Shown: positions 1-64,000 of the stretch, in pieces | Layout: each line of letters opens with the position of its first letter | Position numbering within the stretch: the stretch's first letter is position 1 | From: a virus | Length of the DNA: 64,000 bases | IMG/VR virus record: IMGVR_UViG_3300043570_002257 | Location: 1-64,000 of that record | Direction: 5' to 3' (one strand) | The notes under the pieces: generated by a model | What the model was told of the DNA's origin: nothing | The model's input: the letters and a program-made list of their open reading frames with translations, nothing else | The model's database searches: none | Made by a program: the position numbers and the translations under genes

Positions 1-607
1 TAATGATTTCAGCACTTGTACCACCACTTGTTGTTGCAATAGTGTTACCACCCATTACAACAAGTCTTACTTCTGTAATGATTTCATTAGATTCTGAGTT
101 TAACTCAAAACTATTGTTATCTAAATGGTGAATTTCAAATGATAATAAGTTACCATCAATGCTTAATGCTTGAACTAAAATGTTTGCTGTACCTATATTG
201 TGATTTACAATATTGATTCCTGGTAAAATATTTCTTATAATACTGTATTGTCTTACATTACTACCACCTGTAAGCTTGAACATTTTTTGAGCAAGCAATA
301 CACCTTCTAACATTCCTTCAGTGTAAGTCTTTGAATTTTCTTGTACGTAGTATGAATTATGTCCCTCACAAACTAGTGCAAAATTTAACACATAAAAGTC
401 TTGAGGTAATTTACCTTTACCTTTATGTATTTCTATAGCTTTTGAACGCGAAGGGTTTACCTTAAGACCCAGTTCATAATTAACCTTCATTGCAACTTTG
501 ATAAGTTGTTGAGGATCTATTGAACTTTCTAAGTCATAAGTTCTCATGTCTATCTTGACACTTTCAAGTAGTTCATCAAATTCTTTATATTGTACTTCAG
601 TCAACAT
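1..607 (-). CDS. tail/ring structural protein, cut by window edge
   Basis: Open reading frame entering from the left edge; the start ATG is at 605-607 and 202 codons lie inside the window with no stop. The product begins MLTEVQYKEFDELLESVK and carries a KVNYELGLKVNPSR segment followed by a mostly beta-predicted region rich in N, S and T. It is the last visible gene of the minus-strand virion operon, 16 nt downstream of the next gene. Position beside adaptor-like genes suggests a tail or ring component. I do not recognise a named domain; the function is inferred from context only. Confidence 0.6.
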   Translation of the reverse strand, partial: MLTEVQYKEFDELLESVKIDMRTYDLESSIDPQQLIKVAMKVNYELGLKVNPSRSKAIEIHKGKGKLPQDFYVLNFALVCEGHNSYYVQENSKTYTEGMLEGVLLAQKMFKLTGGSNVRQYSIIRNILPGINIVNHNIGTANILVQALSIDGNLLSFEIHHLDNNSFELNSESNEIITEVRLVVMGGNTIATTSGGTSAEII

Positions 608-623
608 CGTTTTTTATATTAAA

Positions 624-1295
624 TTATCTAGCAGTGTGTTTAAGATCTTGTGCAGCATCTTGTGGAATCTGCATCATTAATCCTAAATCTCTCATAGCAA
701 GTTGTTCTATTTCAGGAAATAAGTGTTCAGGAACATTATAAGGACTATCTTGAATAAACTGACAGTCATCAGCAGGATCACAGTTATAGTTAGAAATGTC
801 ACCTTCAAACACACCTTCAATTCTTACAGCATCCCATTCTAAATTAGGAAAATACAGATGACCATCTAAATACCAATAATATTTTTTCTTATTATACTTA
901 AATGTTTTTTGTCTTTCCATTTGTTGGAAAGTTGTTGGATATGTGCTTGTAAGATCTTCTGACAAATCTAATGATGTAACAGCTCTAATTAAAGGTCCCC
1001 AATATCCATCATATAACTCAGGTAGTTTATCTTTTGTTCTTTTAAAATAACAACCTGTGTCAATACCATGACATTGAGCTTGTGCTCTGTCTACTTCAAT
1101 CAGTTCCACAAAATCTAAAGTTTGAAATACTGATTGATATTTCATAATGCGATTCAAGTTATCTTGTCTACGCATCATTAGTTTTGCATGCTTGTTAACA
1201 AGAGAGTACAAGAAACGGTCAGTTAAGAAAGCGTCTTGCTTAACTGCTTTTACTTGGTTACGCACCCTTGATAATACTTCACCTATTGTAATCAT
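624..1295 (-). CDS. putative tail adaptor/ring protein (crAss-like)
   Basis: A 223-aa protein with a helical N-terminus (residues 1-55), a beta-rich middle and a C-terminal helix (VPEHLFPEIEQLAMRDL, near residue 190). This layout resembles head-tail adaptor proteins of podoviruses, the T7 gp11 / P22 gp4 style, which stack as rings under the portal. It follows the 192-aa gene by 3 nt, so the two are probably translated together. Assignment as a ring/adaptor protein is inferred from fold impression and gene order; the exact ring number of the crAss-like tail cannot be assigned from sequence alone. Confidence 0.5.
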   Translation of the reverse strand: MITIGEVLSRVRNQVKAVKQDAFLTDRFLYSLVNKHAKLMMRRQDNLNRIMKYQSVFQTLDFVELIEVDRAQAQCHGIDTGCYFKRTKDKLPELYDGYWGPLIRAVTSLDLSEDLTSTYPTTFQQMERQKTFKYNKKKYYWYLDGHLYFPNLEWDAVRIEGVFEGDISNYNCDPADDCQFIQDSPYNVPEHLFPEIEQLAMRDLGLMMQIPQDAAQDLKHTAR

Positions 1296-1298
1296 TTG

Positions 1299-1877
1299 TT
1301 ATAATTCAAATTCGTTATACATTGATATGTCTTGTTCAACCTGTTCTTTAAAAGATTCATAACCTTTAGTTCTGAACATACTTGATATTTTTATCTTAGG
1401 ATCAATTTCTACATATAACTTCCATTTTTCAGGATATGTTTTACTGACCATTCTTTTAAATGCTCTTGTAGGTTTGAATCCCCAAAGCTCATGATTTTTA
1501 AATCTATACTTTGTACCATAAGTAGTATAGAAAATCTTTGCTAAATGTTGATCACTTTCCCAGTTGCGAAATTCTATGACTTTCATATATTCAGCACTGG
1601 TCTTGTAGTCAACATTTGGACTACGCCTTGGTTGACAAGTTCCTATGAATAGATGTCCAATTTGTTCTGGAATCTCAACACCATCTCTATTCTCAATCAC
1701 AGTAGACCAAAGGTTTGTGTTGAATGTGTGAATTATCTTCTTTACATCAGCAGCACTAAGGTCTTTTGCAGAAGGAACTTTTTGTTTAAGTAACTCAATA
1801 AATTCTGAGTTTAAAGTTCCTTCAGCACTGGGTCTAAAACGAGGTGCATTAAGATTTGGTTTTCTTGCATCTTTCAT
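1299..1877 (-). CDS. conserved virion protein, probable tail ring component
   Basis: A 192-aa basic protein starting MKDARKPNLNAPRFRPS. The Pro/Arg-rich unstructured N-terminus (about 20 residues) is typical of proteins that thread into a neighbouring ring subunit. The middle contains a conserved-looking HELWGFKPTRAFKRMV segment. It sits in the tail end of the virion operon between the metallophosphoesterase and the adaptor-like gene. A structural role fits the position; no enzyme motif is visible. Confidence 0.5.
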   Translation of the reverse strand: MKDARKPNLNAPRFRPSAEGTLNSEFIELLKQKVPSAKDLSAADVKKIIHTFNTNLWSTVIENRDGVEIPEQIGHLFIGTCQPRRSPNVDYKTSAEYMKVIEFRNWESDQHLAKIFYTTYGTKYRFKNHELWGFKPTRAFKRMVSKTYPEKWKLYVEIDPKIKISSMFRTKGYESFKEQVEQDISMYNEFEL

Positions 1878-1939
1878 ATGTTACCTACAATAAGAATTTA
1901 CTAAATTTTTGGGACATTATAAAGAACTTCTTTGATTAA

Positions 1940-3286
1940 TTAGACTGTATATGTGAATTCACTTATAAGTCCCTTGCTAGAGTCATGTATATGAATGATT
2001 GCAGAACGTGAGTTTCCAACGTATTTGTTATGATAATGGTAGTAATCTGAAGATGTCAATGCTGGAATTATTCTTGTTACAAAACCATTTTGTTCATTCT
2101 CAGTTACAAATTGAGTTGTTTTACGTCCATGATAATGACCTGTGTAAAGCATTCTATATTTAGAAAAACCCCATTCACTAGCAAATTCCACAGCATATAC
2201 TAATGGATTGTTTTTTGCTGTTACATCACCATGTTCAAAACATAACATGTTTAAACCATATGTAACAACCTTTCTCTCAGCGTAGGTTACATTAAATTCT
2301 ATGTCTTCCCAACTCTTAAATGCTTGAGATACAGCATGTAACAAATGAAATGAACTTAATCTGTCATGATTACCAGGTATAAACAATACTTCTAATTTCT
2401 CACAGAACTGTTTAGCTATACCAATTGCTTGGCATATTCCATCAAATGCTTTTATGTAAGCTTCAGTTGCCATCTCAGAATTCTCAACTGGAGTTCCTTT
2501 TGTAGTTGTACCACCAAAGGTATCCATGTTAAGCGTATCTGGGCCTATTACAAACACTATCTTCTCTAAGACATAGTTTGTATGAGCTTTCTCAATTAAG
2601 TAGCTTACAGAGGCTCTGAGGATCTCTGCCATGTCTTCATTACCTACTTTGCCAAAGTGCAAGTCTTGTAATGATAAAACCCCACATACTTTTTCTTTAG
2701 AACTAGTGTTCTGCCAAAAAGCTGCAGGGTCAAGTGGTGTTATTTGAGGTATCTGATAAGTTTCAAGTAACTCAAGAAAAGTACTTTGTATTTTTTCTTC
2801 TTGTGGTACTCTACTTACTAATGCTGATACTAACCATTTTGTACCTTTCTCTTTATTCCAATACTGAGAAAGTTTCCAAATTTTTGTGTCAATTTTTAGA
2901 AGTGAGATAATCTCTTCTGCACTACGTGGTTCTGTTGCAGAAAGACCTACAATTTTACTAGTGCCTGATTCTAAGTCTTCATGAATTTCAATTCTTTTAG
3001 AATCTTCATCTCTGTTGTGAAACCTGTCTTTGGCGTCAACACCAAGTTGTTGTTCTAGTTCAAATAATATTTCTTCATTTGAAATTGATTCAGATTTTTT
3101 TGTTAAATTTGCTTCTACCATTTGGATGATTACAGAATCTATTCTGGAACCTGCATCATTTAAAACTTTAATGACTTCTTCTTTTATCTTTTGGTAATAA
3201 GATATTGAAATACCTAGTCTTTGAGATTCAGCTTCTGCTGACTTCTTTCTTTTTAAGCTATGGTATACTGCTGCAATAATATTCAT
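1940..3286 (-). CDS. calcineurin-like metallophosphoesterase
   Basis: 448 aa. Residues 1-130 are helical and charged. The C-terminal half holds the metallophosphoesterase blocks in order: SLQDLHFGK (D-x-H) near 208, GPDTLNMD near 248, GNHDRLSS near 305, a single His in FEHGD near 352, and the final TGHYHG near 382. These residues normally bind two metals and cleave phosphoesters. The family covers DNA repair nucleases (SbcD/Mre11 type) and small-molecule phosphatases; which substrate is used here is not visible. It lies inside the virion operon between fibre and ring genes, so it could be packaged or act on DNA during assembly; that is inference. Confidence 0.85.
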   Translation of the reverse strand: MNIIAAVYHSLKRKKSAEAESQRLGISISYYQKIKEEVIKVLNDAGSRIDSVIIQMVEANLTKKSESISNEEILFELEQQLGVDAKDRFHNRDEDSKRIEIHEDLESGTSKIVGLSATEPRSAEEIISLLKIDTKIWKLSQYWNKEKGTKWLVSALVSRVPQEEKIQSTFLELLETYQIPQITPLDPAAFWQNTSSKEKVCGVLSLQDLHFGKVGNEDMAEILRASVSYLIEKAHTNYVLEKIVFVIGPDTLNMDTFGGTTTKGTPVENSEMATEAYIKAFDGICQAIGIAKQFCEKLEVLFIPGNHDRLSSFHLLHAVSQAFKSWEDIEFNVTYAERKVVTYGLNMLCFEHGDVTAKNNPLVYAVEFASEWGFSKYRMLYTGHYHGRKTTQFVTENEQNGFVTRIIPALTSSDYYHYHNKYVGNSRSAIIHIHDSSKGLISEFTYTV

Positions 3287-3372
3287 AGGTTATTTTTATT
3301 ATGGTTAAACTTTAGCAAAAATAAGAAATTAATTAACAATTTCTTATAAATGCAATGGTTTTTAAAAAGATA

Positions 3373-3392
3373 CCCCCAGCTCTCGCCAGGGG
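3373..3392 (-). terminator. hairpin terminator or attenuator after the TSP1 gene
   Basis: On the minus strand CCCCTGGC pairs with GCTGGGGG (two G-U pairs) around a GAGA tetraloop, followed by TATCTTTTT. It lies 60 nt downstream of the thrombospondin-repeat gene stop and upstream of the metallophosphoesterase, in the longest gap (164 nt) of the left part of the operon. It probably lowers transcription of the genes farther downstream. Confidence 0.6.
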
Positions 3393-3450
3393 CACTTCTA
3401 TCAAAACAATAGGAAAACCAACAAACCTAAAGTCAGATTATTTTTGAATA

Positions 3451-5211
3451 TTAACCATTTATAAGTGCAAAACATTCTGCACTAGCAGTACAAGGACCTC
3501 CCATTACAATTGAGATAACATTAATAGGTTGATCTTGTCCAGCAACACCATATCTAAATACAGGTGCTCCACTTATACTGCATATTGCAAATTGAAGTCC
3601 TGAACCAGTATCTAGAGTAGGTAACATTGTAGTATTAATCAATACATATCCTGCAGTAATATCAGTGTAATGGAAATATAACATTTCACCACCAACCATT
3701 AACTCTTCATATGGTACAACTACAGTGTAACAAGTAGGTTCAGTTTGGTTTTCTTCACATGCTTCACCTTCTGCAAGATTTACTTCAGGAGAATTTGTTA
3801 CTGAGTCACTTAAAGCACAAAAGACATGAGTATCAAGACCACCAATACCACCTATTCCAAATTGTTGTGGAACTCCATTACAATCTGTATAGTTTACAGT
3901 TTGAATTTCAGCTGCTGTTGTTGTTGCAGTATAAGATATACATGGTGTAGGAGGAGGAGTACAAGCAAGTACTGTAACACTTGATGTTGTTTGAACCTCA
4001 CAACTTCCAGATGCACTAATTTTGTAAACTTTTATATAATATGTACCAGCAGTTACTCCTGTAAATGTGTGAGTATATGTTGAGGCTGTGCCTGTTACAA
4101 TAAAATCATGATATTGTAAAGGAACAGTAGGTGCACTTGTACTAACTAATTCTACAGTTAAGTTTGTTGCTGCTCCTATAGCAGCGTCATTAAATGTTAA
4201 TTCAACAGTTTCACAATCTACAGAATCACTATAAAATTCTGTTACAGGTACACATATTGGTGAAGTACAAGCTTCTGTTTCTATTAAAACAGGACAAACT
4301 GTTCCACCGCATGATGCTGGTGTAACCACAGTTCTAGTTCTAGTTCTTGTATCTGCTTCACAAGCTGACCATTCGCTCCATGCGGAAACTACACAATCAA
4401 CAGGAACACAACATGCTTGAGTCTCAGTTAAAGTTGGGCATACTGTACCACCACAAGATGCGGGTGTTACAACTGTCCTTGTTCTTGTTTGAAAACCACC
4501 AACACATGACGACCAAGCACTCCATCCAGATACTACACAATCAACTGGTGTACAGCATGATCTAGTTTCAATTAATGTTGGACATGCAACACCACCATTT
4601 GATGCAGGTGTAGTTACAGTTCTAGTCCTTGTTTCAATACCATCAATACATGATGACCATGATGACCACGCTGAAACTACACAATCCACAGGAACTGTAC
4701 AACTTTGTGTATCTGTTAATGTAGGGCATGCTGTTCCACCACCACTAGTTGGTGTTATAATAGTACGTGTTCTTGTTTGTATTCCATCTGTACAAGTAGA
4801 CCAACTAGACCAAGCTGAAACCACACAATCTACAGGAACTGTACATGCTTGAGTTTCTGTTAGTGTAGGACAAGCAGTACCACCATTTTGAGGTGCTTGT
4901 ATAACTGTTCTTGTTCTTGTTTGCACACCATCAACACAAGTTGACCATGCTGACCAATCAGACACAACGCAGTTAACAACTGGAAGTGTACCATCGCAAC
5001 AATCACAAATTCTTGCAGCAAGAGTTTGAATTACTTGGTTAATATTTACACCAGGTAAAATTCCTAAACAAGGAATGGCAGGTCCAGTATATCTTACGCA
5101 TGTGTCAAGAACAATCTCTTCACATGGTTCACCTATACAATCTGGTGGTGGTGGAGCTGGAACACATGGTGTTGGCTCTGTACAAGGTTGACAATATTGA
5201 TTAGGATACAT
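3451..5211 (-). CDS. fibre-like virion protein with five thrombospondin type 1 repeats
   Basis: 586 aa, rich in Cys, Thr and Pro. Residues 1-30 are Pro/Cys-rich; 31-75 carry a domain shared with the next gene upstream (C-V-x-Y/W-x-G-P-x-I-P-C, then a helix). Residues 81-320 are five tandem 48-residue repeats starting CVVSxWSxWSxC, continuing RTRTV and ending CPTLxET; this is the thrombospondin type 1 signature (Trp and Arg layers plus disulfides). Residues 321-420 look like an Ig/FN3-type beta domain and 421-586 form a last, Cys-containing beta-rich domain. It is probably displayed on the virion surface and binds host or environmental glycans. The anchoring site (head or tail) is not known. 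Confidence 0.75.
   Translation of the reverse strand: MYPNQYCQPCTEPTPCVPAPPPPDCIGEPCEEIVLDTCVRYTGPAIPCLGILPGVNINQVIQTLAARICDCCDGTLPVVNCVVSDWSAWSTCVDGVQTRTRTVIQAPQNGGTACPTLTETQACTVPVDCVVSAWSSWSTCTDGIQTRTRTIITPTSGGGTACPTLTDTQSCTVPVDCVVSAWSSWSSCIDGIETRTRTVTTPASNGGVACPTLIETRSCCTPVDCVVSGWSAWSSCVGGFQTRTRTVVTPASCGGTVCPTLTETQACCVPVDCVVSAWSEWSACEADTRTRTRTVVTPASCGGTVCPVLIETEACTSPICVPVTEFYSDSVDCETVELTFNDAAIGAATNLTVELVSTSAPTVPLQYHDFIVTGTASTYTHTFTGVTAGTYYIKVYKISASGSCEVQTTSSVTVLACTPPPTPCISYTATTTAAEIQTVNYTDCNGVPQQFGIGGIGGLDTHVFCALSDSVTNSPEVNLAEGEACEENQTEPTCYTVVVPYEELMVGGEMLYFHYTDITAGYVLINTTMLPTLDTGSGLQFAICSISGAPVFRYGVAGQDQPINVISIVMGGPCTASAECFALING
4252..4971 (-). repeat. five in-frame 144-bp repeats encoding TSP1 modules
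   Basis: The repeat units start at protein residues 81, 129, 177, 225 and 273, an exact 48-residue (144-bp) period. Each unit carries C-x4-W-S-x-W-S-x-C, then T-R-T-R-T, then C-P-x-L-x-E/D-T. The units differ at many third positions and some residues, so they are not a fresh duplication, but copy number could change by recombination. Confidence 0.9.
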
Positions 5212-5237
5212 TATATTTAAATTTTATTTGTTTATTA

Positions 5238-6806
5238 TTATGAACAGATTATTTCACCAGCACATGCTATAGCTCTATTAGTTGATATTGTTCCTAAGCA
5301 GTTATAAGTTTTAATCTTAGGTGTACAAGGATCATCTATACCACATTTTACATATTTTTGTGATTCATAAATGTGTTCTACTGTAGACACACCTGTTGCA
5401 AATGTTTTTGTAATAGATTCTAATACAAACATACTACAATCACCATCTACATCATAATTTAATACTGCTGTAAAAGGAGCAATTGTATTTGCTACAGTAT
5501 TACCTGTTGATATGTCTTTTAATGTTAGTATTGTTTTTCTTCTTTTTGTCAAATATGTATCACCATCACATATTGCGTTAAACTCATCATGCACAATATC
5601 TTCAACACTAATACAATAAAGCACTGCAGATAATGCAATTATACCAACTGTTGTTGTAACTGTTGAATCATCACATGAATATTGAGCAATAACTTGTATT
5701 TGATAATTTTTAGTAGGGTCTGGCACAATTGTAATTGTGTGACTATTTGTACCAAATGGTTTAGTTACATTTAATATTGGTGAACCAACAATAGATGTTC
5801 CATTCCACTCATATGCTTTTACTAGATAACTTAATGGTGCTTCTGATACAGATCCTGTATTAGGTGCAGACCATGTAATTGTTGATCCTGAAGTAGTTAA
5901 ATTAGTTATTTGAAGATTTGAAACAGGAACAGGAATACATGGTAATGTACCATTTGAACAACAATTACTAACTGCTGTTCTCATATCACAGATTGTCAAC
6001 CACATATTTACTATAGTTTCTGACAAAGTAGTTGGATTTGCAACCCAACCAGCAATTTGTGACATTGTATTTGCAGGAGTAGTTAATTGTGCAGCAGCAT
6101 CTAAGCCAGCACATTCTTTTCCTATTGCTGTTGATAAAGCTGCGTTAGTTCCTAACAATGTTGTTAATTGACAAAACTTACTTTCAAATGCTGAAAAAGC
6201 TTGTCCAATAGGAATAACTGCTCCTGGTGTTGCACTACTTGCACATTGAGATACAACAGATATTGTTGTTCCTGTACCACCACCACCTGTATTTGATTCT
6301 AATACAGTAACTCTATTTTGTAAATTTGTAATTGTTAAGTTAATACTTGTTATTTCATCTATGATTTCACATATTTTAGATGCCAAGTATGCACTATAAT
6401 CATTTGGAAGTAATGCAGTTATTTCATCTCCATCTTCTGTAAAATACAAACATGCAGGTAATGAAATTGGTAATACTGTACCACCACCTCCAGAACCCTC
6501 ATCACAACAATTATCTTCAAAATAACATTGCTTATCAATAATCAATTGCAATGCTTGAACAATTGTAGTAGGTTCAACAGCACCTGTAGGTACTAAACAT
6601 TTGAAATCTAAAGTAGTAAGATCAATAACTCCAGAAGCTATCTCACATAACTTTATTGCTAACTCATAAACAACATCTGTAATTGAGTCTCCTTTGCAAA
6701 GTTCAATGCAAGGAATATCTGGACCTTGCCAAATAACGCATGAAGATGATATTTTTGTACATCCATCTTCAGGTTTTAAATTTAAGTTGCTGTTTATAGG
6801 TTTCAT
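5238..6806 (-). CDS. fibre-like virion protein with fibronectin type III domain
   Basis: 522 aa. Residues about 10-55 match the N-terminal anchor of the TSP1 protein (C-V-I-W-Q-G-P-D-I-P-C followed by a helix). A coiled-coil-like stretch (ITSINLTITNLQNRVTVLES, near 155) is followed by a Gly-rich linker, a second anchor-like helix-rich part, and an FN3-type domain at about 300-395. The C-terminal 120 residues are a separate Cys-rich beta domain. The start overlaps the stop of the 74-aa gene (TAATG). The coiled coil suggests a trimer, as in head or tail fibres. Role inferred; sequence domains seen by eye. Confidence 0.65.
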   Translation of the reverse strand: MKPINSNLNLKPEDGCTKISSSCVIWQGPDIPCIELCKGDSITDVVYELAIKLCEIASGVIDLTTLDFKCLVPTGAVEPTTIVQALQLIIDKQCYFEDNCCDEGSGGGGTVLPISLPACLYFTEDGDEITALLPNDYSAYLASKICEIIDEITSINLTITNLQNRVTVLESNTGGGGTGTTISVVSQCASSATPGAVIPIGQAFSAFESKFCQLTTLLGTNAALSTAIGKECAGLDAAAQLTTPANTMSQIAGWVANPTTLSETIVNMWLTICDMRTAVSNCCSNGTLPCIPVPVSNLQITNLTTSGSTITWSAPNTGSVSEAPLSYLVKAYEWNGTSIVGSPILNVTKPFGTNSHTITIVPDPTKNYQIQVIAQYSCDDSTVTTTVGIIALSAVLYCISVEDIVHDEFNAICDGDTYLTKRRKTILTLKDISTGNTVANTIAPFTAVLNYDVDGDCSMFVLESITKTFATGVSTVEHIYESQKYVKCGIDDPCTPKIKTYNCLGTISTNRAIACAGEIICS

Positions 6807-7030
6807 TATATTGTCTTGATTTTTTCTTCAATACTAATTTTTGAACAACTTCCACCAAATGTTAACCCACAAGTATTCAATTCAAGAGTTCTTAAATAAA
6901 GTTCTCTCATATCACTTGCATATTCAGCATTAACAGTTGTCTTACAAGATTTTAAACCATAACGCGTTTTCTTGTAGGAAACAAATACTGCATCTGCAAA
7001 TACTTCACTTATGCGTTCTAATGGATCCAT
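6806..7030 (-). CDS. small conserved virion-operon protein
   Basis: 74 aa, starting MDPLERISEVFADAVF and containing two or three Cys in the second half. It is translationally coupled to the FN3 fibre gene (1-nt overlap) and starts 1 nt after the zinc-ribbon gene. Because small genes next to phage fibres often encode assembly factors, a chaperone or connector role is possible, but no motif supports it. Confidence 0.6.
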   Translation of the reverse strand: MDPLERISEVFADAVFVSYKKTRYGLKSCKTTVNAEYASDMRELYLRTLELNTCGLTFGGSCSKISIEEKIKTI

Positions 7031-7031
7031 A

Positions 7032-7220
7032 TTATGTGTTGTTTGTTTTATTTTGATCTGTACTCAAAGAAGGTTTAACCACTTGATTCTCAGATTGTGT
7101 TTTCAGTTTAAGTTGATTCTCAAAGTTTGTAACACATGTGCCACATACTTCTCTACCATTTGATGCAATTCTTTTTTGACATCCACATGATAATTTTGAT
7201 CCACAGTTTTGACAATTCAT
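7032..7220 (-). CDS. small zinc-ribbon protein
   Basis: 62 aa with four Cys knuckle pieces: CQNCGSKLSCGC at residues 3-14 and CGTC at 27-30. This is a likely one-zinc ribbon followed by a polar, disordered tail (Q, N, K, S). It lies between the 187-aa virion-operon protein and the 74-aa gene. Function unknown; the metal site is inferred from Cys spacing. Confidence 0.65.
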   Translation of the reverse strand: MNCQNCGSKLSCGCQKRIASNGREVCGTCVTNFENQLKLKTQSENQVVKPSLSTDQNKTNNT

Positions 7221-7244
7221 CTTTTTAGGTTTTAATTTTTTATA

Positions 7245-7808
7245 TTAAGGGCATGTTACACAGCAACCTGTCATATATTTTTTAAGCAACTTGTCAGCAT
7301 ATGCTAACATTTCAACACCTTGCTTAGGTGCGTGACAATATTCTGTCTTAGCTTTTGCAGCATCAATGTACATTTTTATATAACGTAAGTCATGTAATTT
7401 TTGATGTTGCTGTGGTGAAGGCTCACAAGGTTCTAATTGTACTTTACAAAGTTCTTTGTAATAAGCATTCATAATTGTTGTTGTTCTTAAATGATAATAT
7501 TCAACAAACACTTTTTCGTTTGGTGAAACACTATATTTAATTGTGTATAGTCCATCAGGCAAAGAAATTAAAGTCTCTGCTAGAGGATGTTGTAAACTAA
7601 AGTCTTTTGCATTTAAATTAATTGCAAAACCAGGAGCAATCTTGGGTTCTGTAATATATAAAGGTTCTGTAAATCCAGGAAAGAATATGTCTAACCTAGG
7701 ACAGTCTACAGGTAATGTCTCAGCATAACTAGAACTATCCCATATTTTGAGAATAGTATCACAAGCTGTATCTGGGATATCTAACGCCAGAATATGTTTT
7801 ATTGCCAT
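7245..7808 (-). CDS. conserved virion-operon protein, unknown role
   Basis: 187 aa. The first 110 residues look like a beta sandwich (DIPDTACDTILKIWDSSSY, then LDIFFPGF and YTIKYSV), followed by a helical part and a Cys-rich C-terminus (GCCVTCP). It sits between the abundant-looking 384-aa virion protein and the fibres, so it may be a fibre adaptor. No family with known function is recognised. Confidence 0.6.
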   Translation of the reverse strand: MAIKHILALDIPDTACDTILKIWDSSSYAETLPVDCPRLDIFFPGFTEPLYITEPKIAPGFAINLNAKDFSLQHPLAETLISLPDGLYTIKYSVSPNEKVFVEYYHLRTTTIMNAYYKELCKVQLEPCEPSPQQHQKLHDLRYIKMYIDAAKAKTEYCHAPKQGVEMLAYADKLLKKYMTGCCVTCP

Positions 7809-7876
7809 GGTTTGAATTTATTATAATAGAATCTCTACACTTAGAATTTACAAAAAAAAACTAACATAAACAAAAA

Positions 7877-7909
7877 AAGGAGGGAAGAGTTGCACCCTTC
7901 TCCTCCTTC
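7877..7909 (-). terminator. intrinsic terminator after the 384-aa virion protein gene
   Basis: On the minus strand an AAGGAGG arm pairs with CCTCCTT, with an inner GAAG/CTTC helix and a short loop, followed by a run of seven T. It lies 30 nt downstream of the 384-aa gene stop. The strong stem with T-tract is the classical intrinsic terminator form. Partial read-through would give the fibre genes lower expression than the virion protein. Confidence 0.75.
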
Positions 7910-7939
7910 TTTGCAATGTATGGAAAGCAAGATCAGTTA

Positions 7940-9094
7940 TTACAACTGAACTTGAAGTTGTACATGATTACCAGAACTTAACAACAATGTGTTAAAGTAA
8001 GTTTCAAATGCAGCAACACGAGCATCAACAATAACTTTTACCAAGTATTGATCAGCATCCATCATACCAGTAGGGTTGCTCTTACGAGGAACACTATGTA
8101 AAATGTGATAAGTGTAGTACTTAGCGTTACGAGACAACTCAGTAAGAGTAGTATCATCTAACACTTCACGTAAACGTGAATCTTGAGTCCAAGGCTCTTG
8201 TTGATATCTTTTAGCTAAGATTAACTCTCTAACTAAAGTTTCACCATAACCTTTTCCTTGGTAAGCAACAGTAACTTCTGCAACTGAGAAACAAGACTCA
8301 GAACAAGGATCACCAGTTGAATCAACTGCAGATGCATAGATATAAACTGGCTCAATTTCAAAATGATCTTTAGGATCAAAAGAACAGTTACCAAATTTAG
8401 TGTCTACATAAGCACCAGTCAACTTCAATTGTACCCATTTTTCATCTAAAGCAATAGTTGCCCAGTTTACAGGTTTTGTAGTTGTGATTACTGGAGTACC
8501 AGTTGAGTTGTCAGTGTACAATAAAGAAGCAGAAACAAAGTTACTAACAATAGCATCTTCTGCAATTGCAGTAGCCCATGCTTCGTAAACAATTGCTGAA
8601 TCAACTAAAGTTCCAGCAACATCACCTGCGCAACATCCTGTGAAAGCATCAACAGTTTTGTAAACGTTGTGAGTTAAAAAACGTAATGCAGCAGAACCTT
8701 TAACATCTACACGTAGACGGTAAGTTGTGTTACAAGTAATATCACAAGGAGCAGCAGCACCAACAGTGATTACGTGATTTACAGCGTTAGCTGGTTCAGT
8801 TACGTAGAATGCACTAACGTACTTAGGGTTGATACCTTTTGACTTTACAGTCTCTTTGTATCCACCGTGGAAAGGACCAATCTTGTCATTAGCGTGGAAG
8901 CTACCTTGAGCAAGATAAATTAATGGAGTTGCAGCATATGTAGGTGCAGCAGCGATGTCTTGGATAATGTTATCTTGTGCAGATACAACACCAATTTCAC
9001 CAGCAACCAATGCTAATGTGTTTTGCCCATCTTTAGTAGAGATACCATCTGTTCCTACTAAGACTTTTTGAAAGGCGTGTGGAAAATAAGCCAT
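7940..9094 (-). CDS. major Cys-containing virion structural protein
   Basis: 384 aa, starting MAYFPHAFQKVLVGTDG. It is beta-rich, with several close Cys pairs (CDITC, GCC, CSESC) in the middle and a long helical C-terminus (VRELILAKRYQQEPW onward). Base composition is less AT-biased than its neighbours and it ends in a strong terminator, both common for highly expressed virion genes. Position after the capsid and adaptor genes suggests an auxiliary capsid or tail-sheath-like surface protein. The precise role is inference. Confidence 0.6.
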   Translation of the reverse strand: MAYFPHAFQKVLVGTDGISTKDGQNTLALVAGEIGVVSAQDNIIQDIAAAPTYAATPLIYLAQGSFHANDKIGPFHGGYKETVKSKGINPKYVSAFYVTEPANAVNHVITVGAAAPCDITCNTTYRLRVDVKGSAALRFLTHNVYKTVDAFTGCCAGDVAGTLVDSAIVYEAWATAIAEDAIVSNFVSASLLYTDNSTGTPVITTTKPVNWATIALDEKWVQLKLTGAYVDTKFGNCSFDPKDHFEIEPVYIYASAVDSTGDPCSESCFSVAEVTVAYQGKGYGETLVRELILAKRYQQEPWTQDSRLREVLDDTTLTELSRNAKYYTYHILHSVPRKSNPTGMMDADQYLVKVIVDARVAAFETYFNTLLLSSGNHVQLQVQL

Positions 9095-9144
9095 AATTTT
9101 TATAATATTTAAAGGTTAAAAGAATTTATTTTTTTGTTTTTGTT

Positions 9145-9588
9145 TTATTTTAAGAATAACAATTTATACTTAATAGAGTTGATAGTACTTTTAACGTTAT
9201 CTAAATCATTAACAACTTCACTGTAAGGTGTCATTGTTTGTAATCCAGATACCATTTCTTTCATCTCTCTTAAATAAGATAATGCTTCTTCTACAGAATT
9301 CAAAATTCTTGGAGCAGAATCTTCATAATTTAGCAATTTTTCTGATGCTCCTTGAAATCCTTCAGCTATAGCGTCAGCGTGACCTGGTAAAGAATCATAT
9401 AATTCATTCAATGCTTTATGTGCAGAAAATGAACCTATACCTGTAACTTTCAAATGTAATTTGTGAAAGCTAACAGATGCATTCATTAGTTCATTAACAC
9501 ATGCTGCAGTTTGAGCTTCACATGAAGTAGCTGCAGGATATCCAGCAGTTGTTCTTTTCAAAGTTTTATATTGTCCTGCAAAGTCCAT
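9145..9588 (-). CDS. unknown virion-operon protein
   Basis: 147 aa with start at MDFAGQYK; a longer frame exists upstream but would overlap the previous gene, and this ATG lies 4 nt after that gene's stop. The sequence is helical (residues 50-147) with a HADAIAEGFQGASEKLL amphipathic segment, recalling Dps/ferritin-like helical bundles, though no metal-site pattern can be confirmed. Function unknown. Confidence 0.55.
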   Translation of the reverse strand: MDFAGQYKTLKRTTAGYPAATSCEAQTAACVNELMNASVSFHKLHLKVTGIGSFSAHKALNELYDSLPGHADAIAEGFQGASEKLLNYEDSAPRILNSVEEALSYLREMKEMVSGLQTMTPYSEVVNDLDNVKSTINSIKYKLLFLK

Positions 9589-9592
9589 ATTC

Positions 9593-10291
9593 TTAATTAT
9601 TAATTGTTGCTTGTTGTTTGTTTCTTGAATATTGGTTAAACAATTCAATATCTCCAGCTATAATAGAACATGTTTCATCAACAACCATTTCTATAATATC
9701 ATCTTTTAATTCACACTCAACATCAATATCTGTTGTTCCAGTTGAAGGATTTATACATCCCAAGAATGAAATATTTCTTGGTTTTCTATAATAAACTAAC
9801 TGTGGTACAGAAAGATCAAAGTCACCATTTGTGTAAATTCTAAACTTATTACCTTGAACTGTTGAAAATGTCTCACCCCATTTAGCACTTGGTGATCTAA
9901 AGTCATCTCCTAAAAGTGAATCAACATCAGCAACTTGTGCCAAGTAAACAATTAAAGGTCTTTCAGGACAACACTCTGTTATAGCATTTACAGATATTCT
10001 TTTGTAAAACATGTAGTTAGTAGGAATAACAGCTGTTTCATAATACAAAGGAAATTTTGTAGTTGTTAAATTTTGCTCTACAATAAGTACTTGCAAATCA
10101 TCAATGTTCATGATTGTTTGCTCACTACCCTCTTTTCCTTGGTTATGACCATGAACTTGCCTACGTACCCATTCAAGTTGAGCTTTATTAAAAGCCTCAA
10201 CAATCTGCCAACATTCAATGCTGTCATAGTCCTGAGAAGAAAGTTTATTCAATCTTTCTCTAACTTTAATTTGTAGTAGGTTGTTATTCAT
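9593..10291 (-). CDS. putative head-tail connector / ring protein
   Basis: 232 aa. The N-terminal 45 residues are helical, the middle is beta-rich with an FYKRISVNA strand, and the end has a helix (DDIIEMVVDETCSIIAGDIELF) typical of phage connector proteins. It overlaps the upstream gene by 1 nt (TAATG). In crAss-like phages a portal-binding ring protein is encoded shortly after the capsid gene, which matches this position. The fold call is by eye. Confidence 0.5.
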   Translation of the reverse strand: MNNNLLQIKVRERLNKLSSQDYDSIECWQIVEAFNKAQLEWVRRQVHGHNQGKEGSEQTIMNIDDLQVLIVEQNLTTTKFPLYYETAVIPTNYMFYKRISVNAITECCPERPLIVYLAQVADVDSLLGDDFRSPSAKWGETFSTVQGNKFRIYTNGDFDLSVPQLVYYRKPRNISFLGCINPSTGTTDIDVECELKDDIIEMVVDETCSIIAGDIELFNQYSRNKQQATINN

Positions 10292-11307
10292 TAGTTATTC
10301 CAGTATTTCTCTACATTTTTTGTTACATCAACTAAGGTCTCCTCGTTTAAAGGATTCTTCAAATGTTCTACAACATCAGAAGAGTTTTTACCTAATAAGC
10401 TACTGCTCTTTATGTGATAGATAAATCCATCAGCTCTAGTTGCAATAATCTTATAGAAGTTTGCATCTTTAACAAGTGATCTCAATTTCAATGTTTCCAT
10501 GTCCATTGAACATACATCCAAGAATCTTTCTGCAGTTTTACGTTTGTCTTTATCTACAGTTTCACCATTGATGTATTTATCCATGTTGTCATAAAGTATG
10601 TCAAGTGGTGTAGATTTTTTGTACTGCGTTGAGTTACCATCTACTACTTTACATACGTAGAACAACTTGTTTGTGTTCTTATCAAATAACTTCTGTAACT
10701 CAGCCAATGCTTTGTTACGTAATTTTTTAACTTCAGTTCTTACAGAAGCAGTTTCTTCATACTTATCTAAGTAAAACTTAGGAGGTACTGGAGCTGTTCT
10801 AGCAGTTTCTAGATTTCTTACAACTGCAGAAAAACCACCAGCTTCAATAGCTTTTAGTTTAATCAAGTCATAAGGATCATTAGCAGGATCTAAATAGATT
10901 GGTTCATTACCAAATCTCATAATAATCTTACTCCAAAATGCATCATTATCTGGTCTAAGTAATGTTACTTTATTCCAGAACTGTTCATCATTAGGATCAA
11001 TTACATTAGAAGCAAGTTCTTTTTCAAGTTGAGCAACTGTAGCACGTATTTGTTTAACTGCTGCTTCTCTGTCTTCTTCAGGTAATTGTTTAATCTCAGG
11101 AGCAAATTCATTTAATCCTGTTACATACCTTCTGATACCATTGTTTTCTAAACATGCTAACTGTTCCTCGTGAAACACTCCTTCAAAAAGTACCATGTCA
11201 TACTTTTCAAGACCCATGTTAGAATTCATTGTGTCAATGAACGGGCGTACTGTTAAGGTACTAGACCTCTTAAAGGTCTGATGTTTTTCAATCATTGTTA
11301 CTTCCAT
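10291..11307 (-). CDS. conserved protein downstream of the capsid gene
   Basis: 338 aa from MEVTMIEKHQ. I chose this ATG because it follows an A-rich leader; a start 18 codons earlier lacks one, and MIEKHQ four codons later is also possible. The protein is helical and charged, with a Pro-rich APVPPKFYLDKYEE segment near residue 175 and a Lys-rich C-terminal half. It is probably virion-associated, for example cargo or an assembly factor, but no motif identifies it. Confidence 0.55.
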   Translation of the reverse strand: MEVTMIEKHQTFKRSSTLTVRPFIDTMNSNMGLEKYDMVLFEGVFHEEQLACLENNGIRRYVTGLNEFAPEIKQLPEEDREAAVKQIRATVAQLEKELASNVIDPNDEQFWNKVTLLRPDNDAFWSKIIMRFGNEPIYLDPANDPYDLIKLKAIEAGGFSAVVRNLETARTAPVPPKFYLDKYEETASVRTEVKKLRNKALAELQKLFDKNTNKLFYVCKVVDGNSTQYKKSTPLDILYDNMDKYINGETVDKDKRKTAERFLDVCSMDMETLKLRSLVKDANFYKIIATRADGFIYHIKSSSLLGKNSSDVVEHLKNPLNEETLVDVTKNVEKYWNN

Positions 11308-11384
11308 AATTTTTTTTTGTTGGTTAAATAATTTTCTTCTTTTTCTTTCTGTTTTTAGCAACTTCTAGTTTAAAGCTCCTGAAC

Positions 11385-11460
11385 CACGTCAAGGTAGTTG
11401 CTTCTCAGGAGAACCTGGGATTAACCCAGGCAAGTATTTGTCAAGTTTTACCCTGACGTG
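11385..11460. other. compact structured element between capsid gene and next gene
   Basis: The ends pair perfectly (CACGTCA at 11385-11391 with TGACGTG at 11454-11460). Inside are CCTGGG-ATTAA-CCCAGG (11414-11430) and TTCT-CAGG-AGAA (11402-11413). A competing pairing, CTCCTG (11376-11381) with CAGGAG (11406-11411), crosses the closing stem, so a pseudoknot or a switch between two folds is possible. It lies in the untranslated gap directly after the capsid gene terminator. Confidence 0.5.
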
Positions 11461-11487
11461 AGGAGGTGGAGTCTTGTAAAAGCAGGG

Positions 11488-11513
11488 ACCTAGAGGCTAT
11501 TACACCTCTAGGT
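11488..11513 (-). terminator. hairpin after the major capsid protein gene
   Basis: ACCTAGAGG pairs perfectly with CCTCTAGGT (9 bp) around an 8-nt loop, 24 nt downstream of the capsid gene stop. On the minus strand it is followed by CCCTGCTTTT. It probably terminates or slows transcription, or protects the 3' end of a capsid mRNA. Confidence 0.65.
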
Positions 11514-11536
11514 TTACTTAGTGTCTTCAAGGATCC

Positions 11537-13186
11537 TTAGAATGATCCTCCAGTAATTGGATTTCTCATAACAATTTTGAGAACTTTAGTAGGGTCTTTA
11601 ACCCAGATAGAAGGCATGGTTTGAGTCATGAATACTCTGTAACCATTGAAATTACCTGAAGATGCAAAACCTTGACTTCTTCCCATGTAATCCATAGTTC
11701 CATTTTGGTAGAACCATTTCATTTCACTATCCCACTTCAATTTCAACAAGTAAATGTTGTCATTTGTGTTGTCAGTGATGTCAAATACGATGAAGTTATA
11801 AGAAGACAATGGGAAACCATCAATGATTGGGTTTTCAATGTCATTAGTATGAACGTTATCAAAAGCTGGGTTCAACACAAACTTAACGTTAGCTAAGAAA
11901 GGAATAGTGTAGCTAGTGAAAGCAAATCCAAAATTCAAATCCATTGCATTAGTACCAGAGATAGCACCTAAACCAGACTTGCTCATGTCAGCAAATAAAG
12001 AAGTACCAGATCCAGCTGTGCTGAATGCTTCTTTCTTAATTGCCTCATTCACCATCTTCATACCAGCCATACCAGTTTGAACAATGATTTGACGGTTAGG
12101 ATCAGGTCCTTTAAAATCAACTTTACCATTGTAGAAGTTGAAGATCTCAGAACGGAACAACTCTAAGTTGAATGAACCTTTGTTGTAGATACGTTTGAAA
12201 GAGTTGTCTAATTGTGACCAAAGACCAGTTGATAATCTGATATCATCAGGACCATCTTGCTTAATACGTCCACCTTGTCCCCACATTAAGTAGGTTTCAA
12301 TGTCGTTAGCAATTTTGCTTAAGTGTGCAGATTCCATTTTAGTTACAAATGAACGAGTCAATGTACCATTGTCATAAGCTTTCTTAATGTAGTCTTTACC
12401 CATTTTAGCTACCATTGCATCAATGTTAGTTAAAGAAGGATCTTTTGCAATGTTAGAATCAAATGACTTCCAGATCTCAGTTACAGGAACTGTACCATCT
12501 GCATTCATTCCACCTTTCATCATCATTTCTGCGCGAGAAGAAACTGAATAGTGTACGTGAGCTTCAGCACCACCAACATAGTTGTAGTACTCACGGAAAC
12601 CTGCGCTCAATTCTCCAATGTCAGAGAAACGCTCACCGTATTCACCACGAGCAGAACCTTTTCTGAAGAATTTAGTACCTGGCTTTAAGAATCTTTTGTC
12701 AAGAGCTTTTGTGTTATCATTGTTCACTAATTGAACAGTGTAAACAAAACCATCACCTGAAGGAAGAATATCTTCTGCAGTGATATAAAGTTCAGCACCT
12801 TTGTATTTATCATAAGTGATAATATCACCATGTCCAAATACACGCTTGTTAATTTTGATTTTGAAGGTAGTACCATCTTGTCCTAAAACAGCAACGCCTG
12901 GCTCAACATCTTCTACAACGTAAGGAAGATCCTGTACGATAGGAGTTTGCCATTTGTACTCACCACGAGGGTTGTCTACAAGAATAGTGTTTTTACCACC
13001 AAAAGATGCCATCTGATAAAGAGGCATTTCTACCTTTTGGGTCTGTGCCCATAAGTCAACTGGTCCTAAATCCATAGGATCAGTACTCTTAAGCATGTTT
13101 ACCAAATGGTAAGAATCTATGTGAGAACCAACTTTGTAGTTAGTATCACGTAGAAACAGTCCATTGTTTAATACGGGTGTACTCAT
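11537..13186 (-). CDS. major capsid protein (HK97-like, crAss-type)
   Basis: 549 aa, the capsid-building protein. It follows the acidic scaffold candidate by 40 nt and is followed by a strong hairpin. The protein has an N-terminal arm, a long middle (FGDIITYDKY beta region) and late segments such as GLWSQLDNSFKRI and NPAFDNVHTNDIENP. Length and order (TerL, portal, scaffold, this gene) match Crassvirales capsid proteins, which have the HK97 fold with an insertion. Codon use is less AT-rich than in flanking genes, as expected for a highly expressed protein. Confidence 0.85.
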   Translation of the reverse strand: MSTPVLNNGLFLRDTNYKVGSHIDSYHLVNMLKSTDPMDLGPVDLWAQTQKVEMPLYQMASFGGKNTILVDNPRGEYKWQTPIVQDLPYVVEDVEPGVAVLGQDGTTFKIKINKRVFGHGDIITYDKYKGAELYITAEDILPSGDGFVYTVQLVNNDNTKALDKRFLKPGTKFFRKGSARGEYGERFSDIGELSAGFREYYNYVGGAEAHVHYSVSSRAEMMMKGGMNADGTVPVTEIWKSFDSNIAKDPSLTNIDAMVAKMGKDYIKKAYDNGTLTRSFVTKMESAHLSKIANDIETYLMWGQGGRIKQDGPDDIRLSTGLWSQLDNSFKRIYNKGSFNLELFRSEIFNFYNGKVDFKGPDPNRQIIVQTGMAGMKMVNEAIKKEAFSTAGSGTSLFADMSKSGLGAISGTNAMDLNFGFAFTSYTIPFLANVKFVLNPAFDNVHTNDIENPIIDGFPLSSYNFIVFDITDNTNDNIYLLKLKWDSEMKWFYQNGTMDYMGRSQGFASSGNFNGYRVFMTQTMPSIWVKDPTKVLKIVMRNPITGGSF

Positions 13187-13226
13187 TTTTTTTTAAATTA
13201 AAGTTTAAAGTTATAAATTATATTTG

Positions 13227-14480
13227 TTATTGTCTTTTAAAAATATTAGCTGCTTGGCGAGGTATTTTTCTTGCAGCAGGTTTGTCTTCATCCTCATTAC
13301 TTACAGTTGAAGAAATTTTACGTGCTTCTTCTGTTTTAAGTTTTCTAACAGTATCCTGTGTTACCTCATTTTTTGCTTGTTTTCTGATGTTTTCTTTATA
13401 ATCATCTGGATCAGAAAGCAACCATAATGTTTCAGCAATCAAGTCATAACGTGGTTCTTTTCCAAATTGATGGTCTTCTAAAAGTTTACCAAGCAAATTT
13501 GTAGGACGTCCAGTCATACTTTCATACTTAACAGTTGTTAATTCATCCCACAAGAACTTCTGACGCTTACCATCAATCTTTACACCATTTAGTTCAGCAG
13601 GTTTTAAAGTATTATATATGTTATCCATATACTCTTCTTTTTTCTTATGCTGCTCTGCACGGAATTGTTCCTGCTGTGCAATTTTTGATTGGACTACTTC
13701 TTCTTGCATCTGATCCAATTTTGGTTTGAACTGTTGTGCTTTTTTTGCAATTGTACCAGATTCAACCCATTCTTGTAACTGATCTTCTAATAGTTCATTA
13801 TCTCCATTACCAAAGTTTGTAGCTTGTAGGTATTGACGAGCAATCATTTCTTGATGCTCAGCATTTGTTGGATCCAATGACTTTATCTCTTCAGTTTGAG
13901 ATAGTGCACGAAATAATCCTTTTATGTCAGTGCCACCTTTTGCAACGTATTCTGCTGCATATTGTAGTTCTGATGGAAGTGATTCAAAGAACTCTTTTGG
14001 AGTTTGCTCTCTTAAAGCTTTTTCTTTCTCATCAAAGTTGGCTTGAATTAAATCTTTCCAATCCTTGATAGAGTATTCCTCCATTGGTTTTTCATCTTCA
14101 AATGGAACTAATAAACCTTCCTCAATTAATTTTGAGAATGTTTCTACCATTCCACTCTTATCAATCTTTTTGCGTCCTTGTTTTTTATCAGCGTCTTCTA
14201 GACCATCTGTATCTTCCAAGTCTGCGTCTAACTCAGCTATTGCTTCATTAGTTTCAGTAGATGTTACTACTTTCTTTTTGTTTAGATCTTCTGTTCCATT
14301 ATCCTCTAAGAAGGACATGTCTACAGGTTTTCCTGTTGAGAATATTGAAGGTTTCTCATCACCTTCTTCTCCATCAGATGTAACAATGCTTTCAGCTCCA
14401 GGCATTGGTAAAAAGTCATCAATACTTTCTATTGTTACATTGCTAACAGATGTTTGTTGGTTGTTGTCTGTTGTACTCAT
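13227..14480 (-). CDS. putative capsid scaffold protein
   Basis: 417 aa, starting MSTTDNNQQ. The first 110 residues are acidic and disordered-looking (many D, E, S, T); the middle is helical with long coiled-coil-like stretches (QMQEEVVQSKIAQQEQ near 265); the last 40 residues are basic (PAARKIPRQAANIFKRQ). An acidic N-terminus, coiled core and basic tail that can touch the capsid protein are usual for scaffold proteins. Position between portal and capsid genes agrees. No protease motif is seen. Confidence 0.6.
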   Translation of the reverse strand: MSTTDNNQQTSVSNVTIESIDDFLPMPGAESIVTSDGEEGDEKPSIFSTGKPVDMSFLEDNGTEDLNKKKVVTSTETNEAIAELDADLEDTDGLEDADKKQGRKKIDKSGMVETFSKLIEEGLLVPFEDEKPMEEYSIKDWKDLIQANFDEKEKALREQTPKEFFESLPSELQYAAEYVAKGGTDIKGLFRALSQTEEIKSLDPTNAEHQEMIARQYLQATNFGNGDNELLEDQLQEWVESGTIAKKAQQFKPKLDQMQEEVVQSKIAQQEQFRAEQHKKKEEYMDNIYNTLKPAELNGVKIDGKRQKFLWDELTTVKYESMTGRPTNLLGKLLEDHQFGKEPRYDLIAETLWLLSDPDDYKENIRKQAKNEVTQDTVRKLKTEEARKISSTVSNEDEDKPAARKIPRQAANIFKRQ

Positions 14481-14606
14481 ACTTTTTTCTGTTTAGTTGG
14501 TATTATTTACTGTTCTTCTTCATATATAATCTACAAATAAACTTTGAAGATTTACACCCTCAAAGTGTATAGGCTACACATTTTTTGTATTATATAGCTA
14601 TGACAA

Positions 14607-17336
14607 TTATTTTTGGTCATATTTATTTTTATTTGTTTGTGCAACTTGTAATTCTTTTTGTGCAATTCTTTCTTTTGAAAGTATTTCTTGACGTTTCAAC
14701 TCAAGTTTTGCTTGATCAGATGTTTGTTTGTTTATCTCTCTTTCTCTAGATATAGACTGGTCTGCCTGTTTAGCATTCTTTTTATCAAGATATTCCAAGG
14801 TATCAATATAGTCATTCTGAGCATTTGCATCTCTATCTTGCATTGCAGTGTAACCTGCAGAGCGTATCTCAGCAACTCTTTCATCAGACTCTCTATCAAG
14901 TGCTTTCTGTTCAGCGTCAAATCTAAGTTTAGCTTCAAGACGTTTGCTTTCACCTTCTTGCTTCATCTTCTCAGTTTCTTGCATTGCTTGCATTTCTTGT
15001 TGTTTAGACATAGATGTTTTCTCTTCAATAGACTTCATAACATGTGTAATCTCAGCCATAGAATCAGCTTTAATAATGTTACCTAAATCATAAATAGAAG
15101 CACCTGATGTATTGTTAGAAATTGCAAGTGAACGTATTTGTTCAATTACTTGTTTCTGATTAACCTTTGTTGAGATAAAAATGTTCAAGTCTCTAGCCAA
15201 TAATTCAGTACCATTAATTTCAAAGTTAACCTTTTCATCCATAGTAGTTAAGTATTGTAATCTTAAACTAGGTTTATTAGAATGATAGTACTGTGACAAA
15301 TCTGTACGCATCTGATGCACACGTGGCATAAGATACTCTGAGTGTTGTGTGAAGTAAGGTTCTGTTTGAGAATAACTCATGTTTATTGCTTGTTCTACAC
15401 CCTGTGCAGTTTCTTGTGCATTTACAGCACCCATACGCTGAGGTGATAAACCAATTGCTTCAAAACATTGATTCTTAAAGTAATTTGATAATTGTATACG
15501 CGACATCAAACGATTAGTCTGCTCAAGATTTAATACTTGATAATGATTAAAGTTTGTTGCATTTTCAGTATTTGAAATAGAAGTATCTAAAGGCAACATC
15601 TGGAAATTCTTCATTGCCACATATGCTTTAGAGAAATTGTTTTGTCCCCAATCTTCACCCATTGAGTGACGTGGTAAAGCATTTTGATCTAACATAATAA
15701 CTGTTCCTAATTCATCTACAAGGATATCAGCTATCTGGTTATTAACCAAGTTGTAACCAACTTGATATGGTTTCATCTTATCTACAAGAGACATAGACTT
15801 TGTGTTTCTATCAGAGAACACAGCTCCTTCAACAGGAAGTTTACAACCATAAATTGTAAAGTCTCCTTTAAATTGAAAACGTATAGGTTTTACATCAAGA
15901 TACATTGGAGAAAATCCAAATATATCATGATTGCCATAGTAAGCTGGTCTATTAGGACCAATCTTGACACCACCCCAAGTTTCATTAATCCAAATCCAAT
16001 CAATGTGTTCACCATAAACTAATGTTTCTCTATTTTTGTTTTTCATGACTGTAGTGTCATAGATTGGTTTATCTGTAACTTTATAAGTTTCATCAACAAT
16101 CATGTCTATCAGTATTCCTTTTTCATCTATTCTTGACAAGTGACCAATCATACGTTGTGACTTCCAGTATACTGTAGTTGCACGTAACATACCCATATCT
16201 TTAAATTCTTGTAAGTCTTCTGACTCATTTAGAATTTGGAAAATAATATCATCCCCAGTATTCATATGCATTTCACTTGCACTTAAAAACTGACGCATTC
16301 CTAAAGAAGGACCATTTGTATTCCAGTCATGTGATTTTGTAGGATCATAGAATGAACCATCATTCTGAACACCTTGTATATTATAGCCAGCAGATTTTAC
16401 AGGATATATTGCTTCAAGACTGTGCATTTGATCTTCATCCATCATATAACCATACTTATCAATAACATCTGCAAGAGTAAGTAAGTCTATTCTGCCAACC
16501 CAGTTAGATTGTGAGATGTATCTTGCTTCTGGAGATTTATGATAAAATGTTAAAAGAGGATTCCATAATTCAACTTCATAGTCATCTTCTGTCATTTTAA
16601 AATGCCAGAATTCTCTATCTGTAATAAGCATGTCTCTGAAGGCCATATTCTCTAATTCTTTCATAGAGAATCTTTCTTCATCTACATTATGTTGGTGAGT
16701 AGCCCATTGCTCTACAAGTGATCTATAGTCCTTTTTAAAGAAACCTTCAATCTCAGGTAAAGTTTTAAGTGTCTCAGGAGACATCATCTGTTGTGCTTGA
16801 GCAGCTTGTTTTTCGTCTTCTAAATTTAAACCCATCTTTTCAATGGTCTCTTGCATTTTTTGCTCTGCTCTTGAAACAAGTACTTCCTCAACCATAGAAC
16901 GTTTAGCTTCAATCATTTCATTGTATGAAACATCATCCACTGCACGATATGTGATTTTGTCATTTCTTTTTGCAAACTCACCTGTCAAAACATTGATGAC
17001 GTTTGGTACAATAGGAAAGAACTTTAGTTCAAATGCACTCTGATCTTCTTTTGTCAGAACATCAATAAGTTCTGCAACTTCATTGTCTTCTTCAACAATG
17101 TAGTCTGTTTTGTCAATAATACCGTTTGCAAGTTTGTAGTTTTTCAACAACCTTCTTGCATTTCTGCGTATTTGCTTAAGACCTTGCATTTCAAACCAGT
17201 CAAGATTCCATGCTCCCCATGATTCATCTTTATCTTTTCTACGCAGGAATTGGATAGGCTGAGTTAGAGTACCCATTTTATTGTTCTCTACCTTAGCTCC
17301 ATTTTTAAGCTGCATTGCGTTAACTACTGTTGGCAT
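14607..17336 (-). CDS. portal protein
   Basis: 909 aa, starting MPTVVNAMQLKNG. It forms the DNA-entry ring at one capsid vertex. Residues about 30-600 are the portal core, with many Trp/Tyr and an RIQLSNYFKNQCFEAIGLSPQRMG helix-turn typical of portals. Residues 740-900 are a long Q/E/K-rich coiled coil (EMQAMQETEKMKQEGESKRL), matching the barrel or whisker helices. The gene lies 21 nt after TerL. Length is close to other crAss-like portals. Confidence 0.85.
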   Translation of the reverse strand: MPTVVNAMQLKNGAKVENNKMGTLTQPIQFLRRKDKDESWGAWNLDWFEMQGLKQIRRNARRLLKNYKLANGIIDKTDYIVEEDNEVAELIDVLTKEDQSAFELKFFPIVPNVINVLTGEFAKRNDKITYRAVDDVSYNEMIEAKRSMVEEVLVSRAEQKMQETIEKMGLNLEDEKQAAQAQQMMSPETLKTLPEIEGFFKKDYRSLVEQWATHQHNVDEERFSMKELENMAFRDMLITDREFWHFKMTEDDYEVELWNPLLTFYHKSPEARYISQSNWVGRIDLLTLADVIDKYGYMMDEDQMHSLEAIYPVKSAGYNIQGVQNDGSFYDPTKSHDWNTNGPSLGMRQFLSASEMHMNTGDDIIFQILNESEDLQEFKDMGMLRATTVYWKSQRMIGHLSRIDEKGILIDMIVDETYKVTDKPIYDTTVMKNKNRETLVYGEHIDWIWINETWGGVKIGPNRPAYYGNHDIFGFSPMYLDVKPIRFQFKGDFTIYGCKLPVEGAVFSDRNTKSMSLVDKMKPYQVGYNLVNNQIADILVDELGTVIMLDQNALPRHSMGEDWGQNNFSKAYVAMKNFQMLPLDTSISNTENATNFNHYQVLNLEQTNRLMSRIQLSNYFKNQCFEAIGLSPQRMGAVNAQETAQGVEQAINMSYSQTEPYFTQHSEYLMPRVHQMRTDLSQYYHSNKPSLRLQYLTTMDEKVNFEINGTELLARDLNIFISTKVNQKQVIEQIRSLAISNNTSGASIYDLGNIIKADSMAEITHVMKSIEEKTSMSKQQEMQAMQETEKMKQEGESKRLEAKLRFDAEQKALDRESDERVAEIRSAGYTAMQDRDANAQNDYIDTLEYLDKKNAKQADQSISREREINKQTSDQAKLELKRQEILSKERIAQKELQVAQTNKNKYDQK

Positions 17337-17357
17337 AACCTTATGTATTTATTTTGT

Positions 17358-19556
17358 TTATCTAATGTTTTTGAAAGGATTCCTAGGCTTTCTCAACGCT
17401 GTAGATGATGAGTTCTCATTCCCCATGTGACGAAAAGGACTCACTCTTAATTTAGTATTTTTATTTGATTTATCCAAATTAGAATCATCTCTTTCAATGC
17501 GTTTTGAGTATCCTCTATTTGATTCTTGAACTTTGGCAAATGCTACTAAAGCACAGAATGCCACTAGTCTATCCACGTTAAGTCCTTCTCTATATGCTGC
17601 CATTTCCTTTAACAGCATAATATCAGGTATTCTTTCTATACCATATGTTTGTTTTACAATAGTTCCATCTGCCATTGTTTCTTGGTCCAACTCTTCTTCT
17701 AGGAATTGGATAGCATATGATATAAGATTGGTTTTAAATAGTGTTCCAACGTTTCTCCAACCATATTCTTGAAACACATTTGTGTTACTAGACAGTTCTT
17801 TAAGAAATAATATCTGGCTTTTTGGAACCAGGTACTTTTGCTTTCTTCTTGATATCATGTATTGAATAAACAAACTTATGTTATTTTCTACAATTGTCCA
17901 AGCATTGTACCATTCAATTATCATTTCAAGACGTTCATGTGTTTTGTTCAAGTCATCAAAACGTCCACACCATGCTGCAACAATCTTATCTCTTTCAATA
18001 TGTTGTTCAATTGTACCGTCAGCTTTGTGTTTTGTGACTTCCTGTGCTGTCTTGTATACAAAGATAGAACATAATGAATCAGACGTAGTAGTCTTTCCTT
18101 CAGACACAGGGTCAATGGAAGCATAGTAAGTTCCAAACTGAGGATCTTTACAGGGCTTTTCATAAATTACTACAACTCCTTCTTTATCAACTGTCTTAGG
18201 TGATATAGGAAATTCTGATATTGGAAGTTTACGTGATTCTTTTGAAACAATTTTACCATGCTCATCTCTTGATAAATCTACAAATTCTCTAAAGTATTCT
18301 TGATCTTCAATTCTTCTAATCTGTTTTGTCAAAAGATGTAAAGGAAATTTAGATACTTTTCTGTAGGCAAAAGCTTCTTCAATGTTAATTGGTTTCTGAG
18401 AAATACGTAACTGATAGTCTTCAGGTTTAAGATTCTTTTTCCATTCTAATCTTTCTTCAACAATCATTGCCAATGCTTTCTCTACCAAAGAGTTACCATA
18501 CTCATCTATGCAAGGTAGCATTGACCATTGTTCTGGAATAAATAAACCACACTTAGCAATCTCTCCTTCAGCATTAACAAGATTTGTTTCTACTGCAAGT
18601 ACATCTTTAGAGATAGGATTCATGATCATTTCTTTCAATGGTTCACATTGTTCCAAATCTCCCACTGATCCTGCAGCTACAAACATACCTGTATATGTCA
18701 TACCAGATTTCATTGCTGGTAGCAAGTACTCCACTGTCTCATTCATCTTTGGTGCAATCCCTGCCTCCTCATGATAGAAGAATGTACAAGGACCCCCTAC
18801 ACCATTTGTTGGATCTTTTTCAAGGGCAAGTCCAAATATTACAGACTTTAATCCAACATCACGTTTTTTTCCTCCTTGATTAACTTCAATTTTTTGTTCC
18901 CAGTTTAAAACTTTATCTGGATTACAAGGTCTATACCATGCAGTATGTGTATTTAAGAAGTTTCTATATTCTTCTAAAAAACGCCAAGTACCTTTTTCAT
19001 TTATGTAATCCTTTAGGGAACCAGCCATTTTGTTTATAGCACCTTCCTCAAAGTAAAATAAGTTAATCATTTTTCCTGCGTGGAAATAAGAGGATGCTAT
19101 CTGACGTTTCTTTAATATAGCAGCATGTTGAGAAGAATGCTTTGCAATTTCTTCATACAGTGCCATATGGTATTGGGCGTCCCTTACATCTGCAAAGGTA
19201 AACTTTGCCACCTCCTTATTGTAAATAGGTAAAAAATTTATCCACATGTAATAGTCTCTTGCCAAGAGCCATGTGTTTTTCTCACCTTTATAAATTACTC
19301 CTTTTCTACATTTTTCTTTTTGGTCATCCCAATATTGTATGTAGTCTTTTGTTCTTAGTGGAGCTGTACAAAATAATTTGTATTTATTAAATCTTCTAGC
19401 TTCCTGATTAAACAACAATGATGTTTCATCAAACTCGTATTTTCCTGGCTCTTTAAAAATTGACCATAAAAATTCTACATATAATTCTTTTGTTTCAAAG
19501 TCAGTATATGACCATGATTCAGTTTTAACATCATATGTTGGTACACTTAAATACAT
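17358..19556 (-). CDS. terL: terminase large subunit (TerL)
   Basis: 732 aa, the ATP-driven packaging motor with a nuclease domain. The Walker B is visible in TFFYHEEAG (near 262). The expected Walker A is the basic LKKRQIASSYFHAGK region (near 146), not the canonical GxxxxGKS. The RNase H-like nuclease begins at YYASIDPVSEGK (near 480) with the first catalytic Asp, then WTIVENN with a Glu (near 560) and LNVDRLVAFCALVAF with the last Asp (near 675). A 2-nt gap separates it from the 71-aa gene upstream and 21 nt from the portal. Confidence 0.9.
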   Translation of the reverse strand: MYLSVPTYDVKTESWSYTDFETKELYVEFLWSIFKEPGKYEFDETSLLFNQEARRFNKYKLFCTAPLRTKDYIQYWDDQKEKCRKGVIYKGEKNTWLLARDYYMWINFLPIYNKEVAKFTFADVRDAQYHMALYEEIAKHSSQHAAILKKRQIASSYFHAGKMINLFYFEEGAINKMAGSLKDYINEKGTWRFLEEYRNFLNTHTAWYRPCNPDKVLNWEQKIEVNQGGKKRDVGLKSVIFGLALEKDPTNGVGGPCTFFYHEEAGIAPKMNETVEYLLPAMKSGMTYTGMFVAAGSVGDLEQCEPLKEMIMNPISKDVLAVETNLVNAEGEIAKCGLFIPEQWSMLPCIDEYGNSLVEKALAMIVEERLEWKKNLKPEDYQLRISQKPINIEEAFAYRKVSKFPLHLLTKQIRRIEDQEYFREFVDLSRDEHGKIVSKESRKLPISEFPISPKTVDKEGVVVIYEKPCKDPQFGTYYASIDPVSEGKTTTSDSLCSIFVYKTAQEVTKHKADGTIEQHIERDKIVAAWCGRFDDLNKTHERLEMIIEWYNAWTIVENNISLFIQYMISRRKQKYLVPKSQILFLKELSSNTNVFQEYGWRNVGTLFKTNLISYAIQFLEEELDQETMADGTIVKQTYGIERIPDIMLLKEMAAYREGLNVDRLVAFCALVAFAKVQESNRGYSKRIERDDSNLDKSNKNTKLRVSPFRHMGNENSSSTALRKPRNPFKNIR

Positions 19557-19558
19557 AA

Positions 19559-19774
19559 TTATTCTTTAGGGTCTTCTACAATTAACTTGAGTGTTTGTCC
19601 ATCACTATAGTTCCAGATTCTTTGTTTGACAACATACGTTTCTGAACCAATAGCAATCCAATCACCTTTTGATGGTGTATTTTTTACAACTCTTGTTGTA
19701 ATGTACCCATCAGATACATGTACTACTTCCACTCTAGTAGTTCTGTTTGTTTCCAGTTCTTTGTGTAAGCTCAT
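19559..19774 (-). CDS. small unknown protein before terL
   Basis: 71 aa, beta-rich (VEVVHVSDGYITTRVV, then WIAIGSETYVVKQRIW), looking like a small barrel such as an SH3-like fold. It overlaps the end of the gene upstream by 41 nt and ends 2 nt before terL, so it is in the same packaging transcript. A small-terminase role is conceivable but not supported by any motif. Confidence 0.6.
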   Translation of the reverse strand: MSLHKELETNRTTRVEVVHVSDGYITTRVVKNTPSKGDWIAIGSETYVVKQRIWNYSDGQTLKLIVEDPKE

Positions 19775-20003
19775 CTAATAGTATTTTGTTACCTTCTGTT
19801 TTCTTAATGATCTCTTGTACTGTTTCAATTTTACTTGATCTTATAATAGCGTATTTTGATTCACTACCATTCCAATAAGCAAGACTGTCATCTCTATGGA
19901 AACCTGTCCAAGTAGAGTTGTACCCATTGTAATGAAAAATCCAATCATAGCATGATATGTCCATATGTTGTGTTTGTTGTTTAAAATGTTTAACCTTGGT
20001 CAT
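19734..20003 (-). CDS. small unknown protein in the packaging operon
   Basis: 89 aa from MTKVKHFKQQ. An open frame extends 112 codons farther upstream, but that part lies inside the 171-aa gene and looks like its shadow; this ATG overlaps the 171-aa stop by only 14 nt. The N-terminal half is rich in aromatic residues (CYDWIFHYNGYNSTWTGFHR), the C-terminal half is a charged helix. Function unknown. Confidence 0.55.
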   Translation of the reverse strand: MTKVKHFKQQTQHMDISCYDWIFHYNGYNSTWTGFHRDDSLAYWNGSESKYAIIRSSKIETVQEIIKKTEGNKILLDELTQRTGNKQNY

Positions 20004-20505
20004 ACGCAAGGTGTTGGCCTCCTCGTACCTGGCTTTTCTGCTCTTCCATGAGATCCTTATACGCCCCTTTGAACGATAGACGTATTTGCTCAAACTTTGC
20101 TGCAGCATTAACCAAAGAATTGATGTTACCATCCCTGCCGTGCTCAATGGTAGTCGTTTCCATATATTTTGCCAAGCCATCAAGCATGTGTTTAATACCC
20201 ATAAAAGCCCTGTATGTAGGAGTTTCATAAAGTTTTTTGCATAATTCAATAGCAGCGACAATTGAGTCATCTTCTGTAGAAAAGTCTGCATTAATTTGTG
20301 TAAGTATAAGTTCTTCTTTTTCATTTTCAGGTGTGTCAAAAAAGGGATTTAAATCAGGATTAGGACAGGTCATGTAGAATAAGTATGAATATACATTCAT
20401 GTAACTATCAGGATATTCTACCATGATTCTTTTTAAAAATGCTAATGTGTAACAATGTTCTGTTGGAACAAGTACACCATTATCTAAGTCAAATAATTTT
20501 ACCAT
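19990..20505 (-). CDS. conserved protein, packaging operon
   Basis: 171 aa, starting MVKLFDLDNGVLVPTEHCYT, mostly helical with FKGAYKDLMEEQKSQVRGG at the end. It overlaps the nuclease gene upstream by 1 nt (TAATG) and is immediately followed by two small genes and terL. A gene of this kind directly before terL may have a packaging role, but no motif identifies it. Confidence 0.6.
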   Translation of the reverse strand: MVKLFDLDNGVLVPTEHCYTLAFLKRIMVEYPDSYMNVYSYLFYMTCPNPDLNPFFDTPENEKEELILTQINADFSTEDDSIVAAIELCKKLYETPTYRAFMGIKHMLDGLAKYMETTTIEHGRDGNINSLVNAAAKFEQIRLSFKGAYKDLMEEQKSQVRGGQHLAYDQG

Positions 20506-21350
20506 TAGTGTTTCTTTTTAATTATTTTTTCTGCATTATTCTTATACCATGTCATAATTGCAAGTACCTCATCCTTTAAGTAAGGAAGTTCATAAGGTAC
20601 TATTTCTTTTATAATAGGTTCTCCTTCTGCATTCAACTTAGAAACTGGATAACCAAAGTCATCTTTCTCATCTTCTTCTTCAAAAGAGATATGGTGTATG
20701 ATTAGTTTACCAGCTTTTAAGTTAGGATTATGTTTAAGAATCATGTACATGTAAATTGACAACTGTAAATTATAATGATTTAAGTTACAATCGTCAAGAT
20801 GTGATACTGGTGCATTCATTCTTTGAGATACACCTTCCCAATTCTTAAAGGATTCTGTTTTAATTTCTTTATTTGTTTTGTAATCTGTAATGTGAACATG
20901 CCCATCAGCCACTTCTACCAAATCACTTTGACCACATATTCCAGCAGATTTCATGTAGACCATGTGTTCTGGATAAATACCATCCATAAGTTTTTGAGAA
21001 GATGCTACCTTTAAACCATGCTCATCCTGCATTGGTCTTATAACAGGTAATACTTTCTCATAGCGAACTATGGTATCACAATTTGTGATGTCTTGTTCTC
21101 TTTGGTCATGATACCAGTTTCCTAGTGTACATGCTCTTTCAGATTCTTTTTTCCATACTCCCTGTATCTGGTCTACTGTCATTCCAAACCACTTACTCTT
21201 TTTACTTGTAGATGATTTCTTTGCAATGTTTGTAGAATCAAATGGTTGCTTTAACGCACCAATTAATGTTGTTACACTTATCCATCGTGTGTTATCAGAA
21301 GGATCTACTGAAGTGTAACTGTGGGTTTTTGGTTCAAATACTAAACTCAT
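20505..21350 (-). CDS. PD-(D/E)XK family nuclease
   Basis: 281 aa. The nuclease core is visible as GQSDLVEVADGHVHITDYKTNK (catalytic Asp in GQSDL, then D-Y-K in the second strand, about residues 140-160), followed by a helix with NHYNLQLSIYMYM (the usual Q-x-x-x-Y helix) near 205. This is the Cas4/RecB-like arrangement. It is one of two such nucleases in the window. Sitting before the packaging genes, it may trim or process DNA for packaging. Confidence 0.8.
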   Translation of the reverse strand: MSLVFEPKTHSYTSVDPSDNTRWISVTTLIGALKQPFDSTNIAKKSSTSKKSKWFGMTVDQIQGVWKKESERACTLGNWYHDQREQDITNCDTIVRYEKVLPVIRPMQDEHGLKVASSQKLMDGIYPEHMVYMKSAGICGQSDLVEVADGHVHITDYKTNKEIKTESFKNWEGVSQRMNAPVSHLDDCNLNHYNLQLSIYMYMILKHNPNLKAGKLIIHHISFEEEDEKDDFGYPVSKLNAEGEPIIKEIVPYELPYLKDEVLAIMTWYKNNAEKIIKKKH

Positions 21351-21352
21351 AA

Positions 21353-21670
21353 TTAGCTTATTTTGTTAATACTCTGTCTTATTAAGTCTTCCTCCTGTTC
21401 TGTTGTTACAGCACTCCAAAATTCTTTAGGACATGATGATGCCAAAGATCTAGTTTTCAATCTTAATGAACAACCACATTCAGAACAACATGGTTGTGTA
21501 CCAATGACAGCACACTTGTCTCCTTTAACATCAAGGTAAGGACACTTTACGCAAATCTCATTTCTAGAGAAAGCAATCTCTTCAATGTGTTCTTTTTTAA
21601 ATATGTTATTTCTAACACCTTCAAAAATCTTGTTGCGTTCTTTCCAAATTTTAATTGTATTATTCAACAT
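21353..21670 (-). CDS. Cys-rich zinc-binding protein
   Basis: 105 aa. Residues 1-35 are helical and charged; residues 38-85 hold Cys in the pattern CVKCPY, KCAVIG, CCSECGCS and later SCP, enough for one or two zinc sites. It starts inside the end of the IHF-like gene (11-nt overlap) and ends 2 nt before the nuclease gene. Probably a DNA- or protein-binding accessory of the packaging module; function unknown. Confidence 0.6.
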   Translation of the reverse strand: MLNNTIKIWKERNKIFEGVRNNIFKKEHIEEIAFSRNEICVKCPYLDVKGDKCAVIGTQPCCSECGCSLRLKTRSLASSCPKEFWSAVTTEQEEDLIRQSINKIS

Positions 21671-22043
21671 TGTCTAAGTAGTTTTCTTTTAATTTGGTTA
21701 CTTCTTTTTTTCTCTGTTGTTCTAGATCCATCTTTTGTAGTATTGCTGTATAGTTTTCTATATCAGTTTTTACTTGTAGTGATGTTTCATACATTCTAAT
21801 AGACTCAGAAGGATCTATTTTATTTAAAAAATTAATATACTTTTCCAGTTTGTTTTCAACACGTTTCCTCATAAGCACAAAAGTTCCCATGTTAGGAACG
21901 TTTATGGATGGAGCATTTACAGAACTTAATTTCTTTTGAGTTGTTCTATAAAAAAATGCTACTACATCATCTACCATAAGATGATCTAAACCTAAAGACT
22001 CTGCTGTCTTCTTAGTTATTTCCTTACGCTTTATTGGATTCAA
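21660..22043 (-). CDS. IHF/HU-like DNA-bending protein
   Basis: 127 aa. Residues 1-60 (RKEITKKTAESLGLDHLMVDDVVAFF) match the two-helix body of HU/IHF and residues 40-65 (VNAPSINVPNMGTFVLMRKR) its beta-arm entry with the conserved N-x-P-N-x-G-T-F element. The C-terminal 60 residues are an extra coiled-coil-like tail. Crassvirales are known to carry IHF-like genes near the packaging block, which agrees. It likely bends DNA for packaging or condensation. Confidence 0.75.
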   Translation of the reverse strand: MNPIKRKEITKKTAESLGLDHLMVDDVVAFFYRTTQKKLSSVNAPSINVPNMGTFVLMRKRVENKLEKYINFLNKIDPSESIRMYETSLQVKTDIENYTAILQKMDLEQQRKKEVTKLKENYLDNVE

Positions 22044-22419
22044 CTGCTAATATGTTATAGTCTAACAATACATTCCCTTTGCCATAAATGTTTAATGAAG
22101 AAGATATTTGTATTTGTCTCTTCTTATCATTAATCTTTTGTACAATACCACGCTTCTCTAGCTTAGCCATTCTGTTACGTACGTTTTGTGCACGCACAGA
22201 AAACTCTTCCATTTCAATATTCTTGTACAATCTTTTGGCAGCAGCATTACAGAATTTACCCAGTTCAATAGGTCCCCATAATGCAAGTAATGTTAATAGT
22301 TCAATATCAGATGGTATTAAATGCTCCTTCTTAAAGAAGATTAATTCTGTAATAATCTGATACTTAACCAATTCATAAGAGCTAACTCTAATCTTTTTTT
22401 GAACTCTGTTTACTTCCAT
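22024..22419 (-). CDS. winged-helix DNA-binding protein
   Basis: 131 aa from MEVNRVQKK. An ATG ten codons earlier lies within the tRNA-like fold upstream, so the later start with an A-rich leader is preferred. The segment EFSVRAQNVRNRMAKLEKRGIVQKINDKKRQIQIS (near 75-110) looks like a recognition helix plus wing. It overlaps the IHF-like gene by 20 nt. In this position it is a candidate late regulator or packaging-site binder; inferred. Confidence 0.55.
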   Translation of the reverse strand: MEVNRVQKKIRVSSYELVKYQIITELIFFKKEHLIPSDIELLTLLALWGPIELGKFCNAAAKRLYKNIEMEEFSVRAQNVRNRMAKLEKRGIVQKINDKKRQIQISSSLNIYGKGNVLLDYNILAVESNKA

Positions 22420-22445
22420 GGTTTTTAATATTTTAATTTTATGTA

Positions 22446-22529
22446 CCATTCACTCAGGATTTTCACCTGAACAACCCTCTCATTATAGACTTGTGAGTCT
22501 TAACTGTTCTATTCCACCAAATAGAATGG
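22446..22529 (-). ncRNA. tRNA-like fold without a normal anticodon loop
   Basis: On the minus strand CCATTC (22529-22524) pairs with GAATGG (22451-22446) as an acceptor-like stem. It contains a D-arm-like TATT-TGGTGG-AATA, a hairpin AGACT-CACA-AGTCT where the anticodon arm would be, and a T-arm-like TCAGG-TGAAAAT-CCTGA with a 7-nt loop. The acceptor is only 6 bp with unpaired bases beside the T-arm, and the anticodon-position loop is 4 nt instead of 7. It lies 64 nt downstream of the tRNA-Met gene. It could be a decayed tRNA or a structured RNA. Confidence 0.4.
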
Positions 22530-22592
22530 GTATGCTTTTTTTACACTTACATCAGTGCGGTACTGGCTAGTCCTGCATGGCATTCACCGTTG

Positions 22593-22667
22593 TTGCGGGG
22601 GTGGGATTTGAACCCACGTGGTTTGGCTTATGAGACCAAGCTGGAACCAACTCCAGTCTACCCCGCG
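22593..22667 (-). tRNA. tRNA-Met (CAT), initiator-like
   Basis: Cloverleaf on the minus strand: acceptor CGCGGGG with CCCCGCA leaving a C1 x A72 mismatch, D-arm CTGG-AGTTGGTT-CCAG, anticodon arm TTGGT-CTCATAA-GCCAA (anticodon CAT), T-arm GTGGG-TTCAAAT-CCCAC, discriminator A73. The 3' CCA is not encoded. The unpaired C1 x A72 is the hallmark of bacterial initiator tRNA; the three G-C pairs normally above the initiator anticodon are reduced to two here. It begins 5 nt after the GroES-like gene, so it is probably processed from the same transcript. Confidence 0.9.
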
Positions 22668-22672
22668 ATATA

Positions 22673-22960
22673 TTACCAAATAATTGCGATGTCTCTTTCT
22701 GCAATCATAAGTTTTAAGTCTTCACCAATAGAAACAACTCCTGCACCTTGCAAAGAATAAGTTTCTACAAATACTTTGTCACCTGCTACTACAGTTGTTA
22801 CTTCATCACCAATAGCATACACTTCTAGTGCAGTCCATTTAGCCATCATTTCAGCTTCCATTTGAGCTTCAGCGATAGGATCTAACATGATTTTAGATTC
22901 TGGTTTTACAGGTTTGCTAAGTAATACTCTAGTACCTATTAGTTTTTTAAATTCTGCCAT
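22673..22960 (-). CDS. GroES-like co-chaperonin
   Basis: 95 aa, the usual co-chaperonin length. The opening KKLIGTRVLLSKPVKPESK resembles the GroES first strand, the middle carries a mobile-loop-like insert (residues 25-45), and the C-terminal half VYAIGDEVTTVVAGDKVFVETY then LKLMIAERDIAIIW follows the GroES roof/base order (VGDKVLF ... ESDILAII). Phage co-chaperonins such as T4 gp31 help the host GroEL fold the capsid protein. It lies at the head of the late operon. Similarity is remote and judged by eye. Confidence 0.6.
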   Translation of the reverse strand: MAEFKKLIGTRVLLSKPVKPESKIMLDPIAEAQMEAEMMAKWTALEVYAIGDEVTTVVAGDKVFVETYSLQGAGVVSIGEDLKLMIAERDIAIIW

Positions 22961-23010
22961 TTTGATTTTTATTTATTTGTGTTAGTATTTACAATGTTTT
23001 GATGATTCAG

Positions 23011-23041
23011 TGTTTGTGGGACTATTTTAACCCCACAAACA
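23011..23041 (-). terminator. hairpin between two small late genes
   Basis: TGTTTGTGGG pairs with CCCACAAACA (10 bp, 11-nt loop), 58 nt downstream of the 74-aa gene on the minus strand. It is followed by only a mixed sequence (CTGAATC), not a T-run, so it may be a transcript-stabilising or processing hairpin and not a strict terminator. Confidence 0.5.
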
Positions 23042-23098
23042 CAAATCAAATTTCAAATAACAATACAAGTTAGTTTAAACTTGTAAGGTTTAGTTTTT

Positions 23099-23323
23099 TC
23101 ATTCTGACTTCTCAGCTCCACCTGGTACATCAGTTCCCTCCTCATGGTCAGGGGTTGTCATGTTAGCTATCATTATAGTAGCTTGAATACGCTTAGCTTC
23201 TTCTGTTACAGCCTTGGCTTGTAACTCAGCAAGTTGAGCACGTAGAGAGGCAAGTTCTATCTGGCTGTTATACCAGGCAATAACTTCATCTCTTGTTGGT
23301 TCTTTGGTTTCTTCTGTTGCCAT
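23099..23323 (-). CDS. small coiled-coil protein, first gene of the late operon
   Basis: 74 aa. Residues 10-52 form a helix with heptad character (SQIELASLRAQLAELQAKAVTEEAKRIQ), the tail is acidic. It has its own Bacteroidota-type promoter 40 nt upstream and heads the minus-strand virion block. Function unknown; small coiled coils at this place could be scaffold helpers. Confidence 0.65.
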   Translation of the reverse strand: MATEETKEPTRDEVIAWYNSQIELASLRAQLAELQAKAVTEEAKRIQATIMIANMTTPDHEEGTDVPGGAEKSE

Positions 23324-23363
23324 TTCTTAATTTTTAAAGTTTAGTTTAATAGTAACCTCAATA

Positions 23364-23394
23364 CAAATATACTTCAAAAGTTTAACTTTTACAA
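23364..23394 (-). promoter_or_regulatory. Bacteroidota-type promoter for the late minus-strand operon
   Basis: Read on the minus strand: TTG (23394-23392), exactly 20 nt, then TATATTTG (23371-23364), fitting the -33/-7 consensus TTG-N19-21-TAnnTTTG of the Bacteroidota primary sigma factor. The expected start of transcription is about 40 nt before the 74-aa gene. It would drive at least this gene and perhaps the GroES-like gene and tRNA. Confidence 0.75.
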
Positions 23395-23404
23395 ATTTTT
23401 TTAT

Positions 23405-23412
23405 TATTTTTG
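23405..23412 (+). promoter_or_regulatory. -7 element TATTTTTG just before the thioesterase start
   Basis: The octamer fits TAnnTTTG and ends 4 nt before the ATG at 23417. No TTG is seen at -33, so it is a half-match in very AT-rich DNA. If used, the transcript would start at or next to the ATG (leaderless). Confidence 0.4.
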
Positions 23413-23416
23413 TTGT

Positions 23417-23830
23417 ATGGAAGGAATGGTACTTATAACAACCCACCCAATAAAGAAGTCTGATTTAGGGTTTCATGGTAATTTATTTGGTGGTAAGCTT
23501 TTAGCTTGGATGGATGCTGCTGCAGCTGGATATGCTATGGAAGAATGTGATACTCCACGGATGGTCACTGTTCTCATAGACAAATGTGTATTTAAAAAGC
23601 CTGCCAAGGAAGGTCAGCTAGTTAAAATCTATGGGAAGATAATACTTATAGGTCAAACATCTGCAACTTTGTACATGGAAGCTAGGGCACACAATGTATA
23701 TTCAGGTACTCAATCTGTAATCTTACATACAAATATGAGATTTGTCAGAATAGATGAAGCTGGGGATCCTCTTCCTATAGGAGATAGAACAAGAAATAAA
23801 TATAAAAATAATGCAGAAAGCAATCTTTAA
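23417..23830 (+). CDS. hotdog-fold acyl-CoA thioesterase (YciA-like)
   Basis: 137 aa, the normal length for a single hotdog domain. GNLFGGKLLAWMDAAAAGYA (residues 22-41) is the helix with the conserved Asp found in YciA/acyl-CoA hydrolases, preceded by the usual HPIKKSDLGFHG entry. VTVLIDKCVFKKPAKEGQLVKIYGKII continues the central beta strands. Such enzymes cleave acyl-CoA to fatty acid and CoA. It is the first gene of a short plus-strand group and diverges from the late operon. A metabolic gene of host origin is likely; its value to the phage is unknown. Confidence 0.8.
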   Translation: MEGMVLITTHPIKKSDLGFHGNLFGGKLLAWMDAAAAGYAMEECDTPRMVTVLIDKCVFKKPAKEGQLVKIYGKIILIGQTSATLYMEARAHNVYSGTQSVILHTNMRFVRIDEAGDPLPIGDRTRNKYKNNAESNL

Positions 23831-24281
23831 ATTTAACGGGGGGCAAGGAGCCCTCTTATGTTCCAAATGCAGAGGGATAATTAAGACAGGGGCTACCATG
23901 TCACAATTTGAAAAAGATGCGATGCTAGGCAAGCAGGAGATGCTTGGTCAAGAATGTTTAGTATGTAGAACAGGTGTTAAGTATTCTTTAACAAGAGTAG
24001 AAGATGGCAAGATCATTATGGGTAAATCTGTTAAGTGGATTAAATGGAAAAAGAATGGAACATTTAAAAAGATATTTGCACGACCACAGGTTGGGTTTTC
24101 CTGTATAATAGATTCTGAACATGGTTTATCATACACATGGTTAACCACTTCAGTTGAAAGTTTTGAAAAGGTATCTGCAAATGAGTTACGCTTCAAGACT
24201 AAGAACTCAACATATATACTGAATAAAATCAAAGTAAACCCTTCTAAGATCTACTATGTAGATGAACCTTTTCAAGATTAA
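23811..24281 (+). CDS. zinc-ribbon protein with an unknown C-terminal domain
   Basis: 156 aa, overlapping the thioesterase end by 20 nt. Residues 1-56 begin FKFNGGQGALLCSKCRGIIKTG and contain a second Cys pair (CLVC), a small zinc-ribbon type common as a stand-alone phage protein. Residues 57-156 are an added Lys/Trp-rich beta region (KWIKWKKNG). The fusion is unusual. Function unknown. Confidence 0.6.
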   Translation: MQKAIFKFNGGQGALLCSKCRGIIKTGATMSQFEKDAMLGKQEMLGQECLVCRTGVKYSLTRVEDGKIIMGKSVKWIKWKKNGTFKKIFARPQVGFSCIIDSEHGLSYTWLTTSVESFEKVSANELRFKTKNSTYILNKIKVNPSKIYYVDEPFQD

Positions 24282-24297
24282 ACTAGAAACTTATAGC

Positions 24298-24501
24298 ATG
24301 CATATACATAATAAATTTCAGATTGGTGCTATTGTCTATCTTAAGACTGACATTGAACAACTACCTCGCATTGTAATTGGTATTCTAATTTCTGGAGATG
24401 GAGCTTTAATTTATAAATGTTGTCAAAGCACAGATGACAATTGGCACTATGAAGTTGAACTCTCAGACACAGTAGACATTCTCCTTAAAACTTCTAACTA
24501 A
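24298..24501 (+). CDS. small unknown protein
   Basis: 67 aa from MHIHNKFQIG; a longer frame begins inside the preceding gene, but this ATG follows that stop by 16 nt with an A-rich leader. Beta-rich (QIGAIVYLKTD, RIVIGILISG, ALIYKCC), perhaps a small barrel. A bidirectional-looking terminator follows directly. Confidence 0.55.
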   Translation: MHIHNKFQIGAIVYLKTDIEQLPRIVIGILISGDGALIYKCCQSTDDNWHYEVELSDTVDILLKTSN

Positions 24502-24504
24502 AAA

Positions 24505-24527
24505 AACCCAGGCTATTGACCTGGGTT
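24505..24527. terminator. intrinsic terminator between converging genes
   Basis: AACCCAGG pairs with CCTGGGTT (8 bp, 7-nt loop). On the plus strand CTTTGTTTT follows; on the minus strand the other side is an unbroken TTTTTT-type run. It separates the plus-strand 67-aa gene from the minus-strand 131-aa gene and can stop both. Confidence 0.85.
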
Positions 24528-24547
24528 CTTTGTTTTAATGTGTTTCT

Positions 24548-24943
24548 TTAGTCAATTATAAAGTTGATGAAAGGTTCATTAACTGTACCTACAAAACTTC
24601 TTACAATAAACAAGTCATCTCCAATAAACTTGAACTCAAGCATTTTACCAAACTTAGCGTTTATGCTTGTTAAAAAAGATTGCTTGGTTAATCTAGAACC
24701 ATGGTAAACATATCCCAGTCTCATACTAAAAGTATAAGGATCTGAACTTATGTAAAAGTTCAATCTGTAGCTGTCAACTTCTGGATAGCTATCACCTTCA
24801 TTAGGGAAAGAAGGAGTTACTTGAACAAGACAATCTTCTCCTAAGAAGATAGGAACACTCTTGCCCCCTTTTGGTTTCTTACCTTGTATAGGACTTCCTA
24901 ATACAGGTTTGCCATTTTTTGTGAACGCATAATAATTTGCCAT
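24548..24943 (-). CDS. unknown protein, isolated minus-strand gene
   Basis: 131 aa, starting MANYYAFTKNGKPVLGSP. The sequence is beta-rich with KPKGGKSVPIFLGEDC near the start. It stands alone between a plus-strand trio and the divergent hairpin-rich region, so it probably has its own promoter in that region. No motif recognised. Confidence 0.6.
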   Translation of the reverse strand: MANYYAFTKNGKPVLGSPIQGKKPKGGKSVPIFLGEDCLVQVTPSFPNEGDSYPEVDSYRLNFYISSDPYTFSMRLGYVYHGSRLTKQSFLTSINAKFGKMLEFKFIGDDLFIVRSFVGTVNEPFINFIID

Positions 24944-25430
24944 AGTATATATTTTTTAAATGTCTAACAATCTCACTTATAATATAGGAAATTCTTCTGA
25001 ATATATAGCTCACTGCTGTAACATTTATAGATCAAATTTGTGACAAAATGAGCTATAACAAATATTTTTTTGAACTCTACTGGAACTACCCCCCATGCAA
25101 GGATTAGAGAGTGAGTACTCCCTATAGTAACAACCCCCCACCATAAAACACAACACCTATACCCCCATGTGATTCAGCACATTAAATTATAACTTATGTA
25201 TCATTGGTATCTAATTTCTGGACACTCAATCCTTGCAAAGTCATGCAGAGAAGCGTACCAGTACTTCATTGAGTACTGCAGGGAAGACAGACACTGAGAC
25301 AGTGTCACCAGAACAGAACACACACAGAGATATTCTACACGAGTGTCTCTGTGTTTACTGTATATAAGACCTATGATACAACACCTTAATCCCCATTACA
25401 AATAGTAATTCATCACTCTAAATAAATCAT
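24944..25430. other. divergent non-coding region rich in hairpins (origin or control candidate)
   Basis: No gene is seen in these 487 nt. They contain a long-range inverted repeat, TGCAAGGATT at 25096-25105 and AATCCTTGCA at 25228-25237; three consecutive hairpins at 25259-25354; and C-runs in an ACCCCCCA-like setting near 25088, 25134 and 25161, with a weaker one near 25391. Genes diverge on both sides. This is the most likely place for early promoters and possibly a replication origin, but no named origin motif was found. Confidence 0.5.
25259..25354. repeat. three adjacent perfect hairpins
   Basis: CAGTACT-TCATTG-AGTACTG (25259-25278), GACACTG-AGA-CAGTGTC (25290-25306) and ACACAGAGA with TCTCTGTGT (25322-25354) follow one another within 96 nt, 80-170 nt upstream of the first early gene. 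They may act in the 5' leader RNA or as protein-binding dyads. Confidence 0.7.
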
Positions 25431-25661
25431 ATGAAGCATCCTTTAAAAAGAATGATTATGCCTGTACAGATAGTTGCATGGCTTGTAATCCCTGTTGTCA
25501 TGGTGACAATTGTAACTGCTGCCTTTGCTGGTAGTATCTCTCTATTAACTTCACTAACCTTTAGTGAGGTAAGTAACTCTACGCCAATGTGGATATTCAA
25601 TGTCTTTACTGGTATTGGTTACATAATAGCTACTGGCTCATGGTTGTGGGAAGAGGCATAA
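25431..25661 (+). CDS. small membrane protein, two transmembrane helices
   Basis: 76 aa with hydrophobic segments at about 9-39 and 52-70 and a basic N-terminus (MKHPLKRM). It is the first gene rightward of the divergent region, so it is probably expressed early. A role at the host inner membrane is likely; possibilities include superinfection exclusion or host takeover. No family recognised. Confidence 0.65.
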   Translation: MKHPLKRMIMPVQIVAWLVIPVVMVTIVTAAFAGSISLLTSLTFSEVSNSTPMWIFNVFTGIGYIIATGSWLWEEA

Positions 25662-25740
25662 CTCTCCCACAATCTTCAACACCTTAAATCCCTTATTATT
25701 CACTCACAATTTATCATTTAACCCTTTAATCAAATCAATT

Positions 25741-26232
25741 ATGAACAAAGTTCAAATTAAACCAACTGAAACTGGTGCTTTAGTAAACACCTACAAGAAC
25801 AATCCTGCTTATGGATACGTAACTCTTCAATCTGAAGAAATGAGCGTAGAAGGTGGCTGGGTTAGAAACTCAACACGCACTGCATTACTTAGAGCTGAGA
25901 CAAGCTTATTAGAAAAGTTTGTTAACACCTTTGGTAAATCTGGAAGTGTTACTGGACGTATTGTAGTAAGAGAATTTGCAGAGTCTCAACTACCTGAGAA
26001 CTTTCAATCACGCTTGAACAAGAACGTAGACTATGAAGATGCTATTGCACCTTACGTTAAACGTGCTGGTAAAGACGGTATTGAATTAACTATTGGTGGT
26101 GAGCGTATCTTGCGCTTTGCAGACTATGATGCATCTGGTGTAGACCAAGATGTACGCGTTGCACATGACAATGTTAGTGCTATTGCTGCATCACGCATTG
26201 TAAATGTAAATGCTGCTGCATTACCTGCTTAA
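25741..26232 (+). CDS. paralogue A of a tandem pair, unknown function
   Basis: 163 aa, starting MNKVQIKPTETGALVNTYKNN. It shares, along its whole length, about half of its residues with the gene at 26435-26926 (shared blocks YGYV, GGWVR, LLRA, YEDAIA, YVKRAG, GGERILRF). Codon use is less AT-rich with GCT/CGT/CGC codons, and a strong terminator follows, both signs of high expression. The content of basic and aromatic residues would allow nucleic-acid binding; unproven. Confidence 0.7.
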   Translation: MNKVQIKPTETGALVNTYKNNPAYGYVTLQSEEMSVEGGWVRNSTRTALLRAETSLLEKFVNTFGKSGSVTGRIVVREFAESQLPENFQSRLNKNVDYEDAIAPYVKRAGKDGIELTIGGERILRFADYDASGVDQDVRVAHDNVSAIAASRIVNVNAAALPA

Positions 26233-26240
26233 TTAACAAG

Positions 26241-26280
26241 ACTGCTGGCTGGGGAATAAACTCCTCAGCCACAGTTTTTT
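26241..26280 (+). terminator. strong intrinsic terminator after paralogue A
   Basis: ACTG and TGGCTGGGGA pair with TCCTCAGCCA and CAGT (a bulged C, one G-U pair, 6-nt loop), followed by TTTTTT. It starts 8 nt after the stop codon. Confidence 0.9.
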
Positions 26281-26311
26281 CCAAATAAACACACTGAGGT
26301 GACTGCTTAAC

Positions 26312-26392
26312 ATGAAGACAAAAACAACAGAACAGTTTTTTCCTCAAGTCCTACTCAACGCCTTAATTACCCTTGAATACAACAACACCTAA
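26312..26392 (+). CDS. possible 26-aa peptide
   Basis: ATG at 26312, product MKTKTTEQFFPQVLLNALIT..., stop at 26390-26392, in the gap between the two paralogues. No domain, and a frame this short can be chance. Listed only because the gap is otherwise empty and the codon pattern is plausible. Confidence 0.2.
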   Translation: MKTKTTEQFFPQVLLNALITLEYNNT

Positions 26393-26434
26393 ACCCCCTC
26401 TTTATTTTAGTATTAACAATTTAAAAAACAGATT

Positions 26435-26926
26435 ATGTCTCAAGTACAAATCATCCCTAACTCAAAAACTGGCAGTGTAATCACAGCCTACAAAAACAAT
26501 GCTGACTATGGTTATGTTCAGCTTCAACAAACTGCTATCACCGTTGATGGTGGTTGGGTAAGAGAGAGCAACCGCTCTACTCTATTACGCGCAAAAATGG
26601 ACTTGTTAACCAAGTTTGTTAGCGCTTACAAAACTTTGCAATTGCCAGGTGCAATTGTAGTAAAAGAATATCTTGAGTCAGAAGTGCCTCAAGCTATTAG
26701 TGATAAATTCTTTAACAAAGAGTTAGCTTATGAAGATGCAATTGCACAGTATGTAAAACGTGCAGGTGCAGATGGTCAAGAGTTAACTGTTGGTGGAGAA
26801 CGCATTCTACGCTTCACAAGTTATGATGCTAACGGTTCTGATACAGACGTTAAAGTAGCACATGACAACGTAGTTGTAAAGGCAGAAGGTAAAATACAAC
26901 CTGCTCTTACAGCAAATTTAGGATAA
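26435..26926 (+). CDS. paralogue B of a tandem pair, unknown function
   Basis: 163 aa, the same length as paralogue A and alignable without large gaps. It starts MSQVQIIPNSKTGSVITAYKNN. The conserved part covers residues 20-150; the termini differ. It follows an AT-rich leader (ATTTAAAAAACAGATT) and ends 9 nt before a very long terminator. Each copy being a separate transcription unit suggests different timing or dosage. Confidence 0.7.
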   Translation: MSQVQIIPNSKTGSVITAYKNNADYGYVQLQQTAITVDGGWVRESNRSTLLRAKMDLLTKFVSAYKTLQLPGAIVVKEYLESEVPQAISDKFFNKELAYEDAIAQYVKRAGADGQELTVGGERILRFTSYDANGSDTDVKVAHDNVVVKAEGKIQPALTANLG

Positions 26927-26935
26927 TTGGTTTAT

Positions 26936-26985
26936 AACTGTGGTAGGTATAGAGTGTAATGCTCTGTACTTACTGCAGTTTTTTT
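26936..26985 (+). terminator. 19-bp intrinsic terminator after paralogue B
   Basis: AACTGTGGTAGGTATAGAG pairs along its full 19 positions (a few G-U) with CTCTGTACTTACTGCAGTT, around a 7-nt loop, and is followed by seven T. This is the longest terminator stem in the window. Confidence 0.95.
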
Positions 26986-27339
26986 CTTATCATTCTTTAA
27001 AACAATAGGTGTTGTGCGACAAACTCACAAAGATGTACAAAACTTCTTTGTAACTCATTGATTATAAAAGATTTATGTGCGTGAAAGGAGGTGGCTAATC
27101 TCCTCTCCCACATATATTAGTCAAAAAATATTCTCTCAAAAACATGTTGTAGTGTATAGTAAATAGCTATAACAGACAGATATGCTTACACAGTGAGCAA
27201 CAAAGTGATATGTTTCTTTCAAAGTTTCATATGTTCTTTCTTATGTTTCTTCTATAGTAAGTTTAAGATAATTAGTGTTATCTCTCTCTATAGCATAAGA
27301 GCATCCGCAATCTTTAAAAAACCCTCAAATCAAGTAATT
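26986..27339 (+). other. non-coding leader region before the 126-aa gene
   Basis: About 350 nt without a convincing gene; an in-frame extension of the 126-aa gene reaches back to 27193 but is hydrophobic, Cys/Phe-rich and has no leader. Visible elements are a hairpin built from ATGTG and CACAT around GGAG/CTCC (about 27074-27114) and imperfect repeats of ATGTTTCTTTC at about 27212-27255. Probably holds the promoter and leader of the next gene. Confidence 0.4.
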
Positions 27340-27720
27340 ATGGAATCAATGAAGAACTTTCTTATTCAAGTTACATTGCCTGATGGGCAAGTTTACAAAG
27401 AATCTGTTTATGCTCATACAAAATGGCATGCTATTGATAAAGCATATACAAAGATGTATAAGTATCAAAACAACCGCAAGATGTACAAATTATACAAACC
27501 CTCAAAATTAGGACATTTGTATGACAAGTACTTAGTTATTAACAATCTATGGAGCTTAGTAAACTTATTAAATGATGATAAGGTATTGTTTTACATAAGA
27601 GATGAGTCAGATAATTTTATTAATTATCCTCTTGACAACATCATAAATGCAGAACAACCTTACTTAGTCAAACTAATAAGACAGAAAAGGTTCTATTATT
27701 GCTATAAGACCATAGCATAA
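27340..27720 (+). CDS. unknown basic protein
   Basis: 126 aa from MESMKNFLIQVTLPDG. The ATG follows CAAATCAAGTAATT. A beta strand pair at the start (FLIQVTLPDGQVYKESVYAHT) is followed by a Lys/Tyr-rich helix (WHAIDKAYTKMYKYQNNRKMYK). The first 50 residues resemble small phage proteins with a beta-beta-helix layout. Function unknown. Confidence 0.5.
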   Translation: MESMKNFLIQVTLPDGQVYKESVYAHTKWHAIDKAYTKMYKYQNNRKMYKLYKPSKLGHLYDKYLVINNLWSLVNLLNDDKVLFYIRDESDNFINYPLDNIINAEQPYLVKLIRQKRFYYCYKTIA

Positions 27721-27792
27721 GTGGTGATGAAACAATGCAGTTTATATGTTAGCTAACAACATACGCATACACTGAAGAAGGTGTATAACAAT

Positions 27793-27845
27793 GGTCAAGT
27801 GGAGGGATATGTGCTCCCGCATAGGTTCAAGTCCTATCTTGACCA
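27793..27845 (+). ncRNA. tRNA-like minihelix without anticodon arm
   Basis: GGTCAAG (27793-27799) pairs fully with CTTGACC (27838-27844), directly beside a perfect T-arm ATAGG-TTCAAGT-CCTAT (27821-27837), with A at the discriminator position. Only 21 nt remain between acceptor and T-arm, enough for one hairpin (GGGA/TCCC or GGAG/CTCC), not for D- and anticodon arms. The top half of a tRNA is thus canonical and the lower half missing. Confidence 0.55.
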
Positions 27846-28062
27846 CGCGATTTGGCTCATTACCAAATAGTATGTCCAATATGATGAGAAGTGAGGTGAT
27901 TCCTCATGTGGAACTTCTGATAGGGAAAGGCTCTATTTAGATTGACTATCTGCGGAAAATATCAAAGAGAAGTAAAGAATAACGTACTCTCATAAGTCTA
28001 TTCCTAACCTAGCAATAGGGACAGCCATAACACTTGTAGTTGGATAAAATAGAGTGTTATAT

Positions 28063-28143
28063 AGTCAGGTATTGCGTAATGTGAAAGAGGTGATCACATC
28101 CTTAATGGTTGCAACGTCACAGGTTCGAATCCTGTCCTGACTA
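28063..28143 (+). ncRNA. tRNA-like fold with atypical central domain
   Basis: AGTCAGG (28063-28069) pairs fully with CCTGACT (28136-28142), next to a perfect T-arm ACAGG-TTCGAAT-CCTGT (28119-28135), discriminator A. The central 49 nt hold a strong hairpin ATGTGA-AAGAGGTGA-TCACAT and a possible TTGC/GCAA pairing, but no normal 5-bp anticodon stem with a 7-nt loop. It could be a divergent tRNA that I fail to fold, a decayed tRNA, or a tRNA mimic. Confidence 0.5.
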
Positions 28144-28416
28144 CATATTTTGTGCTGAAGGAGTAATCATGTTGGTAAGTCAAAGCAGTTTATTAGAGTG
28201 AACTGCTTGCTTTTAAATTCATACACACATACTCAAATAAGAAGTATGTTGTGAAGTGAAGCCAGTATGGTTACAAAAAGACTTTGTTTCAGGTAATAAA
28301 AAGCTCCCTTGGGAACAAAGCAAAAAACAATCAGGTTCTGACAAGATAGATAAAACGTTATCTTCAAGGTCCCTGTATTAATATTTAAATTATTGTTTCA
28401 CATAAATTCTCAGAAA

Positions 28417-28968
28417 ATGATTTACAAATTCAACAAAGATTCCCTCAAGTATGAAGGTGTGTTTCTTAAACTAAGTCTCTTCATTGTGCTTGCAATTGTG
28501 TTTGCATCATTAACATCTTATGTCGTTGGACATTATAGAGGTTATTATGATTATGAACATGCCGTTGTAACACCAGAAGAACGCATGATGGTTATTCAAG
28601 AGAATGACAAATTCTCAAAAGAAAAGTTTAAAGAGTATCTCTTACAACTGAACATTAAGTTTCCTCACATAGTATATGCTCAAGCAATACTTGAAACAGG
28701 TAACTTTAATTCAAAAATCTTTACTCTTAACCACAACCTATTTGGTATGAAGCAAGCACGTGTTCGTGCTACTACAAACCTTGGAAGTGAATTAGGTCAT
28801 GCTATGTATGGTCATTGGCGTGAAAGCGTTGTTGATTATGCTTTGTTTCAATGTGCCTTCCTAACAAGTATAAAAACTGAAGAAGGTTATTATCAATACT
28901 TAAAAGAAAATTATGCAGAAGCTCCAAATTATGTCACAAAAGTTAGAGAACTCTCTCAGAACTTTTAG
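28417..28968 (+). CDS. membrane-anchored glucosaminidase
   Basis: 183 aa from ATG at 28417 (a TTG eight codons upstream is an alternative). One transmembrane helix at about 19-40 after a basic start gives an N-in, C-out anchor. Residues 75-150 match the glucosaminidase (FlgJ/AtlA-type) domain: FPHIVYAQAILETGNFNSKIF with the catalytic-type Glu, then HNLFGMKQ, and HWRESVVDYALF. It would cut glycan strands of peptidoglycan from the periplasmic side. It lies in the early region, far from the lysis cassette, so it may act during infection or on the cell envelope and not only at lysis. Confidence 0.8.
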   Translation: MIYKFNKDSLKYEGVFLKLSLFIVLAIVFASLTSYVVGHYRGYYDYEHAVVTPEERMMVIQENDKFSKEKFKEYLLQLNIKFPHIVYAQAILETGNFNSKIFTLNHNLFGMKQARVRATTNLGSELGHAMYGHWRESVVDYALFQCAFLTSIKTEEGYYQYLKENYAEAPNYVTKVRELSQNF

Positions 28969-29248
28969 TAATGGTGTATCAGAATTTATCAAATCTGTTA
29001 AAGAAATTGATACTCCACCAAAAACAAGGTATGAAATTCTTGTTTTAAACAGACAATCTCGCAATTGTAGAAGACAAAGTTTCTTTCAAATGAAAGATGC
29101 AATGTCATCTGTACATCCTGAGTATTTGTTTGACACAGAGAATGAATACTTTCTGATCAACACCTGTACCCCAGAACAAAAATGTATTAAGCTAAACAAA
29201 TTAGATACACATGGGAAAAATGAAAGAAGTATTCATGCTAATGCGTGA
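28931..29248 (+). CDS. unknown protein overlapping the glucosaminidase end
   Basis: 105 aa from MSQKLENSLRTF; an ATG six codons earlier is possible. It overlaps the end of the glucosaminidase gene by 38 nt. Contains LVLNRQSRNCRRQSFFQMKDAM and two Cys near the end (CTPEQKC). The tail overlaps the next small gene. Unknown function. Confidence 0.45.
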   Translation: MSQKLENSLRTFSNGVSEFIKSVKEIDTPPKTRYEILVLNRQSRNCRRQSFFQMKDAMSSVHPEYLFDTENEYFLINTCTPEQKCIKLNKLDTHGKNERSIHANA

Positions 29249-29390
29249 AGAAGAATCAATTCAAAACAAACATCTTGACGATGCTTATTGGTATGATAAA
29301 TACCTAAAAGAACAAGAACAAATTCAAAAACCAGTTGTACAAGATTCTGTACAGGATTCTGTACAACAAAAACCAAAAGAACAATGCTAG
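29211..29390 (+). CDS. 59-aa charged protein
   Basis: ATG at 29211, stop TAG at 29388-29390. Product MGKMKEVFMLMREEESIQNK..., helical, ending with a short duplicated VVQDSVQDSVQQ. It overlaps the end of the previous frame by 38 nt and its stop overlaps the next ATG (ATGCTAG), a sign of coupled translation. Unknown function. Confidence 0.55.
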   Translation: MGKMKEVFMLMREEESIQNKHLDDAYWYDKYLKEQEQIQKPVVQDSVQDSVQQKPKEQC

Positions 29391-29584
29391 CACTACAGAT
29401 TTATTTGTTATTCTCTTACTTAGGAGGAACAATTTTTTCAATTATGACATTATCTCAAGCACGTATGTTAACTGTTGCTGACATTTTAATGTTACTATTG
29501 TCTCCATTTGCAATTATGCCTATTATATTGGTTCAAATCATATCTCAATGCGTAGATATAGATACACCAGTAATTAAACTTTAA
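29384..29584 (+). CDS. small membrane protein, holin-like size
   Basis: 66 aa with two hydrophobic helices (about 1-22 and 27-53) and little else. It is coupled to the 59-aa gene and lies in the same unit as the glucosaminidase, so a helper that exposes or exports that enzyme, holin-like, is possible. A perfect terminator follows. Confidence 0.55.
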   Translation: MLALQIYLLFSYLGGTIFSIMTLSQARMLTVADILMLLLSPFAIMPIILVQIISQCVDIDTPVIKL

Positions 29585-29603
29585 ACATTTAACTTTAACT
29601 TAT

Positions 29604-29634
29604 AGGACTTGTAGAAATACAGGTCCTTTTTTTC
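29604..29634 (+). terminator. intrinsic terminator after the glucosaminidase unit
   Basis: AGGACTTGTA-GAAA-TACAGGTCCT, 10 bp with one G-U pair and a GNRA-type tetraloop, then TTTTTTT. Confidence 0.95.
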
Positions 29635-29683
29635 TGACAATCATATCACTTAACTGTGATGGTATCCATTATTTACTCTAAAA

Positions 29684-30223
29684 ATGACAAAAATGAAGAA
29701 TCAAATTACAGCTACGGCACAAGGTCTATTGACCTATGACAACAACGGTAAACCTCAACTTGAGCGTTACACTCACAAATTTCAATCTAAATCAGATTAC
29801 AAACCAAAGCACATTCAACAAACAAGTGTTGATTTAGAAAAAATTCATTTGAACATGGTTCAACGCCAAATGTTCAGAAGATTAATGTATGGATTGAAAG
29901 AGTATACGCCAGAACAAATGGCAACGTTGTCACCTTCTGCAATCAGCAAAATTGTTGAAGACTACAAAAAAGCTAAAAGAGCTTTGCACATTATGAAAGC
30001 TAAAAAGTATTATTACGCTGAAACAAAGCTAATGAATGCTATTTTTCCAACATTTGATTTAGGTTCAAAAGATCATGATTGGTTTTTAGAATTACCTAAA
30101 ACTGCAACTTTAAGAAGCCTTAGTATCTCTACAAAAGAAGTAATTCAAGAGTTTGTAAAACGCAAATTACTTCCTAAAAATTTCTTTAGTATTACAATGC
30201 AAAATGTTTCATTAAATGGCTAA
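29684..30223 (+). CDS. unknown basic protein
   Basis: 179 aa (start MTKMKNQ; the third-codon-later ATG is also possible). Lys-rich and helical in the middle (MFRRLMYGLKEYTPEQMATLSP, then ISKIVEDYKKAKRALHIMKAKKYYY). The composition suggests nucleic-acid binding. It overlaps the next gene by 8 nt; the four genes from here to 31256 form one unit. Confidence 0.6.
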   Translation: MTKMKNQITATAQGLLTYDNNGKPQLERYTHKFQSKSDYKPKHIQQTSVDLEKIHLNMVQRQMFRRLMYGLKEYTPEQMATLSPSAISKIVEDYKKAKRALHIMKAKKYYYAETKLMNAIFPTFDLGSKDHDWFLELPKTATLRSLSISTKEVIQEFVKRKLLPKNFFSITMQNVSLNG

Positions 30224-30539
30224 AGCAACACAAACAGATGAGTCCATCAAGTATGGTGGACTCTCTAACGCTGAAATCATGCTTGTTTACCATCGTTTTA
30301 AAATGTACGTAGACAAACTTGATGAAAACTTAAACAAGAATCAAATCACAAAGACAGTAAAGACTCCAATGGGTGAAGGCACAGCAGTTATACAAGTTTC
30401 TGATGAGCATATTGCCAAATTTAAAGCTACAGAATATTACATTCTAGCAAAATCTGTAGTCAAAAAGCTGGGACCAATTGTTGAACTGTTAGAAAGTTGT
30501 GATGACACTTTTAAACAGTTATCAAATGAACTACGGTAG
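30216..30539 (+). CDS. unknown helical protein
   Basis: 107 aa, starting MAKATQTDESIKYGGLSNAEIM. Two long helices separated by a beta hairpin (TVKTPMGEGTAVIQVSDEH). It overlaps the winged-helix gene by 14 nt. Function unknown. Confidence 0.6.
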   Translation: MAKATQTDESIKYGGLSNAEIMLVYHRFKMYVDKLDENLNKNQITKTVKTPMGEGTAVIQVSDEHIAKFKATEYYILAKSVVKKLGPIVELLESCDDTFKQLSNELR

Positions 30540-30801
30540 AGTAAACAATGTTGTGTCCTATTCTGAGTTAATTTCTTTAGAAGCTAAAGGGCTATATGCA
30601 ATTGTTTGTTCTTTATGTGGTAACAAAGATTACTGTTATCCTGCAATTTCAACTTTATGTAAGATGTCTGGTAAAAGTAAATCTACCATACAAAGACTTC
30701 TTAAAGAATTAGTTCAAACGGGTGTTATACAAAGGTTGTATGACCCAACTCAAAGGAAAACCATCACCTACAATCTGATGGATAAAAGTAAAAAATCTTA
30801 A
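30526..30801 (+). CDS. winged-helix transcription or replication factor
   Basis: 91 aa from MNYGRVNNVVSYSELISLEAKGLY. The stretch YPAISTLCKMSGKSKSTIQRLLKELVQTGVIQR (residues 44-76) is a clear helix-turn-helix with wing, as in phage replication-initiator N-domains and RepA/DnaD-type proteins. The start lies within the end of the preceding gene. It may control early transcription or mark the origin. Confidence 0.7.
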   Translation: MNYGRVNNVVSYSELISLEAKGLYAIVCSLCGNKDYCYPAISTLCKMSGKSKSTIQRLLKELVQTGVIQRLYDPTQRKTITYNLMDKSKKS

Positions 30802-30812
30802 ATTTATAAATC

Positions 30813-31256
30813 ATGTCAAAAAAATCATTTTTATCACAAATTCAAGAAATTGAAAACAAAGAATTAGAATACAACGACCATGTGTTGATTTGTATTGAAG
30901 CAGATGACAACGGTATTCCTTTAGGAAGTGCTGTAAAAATTAAAGGTACTCCTTTTCAAACATTAGGAATGCTTGATCTTGCAATAAGAAAACTTGAAGA
31001 AGCTCGTGAGTCTATTCATGAAAAATTTCAAAATGTTGAAAGTGCATCACGTGCATTGGATAGCATGCCAAAAGAAATTGTTGACAAAATCAGAAGATTT
31101 GAAGAAGAAGCACGTCAAGCATTGAAAGATGGTGACATTTCTAAATTAGAGGAACTTAAAGACAAAGTCAGAAATGAACTTGGAATTACAGACAATGAAG
31201 ATGACAGCTCAAGTCCAGATGATTTCAATATTGATGACTTTAAAGGAAGATTTTAA
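30813..31256 (+). CDS. unknown coiled-coil protein
   Basis: 147 aa. A beta segment (HVLICIEADDNGIPLGSAVKIKG) is followed by a long charged helix (LDLAIRKLEEARESIHEKFQNVE and EEARQALKDGDISKLEELKDKV) and an acidic tail. Helix spacing suggests a coiled coil. Function unknown; last gene of its unit before two inverted repeats. Confidence 0.6.
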   Translation: MSKKSFLSQIQEIENKELEYNDHVLICIEADDNGIPLGSAVKIKGTPFQTLGMLDLAIRKLEEARESIHEKFQNVESASRALDSMPKEIVDKIRRFEEEARQALKDGDISKLEELKDKVRNELGITDNEDDSSSPDDFNIDDFKGRF

Positions 31257-31269
31257 AGAGTGACGAGTG

Positions 31270-31288
31270 TCATGGGTGACACCCATGA
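31270..31288. repeat. perfect dyad TCATGGGTG-A-CACCCATGA
   Basis: A 9-bp inverted repeat with one central base, 13 nt after the previous stop codon. As RNA it folds TCATGGG-TGACA-CCCATGA and is followed by a pyrimidine-rich stretch, so it may be a terminator; as DNA it is a good operator shape. Confidence 0.6.
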
Positions 31289-31329
31289 AATTTCTTCCCT
31301 TTCTCTTTATATTCTTCTCTTTACTTACT

Positions 31330-31366
31330 ATTCACTGGTGAATACCATCAAGTGTCACCAGTGAAT
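31330..31366. repeat. 12-bp perfect inverted repeat
   Basis: ATTCACTGGTGA and TCACCAGTGAAT are separated by 13 nt, 44 nt before the start of the next gene. No T-run follows. The position in the leader of the AAA+/VWA unit and the perfect symmetry suggest a regulatory RNA hairpin or a protein-binding site. Confidence 0.65.
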
Positions 31367-31409
31367 ACCTTTACATTAAAAAACCCTTTAAAAATAACAC
31401 TTTTCAATC

Positions 31410-31985
31410 ATGGGAGTAGACATTTATGGAATCAGTCCAAAGTTGACTGAAACTAAACCAGAAGTACCAGATAATTATGAAGAATTATCTCAAGAACAAG
31501 TCCAAGCTTATTGGAAAATGCGTGAAGAATGGGAGCAATCCAATCCAGGTTTCTACTTTAGAAACAATTGGTGGCACTGGCGTCCATTGCAAATGCTAAT
31601 TTCAGTATTTAATGAAACAGAAGAACTTCTTATACCAGAAGAAAACCTAAAGCAATTAGGTGAAAATAGTGGTGGAGGAATTGATGACAAAGGTACATGT
31701 GAACAATTAGCAAAATGCTTTAAAGATTATGCTGCGCACATGAAATCAAAAGACATTAATGCTGTCTACTTAAATACAGGTTGGTGGAATGTAAAAGATT
31801 CAAATACCTTCTCTTTAAAAGATGAAGCAATTATTGAGGCATTAAATGCTAAGTACCCAGGTATTTTCTTTGAACAAGCTGAACTAGATGGTGTACTCTA
31901 TGAGCCATCACACGCAACAAATATTGACAATATAGAAGAATTTGCAATCTTCTTAGAAAACTGTAATGGTTTTCAAATCTACTAA
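31410..31985 (+). CDS. conserved unknown protein of the AAA+/VWA unit
   Basis: 191 aa, starting MGVDIYGISPK. The aromatic block GFYFRNNWWHWRPLQML (near 46-62) and the later YLNTGWWNVKD and NLTGFQIY-like end give it a distinctive pattern that I associate with phage proteins of unknown function. It precedes the AAA+ gene by 24 nt, so it may belong to the same machine. Confidence 0.55.
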   Translation: MGVDIYGISPKLTETKPEVPDNYEELSQEQVQAYWKMREEWEQSNPGFYFRNNWWHWRPLQMLISVFNETEELLIPEENLKQLGENSGGGIDDKGTCEQLAKCFKDYAAHMKSKDINAVYLNTGWWNVKDSNTFSLKDEAIIEALNAKYPGIFFEQAELDGVLYEPSHATNIDNIEEFAIFLENCNGFQIY

Positions 31986-32009
31986 TTCACAAAATAAAAC
32001 TTAAAAGAA

Positions 32010-33296
32010 ATGATCTTATTACAATCAATTATCGAAGGCACAAGTTACCAAGTTAAAACTCTACCTAAACAATCTTTTGAAAAAACTTTGACACGTCACA
32101 TTTGTGACTTCAAAATTACTTCTCCAATTGCAGAGTTTGCAAAATATCCATTAGGAACAATATTCATCACAGATGGATATGATTTTCCAGAAGATGACCA
32201 TTTACACATTCGTAAAGAGAATGTTGTTGCTATGTTTTATGATAGCACAGTTTTTCCATTAGCACATTTAGAAAAAACTCGTTTGCAAGAAATGGCTGAA
32301 TTTACTGTTAATTATATGATTGACAGTGAGTTCTATGGTATTGAAAAAGCAAAAGCAATGGCAGAACAATTTGCATCTTATGGTTATGAATATGACTGGG
32401 ATACAATGATAGCTCCAAAACCTACAACAATAGGTGAATTACCTTCTGGTACAAATCTTAAACGTACTATTGCAGCAAACTACCCTGTACCTTCTGTTAA
32501 TGATTGTGGTTTCCACATTGATCCAGATATGTGGTTCTTGCTTGTGAGAAATGTACTCAGAGGAGAAAACACTTTGTTAGTAGGACCAACAGGTTCTGGT
32601 AAAACAGAAATTGTATCTCACCTTGCACTTGCAATGGAAAAACACATGTACATTCAAGACATGGGAACTGTTCAAGATGCTCAATCAGCATTACTTGGTG
32701 TTCACCGTTTGAATAAAGAAGGTCACTCATCTTTTGAGTTTGCACCTTTTGTACATAACATTCAAGCAGGTGGTATCATGTTGTTAGATGAGTTGAATCG
32801 TTCACCTCTTGCTGCAAATAATATCTTGTTTCCATGTTTGGACAAAAGACGTTACTTGCCAGTAGATATTGCATGTGAAGATTGTGATCGTAGAATTGCT
32901 GTTAATGAGAACACTGTGTTCTTTGCAACTGCAAACCTTGGTTCTGAGTATTCAGGTACACATTCTATTGACCGTGCATTACTAGACAGATTCTTTCCTA
33001 TAGAACTTGATTACCCAATGGAAAAAGATGAGGTAAACATTATCAAATTACGCACTGGTATTGATGAAAAGTTTGCAACTGCAATTGTACGTGTATCTAA
33101 TGAGATACGCAAGCAATACAAAGAGCAAGAACTTTCAACTGCAGTTTCTGTTCGTCACACACTTCAAGCTGCAAGTCTTATTGCAGATGGTTTTGATGTA
33201 GACAAAGCATTACTTGCTACAATCATGCCTTTGTTTGAAGATGGTATTGGTGTTTCAGAACGTTCTAAAGTACTTTCTATTGTATCTGCATTTTAA
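32010..33296 (+). CDS. MoxR/CobS-like AAA+ ATPase
   Basis: 428 aa. Residues 1-165 are an N-terminal region of unknown fold. The AAA+ core has Walker A GPTGSGKT (near 192), Walker B GIMLLDELNR (near 252), a sensor 1 FFATANLGS (near 308) and an arginine-finger-type RALLDRFFPIEL (near 325). This fits the MoxR/CobS branch, whose members act with VWA proteins as chaperone-like remodelers or metal chelatase motors. The VWA partner follows after a terminator. Target unknown. Confidence 0.85.
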   Translation: MILLQSIIEGTSYQVKTLPKQSFEKTLTRHICDFKITSPIAEFAKYPLGTIFITDGYDFPEDDHLHIRKENVVAMFYDSTVFPLAHLEKTRLQEMAEFTVNYMIDSEFYGIEKAKAMAEQFASYGYEYDWDTMIAPKPTTIGELPSGTNLKRTIAANYPVPSVNDCGFHIDPDMWFLLVRNVLRGENTLLVGPTGSGKTEIVSHLALAMEKHMYIQDMGTVQDAQSALLGVHRLNKEGHSSFEFAPFVHNIQAGGIMLLDELNRSPLAANNILFPCLDKRRYLPVDIACEDCDRRIAVNENTVFFATANLGSEYSGTHSIDRALLDRFFPIELDYPMEKDEVNIIKLRTGIDEKFATAIVRVSNEIRKQYKEQELSTAVSVRHTLQAASLIADGFDVDKALLATIMPLFEDGIGVSERSKVLSIVSAF

Positions 33297-33312
33297 GTTA
33301 AACAAAAATATA

Positions 33313-33340
33313 AAGAGGGATGAAATACTCCCTCTTTTTA
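33313..33340 (+). terminator. terminator between AAA+ and VWA genes
   Basis: AAGAGGGA-TGAAATAC-TCCCTCTT, 8 bp, followed by TTTAAATAAA. It sits in the 55-nt gap. Read-through would tune the ratio of ATPase to VWA protein. Confidence 0.75.
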
Positions 33341-33351
33341 AATAAATTCTC

Positions 33352-35229
33352 ATGAGCAAATTAATAAAAGATTGGTTTAACAGAAGAGCTGAAGACGCGT
33401 ACACATTCAATGATGAATCAAAACGTTTCTTCAACTGGGATAAAGATAGGAGTTCATACTCTTCATACTTTATCAGAAATGACGACTCACTAAAGGAAGC
33501 TTCTAAGATGATTGGCTCTATGTTTAGAGTGATTGGTGTACCTAAAACATTTAAGTACTCTAATGACATCCAAACAGGTAAAAGAGGCTATCGTGATGCT
33601 AAGGTTCAAGTACCTTTAAGCATGTTAAGAGATGAAGAAGGAAATTATCTTGACAGAGATGAAAAACTATTAGACGCTTTTTATGGTGCTGCTATTCAAA
33701 ATGCTGCTCTTGCAACTATGCAAACAACAAAAGAATATGAGAAAACCATGTTAATGCGTGATACTTCAAGTGGAGTAAGTGTAAAAGACTTGCTTGCAAG
33801 TGTACTAAACACAGAACGTATTGACAAAAAACTTGCAGACCGTCTTCCTGGTTATTTAAAGTTTGTTCAAAAATACAAAGAACATAGATTTGAAAACTAT
33901 GAAGGCCCTGGTGTAGAAGCACCAAAACAAAAACGCTTACTTGATCTTGTGGTAAAGATGTTACGCTATCCAGCTAACATTTCTGAAGAAGACATGGAAG
34001 ATTTTGGTGAACCTCTAAAAGCAATGGAGCGTATTCTTAAAAAACATGGTGGTATACCAAGTGACTTTGATAGTTGTGGCAGTATGGCAACAAGTTTGTC
34101 AAACATTGTATACAAATACACTGAAAAAGAAGAAGAACCTCCTGCAGGTGGTGGATCTGGTGAAGATGAATCTGATGATGGTGAATCTGAAGGTACAGGC
34201 ACTCCTACAAAAGCAACTCCTGAAATGAGTAAGGGAGAACTTAACGATTTTGCCAAAGAAATGATGGGTGCGTTAATTAATCCTGAAGAAGGTCCTTCTG
34301 GTAGTGATGACTTTAAGAATGAGTTTGAAGAATTTGTAGATGATATGTCTGAAACAACTCCAACTCCTCCAAGTTCTGATATTAACTGGGATGATGAAGG
34401 TGAAACCTCTCAAGGAAAACTTAACTGGAAAAAAGCTGTAGTAAATGAACATTCTAAAATTAGATACAGAAATGCTATAACAAAAATTGACACAACAAAA
34501 GCTGCTGTGTTACAAAAGTTGTTTGCTCGCAAGAGTAAAAACTATGAATTTAGCATGAAGTCTATGCGTTCAGGACGTTTGGATACAAATAAAATTGCAG
34601 AAGCTGCTCAACAAGTTCCTACTATATATGAAAGATTTGGTCAAGTAACAACAAGCAAAGTTTGCGTTGGTGTTCTTATTGATGAATCTGGATCTATGGG
34701 AGGTACTAAAATAGAAAAAGCAAGAGAAGCTGCAATTTTTATTAATGAAGTATTCAAGAAAATGCCTGATGTAGAACTATTTATTTATGGTCACACTGCA
34801 GATTTAAAAAGTGGAGAGTCTGTTGACATGACAGTGTATCGTGAGAAAGGATTCATCACTGATTCATTTTCTCTTGGTTCTGTTATACAACAAGCTAATA
34901 ATAGAGATGGTGATGCTATATTTGCAACAGCAAAACGTATGCGTAGTCAAACAGAAAATCAAGGATTACTTATTGTAATATCAGATGGTGCTCCAAGTGC
35001 TGTGGGTTATGGAGGACGTAGTGCAATTGAAGATACACGTAAAAAAGTTACGCGTGCTCAATCATTAGGTTTTCAAGTAATTCAGATTGCAATTGAAGAA
35101 CATGTTCCTTCTAAAGAGATGTTTGATTACTATATTCAAATGACAGATATTAGAAATCTTCCAAAAGATTTAGTAAATTACATGTCTAAGAAAGTAGATA
35201 AGCTTATCAAAGAAAAGATTACTATTTAA
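33352..35229 (+). CDS. von Willebrand A (CobT-like) partner of the AAA+ ATPase
   Basis: 625 aa. Residues 1-260 are helical; 260-360 form an acidic, Gly/Ser/Pro-rich linker (GGGSGEDESDDGESEG), as in CobT; residues 430-625 are a VWA domain with the metal-ion motif LIDESGSMGG (D-x-S-x-S, near 443), a Thr-containing strand and VISDGAPSA (near 543, third motif). AAA+/VWA pairs such as CobS-CobT and RavA-ViaA couple ATP hydrolysis to remodeling. What is remodeled here is unknown. Confidence 0.85.
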   Translation: MSKLIKDWFNRRAEDAYTFNDESKRFFNWDKDRSSYSSYFIRNDDSLKEASKMIGSMFRVIGVPKTFKYSNDIQTGKRGYRDAKVQVPLSMLRDEEGNYLDRDEKLLDAFYGAAIQNAALATMQTTKEYEKTMLMRDTSSGVSVKDLLASVLNTERIDKKLADRLPGYLKFVQKYKEHRFENYEGPGVEAPKQKRLLDLVVKMLRYPANISEEDMEDFGEPLKAMERILKKHGGIPSDFDSCGSMATSLSNIVYKYTEKEEEPPAGGGSGEDESDDGESEGTGTPTKATPEMSKGELNDFAKEMMGALINPEEGPSGSDDFKNEFEEFVDDMSETTPTPPSSDINWDDEGETSQGKLNWKKAVVNEHSKIRYRNAITKIDTTKAAVLQKLFARKSKNYEFSMKSMRSGRLDTNKIAEAAQQVPTIYERFGQVTTSKVCVGVLIDESGSMGGTKIEKAREAAIFINEVFKKMPDVELFIYGHTADLKSGESVDMTVYREKGFITDSFSLGSVIQQANNRDGDAIFATAKRMRSQTENQGLLIVISDGAPSAVGYGGRSAIEDTRKKVTRAQSLGFQVIQIAIEEHVPSKEMFDYYIQMTDIRNLPKDLVNYMSKKVDKLIKEKITI

Positions 35230-35236
35230 CATTATT

Positions 35237-35260
35237 CCAGGTGGTAGAAATATCACCTGG
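35237..35260 (+). terminator. hairpin after the VWA gene
   Basis: CCAGGTG-GTAGAAATAT-CACCTGG, 7 bp, 7 nt after the stop codon. Only ATTTACTT follows, so termination may be partial. Confidence 0.6.
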
Positions 35261-35279
35261 ATTTACTTAACTTAAAATC

Positions 35280-35465
35280 ATGGCAAAGTCAAAAAAAGAA
35301 GAATCATCAGAAGTTGAGTACACAGTTGGACAAATTGTAAGGCACACTAAGTTTGGTAAAGGAGAAGTACTAAATGTTACAGCAGATGAATCTATCAAGG
35401 TACAATTTGGTAGACGTCAAGTAACACTATTGTTAAAGTACAATAAAACCACATTGTCATTTTAA
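35280..35465 (+). CDS. stand-alone UvrD/PcrA C-terminal (Tudor-like) domain protein
   Basis: 61 aa. After a Lys/Glu/Ser-rich N-terminus, residues 15-58 read VGQIVRHTKFGKGEVLNVTAD then IKVQF and TLLLKY, which follows the order VGxxVxHxxFGxGxVL ... VxF ... LxxxxxxL of the C-terminal domain of UvrD/PcrA helicases. That domain binds RNA polymerase in bacteria. Here it stands alone without the helicase. A role in contacting host RNA polymerase is attractive but is inference from a short match. Confidence 0.6.
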   Translation: MAKSKKEESSEVEYTVGQIVRHTKFGKGEVLNVTADESIKVQFGRRQVTLLLKYNKTTLSF

Positions 35466-35522
35466 AACCAATAAGTAAAAATGATAGAAGCCAATGACAA
35501 TCAAGGTTTTATGAGCATAAAA

Positions 35523-35550
35523 GTCCAGTTTTTTAAGGAATAAACTGGAC
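35523..35550 (+). repeat. hairpin GTCCAGTTT / AAACTGGAC
   Basis: A 9-bp perfect stem with a 10-nt loop within the 186-nt gap 35466-35651. The gap also has a 20-codon frame (ATG at 35480) that covers the hairpin's left arm and is probably chance. The hairpin may end the AAA+/VWA transcript. Confidence 0.6.
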
Positions 35551-35651
35551 AAAGTGCATGAAACGTTACTAAAAATTTATACAAACATTTAACAAGCACC
35601 AATAAAACATTTAACAAAACCTTTCGGTGGTAGGTAAACCCAATTAAAACT

Positions 35652-36068
35652 ATGAAAACAGAAATCAAAATCACAGACTTAGAAAATGTTGAATTTCCTA
35701 TTATTATCAAGGATAAAAGAGGGAATATAATTTATAAACAATATGAAAATGGTGGTTGGTATAAATACACCTACGATAAAAATGGTAATGAATTAACCTT
35801 TAAAGATTCAAATGGTGATTGGTATGAATGTACATACAATGAAAATGGTAATGAATTAACCTTTAAAAATTCAGATGGTTTTTGGAGGGAATCTACTTAT
35901 GATGATGAAGGTAAAGAATTAACTTGTAAAAATTCATTGGGTTATTACAAAATTAAAGGCAAAGAGGTTACCAAAGAGGAATTTGAAGCTTTTGTAAATG
36001 GTACTACTGAATACACAATGGAAGAACTGGTTGCTAAACTTGGACACAACTTTAAAATTAAGAAGTAA
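35652..36068 (+). CDS. small YD-repeat-like protein
   Basis: 138 aa with three tandem units of about 22 residues at roughly 33-100: WYKYTYDKNGNELTFKDSNG, WYECTYNENGNELTFKNSDG and WRESTYDDEGKELTCKNSLG. The W-x3-TYD-x2-GNELT pattern recalls the YD/RHS repeats of large toxins and wall proteins, but here it is a short cytosolic protein without signal peptide. A helical C-terminus follows. Function unknown. Confidence 0.65.
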   Translation: MKTEIKITDLENVEFPIIIKDKRGNIIYKQYENGGWYKYTYDKNGNELTFKDSNGDWYECTYNENGNELTFKNSDGFWRESTYDDEGKELTCKNSLGYYKIKGKEVTKEEFEAFVNGTTEYTMEELVAKLGHNFKIKK

Positions 36069-36099
36069 TTAAACTAAAAATCTTTAAACAACAAACAAA

Positions 36100-36333
36100 A
36101 TGACACCAAAAGAAAAAGCAAAAGAATTAGTTGATAAGTTTTATCAAAGATTTCCATTAAAAATGAATGTAATTACAAGAAAAGGAGATTTATCTTGGGA
36201 ATATGATAATTGGGAAGAAGCCAAACAATGTGCATTAATAGCAGTTGATGAAATAATAGAAGCAGGTAAAGATGTTGATGAATTTGCAAATGCATATTGG
36301 TATAAAGTTAAAGCAGAAATTGATAACCTTTAA
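36100..36333 (+). CDS. small unknown protein
   Basis: 77 aa, starting MTPKEKAKELVDKFYQRFP, with ISWEYDNWEEAKQCALIAVDEI-type helices. The pattern K-A-x-E-L-V-x-K ... A-x-x-x-A-L-I-x-V-D-E-I-I is common in small proteins of Bacteroidota phages. Function unknown; first of a long run of small packed genes. Confidence 0.6.
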   Translation: MTPKEKAKELVDKFYQRFPLKMNVITRKGDLSWEYDNWEEAKQCALIAVDEIIEAGKDVDEFANAYWYKVKAEIDNL

Positions 36334-36345
36334 ACAACAAACAAA

Positions 36346-36570
36346 ATGAAAGAATTAGAAATTCAAGAGACAAAAGCAACTGAAATTGCAATACCAAATA
36401 AAATAACATTGTATTGTTGTGTTTACTTCAATGACAATGGTATATTGTTTGCCAATTCACCTACAGAAGATAAAAGATATCAAGAGCAATACGCATTTAG
36501 TATGGGTAAAAATGTAGGAACATTAAGTATTTATAAGTTTGAAGTAGATGCACCTAAAATTAATTCTTGA
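36346..36570 (+). CDS. small unknown protein
   Basis: 74 aa, starting MKELEIQETKATEIAIPNK. Beta-rich second half with CCVYFNDNGILF. It follows the previous gene by 12 nt, with an ACAAACAAA leader repeated before both genes. No motif. Confidence 0.5.
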   Translation: MKELEIQETKATEIAIPNKITLYCCVYFNDNGILFANSPTEDKRYQEQYAFSMGKNVGTLSIYKFEVDAPKINS

Positions 36571-36602
36571 ACAATACTACAACAAAACATTTGGAGGTAA
36601 AG

Positions 36603-36809
36603 ATGAGCAATAAACAAACAGCAGTAGAATGGATAGAAGATAAAATACAATCTGATATGACATTTATTGAAATTCTTGGGTTAATAAGACAAGCCAAAGA
36701 AATGCACAAACAAGAGGTAACTGATGCTTGGGAAGATGGACATGATTCTTTCTCAACAAGGAATGCAGAACAATATTACAAAGAAACATTTAATGTAGAA
36801 CCAACATGA
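36603..36809 (+). CDS. small unknown protein with a true Shine-Dalgarno site
   Basis: 68 aa from MSNKQTAVEWIEDKIQSD. The ATG at 36603 is preceded by GGAGGTAAAG, one of few clear ribosome-binding sites here, which decides this start over an in-frame ATG at 36567. The AVEWIE, QAKEMHKQEV and EQYYKETFN blocks are a pattern often seen in small Bacteroidota phage proteins. Function unknown. Its stop overlaps the next ATG. Confidence 0.65.
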   Translation: MSNKQTAVEWIEDKIQSDMTFIEILGLIRQAKEMHKQEVTDAWEDGHDSFSTRNAEQYYKETFNVEPT

Positions 36810-36883
36810 TAACATTTTTATTAATAGTATTGGTATTGTACTTAGTTTCAATCCATAACACACTTCAAAAATTTAAAAAATAA
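36806..36883 (+). CDS. 25-aa membrane peptide
   Basis: ATG at 36806 overlaps the previous stop (ATGA). The product is one transmembrane helix (MITFLLIVLVLYLVSI) with a short basic tail. The overlap and the hydrophobic pattern make it more likely real than chance. Unknown role. Confidence 0.45.
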   Translation: MITFLLIVLVLYLVSIHNTLQKFKK

Positions 36884-36886
36884 ACA

Positions 36887-37015
36887 ATGACAAAAGAACT
36901 AAGATTGTGGTTAACATCTTTGTTAATCAAATGGGCTATGAATATATGTCCTGAAGGTAGTTTTAAAAGTGCACCTTATCTATTTGTAAAATACAACATA
37001 ACTAATTTAAAATAG
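36887..37015 (+). CDS. 42-aa unknown protein
   Basis: ATG at 36887, stop TAG at 37013-37015; MTKELRLWLTSLLIKWAMNI begins an amphipathic helix, with CPEG following. It fits tightly between the membrane peptide and the next gene (3 nt and 7 nt gaps). Unknown function. Confidence 0.45.
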   Translation: MTKELRLWLTSLLIKWAMNICPEGSFKSAPYLFVKYNITNLK

Positions 37016-37022
37016 TAATATT

Positions 37023-37232
37023 ATGAATTTACATCAAGTTAAAGCAAATGAACAGTTTTTTAACACTATTTTAAATAGTGTTGATGAGTATGGAATTTGG
37101 TGTTGGAAAGATAAAAATCTTATCTATAAAAAAGTAGGTAACAAACTTACAGCCAACTCAGAAGATTTAGCATACATAAAAGAACTTGTTTCAAATGAAT
37201 ATTTTGAGAATAATTTTGTAACATCAACCTAA
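37023..37232 (+). CDS. small unknown protein
   Basis: 69 aa, starting MNLHQVKANEQFFNTILNS. A pattern of short beta strands (GIWCWKDKNLIYKKVGN) and a C-terminal helix (EDLAYIKELVSNEYF). The layout recalls small phage proteins with a W-x-W-x-D core, unknown function. Confidence 0.5.
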   Translation: MNLHQVKANEQFFNTILNSVDEYGIWCWKDKNLIYKKVGNKLTANSEDLAYIKELVSNEYFENNFVTST

Positions 37233-37237
37233 AAGAA

Positions 37238-37633
37238 ATGGAAGAAATAAAACAATTAGTTTACAACTCTGTGACTTGTCAAGAGTGTAATGAAACTATT
37301 GTAAGTTACAATAGACATGACTACAAAACATGTTCTTGTCCTAATGAAGCAATGGTAGATGGTGGCACTGACTATCTTAGGTATGGTGCAGCAGATATGA
37401 CAAAAATTAAAATCTTTGCTGTTTATACAGATGATGATTTTGAACTTGTACGCAAGTACGCTACACGTGGAGGAAGAGGTATTGATGGTAAACAACCATT
37501 AACTTATGTTCCTTTATGTGAAATGAATGATGACTGGTTAGAAGCTGTATTAGATTACGGTGGTGCTAACTGGCATGTTGATCTTATTAAAAAAGAAATT
37601 AAATACAGAAAAGACCATGGCAGAACTGCATGA
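37238..37633 (+). CDS. unknown protein with a Cys4 zinc-ribbon-like start
   Basis: 131 aa. CQECNETIVSYNRHDYKTCSC near residues 15-36 looks like a rubredoxin-type knuckle. The middle has YLRYGAADMTKIKIFAVYTDD and a Gly-rich loop RGGRGIDG. Motifs of this kind appear in conserved proteins of unknown function in Bacteroidota phages and mobile elements. Overlaps the next gene by 17 nt. Confidence 0.6.
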   Translation: MEEIKQLVYNSVTCQECNETIVSYNRHDYKTCSCPNEAMVDGGTDYLRYGAADMTKIKIFAVYTDDDFELVRKYATRGGRGIDGKQPLTYVPLCEMNDDWLEAVLDYGGANWHVDLIKKEIKYRKDHGRTA

Positions 37634-37853
37634 AACATTGATGGGAAGAAAACTTATTGAGCAAGTAATTCCAGATATTGCTGACAATCTTGCTAAGATT
37701 GCAACAGCAATGGAACAACAAACAAAAATCTTTACAGAAAGTGCTATCCAAGTATCTATTTGTTTCTATGAAGATGATGATGGCAAAAAAGTCTATGATA
37801 TTGATCATATGGAAGAAGAATTTTATCAAAAGTTAAAAGAACTTGAATCATGA
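37617..37853 (+). CDS. small helical protein
   Basis: 78 aa from MAELHETLMGRKL; a longer frame starting in the preceding gene has no leader. Helical start, then a beta strand (QVSICFYEDDDGK) and helix. The gene overlaps both neighbours by a few nucleotides, so translation is coupled. Unknown function. Confidence 0.5.
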   Translation: MAELHETLMGRKLIEQVIPDIADNLAKIATAMEQQTKIFTESAIQVSICFYEDDDGKKVYDIDHMEEEFYQKLKELES

Positions 37854-38296
37854 AAAAAGTATTAATTGGACATGTTGGTGTTGACTCAGGTCAGTTACTA
37901 TTATGTGATCCCTGCAACATTGATTCTCAATGGAAAGAAGAAGAGTTTATAGATATCAGAATCTATGAACATGTGACAACAAAAGAAAAGCTACAATATA
38001 GAGTAGACTTTCCTCATTATGAACAAGAAATACCAAAATATGGTAAAACAATGAATGAGTTGATTAGTACAGGTGAATGGAAACAATTTGACGTAAGTGA
38101 TTCAGCACAACATTCATTTAGTTACAACTCTTGTTGTCTTGCTACTTTGTCTGAAAAACGCAATGGTCAGTTACACAATGAATTTGGTCATGAAGTTGGA
38201 GTGGCTTTTTCAACAGCATGTGGTGATGGTGCGTATCCTGTATATGCAATGTATAGCAATGACGGAATTTTAAAATCTGTAACTGTAGAATTCTAA
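37850..38296 (+). CDS. conserved unknown protein (GVDSGQLLLCDP type)
   Basis: 148 aa. HVGVDSGQLLLCDPCNIDSQW near the start and CGDGAYPVYAMYSNDG near the end are a paired signature I know from small conserved proteins in bacteria and phages (DUF4241-like); the end segment usually packs against the start. No catalytic assignment is known to me. Overlaps the previous gene by 4 nt (ATGA). Confidence 0.6.
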   Translation: MKKVLIGHVGVDSGQLLLCDPCNIDSQWKEEEFIDIRIYEHVTTKEKLQYRVDFPHYEQEIPKYGKTMNELISTGEWKQFDVSDSAQHSFSYNSCCLATLSEKRNGQLHNEFGHEVGVAFSTACGDGAYPVYAMYSNDGILKSVTVEF

Positions 38297-38299
38297 CTT

Positions 38300-38551
38300 A
38301 TGAAAGATTTAAAAATAAACAAAAAACCATTCAGCGAAACAAAACATTATTCTGGTACTTACACTTGTGACTGTTCTCAGTGGGAAGATGAATTACAAGA
38401 AGATGTTTATGAATTTACTCTTATAGTAAACATTGACAATGAAAATGAATCAACATCAATAGAAGAAATCATATGGGTTGGTAAACAACCACGTGATTTA
38501 GATGGAGCTGAAGATTATGTAAAAGAAAACTTTTTTGAACTTATTAATTAA
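38300..38551 (+). CDS. small acidic protein
   Basis: 83 aa, starting MKDLKINKKPFSETKHYSG. Acidic, with a beta hairpin (YTCDCSQWEDEL, then FTLIVNIDNENEST) and the pattern EEIIWVGKQPRD. Unknown function; 3 nt after the previous gene and 5 nt before the next. Confidence 0.55.
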   Translation: MKDLKINKKPFSETKHYSGTYTCDCSQWEDELQEDVYEFTLIVNIDNENESTSIEEIIWVGKQPRDLDGAEDYVKENFFELIN

Positions 38552-38556
38552 TTATT

Positions 38557-38874
38557 ATGGAACCTTTAGATGAATTTTTAGAGAAAATAGATTCTCCAGT
38601 ACAACAAGAACTAATTGAAGAAAGATACAGATTTGCTCATCCATACATTGATCATGAAGGAAGAGAACAAACTTCTAGTGTAGAATTACATATAGACTTT
38701 GAAGCTCAAACTTTTAAAGTATATCCAGGTGATGGTAGAGGTGAATTTGGTTTTGTTTCAGGTTCTCACAGATTTAATATGTGGCTTGCAACTACAAAAT
38801 GTTTAACAGCTGCTATTGAATTTGCAGTAAAATCTTTAAATCTTGTAACAGATGAGTCATCCTTTACATCATAG
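38557..38874 (+). CDS. small unknown protein
   Basis: 105 aa, starting MEPLDEFLEKIDSPVQQELIEE. A helical start, then beta strands (SSVELHIDFEAQTFKVYPG) with GRGEFGFVSGSHRFNMWLA. Overlaps the next gene by 23 nt. Unknown. Confidence 0.55.
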   Translation: MEPLDEFLEKIDSPVQQELIEERYRFAHPYIDHEGREQTSSVELHIDFEAQTFKVYPGDGRGEFGFVSGSHRFNMWLATTKCLTAAIEFAVKSLNLVTDESSFTS

Positions 38875-39250
38875 TATTTCAAGCCAAAAGAAATGGGGTG
38901 GGCATGTAGATGACTACTTGCCTATCCATAATTGGTTTGATGAAACTAAAATGCACTATCCTGATATGAGGCATAGAGCATTAAGACATCACTCAGAAGG
39001 AATCTTCTGGTGTGAACATGAATTTGGCACATATATCACTAACTCAGAAGGACGTATGGTTCCTGTAAGAGCAATTGGTGAACAACATTGTATGGAAGAC
39101 CTTGGTTGGATTCCAACAATTAAAGATTATCTAGATCACATGGAGGTTCAAGGTTGGATGTTTAAACCAGGTGATGGAAGAAAAATGTTAAAAGAAATGT
39201 CAAAAGACAAATCTGATTTTGTAAAAAAAGATAAATCAAAAGAATCATGA
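38852..39250 (+). CDS. His-rich conserved protein (DUF6915-like)
   Basis: 132 aa. The block HHSEGIFWCEHEFGTYITNS followed by VPVRAIGEQHCMEDLG and IPTIKDYL (residues 47-92) is a conserved pattern that I associate with DUF6915-type proteins found in bacteria and phages. Several His, Cys and Glu residues (RHRALRHHSEG, GEQHC) could bind metal. Start by MSHPLHHSISSQ. Unknown function. Confidence 0.6.
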   Translation: MSHPLHHSISSQKKWGGHVDDYLPIHNWFDETKMHYPDMRHRALRHHSEGIFWCEHEFGTYITNSEGRMVPVRAIGEQHCMEDLGWIPTIKDYLDHMEVQGWMFKPGDGRKMLKEMSKDKSDFVKKDKSKES

Positions 39251-39933
39251 GTGAAGAAAAAGAAATCACAATCAAACAAATCCTTGACTGGTGTTTAAAG
39301 AAAACACAAGAAGGTTCTGAAGTTATCCTAAAATGGGATGGTGGAGGAGATTCAGGATGGGTTCATCTTGAAGTAGATGAAGAAGACAGTAGTGATCCTG
39401 AAGCAGAAAAGCTTATAGACATGATGTATGACCAACTTGACTATGGTTCATGGGCTGGTGAATTCTCTGCATCTGGTGAAGCTTCGTTTGATCCTGAAAC
39501 ACAAATGTTTCAAGGTACTGACTATTACACAGAAAATGATTCACAAAGTGTAGAAACAAATATTGAAATTAGAATTCCAAAACACATTCATTTTAGTGAT
39601 TTAGAAATTCATACAGAAGATCTAGACTGTACTGTTACTGTTACTTTTGGTATTAGAAATGGTTTTGACCATCCTGATGCAAAAGATTTAGCTACACAAT
39701 TAGAAGAAAGACTTTCAACAGAATTTATAGAAGCTGCTAAGGATGACGTAGATGATGAAAGTAATATTGAAGGATTCTATGAAACATATAATTTATTTAG
39801 ATCTGATTTTACAGAAGACGGTGATGACCTTGTATATATTATGAAAGAAATATTATATAATAAAAGTTTTACCACTGAAAACTATGTAGAGATTAATTTA
39901 CAAGAACTTTTAGAAGAAGAAGAAGCTGAATAA
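39247..39933 (+). CDS. acidic unknown protein
   Basis: 228 aa, very acidic. The N-terminal third contains VILKWDGGGDSGWVHLEVD, the middle FSASGEASFDPETQMFQG and the end is a run of acidic residues. The W-D-G-G-G-D-S-G-W loop is distinctive. Overlaps the previous gene by 4 nt. Acidic proteins of this size can mimic DNA, but nothing here proves it. Confidence 0.55.
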   Translation: MSEEKEITIKQILDWCLKKTQEGSEVILKWDGGGDSGWVHLEVDEEDSSDPEAEKLIDMMYDQLDYGSWAGEFSASGEASFDPETQMFQGTDYYTENDSQSVETNIEIRIPKHIHFSDLEIHTEDLDCTVTVTFGIRNGFDHPDAKDLATQLEERLSTEFIEAAKDDVDDESNIEGFYETYNLFRSDFTEDGDDLVYIMKEILYNKSFTTENYVEINLQELLEEEEAE

Positions 39934-39935
39934 CC

Positions 39936-40637
39936 ATGAACTATCAAGAACTAAAGTACACAGTAGAGAACCAATCTGGTGTCTCTTATGAAAATGCATT
40001 GATTCTATGGAAAACAATGTACAAAGACTTCAATGATTTTTTGACAAATGTAATCATTTATGATTCTATGAAAGATTTTGGTGATCATTGTGCATCAGTC
40101 TGGAAAAACGTAGAAGTTGCAACAGCTCAAGATGCTTTTAGCCAAGAAAATCTAGAAATACGTAGGTTATTCTTCAGAGCTATTGGTATTGAAAAAATGT
40201 TTCAAGAACTTGACCCTGAACTTATTGCTGAAGAAACTATTGTATTTAACAATTCTGTTTGGAATGATAAAGACAAAAGTATGGATGTAAAAATTATTCA
40301 TGATAAGTATGAATTATACAAAATCAAAGGTGATAAGTTATTTCCAGAAGAAAAGTCTGAATGGCGTAGAGCTAATGCAGATATCTATGCTGTACGTTGC
40401 TGGTGTACAACCACAGGACGTGAGTATTGGATTTATGTACCAAAAAATGTTGGTGAAAAGAAAGATGCAATTGAAGCAATTGCTTGGACTTTTCAGTTAA
40501 ACATCTCTGACCCTGAAGCATTGTATCGTCAAGGTGATATCATTATTGCTCAAGCAGGTGTTAATTCAAAAGAATTATCGCGTCCTTATCATTTGGATAA
40601 AGATACATACTTAAAACTTTTAAAAGTACAATCATAA
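39936..40637 (+). CDS. conserved unknown protein (RCWCTTTGREYWIYVP type)
   Basis: 233 aa. The segment AVRCWCTTTGREYWIYVP followed by KDAIEAIAWTFQLNI and YRQGDIIIA (about residues 150-208) is a conserved pattern in uncharacterised bacterial and phage proteins (I recall DUF6745-like families). Start by MNYQELKYTVENQSG. It lies 2 nt after the acidic gene and overlaps the next by 1 nt. Confidence 0.6.
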   Translation: MNYQELKYTVENQSGVSYENALILWKTMYKDFNDFLTNVIIYDSMKDFGDHCASVWKNVEVATAQDAFSQENLEIRRLFFRAIGIEKMFQELDPELIAEETIVFNNSVWNDKDKSMDVKIIHDKYELYKIKGDKLFPEEKSEWRRANADIYAVRCWCTTTGREYWIYVPKNVGEKKDAIEAIAWTFQLNISDPEALYRQGDIIIAQAGVNSKELSRPYHLDKDTYLKLLKVQS

Positions 40638-40882
40638 TGGCAAAAACAAATTGTCATGACTGCATTCACTCAAGAAGTAATTCATTCATGAACTCTGCAC
40701 ACATACACTGTGCTATGTACTGGAAGTATTATAAGAAAAACAAATCATCTCATCCTAAAGGTACAGAACATGCTGTAAAAAATGGATGGTGGGATTTTCC
40801 TTATGATTTTGACCCAGTATGGATGACAGAAGACTGTAGAGAGTATAAAGAAAAAGAACAAGTACCTGAATCAAAATTGTAA
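40637..40882 (+). CDS. small Cys/His zinc-binding protein
   Basis: 81 aa. CHDCIHSRSN and HIHCAMYW give a Cys3-His-type site in the first 32 residues, then HAVKNGWWDFPYDFDPVWM and a last Cys (EDCREY). The order Cx2C ... H-x-x-C ... W-F-x-x-P-x-x-F-D-P-V-W is a recurring small phage protein. It starts on the last base of the previous stop. Confidence 0.6.
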   Translation: MAKTNCHDCIHSRSNSFMNSAHIHCAMYWKYYKKNKSSHPKGTEHAVKNGWWDFPYDFDPVWMTEDCREYKEKEQVPESKL

Positions 40883-40883
40883 C

Positions 40884-41135
40884 ATGAAAACAAAATCAGC
40901 AAAACGTGTGGTATTAGCCACAGGAGAAGGAGCAAATACTCATGCTATATCAAGCAATGAGCGTATAATCTATGAAGATTTGGGAAACCAAACTTTAAAA
41001 CTTATATTAGCAGAAAAAGCTTTGATAACACATGAAGAGCATGGTCCAATCATGCTCAATCCTGGTTTTTATTATAAGACAAATCAAGTGGAGTTCAATC
41101 CATTTAATAATACAGTTTCTTACGTTTTTGACTAA
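40884..41135 (+). CDS. small unknown protein
   Basis: 83 aa, starting MKTKSAKRVVLATGEGANTH. The pattern VLATGEGxxTHAIS, then ILAEKALITHEEHGPIML and FNPFNNTVSYVFD reads as a beta barrel. Terminator-like hairpin follows. Unknown. Confidence 0.5.
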   Translation: MKTKSAKRVVLATGEGANTHAISSNERIIYEDLGNQTLKLILAEKALITHEEHGPIMLNPGFYYKTNQVEFNPFNNTVSYVFD

Positions 41136-41155
41136 GAAATTGTGAAAAATTCACA

Positions 41156-41201
41156 AAAACAAGGGTTTAAGGTTGCAATTTGTGATCTTAGACCTTGTTT
41201 T
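41156..41201 (+). terminator. hairpin terminator at the end of the unknown cluster
   Basis: AAAACAAGG pairs with CCTTGTTTT (9 bp) with a partly paired interior (TTTAAG/CTTA). It lies 20 nt after the 83-aa gene and 46 nt before the next gene. Confidence 0.6.
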
Positions 41202-41246
41202 GTGTATTAAAATATTTTTTGTAATATTGCATTTAAAACCAAACTA

Positions 41247-41822
41247 ATGAAAAACTGGACAATCTTTCCAGGTAGAAAATACAATTACATTCATACAATG
41301 AACATTACCATTGATGATATAAGAGCTGTATTTTTTCCTAAAACTTTCTCTGAGAAATATAGTTATCTTGGTTTAATACCAGGATGGAAAAAGAATGAAG
41401 CTATGACAATGCTCAAGGCCCTTGTTATTGCAATGGACTATGAAGCAAAACCTTGGTGGTGTCCAAGATGGTTTTTGCGTTTCTTAAACTTATTTGGTTC
41501 TGATAATTCTATTGTTAGAGTTAGAAATAGACGTCTTCACAATCTTGAAAAGAAACTTACAAAAGGTATTATGATGTGGGACCACAAAACAAAGTGGACG
41601 CATTATGACTTAAGAATTAGTATATCAGCTCCAAGATATCTTCAAGATTTAGCTGATGCTATTGAGTACAAAGTGTATAGTCTTGGTAGACAAGATGAAC
41701 TTGTTGAAGAGATTCTTTCTTTAGACCCAAATGCTTCAATAATAAGAGGTAGTGCTACAAGACTGGGAGAACAACTAATTGAATTAAAAAAATCTTTAAA
41801 CTTATATATACATGAAGATTGA
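41247..41822 (+). CDS. unknown protein
   Basis: 191 aa, starting MKNWTIFPGRKYNYIHTMN. An amphipathic, Trp/Lys-rich middle (EAKPWWCPRWFLRFLNLFGSD) with a long C-terminal helix. It overlaps the following small gene by 11 nt. Unknown function; the aromatic basic patch suggests membrane or nucleic-acid contact. Confidence 0.5.
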   Translation: MKNWTIFPGRKYNYIHTMNITIDDIRAVFFPKTFSEKYSYLGLIPGWKKNEAMTMLKALVIAMDYEAKPWWCPRWFLRFLNLFGSDNSIVRVRNRRLHNLEKKLTKGIMMWDHKTKWTHYDLRISISAPRYLQDLADAIEYKVYSLGRQDELVEEILSLDPNASIIRGSATRLGEQLIELKKSLNLYIHED

Positions 41823-41961
41823 AATTACAATGACAGAACTTTTACTCATAGTTGATATGATTAAAAATGGTGTTGAAAAAACTGAACCAAGTACTTCAGA
41901 TGAAGACTTTTTAAATAACTATGTTGCTGAAAAAAAACCAGAACAAAATGACACATTTTGA
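41812..41961 (+). CDS. 49-aa unknown protein
   Basis: ATG at 41812 inside the end of the previous gene, stop TGA at 41959-41961. Product MKIEITMTELLLIVDMIKNG..., helical and acidic. Its end overlaps the next ATG by 14 nt, so this is a chain of coupled small genes. Confidence 0.45.
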   Translation: MKIEITMTELLLIVDMIKNGVEKTEPSTSDEDFLNNYVAEKKPEQNDTF

Positions 41962-42184
41962 CACTCCTCCTCCAATAATTCTTACTATAAAACATTATGG
42001 TAAAACACTTACTGCTGAACTTCCATGGGATTCACCATTAGATGATGTCTATTTAGCAATACAAGGATTACTTGTAGCTGATGGTTTTCACAATGATGGT
42101 ATTGAAAATTTCATTATTGAACAAGGAGAAGAACTTAAAGAACTAAAACACAAAAATAAAGAATATTATGAAAGTGAAGATTAA
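41948..42184 (+). CDS. small unknown protein
   Basis: 78 aa from MTHFDTPPPIILTIKHYG; the frame opens nine codons earlier but that start has no leader. A beta-beta-helix start and acidic helix end (EQGEELKELKHKNKEYYESED). The N-terminal pattern (Ile-Leu-Thr-Ile ... T-x-E-L-P-W-D) recalls small phage proteins next to dUTPase genes. Overlaps dut by 17 nt. Confidence 0.5.
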   Translation: MTHFDTPPPIILTIKHYGKTLTAELPWDSPLDDVYLAIQGLLVADGFHNDGIENFIIEQGEELKELKHKNKEYYESED

Positions 42185-42590
42185 ACTCTTAAATAAAAAT
42201 GCTGTAGTTCCAGTTTATGCAAAACCAGGTGATGCTGGGTTAGACCTTGTTGCTACACACATTATTAGTTATGACAAAGAACAAGTAGTATATGGAACTG
42301 GACTTGCAATAGAGATACCAGAAGGATATGTAGGACTTGTATTTCCACGCAGCTCAATACGTAAGTATGAACAATACCTCAGCAATTCTGTTGGTGTTAT
42401 TGATTCAGGATACCGTGGAGAAATTCAAGCAACTTTTAACTCACGTTTTTACGCAGATGTAAAATACAAAGCAGGTGAAAAGATTGCACAATTAATTATA
42501 ATGCCTTATCCTCAAATTGAGTTTGAAGAAGTTACTGAACTATCAGAAACTGAAAGAGCTGATGGAGGTCATGGTTCAACAGGTAAATAA
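42168..42590 (+). CDS. dut: dUTPase (dUTP diphosphatase)
   Basis: 140 aa, normal trimeric dUTPase length. The five motifs are visible: AGLDLVA (1), PRSSI (2), GVIDSGYRGE (3, with the catalytic Asp), EKIAQLI (4) and GGHGSTGK (5, the flexible C-terminal motif). The enzyme hydrolyses dUTP to dUMP and PPi and keeps uracil out of phage DNA. It pairs in function with the uracil-DNA glycosylase at 46193. Confidence 0.9.
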   Translation: MKVKIKLLNKNAVVPVYAKPGDAGLDLVATHIISYDKEQVVYGTGLAIEIPEGYVGLVFPRSSIRKYEQYLSNSVGVIDSGYRGEIQATFNSRFYADVKYKAGEKIAQLIIMPYPQIEFEEVTELSETERADGGHGSTGK

Positions 42591-42591
42591 T

Positions 42592-42738
42592 ATGACTTTT
42601 AAACTATATTTAGAATTTAACTCAAGAAGATTTGGATTTGCTTTAATACATGAGAAGCAATTTGTTTCTTCTGAATTTAAACATAAGTTGTTTATACATT
42701 TCTTATGGTTTGAAATTGGAGTTAAATTTCTACAGTAA
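42592..42738 (+). CDS. 48-aa unknown protein
   Basis: 48 aa from MTFKLYLEFNSRRFG, one base after the dut stop. Aromatic and basic, with a C-terminal hydrophobic segment (LFIHFLWFEIGVKFL) that could touch a membrane. A longer frame starting within dut is its artefact. Unknown function. Confidence 0.45.
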   Translation: MTFKLYLEFNSRRFGFALIHEKQFVSSEFKHKLFIHFLWFEIGVKFLQ

Positions 42739-42749
42739 AACTTTTATTT

Positions 42750-43118
42750 ATGATTGTAAATAAAAACAGTGGTCAGGTTATAATAATTGGACCATATGGT
42801 AGTGTATTTCTATATACACATGATACAGCAGATACACTTATCAAAGATGTACATGACGCATTGAAAGTAGGTACAAGATGGAATGATCCTGATTACTTAT
42901 CTAAAATGATTTTCTGTAGAATGTTACCTATAGAATGTTGGTTAGAAGACAAAGGTTTTGGAATTGGTACTCAAATGTACAATGACGTAAACCTACTTAT
43001 ATCAGTTAACACTATCAATCAGACTATAACAATCCATTCTATGGAAGATAAATATAACAAAACTTTGCTTACTTTTCAAGAATTTGTTGACTCTTATGCC
43101 AACAATGCCAGTTTATAA
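42750..43118 (+). CDS. unknown protein
   Basis: 122 aa, starting MIVNKNSGQVIIIGPYGSVFL. A beta-rich start, a helix (ADTLIKDVHDALKVG) and a C-terminal beta part (SINTINQTITIHSME-like). Followed by a 112-nt AT-rich gap that likely holds a promoter. Unknown. Confidence 0.5.
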   Translation: MIVNKNSGQVIIIGPYGSVFLYTHDTADTLIKDVHDALKVGTRWNDPDYLSKMIFCRMLPIECWLEDKGFGIGTQMYNDVNLLISVNTINQTITIHSMEDKYNKTLLTFQEFVDSYANNASL

Positions 43119-43229
43119 TAAAATCATAGCAATATAGTACAGTTATAATTTTAAATGCGTATATTTACATATTCAATGTTCTGAGAATAATAGTATTTTA
43201 GTGCCAGAATATAAAACACTGAAACTCAA

Positions 43230-43520
43230 ATGCTATATCAATTGCCAAATGGTAAATGTATAGAAATCTCAATAGAGCAATACTTGAGAATGACAGATGA
43301 TGAATTGACCATGTATGTGGCTTTCAACTATGGTGAAGAAATTAATGATCCTTTTGCTTTAAGCGTTTTGAAATATGGAAACGTCACAGAAAAAGAAGAA
43401 ATTATTGATGAAGACTCAATCACAGTAGAAGAAGAATACATTGAAGATTTAACAGATGTTCTTCCTGAAGAAAAACTTTATGATGATGAATACATTGACT
43501 ACGACAACTTAGAACAGTAA
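43230..43520 (+). CDS. small acidic protein
   Basis: 96 aa, starting MLYQLPNGKCIEISIEQYLRMTD. The first 45 residues are a globular part with DDELTMYVAFNYGEEINDPF; the last 45 are highly acidic (VEEEYIEDLTDVLPEEKLYDDEYIDYD). The pattern MLYQLPNGK-x-I-x-I-S-x-E-x-Y-L-x-M-T-D occurs as a conserved small phage protein. Unknown function; possibly DNA mimic-like tail. Confidence 0.55.
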   Translation: MLYQLPNGKCIEISIEQYLRMTDDELTMYVAFNYGEEINDPFALSVLKYGNVTEKEEIIDEDSITVEEEYIEDLTDVLPEEKLYDDEYIDYDNLEQ

Positions 43521-43535
43521 CCTTATTAGATAAGA

Positions 43536-43952
43536 ATGCTGCAATCAAAATTAAAAACATGCTCAGCTTGTGGTGAAGACAAAGTAATATGGAAAAATCA
43601 TGAGGGTGAAAAGTTCTGCAAAGACTGCTGGAACAGAAAATCACCTGTGAAATTTCCTAAGAAGACAGGAATATTAAAACTGACTTCTGATAAAAGAAAA
43701 CCTTTGGATTTACTTTACACAAAAATGAGGAAGGACTTCTTGTCTAAATCTGAAAACGCTACATGTTTTGCTAAACTTCCTGGATGCCTTAATTCCATGG
43801 CTGAAAATCTCACAATACATCACACAAAAGGACGTGGAAGATACTATCTTGATAGTACCACATGGATTCCTTTGTGTATGACATGTCATCAATGGGTAGA
43901 AGAGCACCCTGCACAAGCAAAAGAACTCAATTTATCACAATCTAGATTATAA
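43536..43952 (+). CDS. HNH/treble-clef zinc protein
   Basis: 138 aa. An N-terminal Cys4 ribbon (CSACGEDK, CKDCWNRK at residues 9-32) and a C-terminal treble clef: CFAKLPGCLNSM, LTIHHTKGRG with the His-His pair and CMTCHQWVEEHP. The H-H ... C-x-x-C-H arrangement resembles the NinG/Rap and HNH nuclease group that cuts recombination intermediates. Nuclease activity is likely but not proven. Confidence 0.65.
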   Translation: MLQSKLKTCSACGEDKVIWKNHEGEKFCKDCWNRKSPVKFPKKTGILKLTSDKRKPLDLLYTKMRKDFLSKSENATCFAKLPGCLNSMAENLTIHHTKGRGRYYLDSTTWIPLCMTCHQWVEEHPAQAKELNLSQSRL

Positions 43953-43962
43953 AAAGAAAAAA

Positions 43963-44280
43963 ATGAAAAAATTCATTGGTTATTACATTATTGGTGCAAA
44001 CACAAAAGAAGATGCACAAAATGAAAAAGGTTTAATGCTTTGGTCTCCAAATAAACCAAATGCACTTAAACGTTTGTTGAATGAAATGTTGTTGGGTATC
44101 TACTGGGTAGACAAAGACAGAGTTGTTGGTGGACAAGAAAAAGGTAAAACTATGCAATCTGAAGGTCAACCTGTAGAACTTGCAAAAGTTAAAGATGTTC
44201 CTGTAGCAGAAAAACCTAAAGTAAAAGAAGCTCCAAGAAAGCCTCGTCAAACTCCAAGGGTTAATCCTTCAAAGAACTAA
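43963..44280 (+). CDS. basic unknown protein
   Basis: 105 aa. Residues 1-60 look folded (YYIIGANTKEDAQNEKG, ALKRLLNEMLLGIYWVDKD) and the rest is a basic, Pro-rich tail (APRKPRQTPRVNPSKN). Likely nucleic-acid or protein binding through the tail. Eleven nt precede the helicase gene, so it may assist it. Confidence 0.5.
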   Translation: MKKFIGYYIIGANTKEDAQNEKGLMLWSPNKPNALKRLLNEMLLGIYWVDKDRVVGGQEKGKTMQSEGQPVELAKVKDVPVAEKPKVKEAPRKPRQTPRVNPSKN

Positions 44281-44290
44281 ACACAAAGAA

Positions 44291-45406
44291 ATGGACAACT
44301 CACTTGAATTAAATAAAAGAGAGTTGATTCAACAGGAAGCCCTGACTGCATCTACCACCCATTATAGATGTGGTCTGGGTATTTCCATGGGTGTAGGTAA
44401 AACCTTAATTGGTTTACGTCACATGGAAAAAGAGTTTCCAAGTTTAAAAACTAAATTTCTGGTAGTAGCTCCAAAAGTTTCAATCTTTGAAAGCTGGAAA
44501 GATGATGCTAAAAAGTTTGGACTAGAATACTTGTTGGATCATATTGACTTCACAACGTACATATCATTAAGTAAAAAAACAAGAGAATATGATGTCATCT
44601 ATTTAGATGAGTGTCATAGTCTGTTATTTACTCATGATTATTATTTGGCTACATACACAGGTAAGATTCTTGGTTTAAGTGGTACTCCACCACGTTACAA
44701 GAACTCTGAAAAAGGTGAGATGGTTAATAGGTATTGTCCTATTGTCTACACTTACATTACAGATGACGCAGTAGAAGATAAAATTCTTAATGACTACAAA
44801 ATCATTGTTCACAGATTACCATTATCAAATGCTAAAACTCATAAGGTATCAACCAAAAAAGGTGGATTCTTTATGACTTCTGAATCTCAGAACTATGATT
44901 ATTGGTGTGGAAGACTTAATAGTGCAGCAAATCCTGCACAAACTAAAATCTTTAGAATTATGAGAATGCAGGCATTAATGCAATTTGGTTCTAAAGAAAA
45001 GTATGCCAGACAATTGTTAAACATGATGGATGACAAATGTCTTGTCTTCTGCAATACAACTGATCAAGCTGATAGAATTTCTGTACATAGTTATCATAGT
45101 AAGAATTCTAAAAGTGAAGAAAAATTGCTTGCATTTAAAGATGGTGAGATAGATGAACTTACATGTGTTCAACAATTGAATGAAGGTATTAACATTCCAA
45201 ACTTAAAGTATGGTATTATACTACATGCATATTCTAATGAAAGAAAAGCTAGTCAAAGAATAGGACGTTTATTGCGTTTGAATCCTGATGATAAAGCAAT
45301 CATTCATATACTTATGTATGGTAATACTGTAGATGAAGGCTGGGTTCAAGATGCATTAAGAGATTTAGACTCTGAAAAAATTATTTACACAGATCCTGTT
45401 TGTTAA
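44291..45406 (+). CDS. SF2 helicase of the SNF2/DEAD-like type
   Basis: 371 aa. Motif I ISMGVGKTLIG (near 34), motif Ia VVAPKVS, motif II YLDECHSL (near 104), motif III LSGTPPR (near 135), motif IV around CLVFCNTTDQADR, motif V LNEGINIPN and motif VI ASQRIGRLLRL (near 320). A SNF2-family ATPase is a conserved gene of crAss-like phages, which agrees. It probably remodels or opens DNA during replication or recombination. Confidence 0.85.
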   Translation: MDNSLELNKRELIQQEALTASTTHYRCGLGISMGVGKTLIGLRHMEKEFPSLKTKFLVVAPKVSIFESWKDDAKKFGLEYLLDHIDFTTYISLSKKTREYDVIYLDECHSLLFTHDYYLATYTGKILGLSGTPPRYKNSEKGEMVNRYCPIVYTYITDDAVEDKILNDYKIIVHRLPLSNAKTHKVSTKKGGFFMTSESQNYDYWCGRLNSAANPAQTKIFRIMRMQALMQFGSKEKYARQLLNMMDDKCLVFCNTTDQADRISVHSYHSKNSKSEEKLLAFKDGEIDELTCVQQLNEGINIPNLKYGIILHAYSNERKASQRIGRLLRLNPDDKAIIHILMYGNTVDEGWVQDALRDLDSEKIIYTDPVC

Positions 45407-45409
45407 ATT

Positions 45410-45802
45410 ATGCACAACACAATAGTTAAATTCACAAAAAAAGATGGACAACTTGTTCCTGCTTCAGAAGCTGATGCTGGAAAACTAAAACTTTTTGCAA
45501 TGTCTTTGAAAGAAGGCACTGAATTAGAAGTTTACATGTCCATGACAAACAACGTTGACAAAACTGCTGGACAACTTGCAAAAGTCCATGCGTTAATTAG
45601 AGAACTTGCAAGCTACACTGGTCACACCTTTGATGAAATCAAATTTGTTATAAAAGACAAAGCTGGTCTGTATAATATTACAGGAACCAGCTCATCTGAC
45701 AAACAATTAAAAAGTTTTGGTGATTGTTCTAAGGAAGAATTATCTACAGCCATTGAAACCTGCATTGAAGTAGGTCACATGTTTGGTTGTAACTTATATT
45801 AA
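45410..45802 (+). CDS. putative recombination accessory (NinB-like?)
   Basis: 130 aa, 3 nt after the helicase. A helical middle with KTAGQLAKVHALIRELASYT and KSFGDCSKEELSTAIETCIEVGHMFG at the end. The order KxxxQ/N-x-x-x-x-H-x-L-I-R and the final helical piece recall NinB/Orf recombination mediators of lambdoid phages. The match is weak and only a suggestion. Confidence 0.4.
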   Translation: MHNTIVKFTKKDGQLVPASEADAGKLKLFAMSLKEGTELEVYMSMTNNVDKTAGQLAKVHALIRELASYTGHTFDEIKFVIKDKAGLYNITGTSSSDKQLKSFGDCSKEELSTAIETCIEVGHMFGCNLY

Positions 45803-46137
45803 TCTTCAGATTCACCAATTAGTTTTTGTGCTTCTTCTAAAGTTACTTTTTGAACAAATCCTTGTTCTTGTGCTTTAGATTCAAATTCTCTACAAAGAAT
45901 TAAGATTGTCTCATACTGACTAACCCATTCCTCTGTAATGTTTTGGTCTTTAATTTGTGTATGAGCATTCTGCATTTCTTCTGCAGATTTACCTTGTACA
46001 AAAAAAGCAACAATTGCTTGAATTCTTTGATAGTACCCTGTACTTATCTTAATTTCAACAATTGCACTTGGCATAATAACTTCAACCGTTGACGGTTGGT
46101 TTTCTGCACTTTCATTAGTTTGATTTACTTCAGACAT
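45799..46137 (-). CDS. unknown protein on the opposite strand of the replication block
   Basis: 112 aa from MSEVNQTNESAENQ; an in-frame ATG eleven codons earlier is less likely. It is the only minus-strand gene between 25.4 and 58 kb and it overlaps tail-to-tail by 4 nt with the 130-aa gene. The N-terminal 30 residues are polar and disordered, then IVEIKISTGYYQRIQAIVAFFVQGKSAEEM forms beta then helix. Unknown function. Confidence 0.6.
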   Translation of the reverse strand: MSEVNQTNESAENQPSTVEVIMPSAIVEIKISTGYYQRIQAIVAFFVQGKSAEEMQNAHTQIKDQNITEEWVSQYETILILCREFESKAQEQGFVQKVTLEEAQKLIGESED

Positions 46138-46192
46138 GTCGTGTAGTTTAATTTCAACAAAAATAAACAAATAATTTAAAGTTTCAAAAAAA

Positions 46193-46918
46193 ATGACAGA
46201 AAAAATTGCTATTCATCCAAAAGACATCAGTTTAAAGTTAGCAGACCTATTGAAAGAATCAGGTTGGCACAATGTCCTTAAAGGATTTTTGCTATCTGAA
46301 GACTTTGATAAAATTATTTTTGCTTTAAAAGACCAAGTGGACAACGACAAACGTTTTACACCTCCTTTGAAGCAAGTATTCAGATCCTTTCAAGAATGTC
46401 CTACAGATGACTTAAAAGTGGTATTCATAGGGCAAGATCCCTATCCTCAAATGAATGTGGCAGATGGTATCTCTTTTTCTTGTGGTAACACCATGAAAAA
46501 AGAAGCATCACTGCGTTATATTCATAATGCAATTGCAAAAACTGTTTACAATGACAAAGTTCTAGCAAAAGATTTATCTGCAGACTTAACCCCATGGGCT
46601 AATCAAGGTATTCTTATGCTAAATACTTCTCTTACAACAGAAATTGGCAAAATTGGCAAACATTTTAGTATTTGGGAACCATTTACTAACTATGTACTTG
46701 ACATGATTAACTCTATGGACAAGTCAATTATTTTTGTCTTTCTAGGTAAAAAAGCTCAGGAATATGAAGATCTTATTTCTGACAAACATGTTAAACTTTA
46801 TGCGTCACACCCAGCATCTGCTGCGTATCAAAAACAACAAGAGTGGGATTGTAATGATGTTTTCAATAAGATAAATGAAAAACTTACAGAAAATAATCAA
46901 AAAATTATTGCATGGTAG
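46193..46918 (+). CDS. ung: uracil-DNA glycosylase
   Basis: 241 aa, family 1. Catalytic motif VFIGQDPYPQM (near 82-92, with the catalytic Asp), the uracil-pocket block GILMLNTSLTTEIGKIG (near 140) and the DNA-intercalation motif SHPASAAY (near 202). It removes uracil from DNA. UDG is a known core gene of crAss-like phages. Its stop overlaps the start of the helicase promoter. Confidence 0.9.
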   Translation: MTEKIAIHPKDISLKLADLLKESGWHNVLKGFLLSEDFDKIIFALKDQVDNDKRFTPPLKQVFRSFQECPTDDLKVVFIGQDPYPQMNVADGISFSCGNTMKKEASLRYIHNAIAKTVYNDKVLAKDLSADLTPWANQGILMLNTSLTTEIGKIGKHFSIWEPFTNYVLDMINSMDKSIIFVFLGKKAQEYEDLISDKHVKLYASHPASAAYQKQQEWDCNDVFNKINEKLTENNQKIIAW

Positions 46919-46919
46919 T

Positions 46920-46949
46920 TTGAAGTTACAAAATTTATTTTTATATTTG
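46920..46949 (+). promoter_or_regulatory. Bacteroidota-type promoter for the DnaB-like gene
   Basis: TTG at 46920-46922, a 19-nt spacer and TATATTTG at 46942-46949, a full match to TTG-N19-21-TAnnTTTG. Transcription should start near 46955, leaving a leader of about 30 nt that contains AACGCAAA repeats. It starts a unit with the DnaB-like helicase, the Sak4-like ATPase and the SSB candidate. Confidence 0.8.
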
Positions 46950-46983
46950 TAATCACAATCGCAACGCAAAAACGCAAACGTAC

Positions 46984-48096
46984 ATGTTTAATTCAAAAAT
47001 ACCTGATTCTATAGGAACTCCTATGGCCTCAGAAGGTGTCTCTGGACCACCTCCATCAAAACCATTAGTAAGCTTTGAACCTCAAAGTGTACCTGACAAA
47101 CAACCTGTTAATCATCCTCCACATTCCAAGATTTGGAAACGTTATGGAGATCTTATGATGGATGGTGTTAATTATCTTAACAACCGCGCAACAGGTAAAA
47201 CAAAATCTCTTAGAACACTATGGCCTTCTTTTAATAAGATTGGTTTAAATGGTATGGAGTGGCAATCACTTTATGTTATTGGAGCAAGACCAGGTATTGG
47301 TAAAACTCTGATTGCAGGTTCTATTACAAGAGACTTACAACAATTAAATCCTGATCAAACATTTTCTGTTTTGCATTTTCAATTTGAGATGCTTGGTAGA
47401 AATATGGCAATTAGAGAATTATCTTCTGCATCAAATCTTGATGTAAGATATTTACAGTCTGCACAAGATGAGGGAATGCCTCCTTTATCTGAAACTGATT
47501 ATAATAAACTTAGTGTATATGCTCAAAAGCAAGGACACAGAAGAGAGTATGTTGTTGATACTGCTACAACTGTAGCTCAAATGCAAGAGATTGTTGAGAA
47601 GTTTTATGCTGAAACAAGATTACCATTTGTGGTAACACTTGACCATACTTTATTAGTAAAGAAAGGTGCTTCAGAAACAAGTAAACAACAAACATTAGAG
47701 TTACTTGCAATTTCAATGACAAACTTGAAGAATAAGTATCCTGTTATTTTTATTGTATTGACACAACTTAATCGTGAGATTGACAATACAGAACGTCATT
47801 CACCTGGAAAACTATCACAGTATCCATCTGAGTCAGATGTTTTTGGTTCAGATTCATTATTGCAATGTTCTGATGTTATGATAGCAGTAAACAAGCCTTC
47901 AAAACAACAAGTATCCATTTATGGGCCACAGCGATGGGTAATAGAACCACATATGAAAGACTATCTTGCTTTTCATATTCTTAAAAATCGTTTTGGTGAC
48001 ACAAGTATTCAATGGTATCATGCACATTATAAAACCATGACCCTAGAAGAAGTAACTGCACCAAAACAAGCACCACTTCCTGCAAGAAAATCATAA
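46984..48096 (+). CDS. DnaB-like replicative helicase (C-terminal domain type)
   Basis: 370 aa. The Walker A is GARPGIGKTLIAG (near 98-110), followed by FHFQFEMLGRNMAIREL-type H1a, Walker B FVVTLDHTLLV (near 215) and IFIVLTQLNREID (near 258, H3), then SDSLLQCSDVMIAVN (H4). The N-terminal primase-binding domain of DnaB is reduced to a disordered 50-residue segment. Hexameric 5'-3' unwinding at the fork is expected. The gene has its own promoter. Confidence 0.85.
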   Translation: MFNSKIPDSIGTPMASEGVSGPPPSKPLVSFEPQSVPDKQPVNHPPHSKIWKRYGDLMMDGVNYLNNRATGKTKSLRTLWPSFNKIGLNGMEWQSLYVIGARPGIGKTLIAGSITRDLQQLNPDQTFSVLHFQFEMLGRNMAIRELSSASNLDVRYLQSAQDEGMPPLSETDYNKLSVYAQKQGHRREYVVDTATTVAQMQEIVEKFYAETRLPFVVTLDHTLLVKKGASETSKQQTLELLAISMTNLKNKYPVIFIVLTQLNREIDNTERHSPGKLSQYPSESDVFGSDSLLQCSDVMIAVNKPSKQQVSIYGPQRWVIEPHMKDYLAFHILKNRFGDTSIQWYHAHYKTMTLEEVTAPKQAPLPARKS

Positions 48097-48124
48097 TAAT
48101 TAAATTAGTAAAAACGTAAACGCA

Positions 48125-48769
48125 ATGAGCAACGCAAACGACAAACCTAAAAAGCATATCTCTGAGATCACTGCTGACTTCAAGCCTTTTTGGCAACCTC
48201 TCTTTACAGAGATGAAACTTGACTCACCAACTTTTGGTGCTAAACTTTGCTATATGGGTAAAGAATTTAGCACAGATGGTTCACGTGAAGCATGTGTAAG
48301 ATTCTTTCCTAGTGAATTAAACAGTGGTAATGATTATTACACTGAACTATTTGATTGGGATCAGTATTACTTTACACCAAATCACAGAACATTGTACAAA
48401 CTTCCTCAGAATCCTCATTGGAAAAGTGAACCAGAAAAGTATGTTGAAATTCCATCTGACAAATTACCAACATCAACCTTTGCAGTAAGATTATCTGATC
48501 TTGAAATTGTAAATAAATCTGATGTTAAATCCTTGGTTCCTGTTATGAATAATGGCAAACCAATTCAAGGTACAATAAATGCTTCATTGTTTGATAGTTT
48601 AACTACACAAGTTGATCCATTCAATGAAGAGTCTTTTGACGAGGCATTAGCAGAAAAAGAAGACAACCACTATACATCACTGACAATAAGAGATATTTAT
48701 TGTATGATACAAAATGTGCCAATGTCTAATAAAAAATGGTTAAATCAATTAATTTCTAAAAACAAGTAA
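48125..48769 (+). CDS. unknown replication-block protein
   Basis: 214 aa, starting MSNANDKPKKHISEITADFKP. Aromatic-rich (FWQPLFTEMKLDSPTFG, ELFDWDQYYFTPNHRTLYKL) with an acidic linker at about 165-180 and a C-terminal helix. It lies between the DnaB-like and Sak4-like genes, with 3 nt to the latter. It could be a helicase loader or SSB-interacting protein; nothing visible proves this. Confidence 0.55.
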   Translation: MSNANDKPKKHISEITADFKPFWQPLFTEMKLDSPTFGAKLCYMGKEFSTDGSREACVRFFPSELNSGNDYYTELFDWDQYYFTPNHRTLYKLPQNPHWKSEPEKYVEIPSDKLPTSTFAVRLSDLEIVNKSDVKSLVPVMNNGKPIQGTINASLFDSLTTQVDPFNEESFDEALAEKEDNHYTSLTIRDIYCMIQNVPMSNKKWLNQLISKNK

Positions 48770-48772
48770 AAA

Positions 48773-49528
48773 ATGGCAGAAACAACTGAGTTTGCCCTTC
48801 CAACTAAAATTGTGAAGGCAACAACAAAAAGTCCCAAGAACATGATTATCTTCAGTAAGCCCAAGGTTGGTAAAACAACTTTGTTAGCACAACTAGATAA
48901 TTGTCTTATTATTGACTTGGAGAATGGTACTGACTATGTAGATGCAATGAAAGTTAAAGCAAACAGCGTTGCTGATATTGCTAAGATTGGAAAAGCAATT
49001 ACAGACGCAGGAAAACCTTACAAGTTTATTGCAATAGATACAATTACAGCACTAGAAGAAATGTGTATTCCATACGCAGAAGAACTTTATTCTAAAAGTG
49101 CAATGGGTAAGTCATGGTTTACAAAAGGTAAAGCAGAGTATGGCTCTATCTTGAACATGGCAAATGGTGCAGGTTATCCATGGTTACGTCAAGCATTTGA
49201 AAAAATTCTTGGTTACATCAAAACTCTTGCTCCACATGTTATTCTTGTAGGACACATTAAAGATACACTTCTTGAAAAGAATGGTGCAGAATTTAATTCT
49301 TTAGACCTTGACTTAACAGGTAAGTTGAAACGTATCACAACTTCAAACTCAGATGCTATTGGATATTTATATCGCAAAGGAAATCAGAATATTTTAAGCT
49401 TTAAAACAAATGATGAGATTGCTTGTGGTGCACGTCCAGAACATTTAAGAAACGCAGAGATTGTTGTTTCTGAAGTAAATGCTGATGGTTCTATCACAAC
49501 CTCATGGGATAAAGTATTCATTGACTAA
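48773..49528 (+). CDS. Sak4-like RecA-fold ATPase (recombination)
   Basis: 251 aa. Walker A FSKPKVGKTTLLAQL (near 26-38), a Walker B-like LIIDLENG, then FIAIDTITALEEM (near 82). The end has VILVGHIKDTLL. This fits the AAA_24/Sak4 group of phage single-strand annealing helpers. Sak4 genes often lie beside an SSB gene, and the next gene is an SSB candidate. Conserved in crAss-like phages. Confidence 0.8.
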   Translation: MAETTEFALPTKIVKATTKSPKNMIIFSKPKVGKTTLLAQLDNCLIIDLENGTDYVDAMKVKANSVADIAKIGKAITDAGKPYKFIAIDTITALEEMCIPYAEELYSKSAMGKSWFTKGKAEYGSILNMANGAGYPWLRQAFEKILGYIKTLAPHVILVGHIKDTLLEKNGAEFNSLDLDLTGKLKRITTSNSDAIGYLYRKGNQNILSFKTNDEIACGARPEHLRNAEIVVSEVNADGSITTSWDKVFID

Positions 49529-49564
49529 TTAACACAAATAATAAACAATTAAAAATCAAATAAC

Positions 49565-50353
49565 ATGTTCAAATCTAGTAATTTCAACCCAAACGCAGGT
49601 GCAAATGCACCAAAAATCCTAACTCCAGGTACACACGTATGTCGCGTAGCAGACATTAAGCTTGACGCACCAGCTTACAAAAAAGATGCATACTTTGTAG
49701 TGGTAACACTTGAAGGTCCTGAACGTCCTGAATTTGTAGGATTACCTATTGACAAAACAAATCCTTCTTTAGGAAATTACAAAGGTCAAATTGGTAATGT
49801 ACGTAATGGACGTTATCCTTTTAGTGACTACACTTACAATGGTACAGAAATCAAACGTGATGATCAAATCTATCGTTGGATTAACAACTTAGCAAAACAA
49901 CTTAATTTGTTCAACGCAATGAATGCTGGTAACGGTATTTCTGGTGGAACAATTGAAGAGTATGTTGATGCTGTACGTAACTTTATTGTAAAGAACTCTC
50001 CATTTGCAAGTTTTACTTTTGGTGGTCAAGAATACTTTACTGAAGGTTATGACAAAGCTAATTACCGTTTATTCTTCCCTAAACAAGAAGGTGCTAATTT
50101 CCCTTACTCTGTATTGGAAGATGCTGAAGGTAACATGGTAAACTTTATTCAATTTGATGCTGCAAAACACATCATTGTAAAAACTGAAGAAGCTGCAGCT
50201 ACTGTAACAGAATTTGGTGGACAAACACAAACAAATGACATGTTTGCTGTAACAGGAACAATAACAACAGATCATTTTGCTAGTGGTATTACTACAAATT
50301 CATCAACATTAACAGCTGGAACAATTTCAATTCCTGAAGGATTAAACTTGTAA
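49565..50353 (+). CDS. putative single-stranded DNA-binding protein
   Basis: 262 aa, starting MFKSSNFNPNAGANAPKILTPG. Residues 25-100 are beta strands of OB-fold type (THVCRVADIKLDAPAYKKDAYFVVVTLEGPE). The C-terminal 60 residues are low-complexity (T, G, S, Q) as in SSB tails, though the usual acidic tip is absent. Gene less AT-rich than average, suggesting high expression. Neighbour of Sak4-like ATPase; followed by a terminator. Assignment rests on context and fold impression. Confidence 0.6.
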   Translation: MFKSSNFNPNAGANAPKILTPGTHVCRVADIKLDAPAYKKDAYFVVVTLEGPERPEFVGLPIDKTNPSLGNYKGQIGNVRNGRYPFSDYTYNGTEIKRDDQIYRWINNLAKQLNLFNAMNAGNGISGGTIEEYVDAVRNFIVKNSPFASFTFGGQEYFTEGYDKANYRLFFPKQEGANFPYSVLEDAEGNMVNFIQFDAAKHIIVKTEEAAATVTEFGGQTQTNDMFAVTGTITTDHFASGITTNSSTLTAGTISIPEGLNL

Positions 50354-50380
50354 TTTCTTATTTGTTTTGTTCATATAATT

Positions 50381-50412
50381 AAGGGGAGGACTTTGGTTCT
50401 CCCTTTTTTTTT
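50381..50412 (+). terminator. intrinsic terminator after the SSB candidate
   Basis: AAGGGGAG pairs with CTCCCTTT (8 bp, one G-U), 10-nt loop, followed by an unbroken T-run. The loop contains TTTGG, which also serves as the -33 element of the next promoter. Confidence 0.85.
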
Positions 50413-50421
50413 ATACTTTTG
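50393..50421 (+). promoter_or_regulatory. promoter for the primase, overlapping the terminator
   Basis: TTG at 50393-50395, 18-nt spacer, TACTTTTG at 50414-50421. The ATG of the primase gene lies 6 nt farther, at about the expected transcription start, which would give a leaderless or nearly leaderless mRNA. Confidence 0.6.
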
Positions 50422-50427
50422 TAAACT

Positions 50428-51435
50428 ATGTTTTCATCCAAACACTACATAACAGATATCAATACAATACCATCTGCTTGGATATTTGAAAACTATCTTG
50501 GTTTGCCACAAAAATTAACAGGTCAAAGTGTTAGAATTAATAGTCTTTTCAATTTAAATGATAAGACACCTTCAATGTACATATATTACAATGCTGAGCA
50601 TCAAGTGTATAAGTATAAGTGCTTTTCTACTGGAAAAGGAGGAGGTGCAATTGATTTAATGATGCATATGTGGAGTTTTAGCTTTACTGATGCTTCTCAC
50701 AGAGTGATTAAAGATTATGTTGACTACCTAAGAACTGGTAAAATCTGTGAAACAAACATTACTCAACATTCTAAATGGAAAGTTGATAGCTGGAAAACCA
50801 GGGGATGGAGTCAAAATGATGCTAAGTTTTGGTCTGCATATAACATATCAAGTAAACTTTTAAGTAATTACAATGTAATTCCATTAGAGAGATATACTAT
50901 GCAGAAAGTATTGAATGACAATGAGATAGAAGATGAATTCACAGTAGTTAGTAAGCATATATATGGTTATTTTACAAGTGATGGTATCCTCTATAAAATC
51001 TATCAGCCAATGAATAGAGATCGCAAGTTTATTAAAATTTGTGACTACATTCAAGGTTATGATCAGTTAGAGAAGAAACCAATTATTGTAATTGCTTCTT
51101 CACTAAAAGATTGTATGGCAATTAAAAGCATGGGCTTAAACATTGACGTTATAGCACCTGATAGTGAGAATAGTATGCTGCACCCAGATGTCATCTTTGA
51201 ATTAAAAGAAGAATATGAGGCAGTTGTGACAATTTTTGATAGCGATGACGCTGGAATTAAAGGTATGAAAGCTTATGAAGAAAAATATAAGCTGCCCTTT
51301 TGTTATTTACCATTAGAAAAAGACATTGCTGATATTGTCAAACAACATGGTATAAAGAAGGCATTGTATGAGTTTGTTCCAAAACTTAATAATGCTTGTG
51401 ACAAATATGCAAAATTGCATTCAAGTGATGATTAA
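50428..51435 (+). CDS. DnaG-like primase with altered motifs
   Basis: 335 aa. The N-terminal part NSLFNLNDKTPSMYIYY then YKCFSTGKGGGAIDLMMHMW (residues 30-85) follows the primase zinc-ribbon fold but keeps only one Cys, so zinc may be absent. The Toprim core is IVIASSLKDCMAIKSMG (near 230) with Ser where Glu is usual, and VTIFDSDDAGIKGM (near 270) with the D-x-D pair. It makes primers for replication. Altered residues suggest a weakened or different Toprim chemistry. Confidence 0.75.
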   Translation: MFSSKHYITDINTIPSAWIFENYLGLPQKLTGQSVRINSLFNLNDKTPSMYIYYNAEHQVYKYKCFSTGKGGGAIDLMMHMWSFSFTDASHRVIKDYVDYLRTGKICETNITQHSKWKVDSWKTRGWSQNDAKFWSAYNISSKLLSNYNVIPLERYTMQKVLNDNEIEDEFTVVSKHIYGYFTSDGILYKIYQPMNRDRKFIKICDYIQGYDQLEKKPIIVIASSLKDCMAIKSMGLNIDVIAPDSENSMLHPDVIFELKEEYEAVVTIFDSDDAGIKGMKAYEEKYKLPFCYLPLEKDIADIVKQHGIKKALYEFVPKLNNACDKYAKLHSSDD

Positions 51436-51470
51436 TTTCATTATTTTTGTAGAACTTAACAAATTATTTT

Positions 51471-51926
51471 ATGACAAACTGGTATTACCCTTCTATTAAG
51501 AAGAAGATATTAGAAGTTGAAGACATCCCCAATCATGAGGAAGTCATTGGCTTTATATACAGAATAACCAACTTAAAAACTGGTAAGTTTTACATTGGCC
51601 AAAAAAGTCTTTACCACAAGCGTAAGACTAGAATCTCCAAAAGAGAAAAAACACAGACAGGTACTAGAAAAATATTTAAGCAAACAATTAAAGAATCTGA
51701 TTGGATGAGCTATTATGGTTCATCTGTAGATTTAAAAAATGATGTTGTAAAAATGGGTCCTGAAAATTTCAAAAGAGAAATCTTGGAAGTATGTTGTACC
51801 AAAAAGTATTTAAATTATTGTGAACTTTCACATCAAGTAAAAAATGATGTTCTAAAAGGAAACACATACAATGGTAATATTTTAGGTAGATACTTTGCAA
51901 GAGATATGGAAAATTGTAAATGTTAA
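51471..51926 (+). CDS. GIY-YIG family nuclease
   Basis: 151 aa. GFIYRITNLKTGKFYIGQKS (residues 27-46) has both halves of the motif (x-I-Y then Y-I-G), followed by a Lys/Arg-rich loop and SDWMSYYGSSVDL, which is the second conserved block in the Seg-like phage type. The Cys-rich C-terminus (CCTKKYLNYCELS) may be a finger. It may be a free-standing homing endonuclease or a repair enzyme. It sits inside the replication block, 6 nt before the PD-(D/E)XK gene, with no sign of interrupting a gene. Confidence 0.75.
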   Translation: MTNWYYPSIKKKILEVEDIPNHEEVIGFIYRITNLKTGKFYIGQKSLYHKRKTRISKREKTQTGTRKIFKQTIKESDWMSYYGSSVDLKNDVVKMGPENFKREILEVCCTKKYLNYCELSHQVKNDVLKGNTYNGNILGRYFARDMENCKC

Positions 51927-51932
51927 AAAAAA

Positions 51933-52979
51933 ATGGCAGTAGCTAAATTTACCACAGATGTTGCATTTGCTGAACGCATGCAAAAAGAAGAAACGTTTTT
52001 CTCAAAGCCTTTCTTATTATCCTATTCAGGACTTAACAAATTATTGTTTAGCCCTGCTTTATTTTACAGTCACTATGTTTTAGGTCAAAGAGATGACACT
52101 GAAAATCCAGGCATGGTGGAAGGTAAACTTATTCATTGTCTATTACTTAAACCTGAATCATTTGATACAGAGTTTATTCTAAGTGCAGTAAATACACCAA
52201 GTGATAATCCTAAAAAGTTATTGCAAACGTTATTTGCACATCATAAAGAACTAAAGCGTTCTGGTGATACAAGAGAAGAATTGCATGAATACAATGATGC
52301 TATTATTGATATTCTTACAGATATGAATCTGTATCAATCTTTGAAGACTGATGCTCAACGTCTTGACAAAATTATTACAGAAGATCATGTTGCCTATTGG
52401 GATTACATGAAAAAAGCTGAAGGACGCACCGTGATTGATCATGAGATGCATTCTTTTGCAACTTCTGTAGTTGAAAAGATTCAAAGCAAACCTAACATTA
52501 TGGATGTTATGGGATTCTTTGGTGACAGCTTTAATGGTGTTACAAAACAAAATGAGATTGAACTTGCAATGTTTGATGAAAACTTCTTGTTTGGTCTTAG
52601 AGGATTTATTGACAATCTTGTATTTGATTCTAATGCAAAAGAAATCAGAATTAATGACTTGAAGAAAACTTCAAAAGACATTGGTTCTTTTACAGACAGC
52701 ATTGAATACTTTCGTTACTGGATGCAAGCAGCAATATACTATAAGATGGTTGAACATGTGTACTTAAGTAAACCTGAGTATGCAGACTATAAAATATCTT
52801 TTAGATTTATTGTTGTAGATCCTTATATGCAAATTGCACCAATCAAAGTTTCTTATGTAACCATGAAAGAGTGGTTAGTTAAAACAGATGAGATGATTCT
52901 AAGAGCTAATTTTCACTTTGAAAATAAATCTTTTGAACTTCCATATGAATTTTTAGTAAACGGTGAAATAGTACTATGA
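51933..52979 (+). CDS. PD-(D/E)XK exonuclease (RecE/RecB-like)
   Basis: 348 aa. The entry YSGLNKLLFSPALFYSHYVLG and EGKLIHCLLLKPE (near 28-70) is the RecE-type start. The active site is FGLRGFIDNLVFDSNAKEIRINDLKKTSKD (near 220-250: D in GFIDNL, then D-x-K). The later Q/Y helix is YFRYWMQAAIYYKM. It is expected to resect double-stranded ends for annealing with the Sak4-like/SSB pair. Confidence 0.8.
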   Translation: MAVAKFTTDVAFAERMQKEETFFSKPFLLSYSGLNKLLFSPALFYSHYVLGQRDDTENPGMVEGKLIHCLLLKPESFDTEFILSAVNTPSDNPKKLLQTLFAHHKELKRSGDTREELHEYNDAIIDILTDMNLYQSLKTDAQRLDKIITEDHVAYWDYMKKAEGRTVIDHEMHSFATSVVEKIQSKPNIMDVMGFFGDSFNGVTKQNEIELAMFDENFLFGLRGFIDNLVFDSNAKEIRINDLKKTSKDIGSFTDSIEYFRYWMQAAIYYKMVEHVYLSKPEYADYKISFRFIVVDPYMQIAPIKVSYVTMKEWLVKTDEMILRANFHFENKSFELPYEFLVNGEIVL

Positions 52980-53536
52980 TCTCACAGATATACAACAAGT
53001 ATTTCCAAAAGTCTATGACCTTCTTATATCCACTTTTAGGATTCAAGAAAGATAAGCATCAGCGTCCTCTCCAGACATATTTGTCCTGGAGTGGGACCAC
53101 TTATAATTCTTTTTCAAGAAAACTAATTTGTGTATATGAAATAAAAAACACAGAAGATTGGAAAGTATTTGAAAGAGAATATTTAATTACACACAAAATG
53201 TTAGACATGTGTGTGCCTCTTGACAATAACAAGATTGTATATATCTTTGATTTTAATTCCATGGCAAGTGATTATGATGCTTTTCTTGCAGGAAAGTATT
53301 CTGAACTTTCTCCTTTTGTAAAGAAAACACTTACTGATTACTATGGAGTACATACCCCTGAGTGGGTTTACATTGAGTCTTTTTTATTTCCTACAAAATA
53401 CTTTAAACAATATTCTCAGATACTTGATGTTGAAGAGGATTTTCTTAAAAGTGTTGGTGAACTATGTGATCACCATGATAAGGAAAAAGAATGCTTTATG
53501 GAAGAATGCCCTGATGGGTTAGAATGGATTAATTAA
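52976..53536 (+). CDS. unknown replication-block protein
   Basis: 186 aa, starting MISQIYNKYFQKSMTFLYPLLG. It overlaps the exonuclease stop by 4 nt (ATGA). Aromatic-rich, with TYLSWSGTTYNSFSRKLICVY and IYIFDFNSMASDYDAFLAGKY-type beta strands and a Cys/His/Asp end (CDHHDKEKECFMEECPDG). Unknown function. Confidence 0.55.
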   Translation: MISQIYNKYFQKSMTFLYPLLGFKKDKHQRPLQTYLSWSGTTYNSFSRKLICVYEIKNTEDWKVFEREYLITHKMLDMCVPLDNNKIVYIFDFNSMASDYDAFLAGKYSELSPFVKKTLTDYYGVHTPEWVYIESFLFPTKYFKQYSQILDVEEDFLKSVGELCDHHDKEKECFMEECPDGLEWIN

Positions 53537-53560
53537 CAATTTAAAAATAACAAAAACTAA

Positions 53561-53953
53561 ATGCAAAAAGAAACCAAATGTATGTTTGTGTATAGCACAG
53601 ACTGGTATGGACGCAAGAGCTTCCGTATGATGCCAATGTCACATGAATGCCCATTCAATGAGGTAATTTATGATCCCAACACTAGAGTACTTGCTGTAAT
53701 CAGTAAAGACAAGAAAGACAAACCTCAAATGCTACCTAAGTTATCTGAGAAAGGTCAAGTAATGCAACTAAAAGGCGTTGAAGGTCAACAAATTATTGAG
53801 GAGCGTAGAATCATGGAAACATACTATGAATACTACATTGATAACAAATCTGACATTGAAAGATTTATTCAGATGTTTGCAATGAACAGTGATCATGAAT
53901 CTTTAAACATTATCAATGAACCTATTGATTTAACTAAAGGAACCAACATGTAA
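53561..53953 (+). CDS. unknown replication-block protein
   Basis: 130 aa, starting MQKETKCMFVYSTDWYGRKSF. Beta-rich first half (MMPMSHECPFNEVIYDPNTRVLAV, then KDKPQMLPKLSEKGQVM), helical second half. It shares its last base with the polymerase ATG. A polymerase accessory role is possible through this coupling only. Confidence 0.55.
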   Translation: MQKETKCMFVYSTDWYGRKSFRMMPMSHECPFNEVIYDPNTRVLAVISKDKKDKPQMLPKLSEKGQVMQLKGVEGQQIIEERRIMETYYEYYIDNKSDIERFIQMFAMNSDHESLNIINEPIDLTKGTNM

Positions 53954-55920
53954 TGATTAGACAGCGTAAATTTTGGATAATGGACTATGAAACCATTGTC
54001 AATTGTTTTATTGCTGTTTTTCGCTCTTATGATTCTGATGAACAACATATTTTTGTTATTGGTAAACACCGTAATGATATTCACTTGTACATCCAGTTTT
54101 TGTTAGAGAATCAACAGAATAAAGATTGGCATTTTGGTTACAACAATTTAGCGTTTGACGCGCAGATTACAGAGCACATACTTGAAAACTTAGAATTCTA
54201 TTCTGCCAGAGATGGTGAAGAGATTGCTGGTAGAATATATGCTTATGTAAAGACTATTATTGACAAATCAAACAAAGGTGAATTTCTTGATTATCCAGAA
54301 TTTAGACTGACTATTCCTTGTCTTGACATTTTTAAGTTGAATCATTGGGACAGTAATGCAAAACGTACTTCTCTTAAATGGGTTCAGTTCTCTATGGACT
54401 GGCACAATGTAGAAGAAATGCCTCATCCTCACGGGGAGAGAGTTGAAGACTTATCTACTTTAGATATGGTAATCAACTATTGTATTAATGACGTGTTATC
54501 TACCAAACAGATTTTTACACTTAGAAATCCTAAAGGTGAACAGATAATGGCCAGTCAGATAAACTTAAGAGCTGAGTTAAGTTCTGAATATGAATTATCC
54601 TTACACAGTGCTAGTGAGCCAAGAATTAGCAAAGAGATGTTTTTGCACTTCTTAAGCGAAAAGCTAAGTAAGAATAAAAAGGAAATCAGAACTATGAAAA
54701 CTGAAAGAGAAAATGTTATTGTTAGAGATATCATTTTACCTTCTGTAAAGTTTCATACACCTGAGTTTAATGCAGTACATAACTGGTTTAAAAGTCTTGT
54801 TGTAGATACAGCAATTGAATCTGAAAAAGAAGAAGGTCCTAAGTATAGGATGAACTTTAAGAACACACCAACTGATTATGGTTTAGGTGGTTTGCATGGC
54901 TGTACTAATTCTGGTATTTATGTAGCAGGTAATGGAAAGAAAATATTAAGTGCAGATGTTACTTCATTTTATCCTAACCTGGCAATTAAAAATGGATGGT
55001 CTCCAGCTCACATACCTAAAGATGACTTCTGTGAACTTTATGAATGGTTCTTTGAAGAACGTAAGAAGTATCCTAAATCTTCTCCACTAAACTACCTGTT
55101 TAAGATTATTCTAAATTCCACTTATGGTTTAAGTAAGAATAAATATTCTTTTCTTTATGATCCAGAGTTTACATTTAGAATTACTATCAATGGTCAGTTA
55201 CTGTTAAGTATGCTTTATGAAATGATTGCTACCAGAATTCCTGGAGCAATTCCTTTAATGCAGAATACAGATGGTTTAGAATTTCTTGTAGATGATGAGC
55301 ATGAAGCTAAATTCTATGAGATTTGTAAAGAATGGGAAGTACTTACGCATCTTCAACTTGAAACTGTAGAGTATCAGAAAATGATTATTGGTGATGTAAA
55401 CAATTACATTGCAGTTTATAAAGATGGTAAGACAAAATGCAAAGGACGTTTTGAATTTGAAGAATTACCTCTTCATAAAAACAAATCTTTGTTGATTATA
55501 TCTAAAGCTTGGTTTGCATATTTTGTAAATGGAAAAGATCCTGCAGAGTTCTTGAAAGAGAATCGTAACATCTTTGACTATTGTGCTGGTGCAAAACTAA
55601 AAGGTAATTGGTACTTTGAAGAAAGAGGTATTAAAAACAATGAGTATGTAGTTACAAAACTGCAGAAACTTGTACGTTATTATATCTCTGAGAAAGGTAT
55701 TAAGATAATCAAATGTAACCCAGATGGCAGGGAAATTCAACTGGAAAGTGGTAAAACACTCCAGACACTCTTCAATAAATTTGAAGATAAAGAATGGGAA
55801 GACTACAATGTAGATGAAAAGTTCTACTTAGATAAGATCTATGAAGAAATTAAAAAAATAGAAAGCACATCACTTGTACTTCCTTCTTATAACCAAGTTA
55901 ATCAACTATCACTCTTTTAA
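53953..55920 (+). CDS. family B DNA polymerase with 3'-5' exonuclease
   Basis: 655 aa, short for the family. Exonuclease motifs: WIMDYETI (Exo I, D-x-E near 11), FGYNNLAFDAQI (Exo II, N-x3-F-D near 57), YCINDVLST (Exo III, near 178). Polymerase motifs: A ADVTSFYPNLA (D-x2-S-x-Y-P, near 335), B KIILNSTYGLSKN (near 385), C MQNTDGLEF (near 437), where the first Asp of the usual D-T-D is Asn. Replicates the phage genome. Some Crassvirales use PolA and others PolB; this one is of the PolB kind. Confidence 0.9.
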   Translation: MIRQRKFWIMDYETIVNCFIAVFRSYDSDEQHIFVIGKHRNDIHLYIQFLLENQQNKDWHFGYNNLAFDAQITEHILENLEFYSARDGEEIAGRIYAYVKTIIDKSNKGEFLDYPEFRLTIPCLDIFKLNHWDSNAKRTSLKWVQFSMDWHNVEEMPHPHGERVEDLSTLDMVINYCINDVLSTKQIFTLRNPKGEQIMASQINLRAELSSEYELSLHSASEPRISKEMFLHFLSEKLSKNKKEIRTMKTERENVIVRDIILPSVKFHTPEFNAVHNWFKSLVVDTAIESEKEEGPKYRMNFKNTPTDYGLGGLHGCTNSGIYVAGNGKKILSADVTSFYPNLAIKNGWSPAHIPKDDFCELYEWFFEERKKYPKSSPLNYLFKIILNSTYGLSKNKYSFLYDPEFTFRITINGQLLLSMLYEMIATRIPGAIPLMQNTDGLEFLVDDEHEAKFYEICKEWEVLTHLQLETVEYQKMIIGDVNNYIAVYKDGKTKCKGRFEFEELPLHKNKSLLIISKAWFAYFVNGKDPAEFLKENRNIFDYCAGAKLKGNWYFEERGIKNNEYVVTKLQKLVRYYISEKGIKIIKCNPDGREIQLESGKTLQTLFNKFEDKEWEDYNVDEKFYLDKIYEEIKKIESTSLVLPSYNQVNQLSLF

Positions 55921-55921
55921 A

Positions 55922-56737
55922 ATGAAAAGAACAATAAATGGAATGAATGCTTATTCCAAAATCATTGGAGCAGCTTTGCCTGCTAAAACTGACACTTACA
56001 CACCCATTGCTCACAGTAATGTGATCCATAGGGTGCGTTCTGAAATCACAAATGCTGGTTTCATTATTACAGGTGAAGAGTATCGTTGTTCTAACGATGC
56101 TCAGGTAGCCATAGGAACCTTCAGAATGAATTATAAAGCTGATCCAGACATTGAGTTGTCTGCCAACTTTTTAAACTCTTACAACAAGCAATACGCCTTT
56201 CGTTTTAACCTTGGTGGTTTAGTGAAAGTATGTAACAATGGTATGATACTAAACAACAATAAGTTTGGTGCGTACAAACGCGTGCATAAAGGTGCAGCTG
56301 ACCTGTTAGCTGAAGGTAAAATTGCAGACTTTATCAAAGATTCTGAAGTATACTGGGAAAACCTAGTAGAACATAAGGATAAAATGAAGGATGTACTATT
56401 GACAAGCACAACTCAACATGATTTATTAGGTGAATTGTTTTTTAAACGAGATATTTTAAATACCTTGCAGCTTAATCAAATACGTTCTGAGATGAAAAAA
56501 CCAAGTTTTGATTATAAGGTTGACAATGATTCTGCTTGGGCACTGTATAATCACATTACATTGTCTCTAAAAGATTCACATCCAGCAACATGGATGGACG
56601 ATCAAACTATAGTACATGAGGTTTTTGCCAACATGTTAGGATTAGAAACTGAAGATGCATTGACTGCAGTTTGGAGTACTTTGCAAACAGTACAAGACGC
56701 ACTGGTTGAAGAATTAGTAGAAATACCTATTTTTTAA
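55922..56737 (+). CDS. DUF932-like protein
   Basis: 271 aa from MKRTINGMNAYSKI, one base after the polymerase stop. The order TYTPIAHSNVIHRVRSEITNAGFII, then FLNSYNKQYAFRF, then GGLVKVCNNGMILNNN matches the DUF932/YfjQ-type proteins of phages and plasmids, whose function is unknown. It ends with an acidic helix. Terminator follows. Confidence 0.7.
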   Translation: MKRTINGMNAYSKIIGAALPAKTDTYTPIAHSNVIHRVRSEITNAGFIITGEEYRCSNDAQVAIGTFRMNYKADPDIELSANFLNSYNKQYAFRFNLGGLVKVCNNGMILNNNKFGAYKRVHKGAADLLAEGKIADFIKDSEVYWENLVEHKDKMKDVLLTSTTQHDLLGELFFKRDILNTLQLNQIRSEMKKPSFDYKVDNDSAWALYNHITLSLKDSHPATWMDDQTIVHEVFANMLGLETEDALTAVWSTLQTVQDALVEELVEIPIF

Positions 56738-56751
56738 AAGTTACAGCAATA

Positions 56752-56776
56752 GCAGGGGCCTAAAAACCCCTGTTTT
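56752..56776 (+). terminator. intrinsic terminator after the DUF932-like gene
   Basis: CAGGGG pairs with CCCCTG around CCTAAAAA, followed by TTTTATTG. It ends the polymerase unit. Confidence 0.85.
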
Positions 56777-56808
56777 ATTGTTCACAATAAACTATAAACC
56801 ATAAACAC

Positions 56809-56973
56809 ATGATTGACATTATTAAAGAAGCCTATTTAAAAGTCAAAGACAAAGAAACTGGCGTAAACAAAGTATTACTTCTGAGAAGATATTTAAAAAT
56901 TAAATATCACCTTCAGATTTCAAGAACAAGCTTAATTAGTAGACTTAAAACCTGGAAAAAAGAAAGAATATGA
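56809..56973 (+). CDS. 54-aa basic protein
   Basis: ATG at 56809, stop TGA overlapping the next ATG (ATGA). Product MIDIIKEAYLKVKDKETGVN..., with ISRTSLISRLKTWKKER at the end, looking like a small helix-turn-helix. Possibly a DNA-binding regulator. Confidence 0.55.
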   Translation: MIDIIKEAYLKVKDKETGVNKVLLLRRYLKIKYHLQISRTSLISRLKTWKKERI

Positions 56974-57647
56974 CAAGATTAATTGGCATCTCTGGCAAAA
57001 TAGGATCTGGTAAAGACACTTTTGCAGAAATTATTAGGTTGCTTGTTACAGCACCCTTTATGACAAATGAAACCATTGAACATTATTTGAAAAACCCTAA
57101 TCCTTACATCACAAAAACAGAATGGGCTGTCAAAAAGTTTGCTGGTAAACTTAAAGAAGTAGCTTCTTTGCTTACAGGTATCCCTGTATACAAATTTGAA
57201 GACCAAGACTTCAAGAAAACTAATTTACCAGAAGAATGGAACAACTGGTATCCTAACCAGGATCGCTCTGAACCTATGACAGTAAGAGAACTATTGCAAA
57301 AGCTTGGTACTGAGGCCATGAGAAATGGTCTTCATACAAATGCTTGGGTAAACGCCACATTTGCAAACTTTAAATCTTCATCAAGATGGTTAGTTACAGA
57401 TGTACGTTTTCCAAATGAGGCTACTGCCATCATAGAAAAAGGTGGTATTTTAATACGCCTTGAAAGAAATTCTGACACAGGAGATCATCCTTCTGAAACA
57501 GCACTTGACAATTATGACTTTAACATTGTCATTAAAAACACAGGAACATTATCTGAACTTATTGATAGTGCCAGGTTACTCTGTGGTGAATTAAATTTAT
57601 TAAATAACAATGAGGATTATCCTCCTCACTTTGAAGGTTTTTTTTAA
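56970..57647 (+). CDS. deoxynucleoside monophosphate kinase
   Basis: 225 aa. The P-loop GISGKIGSGKDTFAEII (residues 6-22) is followed by MTVRELLQKLGTEAMRNGLHTNAWV (near 108-132), WLVTDVRFPNEATAI (near 145) and GGILIRLERN, the order of T4 gp1-type dNMP kinases. It phosphorylates dNMPs to dNDPs and complements the dUTPase and ribonucleotide reductase. Confidence 0.8.
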   Translation: MTRLIGISGKIGSGKDTFAEIIRLLVTAPFMTNETIEHYLKNPNPYITKTEWAVKKFAGKLKEVASLLTGIPVYKFEDQDFKKTNLPEEWNNWYPNQDRSEPMTVRELLQKLGTEAMRNGLHTNAWVNATFANFKSSSRWLVTDVRFPNEATAIIEKGGILIRLERNSDTGDHPSETALDNYDFNIVIKNTGTLSELIDSARLLCGELNLLNNNEDYPPHFEGFF

Positions 57648-57659
57648 AAATATAAAATT

Positions 57660-57989
57660 ATGATAAATGAAGATAAATTGTTCCTTGTTTTAGATGAAAC
57701 AGGACACAATGTAGAATACACAATTGAAATGCCTTCTGAGGAAGATGCTTACTTTATGAGAAGGTCTAGATCAGAATGTTGGTCTGAATCTGCAAGAGGC
57801 GAACTTATCCTTACAGTTTTAGACTCTGGAGAAGGTTATAGAATCAAGTGGGAAACAAAGCCAAATAAGACCCTAGATTACGCTCAAACTGTTGAGTTGA
57901 CCATTATGCTCAATTTCTTAAATAACATGTCCAGAATGCCTAATAGGTACTCTGTTGTGAATGCTGAGTTGATTGTTGATATTGTATAA
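57660..57989 (+). CDS. unknown protein, last gene of the plus-strand block
   Basis: 109 aa, starting MINEDKLFLVLDETGHNVEYT. Beta-rich, with MRRSRSECWSESARGELILTVLDSG and a helix (YAQTVELTIMLNFLNNMSRMP). Unknown. A terminator follows after 8 nt. Confidence 0.55.
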   Translation: MINEDKLFLVLDETGHNVEYTIEMPSEEDAYFMRRSRSECWSESARGELILTVLDSGEGYRIKWETKPNKTLDYAQTVELTIMLNFLNNMSRMPNRYSVVNAELIVDIV

Positions 57990-57997
57990 ATGAAAAT

Positions 57998-58013
57998 CCC
58001 CCTGAAAAGGGGG
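57998..58013. terminator. hairpin CCCCCT-GAAA-AGGGGG
   Basis: A 6-bp G/C stem with a GAAA tetraloop, followed by ACTTTCT. It separates the long plus-strand block from the convergent lysis cassette. Confidence 0.75.
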
Positions 58014-58069
58014 ACTTTCTAACAGAAGAAGAAACCAACTAAACTATGAAGTATAGCTTTTTTTATATT

Positions 58070-58723
58070 TTATGATAAGCTTTTCAGCATCTCAATCATT
58101 TTAGGGTGTGGATAAATGTCTACTTTATCCTTTCTCACAGAATTGTGAGTATAAACTCCTGGTTCACCAGCCAAAGCTCTTTTACTAATGTCCCAAATGT
58201 CTTCATTATAAGATAAGGGAATTTTGTAAGTTTCTTTCCATAAAAGTAATAATTCTTTTACACTGGCAATCTGAGCATCTGTGTAGTTGTGGTAGTATTT
58301 GAATCCTTTGTAAGGTTTTTCAAGTGTACAAACTTCACTAGCAGGTACTTCTCTATTGACATAGTTAAAGTATTTACCATCTTTTAAAGTCAACTGACCC
58401 CAGTTACAGATTTCAATACCAATTGATATCTTATCTATGCTCTGATACTTAACGCCAGCTTTTGTAAATGTGTCTTGTTTTAATCCTAGGTGATAAGCCC
58501 AGTATTTAGACCTAAAACCTTGAACAATTTCACCATCCCTAGCTCCTATTCCTTTACCAGAAATAGAAACACATGTTCCAATCTTTTCTGAATTAGCTGC
58601 CCATCCTGCAAACACTTGTTCAGCATTTGCGTTACCTGCAGTGTGATGCAAATAGATTTGTTTTTTTGGGTGTTCTTCTTGAAAGTATTGACTTGTTGGA
58701 AATGCAACTTGTTTTATATTCAT
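58070..58723 (-). CDS. N-acetylmuramoyl-L-alanine amidase (endolysin)
   Basis: 217 aa, amidase_2 (PGRP-like). Zinc ligands and neighbours: IYLHHTAGNA (first His near 26), YWAYHLGLK (near 77, second His region), SIGIEICNWG (near 96), and DIYPHPKM near 206 with the last His and a Lys close by (RKDKVDIYPHP). No signal peptide, so export needs a holin or other route. It cleaves the amide bond between glycan and peptide. It is the last gene of the lysis cassette. Confidence 0.9.
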   Translation of the reverse strand: MNIKQVAFPTSQYFQEEHPKKQIYLHHTAGNANAEQVFAGWAANSEKIGTCVSISGKGIGARDGEIVQGFRSKYWAYHLGLKQDTFTKAGVKYQSIDKISIGIEICNWGQLTLKDGKYFNYVNREVPASEVCTLEKPYKGFKYYHNYTDAQIASVKELLLLWKETYKIPLSYNEDIWDISKRALAGEPGVYTHNSVRKDKVDIYPHPKMIEMLKSLS

Positions 58724-58749
58724 GACATTTAAATTTTAGCAAGACTAGA

Positions 58750-59028
58750 CTAGTCTAAGTCATATTCTCTATTTATATTTATTAATTGTTCTGCATACTT
58801 ATCTCTCTGTACAATCAGATACTCACATCTTTCTATTAATCTTACTCTTTCTTCCTCTGTAAGTTTAAGAATAAGAGCTTCTTTTTGGTCTATCATTTTT
58901 TTATACTCTTCTAAATTCTGAGTATAAGTACTGTTTTGATACCACAAAATTGCAACCAAAAGAATAATTGTAAAAGATTGTTCTTTTAATTTACCAAAAA
59001 ATGTATCAGACATAGATTTGTTTTCCAT
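58750..59028 (-). CDS. membrane-anchored coiled-coil protein (spanin-like)
   Basis: 92 aa. One transmembrane helix at about 16-32 (FTIILLVAILWYQNS), then a charged coiled coil (EYKKMIDQKEALILKLTEEERVRLIERCEYL). The topology N-in with a periplasmic coil is the inner spanin type. It overlaps the holin candidate by 1 nt. Confidence 0.6.
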   Translation of the reverse strand: MENKSMSDTFFGKLKEQSFTIILLVAILWYQNSTYTQNLEEYKKMIDQKEALILKLTEEERVRLIERCEYLIVQRDKYAEQLININREYDLD

Positions 59029-59285
59029 TAGATTTGATCCTCAGATGATTTGTCTTTATTAAATGTAAACTTATCTAAACTTGTAAGACCTAAACAGCCA
59101 AACGCTAACAAAGCTACACTCTCTACTAATATAGATGAAGGTGCAACATCAACAGAAGAAAAGCTATTATGATACATTGTAACACAAAGTGTAATAGAAC
59201 ACATAATTCCTACAACACGCTTAGAACTAACTGAACCTCTTTCGTCAGTTAGCATACACTTAAGATAACCTAGTAATTTTTTCAT
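59028..59285 (-). CDS. holin candidate
   Basis: 85 aa. Two hydrophobic helices (about 27-43 and 53-70) with the order MLTDERGSVSSKRVVG ... ESVALLAFGCLGLTSLDKF, seen in holins of Bacteroidota phages. Size and the place between spanin-like genes and amidase agree. It overlaps both neighbours by 1-4 nt. Confidence 0.7.
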   Translation of the reverse strand: MKKLLGYLKCMLTDERGSVSSKRVVGIMCSITLCVTMYHNSFSSVDVAPSSILVESVALLAFGCLGLTSLDKFTFNKDKSSEDQI

Positions 59286-59881
59286 TTTAGTTTGATTTTC
59301 CAGTATGAAGAAATGCCAATATAAGGTTGCAGATTTTGTGATATGCCAGTTTGCACACCAAAAATCTGATCCTTTTTGTTTTTGTATAATAAACCTACTT
59401 GAAGATTAGCTAACTCAAGACTTTTGTTTATAGAAATTCCACCTCCTATATACAACTGCCTGCGTTGTTCTTGTTTTACATAACCTGTAACTGTAGGTAT
59501 TTTGTAATTACGCAAATATGATCTTGACTTTAATAGATTGTATTGCACTGTATCAGTTACAATAACATAACCAAGATTGTCCAATTGTAATGAATCACGA
59601 TAGATATTTCTAGCTCCATAATTATTTGCAAGTTTTAAGTATTGTGATTTAAGTTTGTTATAACTACTATCTGGTACAAAAACTGTATCTCCTGGTAAAG
59701 AAATTGTATCTTTTATAAATAAAGGAACTTTCTTAACCTCTTTTTTGATAACCTTATTCCAAACAGTATCATATACAACATTATCTTTACCTGGAACAAA
59801 TACTTTTTTTGTACATGATCTTTGTAAAAAAATGATTGCTACTAATACAGCAATTACAATTAAATATATACGTTGGTTCAT
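59282..59881 (-). CDS. inner-membrane anchored protein with beta-rich C-terminus
   Basis: 199 aa. Transmembrane helix at 5-22, then a coil-like middle (YNKLKSQYLKLANNYGA) and a C-terminal run of alternating hydrophobic strands (LYIGGGISINKSLELANLQVGLLYKN, FGVQTGISQNLQPYIGISS) like an outer-membrane beta hairpin. A Cys at 23 (LQRSC) is not a proper lipobox. It could link the two membranes like a single-chain spanin; inferred. Confidence 0.55.
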   Translation of the reverse strand: MNQRIYLIVIAVLVAIIFLQRSCTKKVFVPGKDNVVYDTVWNKVIKKEVKKVPLFIKDTISLPGDTVFVPDSSYNKLKSQYLKLANNYGARNIYRDSLQLDNLGYVIVTDTVQYNLLKSRSYLRNYKIPTVTGYVKQEQRRQLYIGGGISINKSLELANLQVGLLYKNKKDQIFGVQTGISQNLQPYIGISSYWKIKLK

Positions 59882-59897
59882 TTGGTTTGTTTTTAAA

Positions 59898-60224
59898 TTA
59901 GCGTTTCTTTTTAAGAGTTAAATCATATCTCTCATCCTTGACAATTGCAGGACTTTTTTCTTGATTATTTGAAGGCATTGTTGGTTCTGATGAACGTTGT
60001 GGAACAAGCACATATGTCTTTAACAACTTGACGTCATCTTCAAGCTGCTCAATTTTAACTCTATCAGCACTTTGTTGCACAAGAAGCAACTTGACATCTG
60101 ATCTCATTTCTGTTATGTCTCTCCATAACAACATACCCACAAGACCAATTAGAACAGGACTAGCCCATTCTTTAAGAATGCTAATAACCTCTGCTCTAGG
60201 GTATTCTGTTTTATTTGTACTCAT
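59898..60224 (-). CDS. small membrane protein with coiled coil (XhlA-like)
   Basis: 108 aa, first gene of the lysis cassette. A hydrophobic helix at about 20-36 (ASPVLIGLVGMLLW) followed by a heptad coil (ITEMRSDVKLLLVQQSADRVKIEQLEDDVKLLK) and a basic, polar tail. The pattern resembles XhlA-type hemolysin/holin partners. Function in lysis inferred from neighbours. Confidence 0.55.
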   Translation of the reverse strand: MSTNKTEYPRAEVISILKEWASPVLIGLVGMLLWRDITEMRSDVKLLLVQQSADRVKIEQLEDDVKLLKTYVLVPQRSSEPTMPSNNQEKSPAIVKDERYDLTLKKKR

Positions 60225-60565
60225 TTTTTGTAAGAATATAATTTTCTATAAGATAATTTATACCCCTACCTCTCTCTTATATAATATACAGAATAATTTA
60301 CAAATCACAAAAGAATCTCAAATTAATATGTCAATTTTCAAATATTTTTACCATCTTTGTAGCTTATGAAAAATCAAAATAACATTAAAACTTAACACTC
60401 TTATTTTTGGTAAAGAAGGGTGATTTTTGTATCTTATCTAAGTGAAGTCAAAATATGATTTCATTAGACACAACCTGGGAAGTAATAACTTTGCCAGGTT
60501 TTTTTGCCAATATCAATTGGTATTCAGTAAACTAACATAATAATTAACAATAAATACAAACATCT
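60225..60565. other. divergent non-coding region before the nrd genes
   Basis: 341 nt, extremely AT-rich on the left. It includes a plus-strand -7-like TATTTTTG at 60402-60409 without a TTG at -33, a terminator at 60472-60505 and a possible 26-codon frame at 60455-60535 (MISLDTTWEVITLPGFF...) running across that terminator. A short RNA from about 60415 to 60505 ending at the terminator is a possible reading. No convincing longer gene. Confidence 0.4.
60472..60505 (+). terminator. intrinsic terminator or attenuator upstream of nrdB
   Basis: AACCTGG pairs with CCAGGTT (7 bp), the interior adds AAGT-AATA-ACTT, and TTTTTTT follows. It lies 60 nt before the nrdB start with no gene of clear identity upstream on the same strand, so attenuation of the nrd genes is possible. 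Confidence 0.75.
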
Positions 60566-61540
60566 ATGGGTATCTTTGACAAAAGAGTGGCTTTTAAGCC
60601 TTATGAGTATCCTGAAATTATCAAATTCAGGGATGCCATAAAACACAGTCGTTGGGATGTGGAAGAGTTCAATTTTGACTCTGATGCATTTGACTTTAAA
60701 CACAAACTAAGTCCTCATGAAAAGGAGGCAATCAAAAGAACACTTTTGGCAATTTCACAGATAGAAGTATCTGTTAAAACATTCTGGGCAAAACTTGGTG
60801 AGCATATTCCAAAACCAGAATTTAACTCAGTAGGAATCACGTTTGCAGAAAATGAAGTTGTACACTCTGAAGCATATAGCAAGTTGCTAGAAGTTTTAGG
60901 ATTAAACAATGAATTTGATATGCTATTGCAAAATCCAGTTATTGGAGGACGCGTTGATTACTTGACAAAATATCTCAAGAACAGTGGAGAAAATGCTAAG
61001 CAGGTATATACTTTAAACCTTGCTTTATTCTCTATGTTTATTGAGAACGTATCACTGTTTAGTCAGTTTGCAATTGTAAAATCTTTTATTGAAAAAAAGA
61101 ACATGTTGAAAGAAGTAGACACTGTTATTGAAGCTACAATGAAAGAAGAAATTATACACGCACAACTTGGCATGCATGTTATCAATCTTATTAAAAAAGA
61201 ATATCCAGAATGGTTTGGAGAAGATTTTTATGACAAAATCTACAGGGCTTGTAAAAAAGCATTTGAAGCAGAAGTAAAAATCATTGACTGGATATTTGAA
61301 GAAGGTGAGATTGACAGCATTTCTAAAGAAGCTGTTATTGAATTTATTAAATCAAGATTTAATGATTCATTAATTGCTATTGGTGGTAAAGAACTTTTTG
61401 AAGTTAATCAAGAAAAACTTGCAGAACTTTATTGGATGGTTGAGGCTATCTATGGTTATGTAAGAAATGACTTTTTTAATACACAAGGAACTAACTACAC
61501 TAAATTTCAAAAATCTATAACAAGTAAAGACTTATTTTAA
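60566..61540 (+). CDS. nrdB: ribonucleotide reductase, small subunit (class I)
   Basis: 324 aa. Di-metal ligands follow the R2 order: E in AISQIEVSVK (near 68), ENEVVHSEAY (near 101-109, E-x2-H, with the Tyr at the radical position), E in LFSMFIENVS (near 160), and MKEEIIHAQLG (near 195, E-x2-H). The enzyme supplies the radical for nucleotide reduction. It ends 1 nt before nrdA. The retained Tyr suggests a Tyr-radical type. Confidence 0.9.
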   Translation: MGIFDKRVAFKPYEYPEIIKFRDAIKHSRWDVEEFNFDSDAFDFKHKLSPHEKEAIKRTLLAISQIEVSVKTFWAKLGEHIPKPEFNSVGITFAENEVVHSEAYSKLLEVLGLNNEFDMLLQNPVIGGRVDYLTKYLKNSGENAKQVYTLNLALFSMFIENVSLFSQFAIVKSFIEKKNMLKEVDTVIEATMKEEIIHAQLGMHVINLIKKEYPEWFGEDFYDKIYRACKKAFEAEVKIIDWIFEEGEIDSISKEAVIEFIKSRFNDSLIAIGGKELFEVNQEKLAELYWMVEAIYGYVRNDFFNTQGTNYTKFQKSITSKDLF

Positions 61541-61541
61541 A

Positions 61542-63194
61542 ATGACAAAAATGGACTGGTACACACCCCTCAGTGAAGAATTCATGGGAAGAGGGTATTT
61601 TCACAACAATGAATCTATTGAAGATAGAATTAACTCTATTGCTAACTTAGTTGGTAATACATTTAAAGACGAAGAAGTAAAAGACAAAGTAAAAGATTAC
61701 ATTGAAAAAGGTTACTACGTTCTTCCATCACCTGTATGGAGCAATGTAGGTACTGGTCGTGGTTCTGGTATCTCTTGTTTTAACACACATGTTAGTGACA
61801 GTATTGAGTCTATTGTAAGGGCTAATGCTGAAGTTGGTATGCTGTGTAAAATAGGAGGAGGAACATCTGGTTACTTTGGTGAATTACGTCCAGCAGGTAG
61901 TGCTGTCTCAACAGGTGGTGAAACCTATGGAGCTGTGCACTTTATGCAAATGTTTGACACAACAAAGAATGTAATTTCTCAAGGCAATGTTAGACGTGGT
62001 GAATTTGCTGCGTACTTAGACATTGACCATGGTGATATTAAAGATTTCTTGAGAGTAAATGGTGAGGGCCACAACCTTCAACGTTTTCCTTTTGGTGTTT
62101 GTGTTTCTGACAAATGGCTTGAAGAGATGAAAGCTGGCGATATGGAAAAGCGTGAACTTTGGGCCATGGTGATTGACAGCAGAAACAGAACAGGTTTTCC
62201 TTACATCTTTTACACTGATAATGTAAACAATGGAACTGTTGATGTTTATAAAGATAGCAAGTCTGTTATAAATTCTTCTAACATGTGTACAGAGATATTA
62301 CTTCCTTCTACAGAGGAAGAATCCTTTGTATGTGACTTAGTAGGTATGAACCTTGTAAAGTTTGATGAGTGGAAGGATACAGACGCTGTACGCATTGCTG
62401 TTTATATTGCAGATGCTGTTCTTACAGAGTTTATAAACAAGTACAGAGACATGCCTTTTATTAGTAGAGCTATACGCTTTGCAGAAAGACATAGAGCTAT
62501 TGGCATTGGTGCATCTGGTTATCATTCTTACTTACAAAGTAAGATGATTCCTTTTGAGTCTATGCAATCTAAACTTGTAAATACACTCATGTTTAAAACA
62601 ATTCAAGAGCAAGCATGGGCAGCAAGCCGTGACATGGCGTCACGCTATGGTAAACCTGCAGTTCTTGCTTCTGACAAATATGATAGACGTCATACTACTC
62701 TTACTGCAATAGCTCCAAACACATCTTCTTCTTTTATTATGGGACAGCAGTCTCAAAGTATAGAACCTTACACTAGTAACTACTATATTAAAAAGACTGC
62801 AAAGGTTAAGCATTCTGTAAAGAACCCTTATCTTAAAACTCTTTTAGAAGAAAAAAACCAGGATACTTTTGAAGTTTGGCAATCAATACTTCAGAATGCA
62901 GGTAGTGTTCAACACTTATCTTTCTTGTCAGAAGATGAGAAACTTGTTTTCAGAACCTTTATGGAAATTTCCCAGATGGAGATTATTATTCAAGCGTCTA
63001 CACGTCAGAAGTATGTTGACCAAGGACAGTCTTTGAATCTTATGGTTCATCCTCAAACGCCAACAAAAGATATTAATACTTTGTTATTGAAAGCCCATGA
63101 ACTTGGCATCAAAACATTGTACTATCAATTGGGGCAAAACGCTGCTCAAGAATTTGCTAGAGATATTCTTTCTTGTGAATCTTGTGCAGGATAA
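61542..63194 (+). CDS. nrdA: ribonucleotide reductase, large subunit (class I)
   Basis: 550 aa, short because the N-terminal ATP-cone is missing, so dATP feedback is probably lost or different. Active-site residues: RGSGISCFNTHV (first Cys, near 77), NMCTEILLPS (N, thiyl Cys and Glu, near 246-249), FVCDLVGMNL (second redox Cys, near 262), and the C-terminal shuttle pair CESC (546-549). Makes dNDPs from NDPs; works with nrdB. Confidence 0.9.
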   Translation: MTKMDWYTPLSEEFMGRGYFHNNESIEDRINSIANLVGNTFKDEEVKDKVKDYIEKGYYVLPSPVWSNVGTGRGSGISCFNTHVSDSIESIVRANAEVGMLCKIGGGTSGYFGELRPAGSAVSTGGETYGAVHFMQMFDTTKNVISQGNVRRGEFAAYLDIDHGDIKDFLRVNGEGHNLQRFPFGVCVSDKWLEEMKAGDMEKRELWAMVIDSRNRTGFPYIFYTDNVNNGTVDVYKDSKSVINSSNMCTEILLPSTEEESFVCDLVGMNLVKFDEWKDTDAVRIAVYIADAVLTEFINKYRDMPFISRAIRFAERHRAIGIGASGYHSYLQSKMIPFESMQSKLVNTLMFKTIQEQAWAASRDMASRYGKPAVLASDKYDRRHTTLTAIAPNTSSSFIMGQQSQSIEPYTSNYYIKKTAKVKHSVKNPYLKTLLEEKNQDTFEVWQSILQNAGSVQHLSFLSEDEKLVFRTFMEISQMEIIIQASTRQKYVDQGQSLNLMVHPQTPTKDINTLLLKAHELGIKTLYYQLGQNAAQEFARDILSCESCAG

Positions 63195-63221
63195 TTAACT
63201 TTGTAACGTAAAACCAACAAC

Positions 63222-63845
63222 ATGAAAGATCTATATGATTACTTAGTGAAGAACAAGGTAAGTCCTAATGGATTGTTTGTATTACATTGCACCTTTAACA
63301 ATTACATGTATCCATCCTATGTAAATTTCAAGACGGAACAATACCGTCTTGAAACTACAGGACATCTTGTAAAAGAAAGTACAGGTGTAAATGATATTTA
63401 CAAAATAACCCTAACAGGAGAACACCTTTTAAAAGAGTGTGAACACATTCTAAACAAAGCAAAACGTGCTAAGAAAAATCCAATTGCTCTTGCTGAATGG
63501 GATGATAAGATTGCAGAATACAATCTATTATTTCCAGCAGGTAAGAAGTCTGGTACAAGTTTAGCATTCCGTACAAATCCTAAAGAACTTGTTGCTGCAT
63601 TTGTGTGGTTTTTTAAAGAATATCCTGAGTATACTTGGGAAGATGTCTTTACTGCAACTACCAGATATGTGGAACCATTTGAAGAATCTTCAGATTACAC
63701 ATACATGCAAACATCAAGATACTTTATTAAAAAAGATGACAAGAGTAAAAATACAATTTCAACACTTGCAGGAATATGTTATAACATATCTCAAGGAAAT
63801 GATGAAGATGTAAAAGAATCTGGTTATCATTATTTTGGCCCTTAA
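63222..63845 (+). CDS. unknown protein after nrdA
   Basis: 207 aa, starting MKDLYDYLVKNKVSPNGLFVLHC. Residues 1-80 look like a winged-helix-type fold (VSPNGLFVLHCTFN, then LETTGHLVKES and YKITLTGEHLL), and the second half is a helical part with Trp/Tyr (FVWFFKEYPEYTWEDV, YTYMQTSRYFIKKDD). The N-terminal part could bind DNA. No functional family recognised. Confidence 0.55.
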   Translation: MKDLYDYLVKNKVSPNGLFVLHCTFNNYMYPSYVNFKTEQYRLETTGHLVKESTGVNDIYKITLTGEHLLKECEHILNKAKRAKKNPIALAEWDDKIAEYNLLFPAGKKSGTSLAFRTNPKELVAAFVWFFKEYPEYTWEDVFTATTRYVEPFEESSDYTYMQTSRYFIKKDDKSKNTISTLAGICYNISQGNDEDVKESGYHYFGP

Positions 63846-63855
63846 ACTTAACACA

Positions 63856-64000
63856 TTGGTAAAAGCAATTAAAATCAACGCAAAGAGTAGATGCATTGAG
63901 ATTGTGGATTTAGGTCCACAACTCAGTGACATTTATGAGTTACTTGAATGTAACATTATGACTGTTGCATATCCGCAGACAGTAGAACCTACATCAGATG
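63856..64000 (+). CDS. DUF3846-like protein, cut by window edge
   Basis: Open frame from a TTG at 63856 to the right edge (48 codons). The product VKAIKINAKSRCIEIVDLG...QLSDIYELLECNIMTVAYP fits the beta-alpha start of DUF3846 phage proteins (K-x-I-x-I-N-P/A ... L-x-x-I-Y-x-L-I/L-x-C). No ATG is available in frame before an upstream stop, so TTG is the likely start. Function unknown in the family. Confidence 0.5.
   Translation, partial: MVKAIKINAKSRCIEIVDLGPQLSDIYELLECNIMTVAYPQTVEPTSD

Follow-up and report, generated by a model that had tools for sequence, protein, structure and literature searches.

The nearest precedent for the RNAs described here is rnaC (species 1 RNA) of phage T4, an RNA of yet unknown function that has been detected by Northern blot (PMC9697503). 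The present locus has tRNA-like elements (TLS) and a conserved structured RNA (S-RNA); T4 rnaC is a stable phage RNA at the end of a tRNA cluster, and its sequence ends in a T-arm and an acceptor-like tail (ACCGGGTTCGAATCCCGGCGTTTCGTA). However, the tRNA model does not match T4 rnaC (there is only a sub-threshold tRNA-Sec hit, at 17.5 bits), so its likeness to TLS is by eye; it also has a different sequence, a single copy and another host, and no further structured RNA is known beside it. GOLLD and ROOL are pseudoknotted structured phage RNAs found near tRNA islands, and tRNAs are sometimes linked to GOLLD (PMC12286853). GOLLD (RF02032) is, however, far larger than S-RNA, often exceeding 800 nt and having a 416-position model, and neither RNA gave a match in positions 27700-28450 (E up to 5) or in eight additional loci (E up to 1). 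In one tRNA array (L379), GOLLD (30-459, 278 bits) stands alongside an S-RNA and more than 20 tRNAs.

Outside this group, a tRNA frame can be engineered into a scaffold that stabilises an unrelated RNA. tmRNA resembles TLS plus S-RNA in that an acceptor/T-arm half is joined to a pseudoknotted RNA, but none is predicted in the window, and S-RNA carries no conserved tag frame, the lengths of its open frames varying widely. Two phages of 198 kb and 297 kb hold tmRNA-like sequences of the form GGGGGYGAATGGAATTGATTGGCAGGGTCAG...CCGCC (L090 250-635 and L093 264-650). Finally, mascRNA and menRNA are tRNA-like modules that serve as cutting points for RNase P and RNase Z, according to a passage in PMC11693755. 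These form the 3' ends of human lncRNAs and the scaffold is engineered, whereas TLS are phage-encoded, repeated, and carry different natural inserts.

The DNA studied here (the window) spans bases 1-64000 of a virus record 120,226 bases long. PHROG matches were obtained for its portal, terminase and head proteins, the portal family phrog_6547 being present in the window's genome and its nearest relatives, and on this ground we take the phage to be crAss-like. The sequences with which it was compared are metagenomic, except for the T4 control and other named records. Tandem paralogous 163-aa proteins without a PHROG match are encoded at 25741-26232 and 26435-26926, shortly upstream of the region considered below, and the sole called tRNA of the window (22592-22667, minus strand) has an irregular anticodon arm (ARAGORN: 'ct', tRNA-???).

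A sequence-only reading of the window had drawn attention to positions 27721-28416 as a gene-free region between two genes on the same strand, holding at least seven perfect hairpins and two tRNA-like folds, and had suggested that it might give a processed multi-unit RNA, soak up RNases or binding proteins, or carry diverged tRNAs. Our ORF survey agrees: the region is without plausible genes, with only short overlapping ORFs between the ORF at 27193-27720 and the endolysin gene, and both neighbours are on the plus strand. The upstream stop codon at 27720 forms its left border, and some relatives keep the same upstream gene; when relatives were sought through that gene, the sole match was an identical contig (L002), and the exact cassette of the window is found only in this genome and that contig. 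Perfect hairpins (stem of at least 6 bp, loop up to 12) number seven, against 1.72 +/- 1.20 in dinucleotide-shuffled sequence, and an equal number in shuffled sequence, the outcome that would have spoken against the array, occurred in 0 of 200 shuffles. With loops up to 20 there are nine against 2.71 (again 0/200), a count above that of every other 696-nt tile in the window (maximum 8, 91 tiles). The plus-strand fold energy of the whole region (z = -3.8) is unevenly spread, being marked at TLS1 (z = -3.2) and in the stretch that follows TLS2 (z = -3.6). The S-RNA part in the middle has no outstanding fold energy, its meaning emerging only through comparison with other phages. The region is not a random hairpin array but a series of four adjacent RNAs, namely TLS1, S-RNA, TLS2 and an endolysin leader (Table 1). 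Two of the hairpins, at its left edge, have no conservation support and no similar sequence in other loci; they are perhaps the end of the upstream transcript.

Table 1. Features of the RNA region and its flanking genes (window positions)
Feature	Position	Strand	Basis or detail
Upstream protein gene	27340..27720	+	likely ATG at ~27340; GTG ORF from 27193
Two short perfect hairpins	27745-27763, 27767-27786	+	hairpin count
TLS1, mini tRNA-like RNA, 53 nt	27793..27845	+	acceptor and T-arm search, tRNA model
TLS1 acceptor	27793-27799 / 27838-27844	+	GGTCAAG/CTTGACC
TLS1 T-arm	27821-27837	+	loop TTCAAGT
TLS1 A73	27845	+	
S-RNA, conserved structured RNA	27846..28061	+	comparison across loci, covariance model R3
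S-RNA core	27846-27998	+	hairpins and pseudoknot
S-RNA pseudoknot	27944-27947 / 27995-27998	+	loop GACT with AGTC, four pairs
S-RNA 3' domain	27999-28061	+	closes with hairpin 28027-28060
TLS2, tRNA-like RNA, 81 nt	28063..28143	+	acceptor and T-arm search, sub-family alignment
TLS2 acceptor	28063-28069 / 28136-28142	+	AGTCAGG/CCTGACT
TLS2 helix P2	28072-28075 / 28111-28114	+	TTGC/GCAA
TLS2 D-like arm	28079-28083 / 28095-28099	+	ATGTG/CACAT, GG in loop
TLS2 T-arm	28119-28135	+	
TLS2 A73	28143	+	
Endolysin leader RNA, conserved structured	28144..28416	+	relatives' alignment; covariance model R1 matches 28277-28384
Endolysin gene (membrane-anchored)	28420..28968	+	phrog_21890, E 4.5e-18; first gene past RNA region

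The two tRNA-like folds proved exact at their ends: both have a 7-bp acceptor, a 5-bp T-arm with a TTCRA loop and the discriminator base A73. The anticodon arm of a tRNA (5 bp, 7-nt loop, U33) is absent from both. TLS1, in which D and anticodon arms are replaced by 21 nt, belongs to a size class also represented by L167 2090-2143. The Rfam tRNA model (RF00005) scores TLS1 and TLS2 at 27.3 and 28.4 bits, below its cut-off of 29, and aligns their ends only, skipping the D and anticodon domains; ARAGORN calls neither. A73 and the Leu-like D-arm found in many such elements at most suggest that they might be charged with leucine by LeuRS. In four relatives with 75-87% identical endolysin (L004, L005, L008 and L009), the TLS2 slot holds an ordinary tRNA-Leu(UAA), and in two others (L003 and L007) a protein gene.

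Elements 117-145 nt long that share this acceptor and T-arm occur in more distant relatives (L010-L012), and when IMG/VR was scanned for their common 3' end, at least 120 stretches holding at least 170 elements were recovered. These have near-constant ends, AGTCAGG...CCTGACTA, often a Leu-like D-arm, and a hypervariable middle; TLS2 fits this definition exactly, and TLS1 with two compensated changes in the acceptor. As the scan selected for the CCTGACTA end, the dominance of AGTCAGG acceptors is partly by design; in loci fetched for other reasons (L083-L105) the noncanonical elements are likewise mostly AGTCAGG or a near variant. A contig may carry up to seven different copies, all on the same strand. 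Thirty aligned members that begin alike are identical over their first 20 bases and nearly so over the last 25, while the middle is near random (29 of 30 different), with entropy maximal or near-maximal over the whole interval between D-arm and T-arm. A73 is present in 172 of 183 members and GG in the D-loop region in 164, and an anticodon-type hairpin anywhere in the middle in 11. The family thus shares with tRNA-Leu (RF00005) the acceptor, T-arm, A73 and, in many members, a Leu-like D-arm, but differs in that 183 of 195 members are without an anticodon arm: a canonical one is found in 12 of 195 AGTCAGG-like elements, compared with 240 of the 335 remaining tRNA-like elements at those loci. 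To several of the elements without such an arm ARAGORN assigns a spurious anticodon or none. Middles are only weakly stabler than shuffled sequence (mean z -0.37, p = 0.0009), and strong folding may therefore be lacking in many. A few members (L088 547-639 and L120 2002-2095) are canonical tRNA-Leu(CAA), from which it follows that the family descends from tRNA-Leu. Three AGTCAGG or AGTTAGG elements of 169-202 nt (L012 3406-3607, L010 1346-1547 and, on the minus strand, L120 1774-1942) keep a CGCAAGG loop from the Leu CAA loop without U33, and in the first two an extra hairpin is inserted in the D-loop.

Carriers of the family include crAss-like phages as well as phages of up to 290 kb without a portal of the phrog_6547 family, and from our searches it appears to be nearly absent from bacterial genomes. 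Across 84,980 bacterial and archaeal genomes there were 33 exact matches, of which many are due to chance and lack a pairing 5' acceptor, and the AGTCAGG frame occurred in one of 396 Bacteroidota genomes, that one being the seed. The true matches lie mostly in Bacteroidota assemblies, pointing to Bacteroidota as hosts. Among cultured phages, similarity searches with TLS queries returned mainly T-arm matches to ordinary tRNAs, and no DNA match to the region was found; the 'tRNA-Undet' genes of Tenacibaculum phage pT24, considered as members, have a tRNA-Ile-like frame and fall outside the family. At least seven Companilactobacillus species (chromosomes L228, L230, L238, L243, L246, L248 and L254) repeat another anticodon-less tRNA-like element, TAGTCAG TGGCGCAACGGGTAACGC...ATGGTTCGACTCCATG CTGACTA (e.g. 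L228 ~30-111).

While middles vary across the family as a whole, they are conserved within sub-families. TLS2 shares with at least 15 elements in other phages (among them L107, L113, L122, L136, L137, L142, L182, L183, L203, L204, L217 and L247) an interior that is not that of a tRNA, comprising helix P2, a D-like arm with GG and a CC/GG ministem where the anticodon arm would stand. Of 52 cells, 51 are paired in helix P2, where shuffles average 41.7 (0/10000), and the whole structure was equalled in 0 of 500 shuffles. A covariance model (R2) gives the window copy, which is in its training set, 82.5 bits, and members outside the training set 75.0, 70.5, 67.3, 66.0, 63.9 and 51.4 bits; all 15 members score at least 63.9, and after a clear gap comes L121 at 51.4, which also shows the sub-family pattern. 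R2 also finds members whose acceptors differ yet still pair (AGTCGAG, GGCTAGG, AGCTAAG), which argues that the acceptor is kept as a helix and not as a DNA word. Middles change in compensatory fashion as well, as with TTGAA/TTCAA against AGCAA/TTGCT in L121, L169 and L173. A separate, tight anticodon-less sub-family (L097 1656, L113 4095 and L196 4325, all on the minus strand) has TGGCAAG or TGGAGAA as acceptor, and its compensatory changes run through CAC/GTG, CTC/GAG and CCC/GGG; as these acceptors differ from AGTCAGG, the phenomenon is not confined to AGTCAGG frames.

These data bear on whether the elements are simply decaying phage tRNA genes, adrift since the loss of the anticodon arm, with the remainder of the region being untranslated sequence. 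That close relatives hold a canonical tRNA-Leu(UAA) at the TLS2 position is in keeping with decay, as are the few tRNA-Leu(CAA) members with their implication of tRNA-Leu descent. Yet decay would not spare precisely both ends, and a perfect acceptor and T-arm around a lost interior are seen in at least 170 elements from many phages, up to seven per contig. Nor does decay account for sub-family interiors conserved with compensatory changes, or for the fact that the window's TLS2 resembles sub-family elements of other phages more closely than it does the tRNA-Leu carried by related genomes. We therefore regard it as improbable. The earlier suggestion of diverged tRNAs holds in that two units derive from tRNA, but fails as a description of mere decay, given the conserved non-tRNA interior of the TLS2 sub-family.

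Alternatively, TLS could be functional tRNAs whose middle is an intron that is spliced out. Group I introns are known in bacterial tRNA-Leu, and L038 8818 has a candidate insert of ~45 nt in a plausible anticodon loop. Against this, the elements give no group I or II match, whether at Rfam cut-offs or with E relaxed to 5, the inserts (20-150 nt) are below the size of a group I intron, and the entropy profile leaves no constant anticodon-stem flank between D-arm and T-arm; TLS1, at 53 nt, has no room for any anticodon arm. An intron is accordingly very improbable.

Comparison of 27721-28062 with all loci reveals that the spacer of 217 nt between TLS1 and TLS2 recurs between or beside tRNA-like modules elsewhere (the modules of L136 are also 217 nt apart). 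Two pattern scans yielded 57 and 88 stretches in viral contigs, and S-RNA motifs are present in well over 100 such contigs. The RNA is characterised by an ACG start directly after a tRNA-like module, a near-invariant block TATGYCCAATAYGATGAGAA, several hairpins and a GACT/AGTC pseudoknot. In the window it begins immediately 3' of A73 of TLS1, with ACG, the block as GATGAGAA, the hairpins and the pseudoknot, and scores 167.9 bits with model R3, in whose training set it is included; the 3' domain, CCTAACC...GGGACAGCC.NAACACYTGTARGTTGGATA...GGTGTT, is likewise present in many copies, that of the window among them. Across 21 type-A S-RNAs, 37 pairs including the pseudoknot are paired in 95.7% of cells, 17 of them with two-sided changes (0/500 shuffles), and sliding the partner by 1-3 columns lowers pairing to 36-46%. 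The pseudoknot strands match in 19 of 21 cases over all types (shuffled mean 9.1, maximum 16, of 2000). Shuffle controls ignore the relatedness of the sequences, so the slid-partner controls and the two-sided changes carry more weight; model E-values are rough. The GACT/AGTC pairing was also considered as part of a group I intron and rejected: there is no RF00028 match, and the GACT strand lies inside a closed hairpin, a topology from which P7 of group I introns differs.

Nearly all S-RNAs (in the window from 27881) hold ATGAGAAR followed by an open frame of 4 to ~50 codons. A conserved small protein was rejected, the frame after ATGAGAA having no constant length, and the ATGAGAAR block is probably structural rather than a short translated frame. 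An antisense role of the middles or the spacer against the phage's own genome was likewise discarded, since the longest complementary stretches are no longer than in shuffled sequence. S-RNA matches no Rfam family and no INPHARED phage, and was found in 0 of 297 Bacteroidota genomes, which is weak evidence given strict filters and no positive control.

The association of S-RNA with tRNA-like modules is close. Of 64 distinct copies, 48 start right behind a T-arm and acceptor (37 of the AGTCAGG type and 11 others, including ordinary tRNAs), the other 16 having no recognisable intact module directly upstream, though several have degenerate ones. A T-loop motif follows 120-420 nt downstream in 41 of 60 cases, compared with 345 of 4000 random stretches, and S-RNA and TLS share a strand in all 76 loci (opposite, 0). 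The order TLS - S-RNA - TLS recurs in L086, L087, L136 and L299 as well as in the window, the two TLS positions being filled from different sub-families, which gives the impression of independent exchange of S-RNA and TLS cassettes.

At the level of DNA, the repeated AGTCAGG ends might instead be recombination sites that shuffle cassettes, RNA structure being incidental. Constant 25-nt ends around variable cassettes are what such sites would look like, and the slot before the leader does vary among close relatives (tRNA, TLS or ORF). Acceptor helices, however, change on both sides at once (GGTCAAG, besides the three acceptors recovered with R2), and this, with the strand shared by elements and S-RNA in 76/76 loci, is expected for an RNA and not for a recombination site. 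We give this explanation the least credence, although the ends could have a recombination role in addition to their role in RNA.

The fourth RNA, the leader, is conserved from the window to L012, whose endolysin is 54-56% identical. Of its 33 pairs, 20 show two-sided changes, with 95.2% of cells paired (0/500 shuffles). Model R1 finds 12 loci, each directly upstream of this endolysin, and none in relatives with endolysins of 49% identity, so that the leader is restricted to close relatives. It is probably a regulatory leader, or else an RNA processed from the endolysin message. The leader is kept in L003 and L007 despite the protein gene in their TLS2 slot and thus needs no tRNA-like module. 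Comparison across relatives, which the sequence-only reading had proposed as a check, therefore yields compensatory base changes in three RNAs of the chain (the TLS2 sub-family, S-RNA and the leader), and its multi-unit RNA is well supported at the level of sequence. That the units are processed is a prediction of the model that follows.

Maturation of a tRNA by RNase P, RNase Z and the CCA-adding enzyme depends on its acceptor stem/T-arm half, and the ribosome reads what the modules have lost. TLS modules keep the acceptor stem, T-arm and A73, and most family members also the D-loop GG. As they keep what tRNA-maturation enzymes read, RNase P and RNase Z would be expected to cut at their ends. 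The best explanation of the region, and in our judgement a probable one, is that a single plus-strand transcript is cut at its TLS modules by these enzymes, releasing S-RNA and the endolysin mRNA. One RNA would carry TLS1, S-RNA, TLS2 and the endolysin leader in that order, and host RNase P and RNase Z would cut at the TLS ends in the manner of mitochondrial 'tRNA punctuation'. The RNase Z cut at the 3' end of TLS1 would set the 5' end of S-RNA, and the RNase P cut at the 5' end of TLS2 its 3' end; the endolysin mRNA would then begin at its leader. The cuts would leave stable TLS RNAs with a foreign, variable middle, to which CCA might be added. The tRNA-Leu(UAA) in the pre-leader slot of L004, L005, L008 and L009 would suit a tRNA or tRNA-like module as cutting point. 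Counting against the model are the persistence of the leader in L003 and L007 with no module before it, the 16 of 64 S-RNAs that lack an intact one directly upstream, and the weak stability of the middles. Anatomy, conservation, compensatory changes, adjacency and strand agreement are observed; that the region is transcribed, cut, tailed with CCA and yields stable RNA is predicted from them.

The main rival is that TLS are decoys, chargeable or acceptor-only mimics of tRNA that tie up either tRNA-binding factors or host defence enzymes whose targets are tRNA ends, with the middle free to vary since only the acceptor/T-arm half would matter. Effectors of defence that target the tails or acceptor stems of tRNAs are described in PMC12851939 (Cas12a3) and PMC11559606 (toxSAS FaRel2). 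A constant acceptor/T-arm half with a free middle, in multiple copies per phage, is also what a decoy would have. It leaves unexplained, however, why a conserved S-RNA stands directly 3' of TLS and why sub-family interiors are conserved, and we judge it unlikely as a full account; a decoy role could nevertheless coexist with tRNA punctuation.

Extending the punctuation model, we put forward tentatively, but as a serious possibility, that these elements form a phage-specific modular class of RNA, in which frames derived from tRNA-Leu have had the anticodon domain swapped for varied structured inserts and excise S-RNA in series. This would amount to a natural tRNA scaffold that delivers stable non-coding RNAs during infection of Bacteroidota by phages.

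Against known RNA families (Rfam), TLS elements and S-RNA give only tRNA matches, on the tRNA-like elements. No paper describing either was found in the open literature; as subscription papers were outside this search, novelty is likely rather than certain. Both look like variants among the tRNA-like and structured RNAs of phages, S-RNA itself looking like a new RNA class, a conserved pseudoknotted addition to the few phage RNAs (GOLLD, ROOL, T4 RNA C and D) that have no known function. TLS1, S-RNA and TLS2 have relatives across many unrelated phages, and these look, as far as comparison of genomes can tell, like a large family of non-coding RNA in phages that has been overlooked. The fixed junction between TLS and S-RNA directly predicts RNA ends. 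Programs for tRNA annotation drop or mislabel elements without an anticodon arm in phage arrays, and, if these are real RNAs, many large phages hold several stable non-coding RNAs that have gone uncounted.
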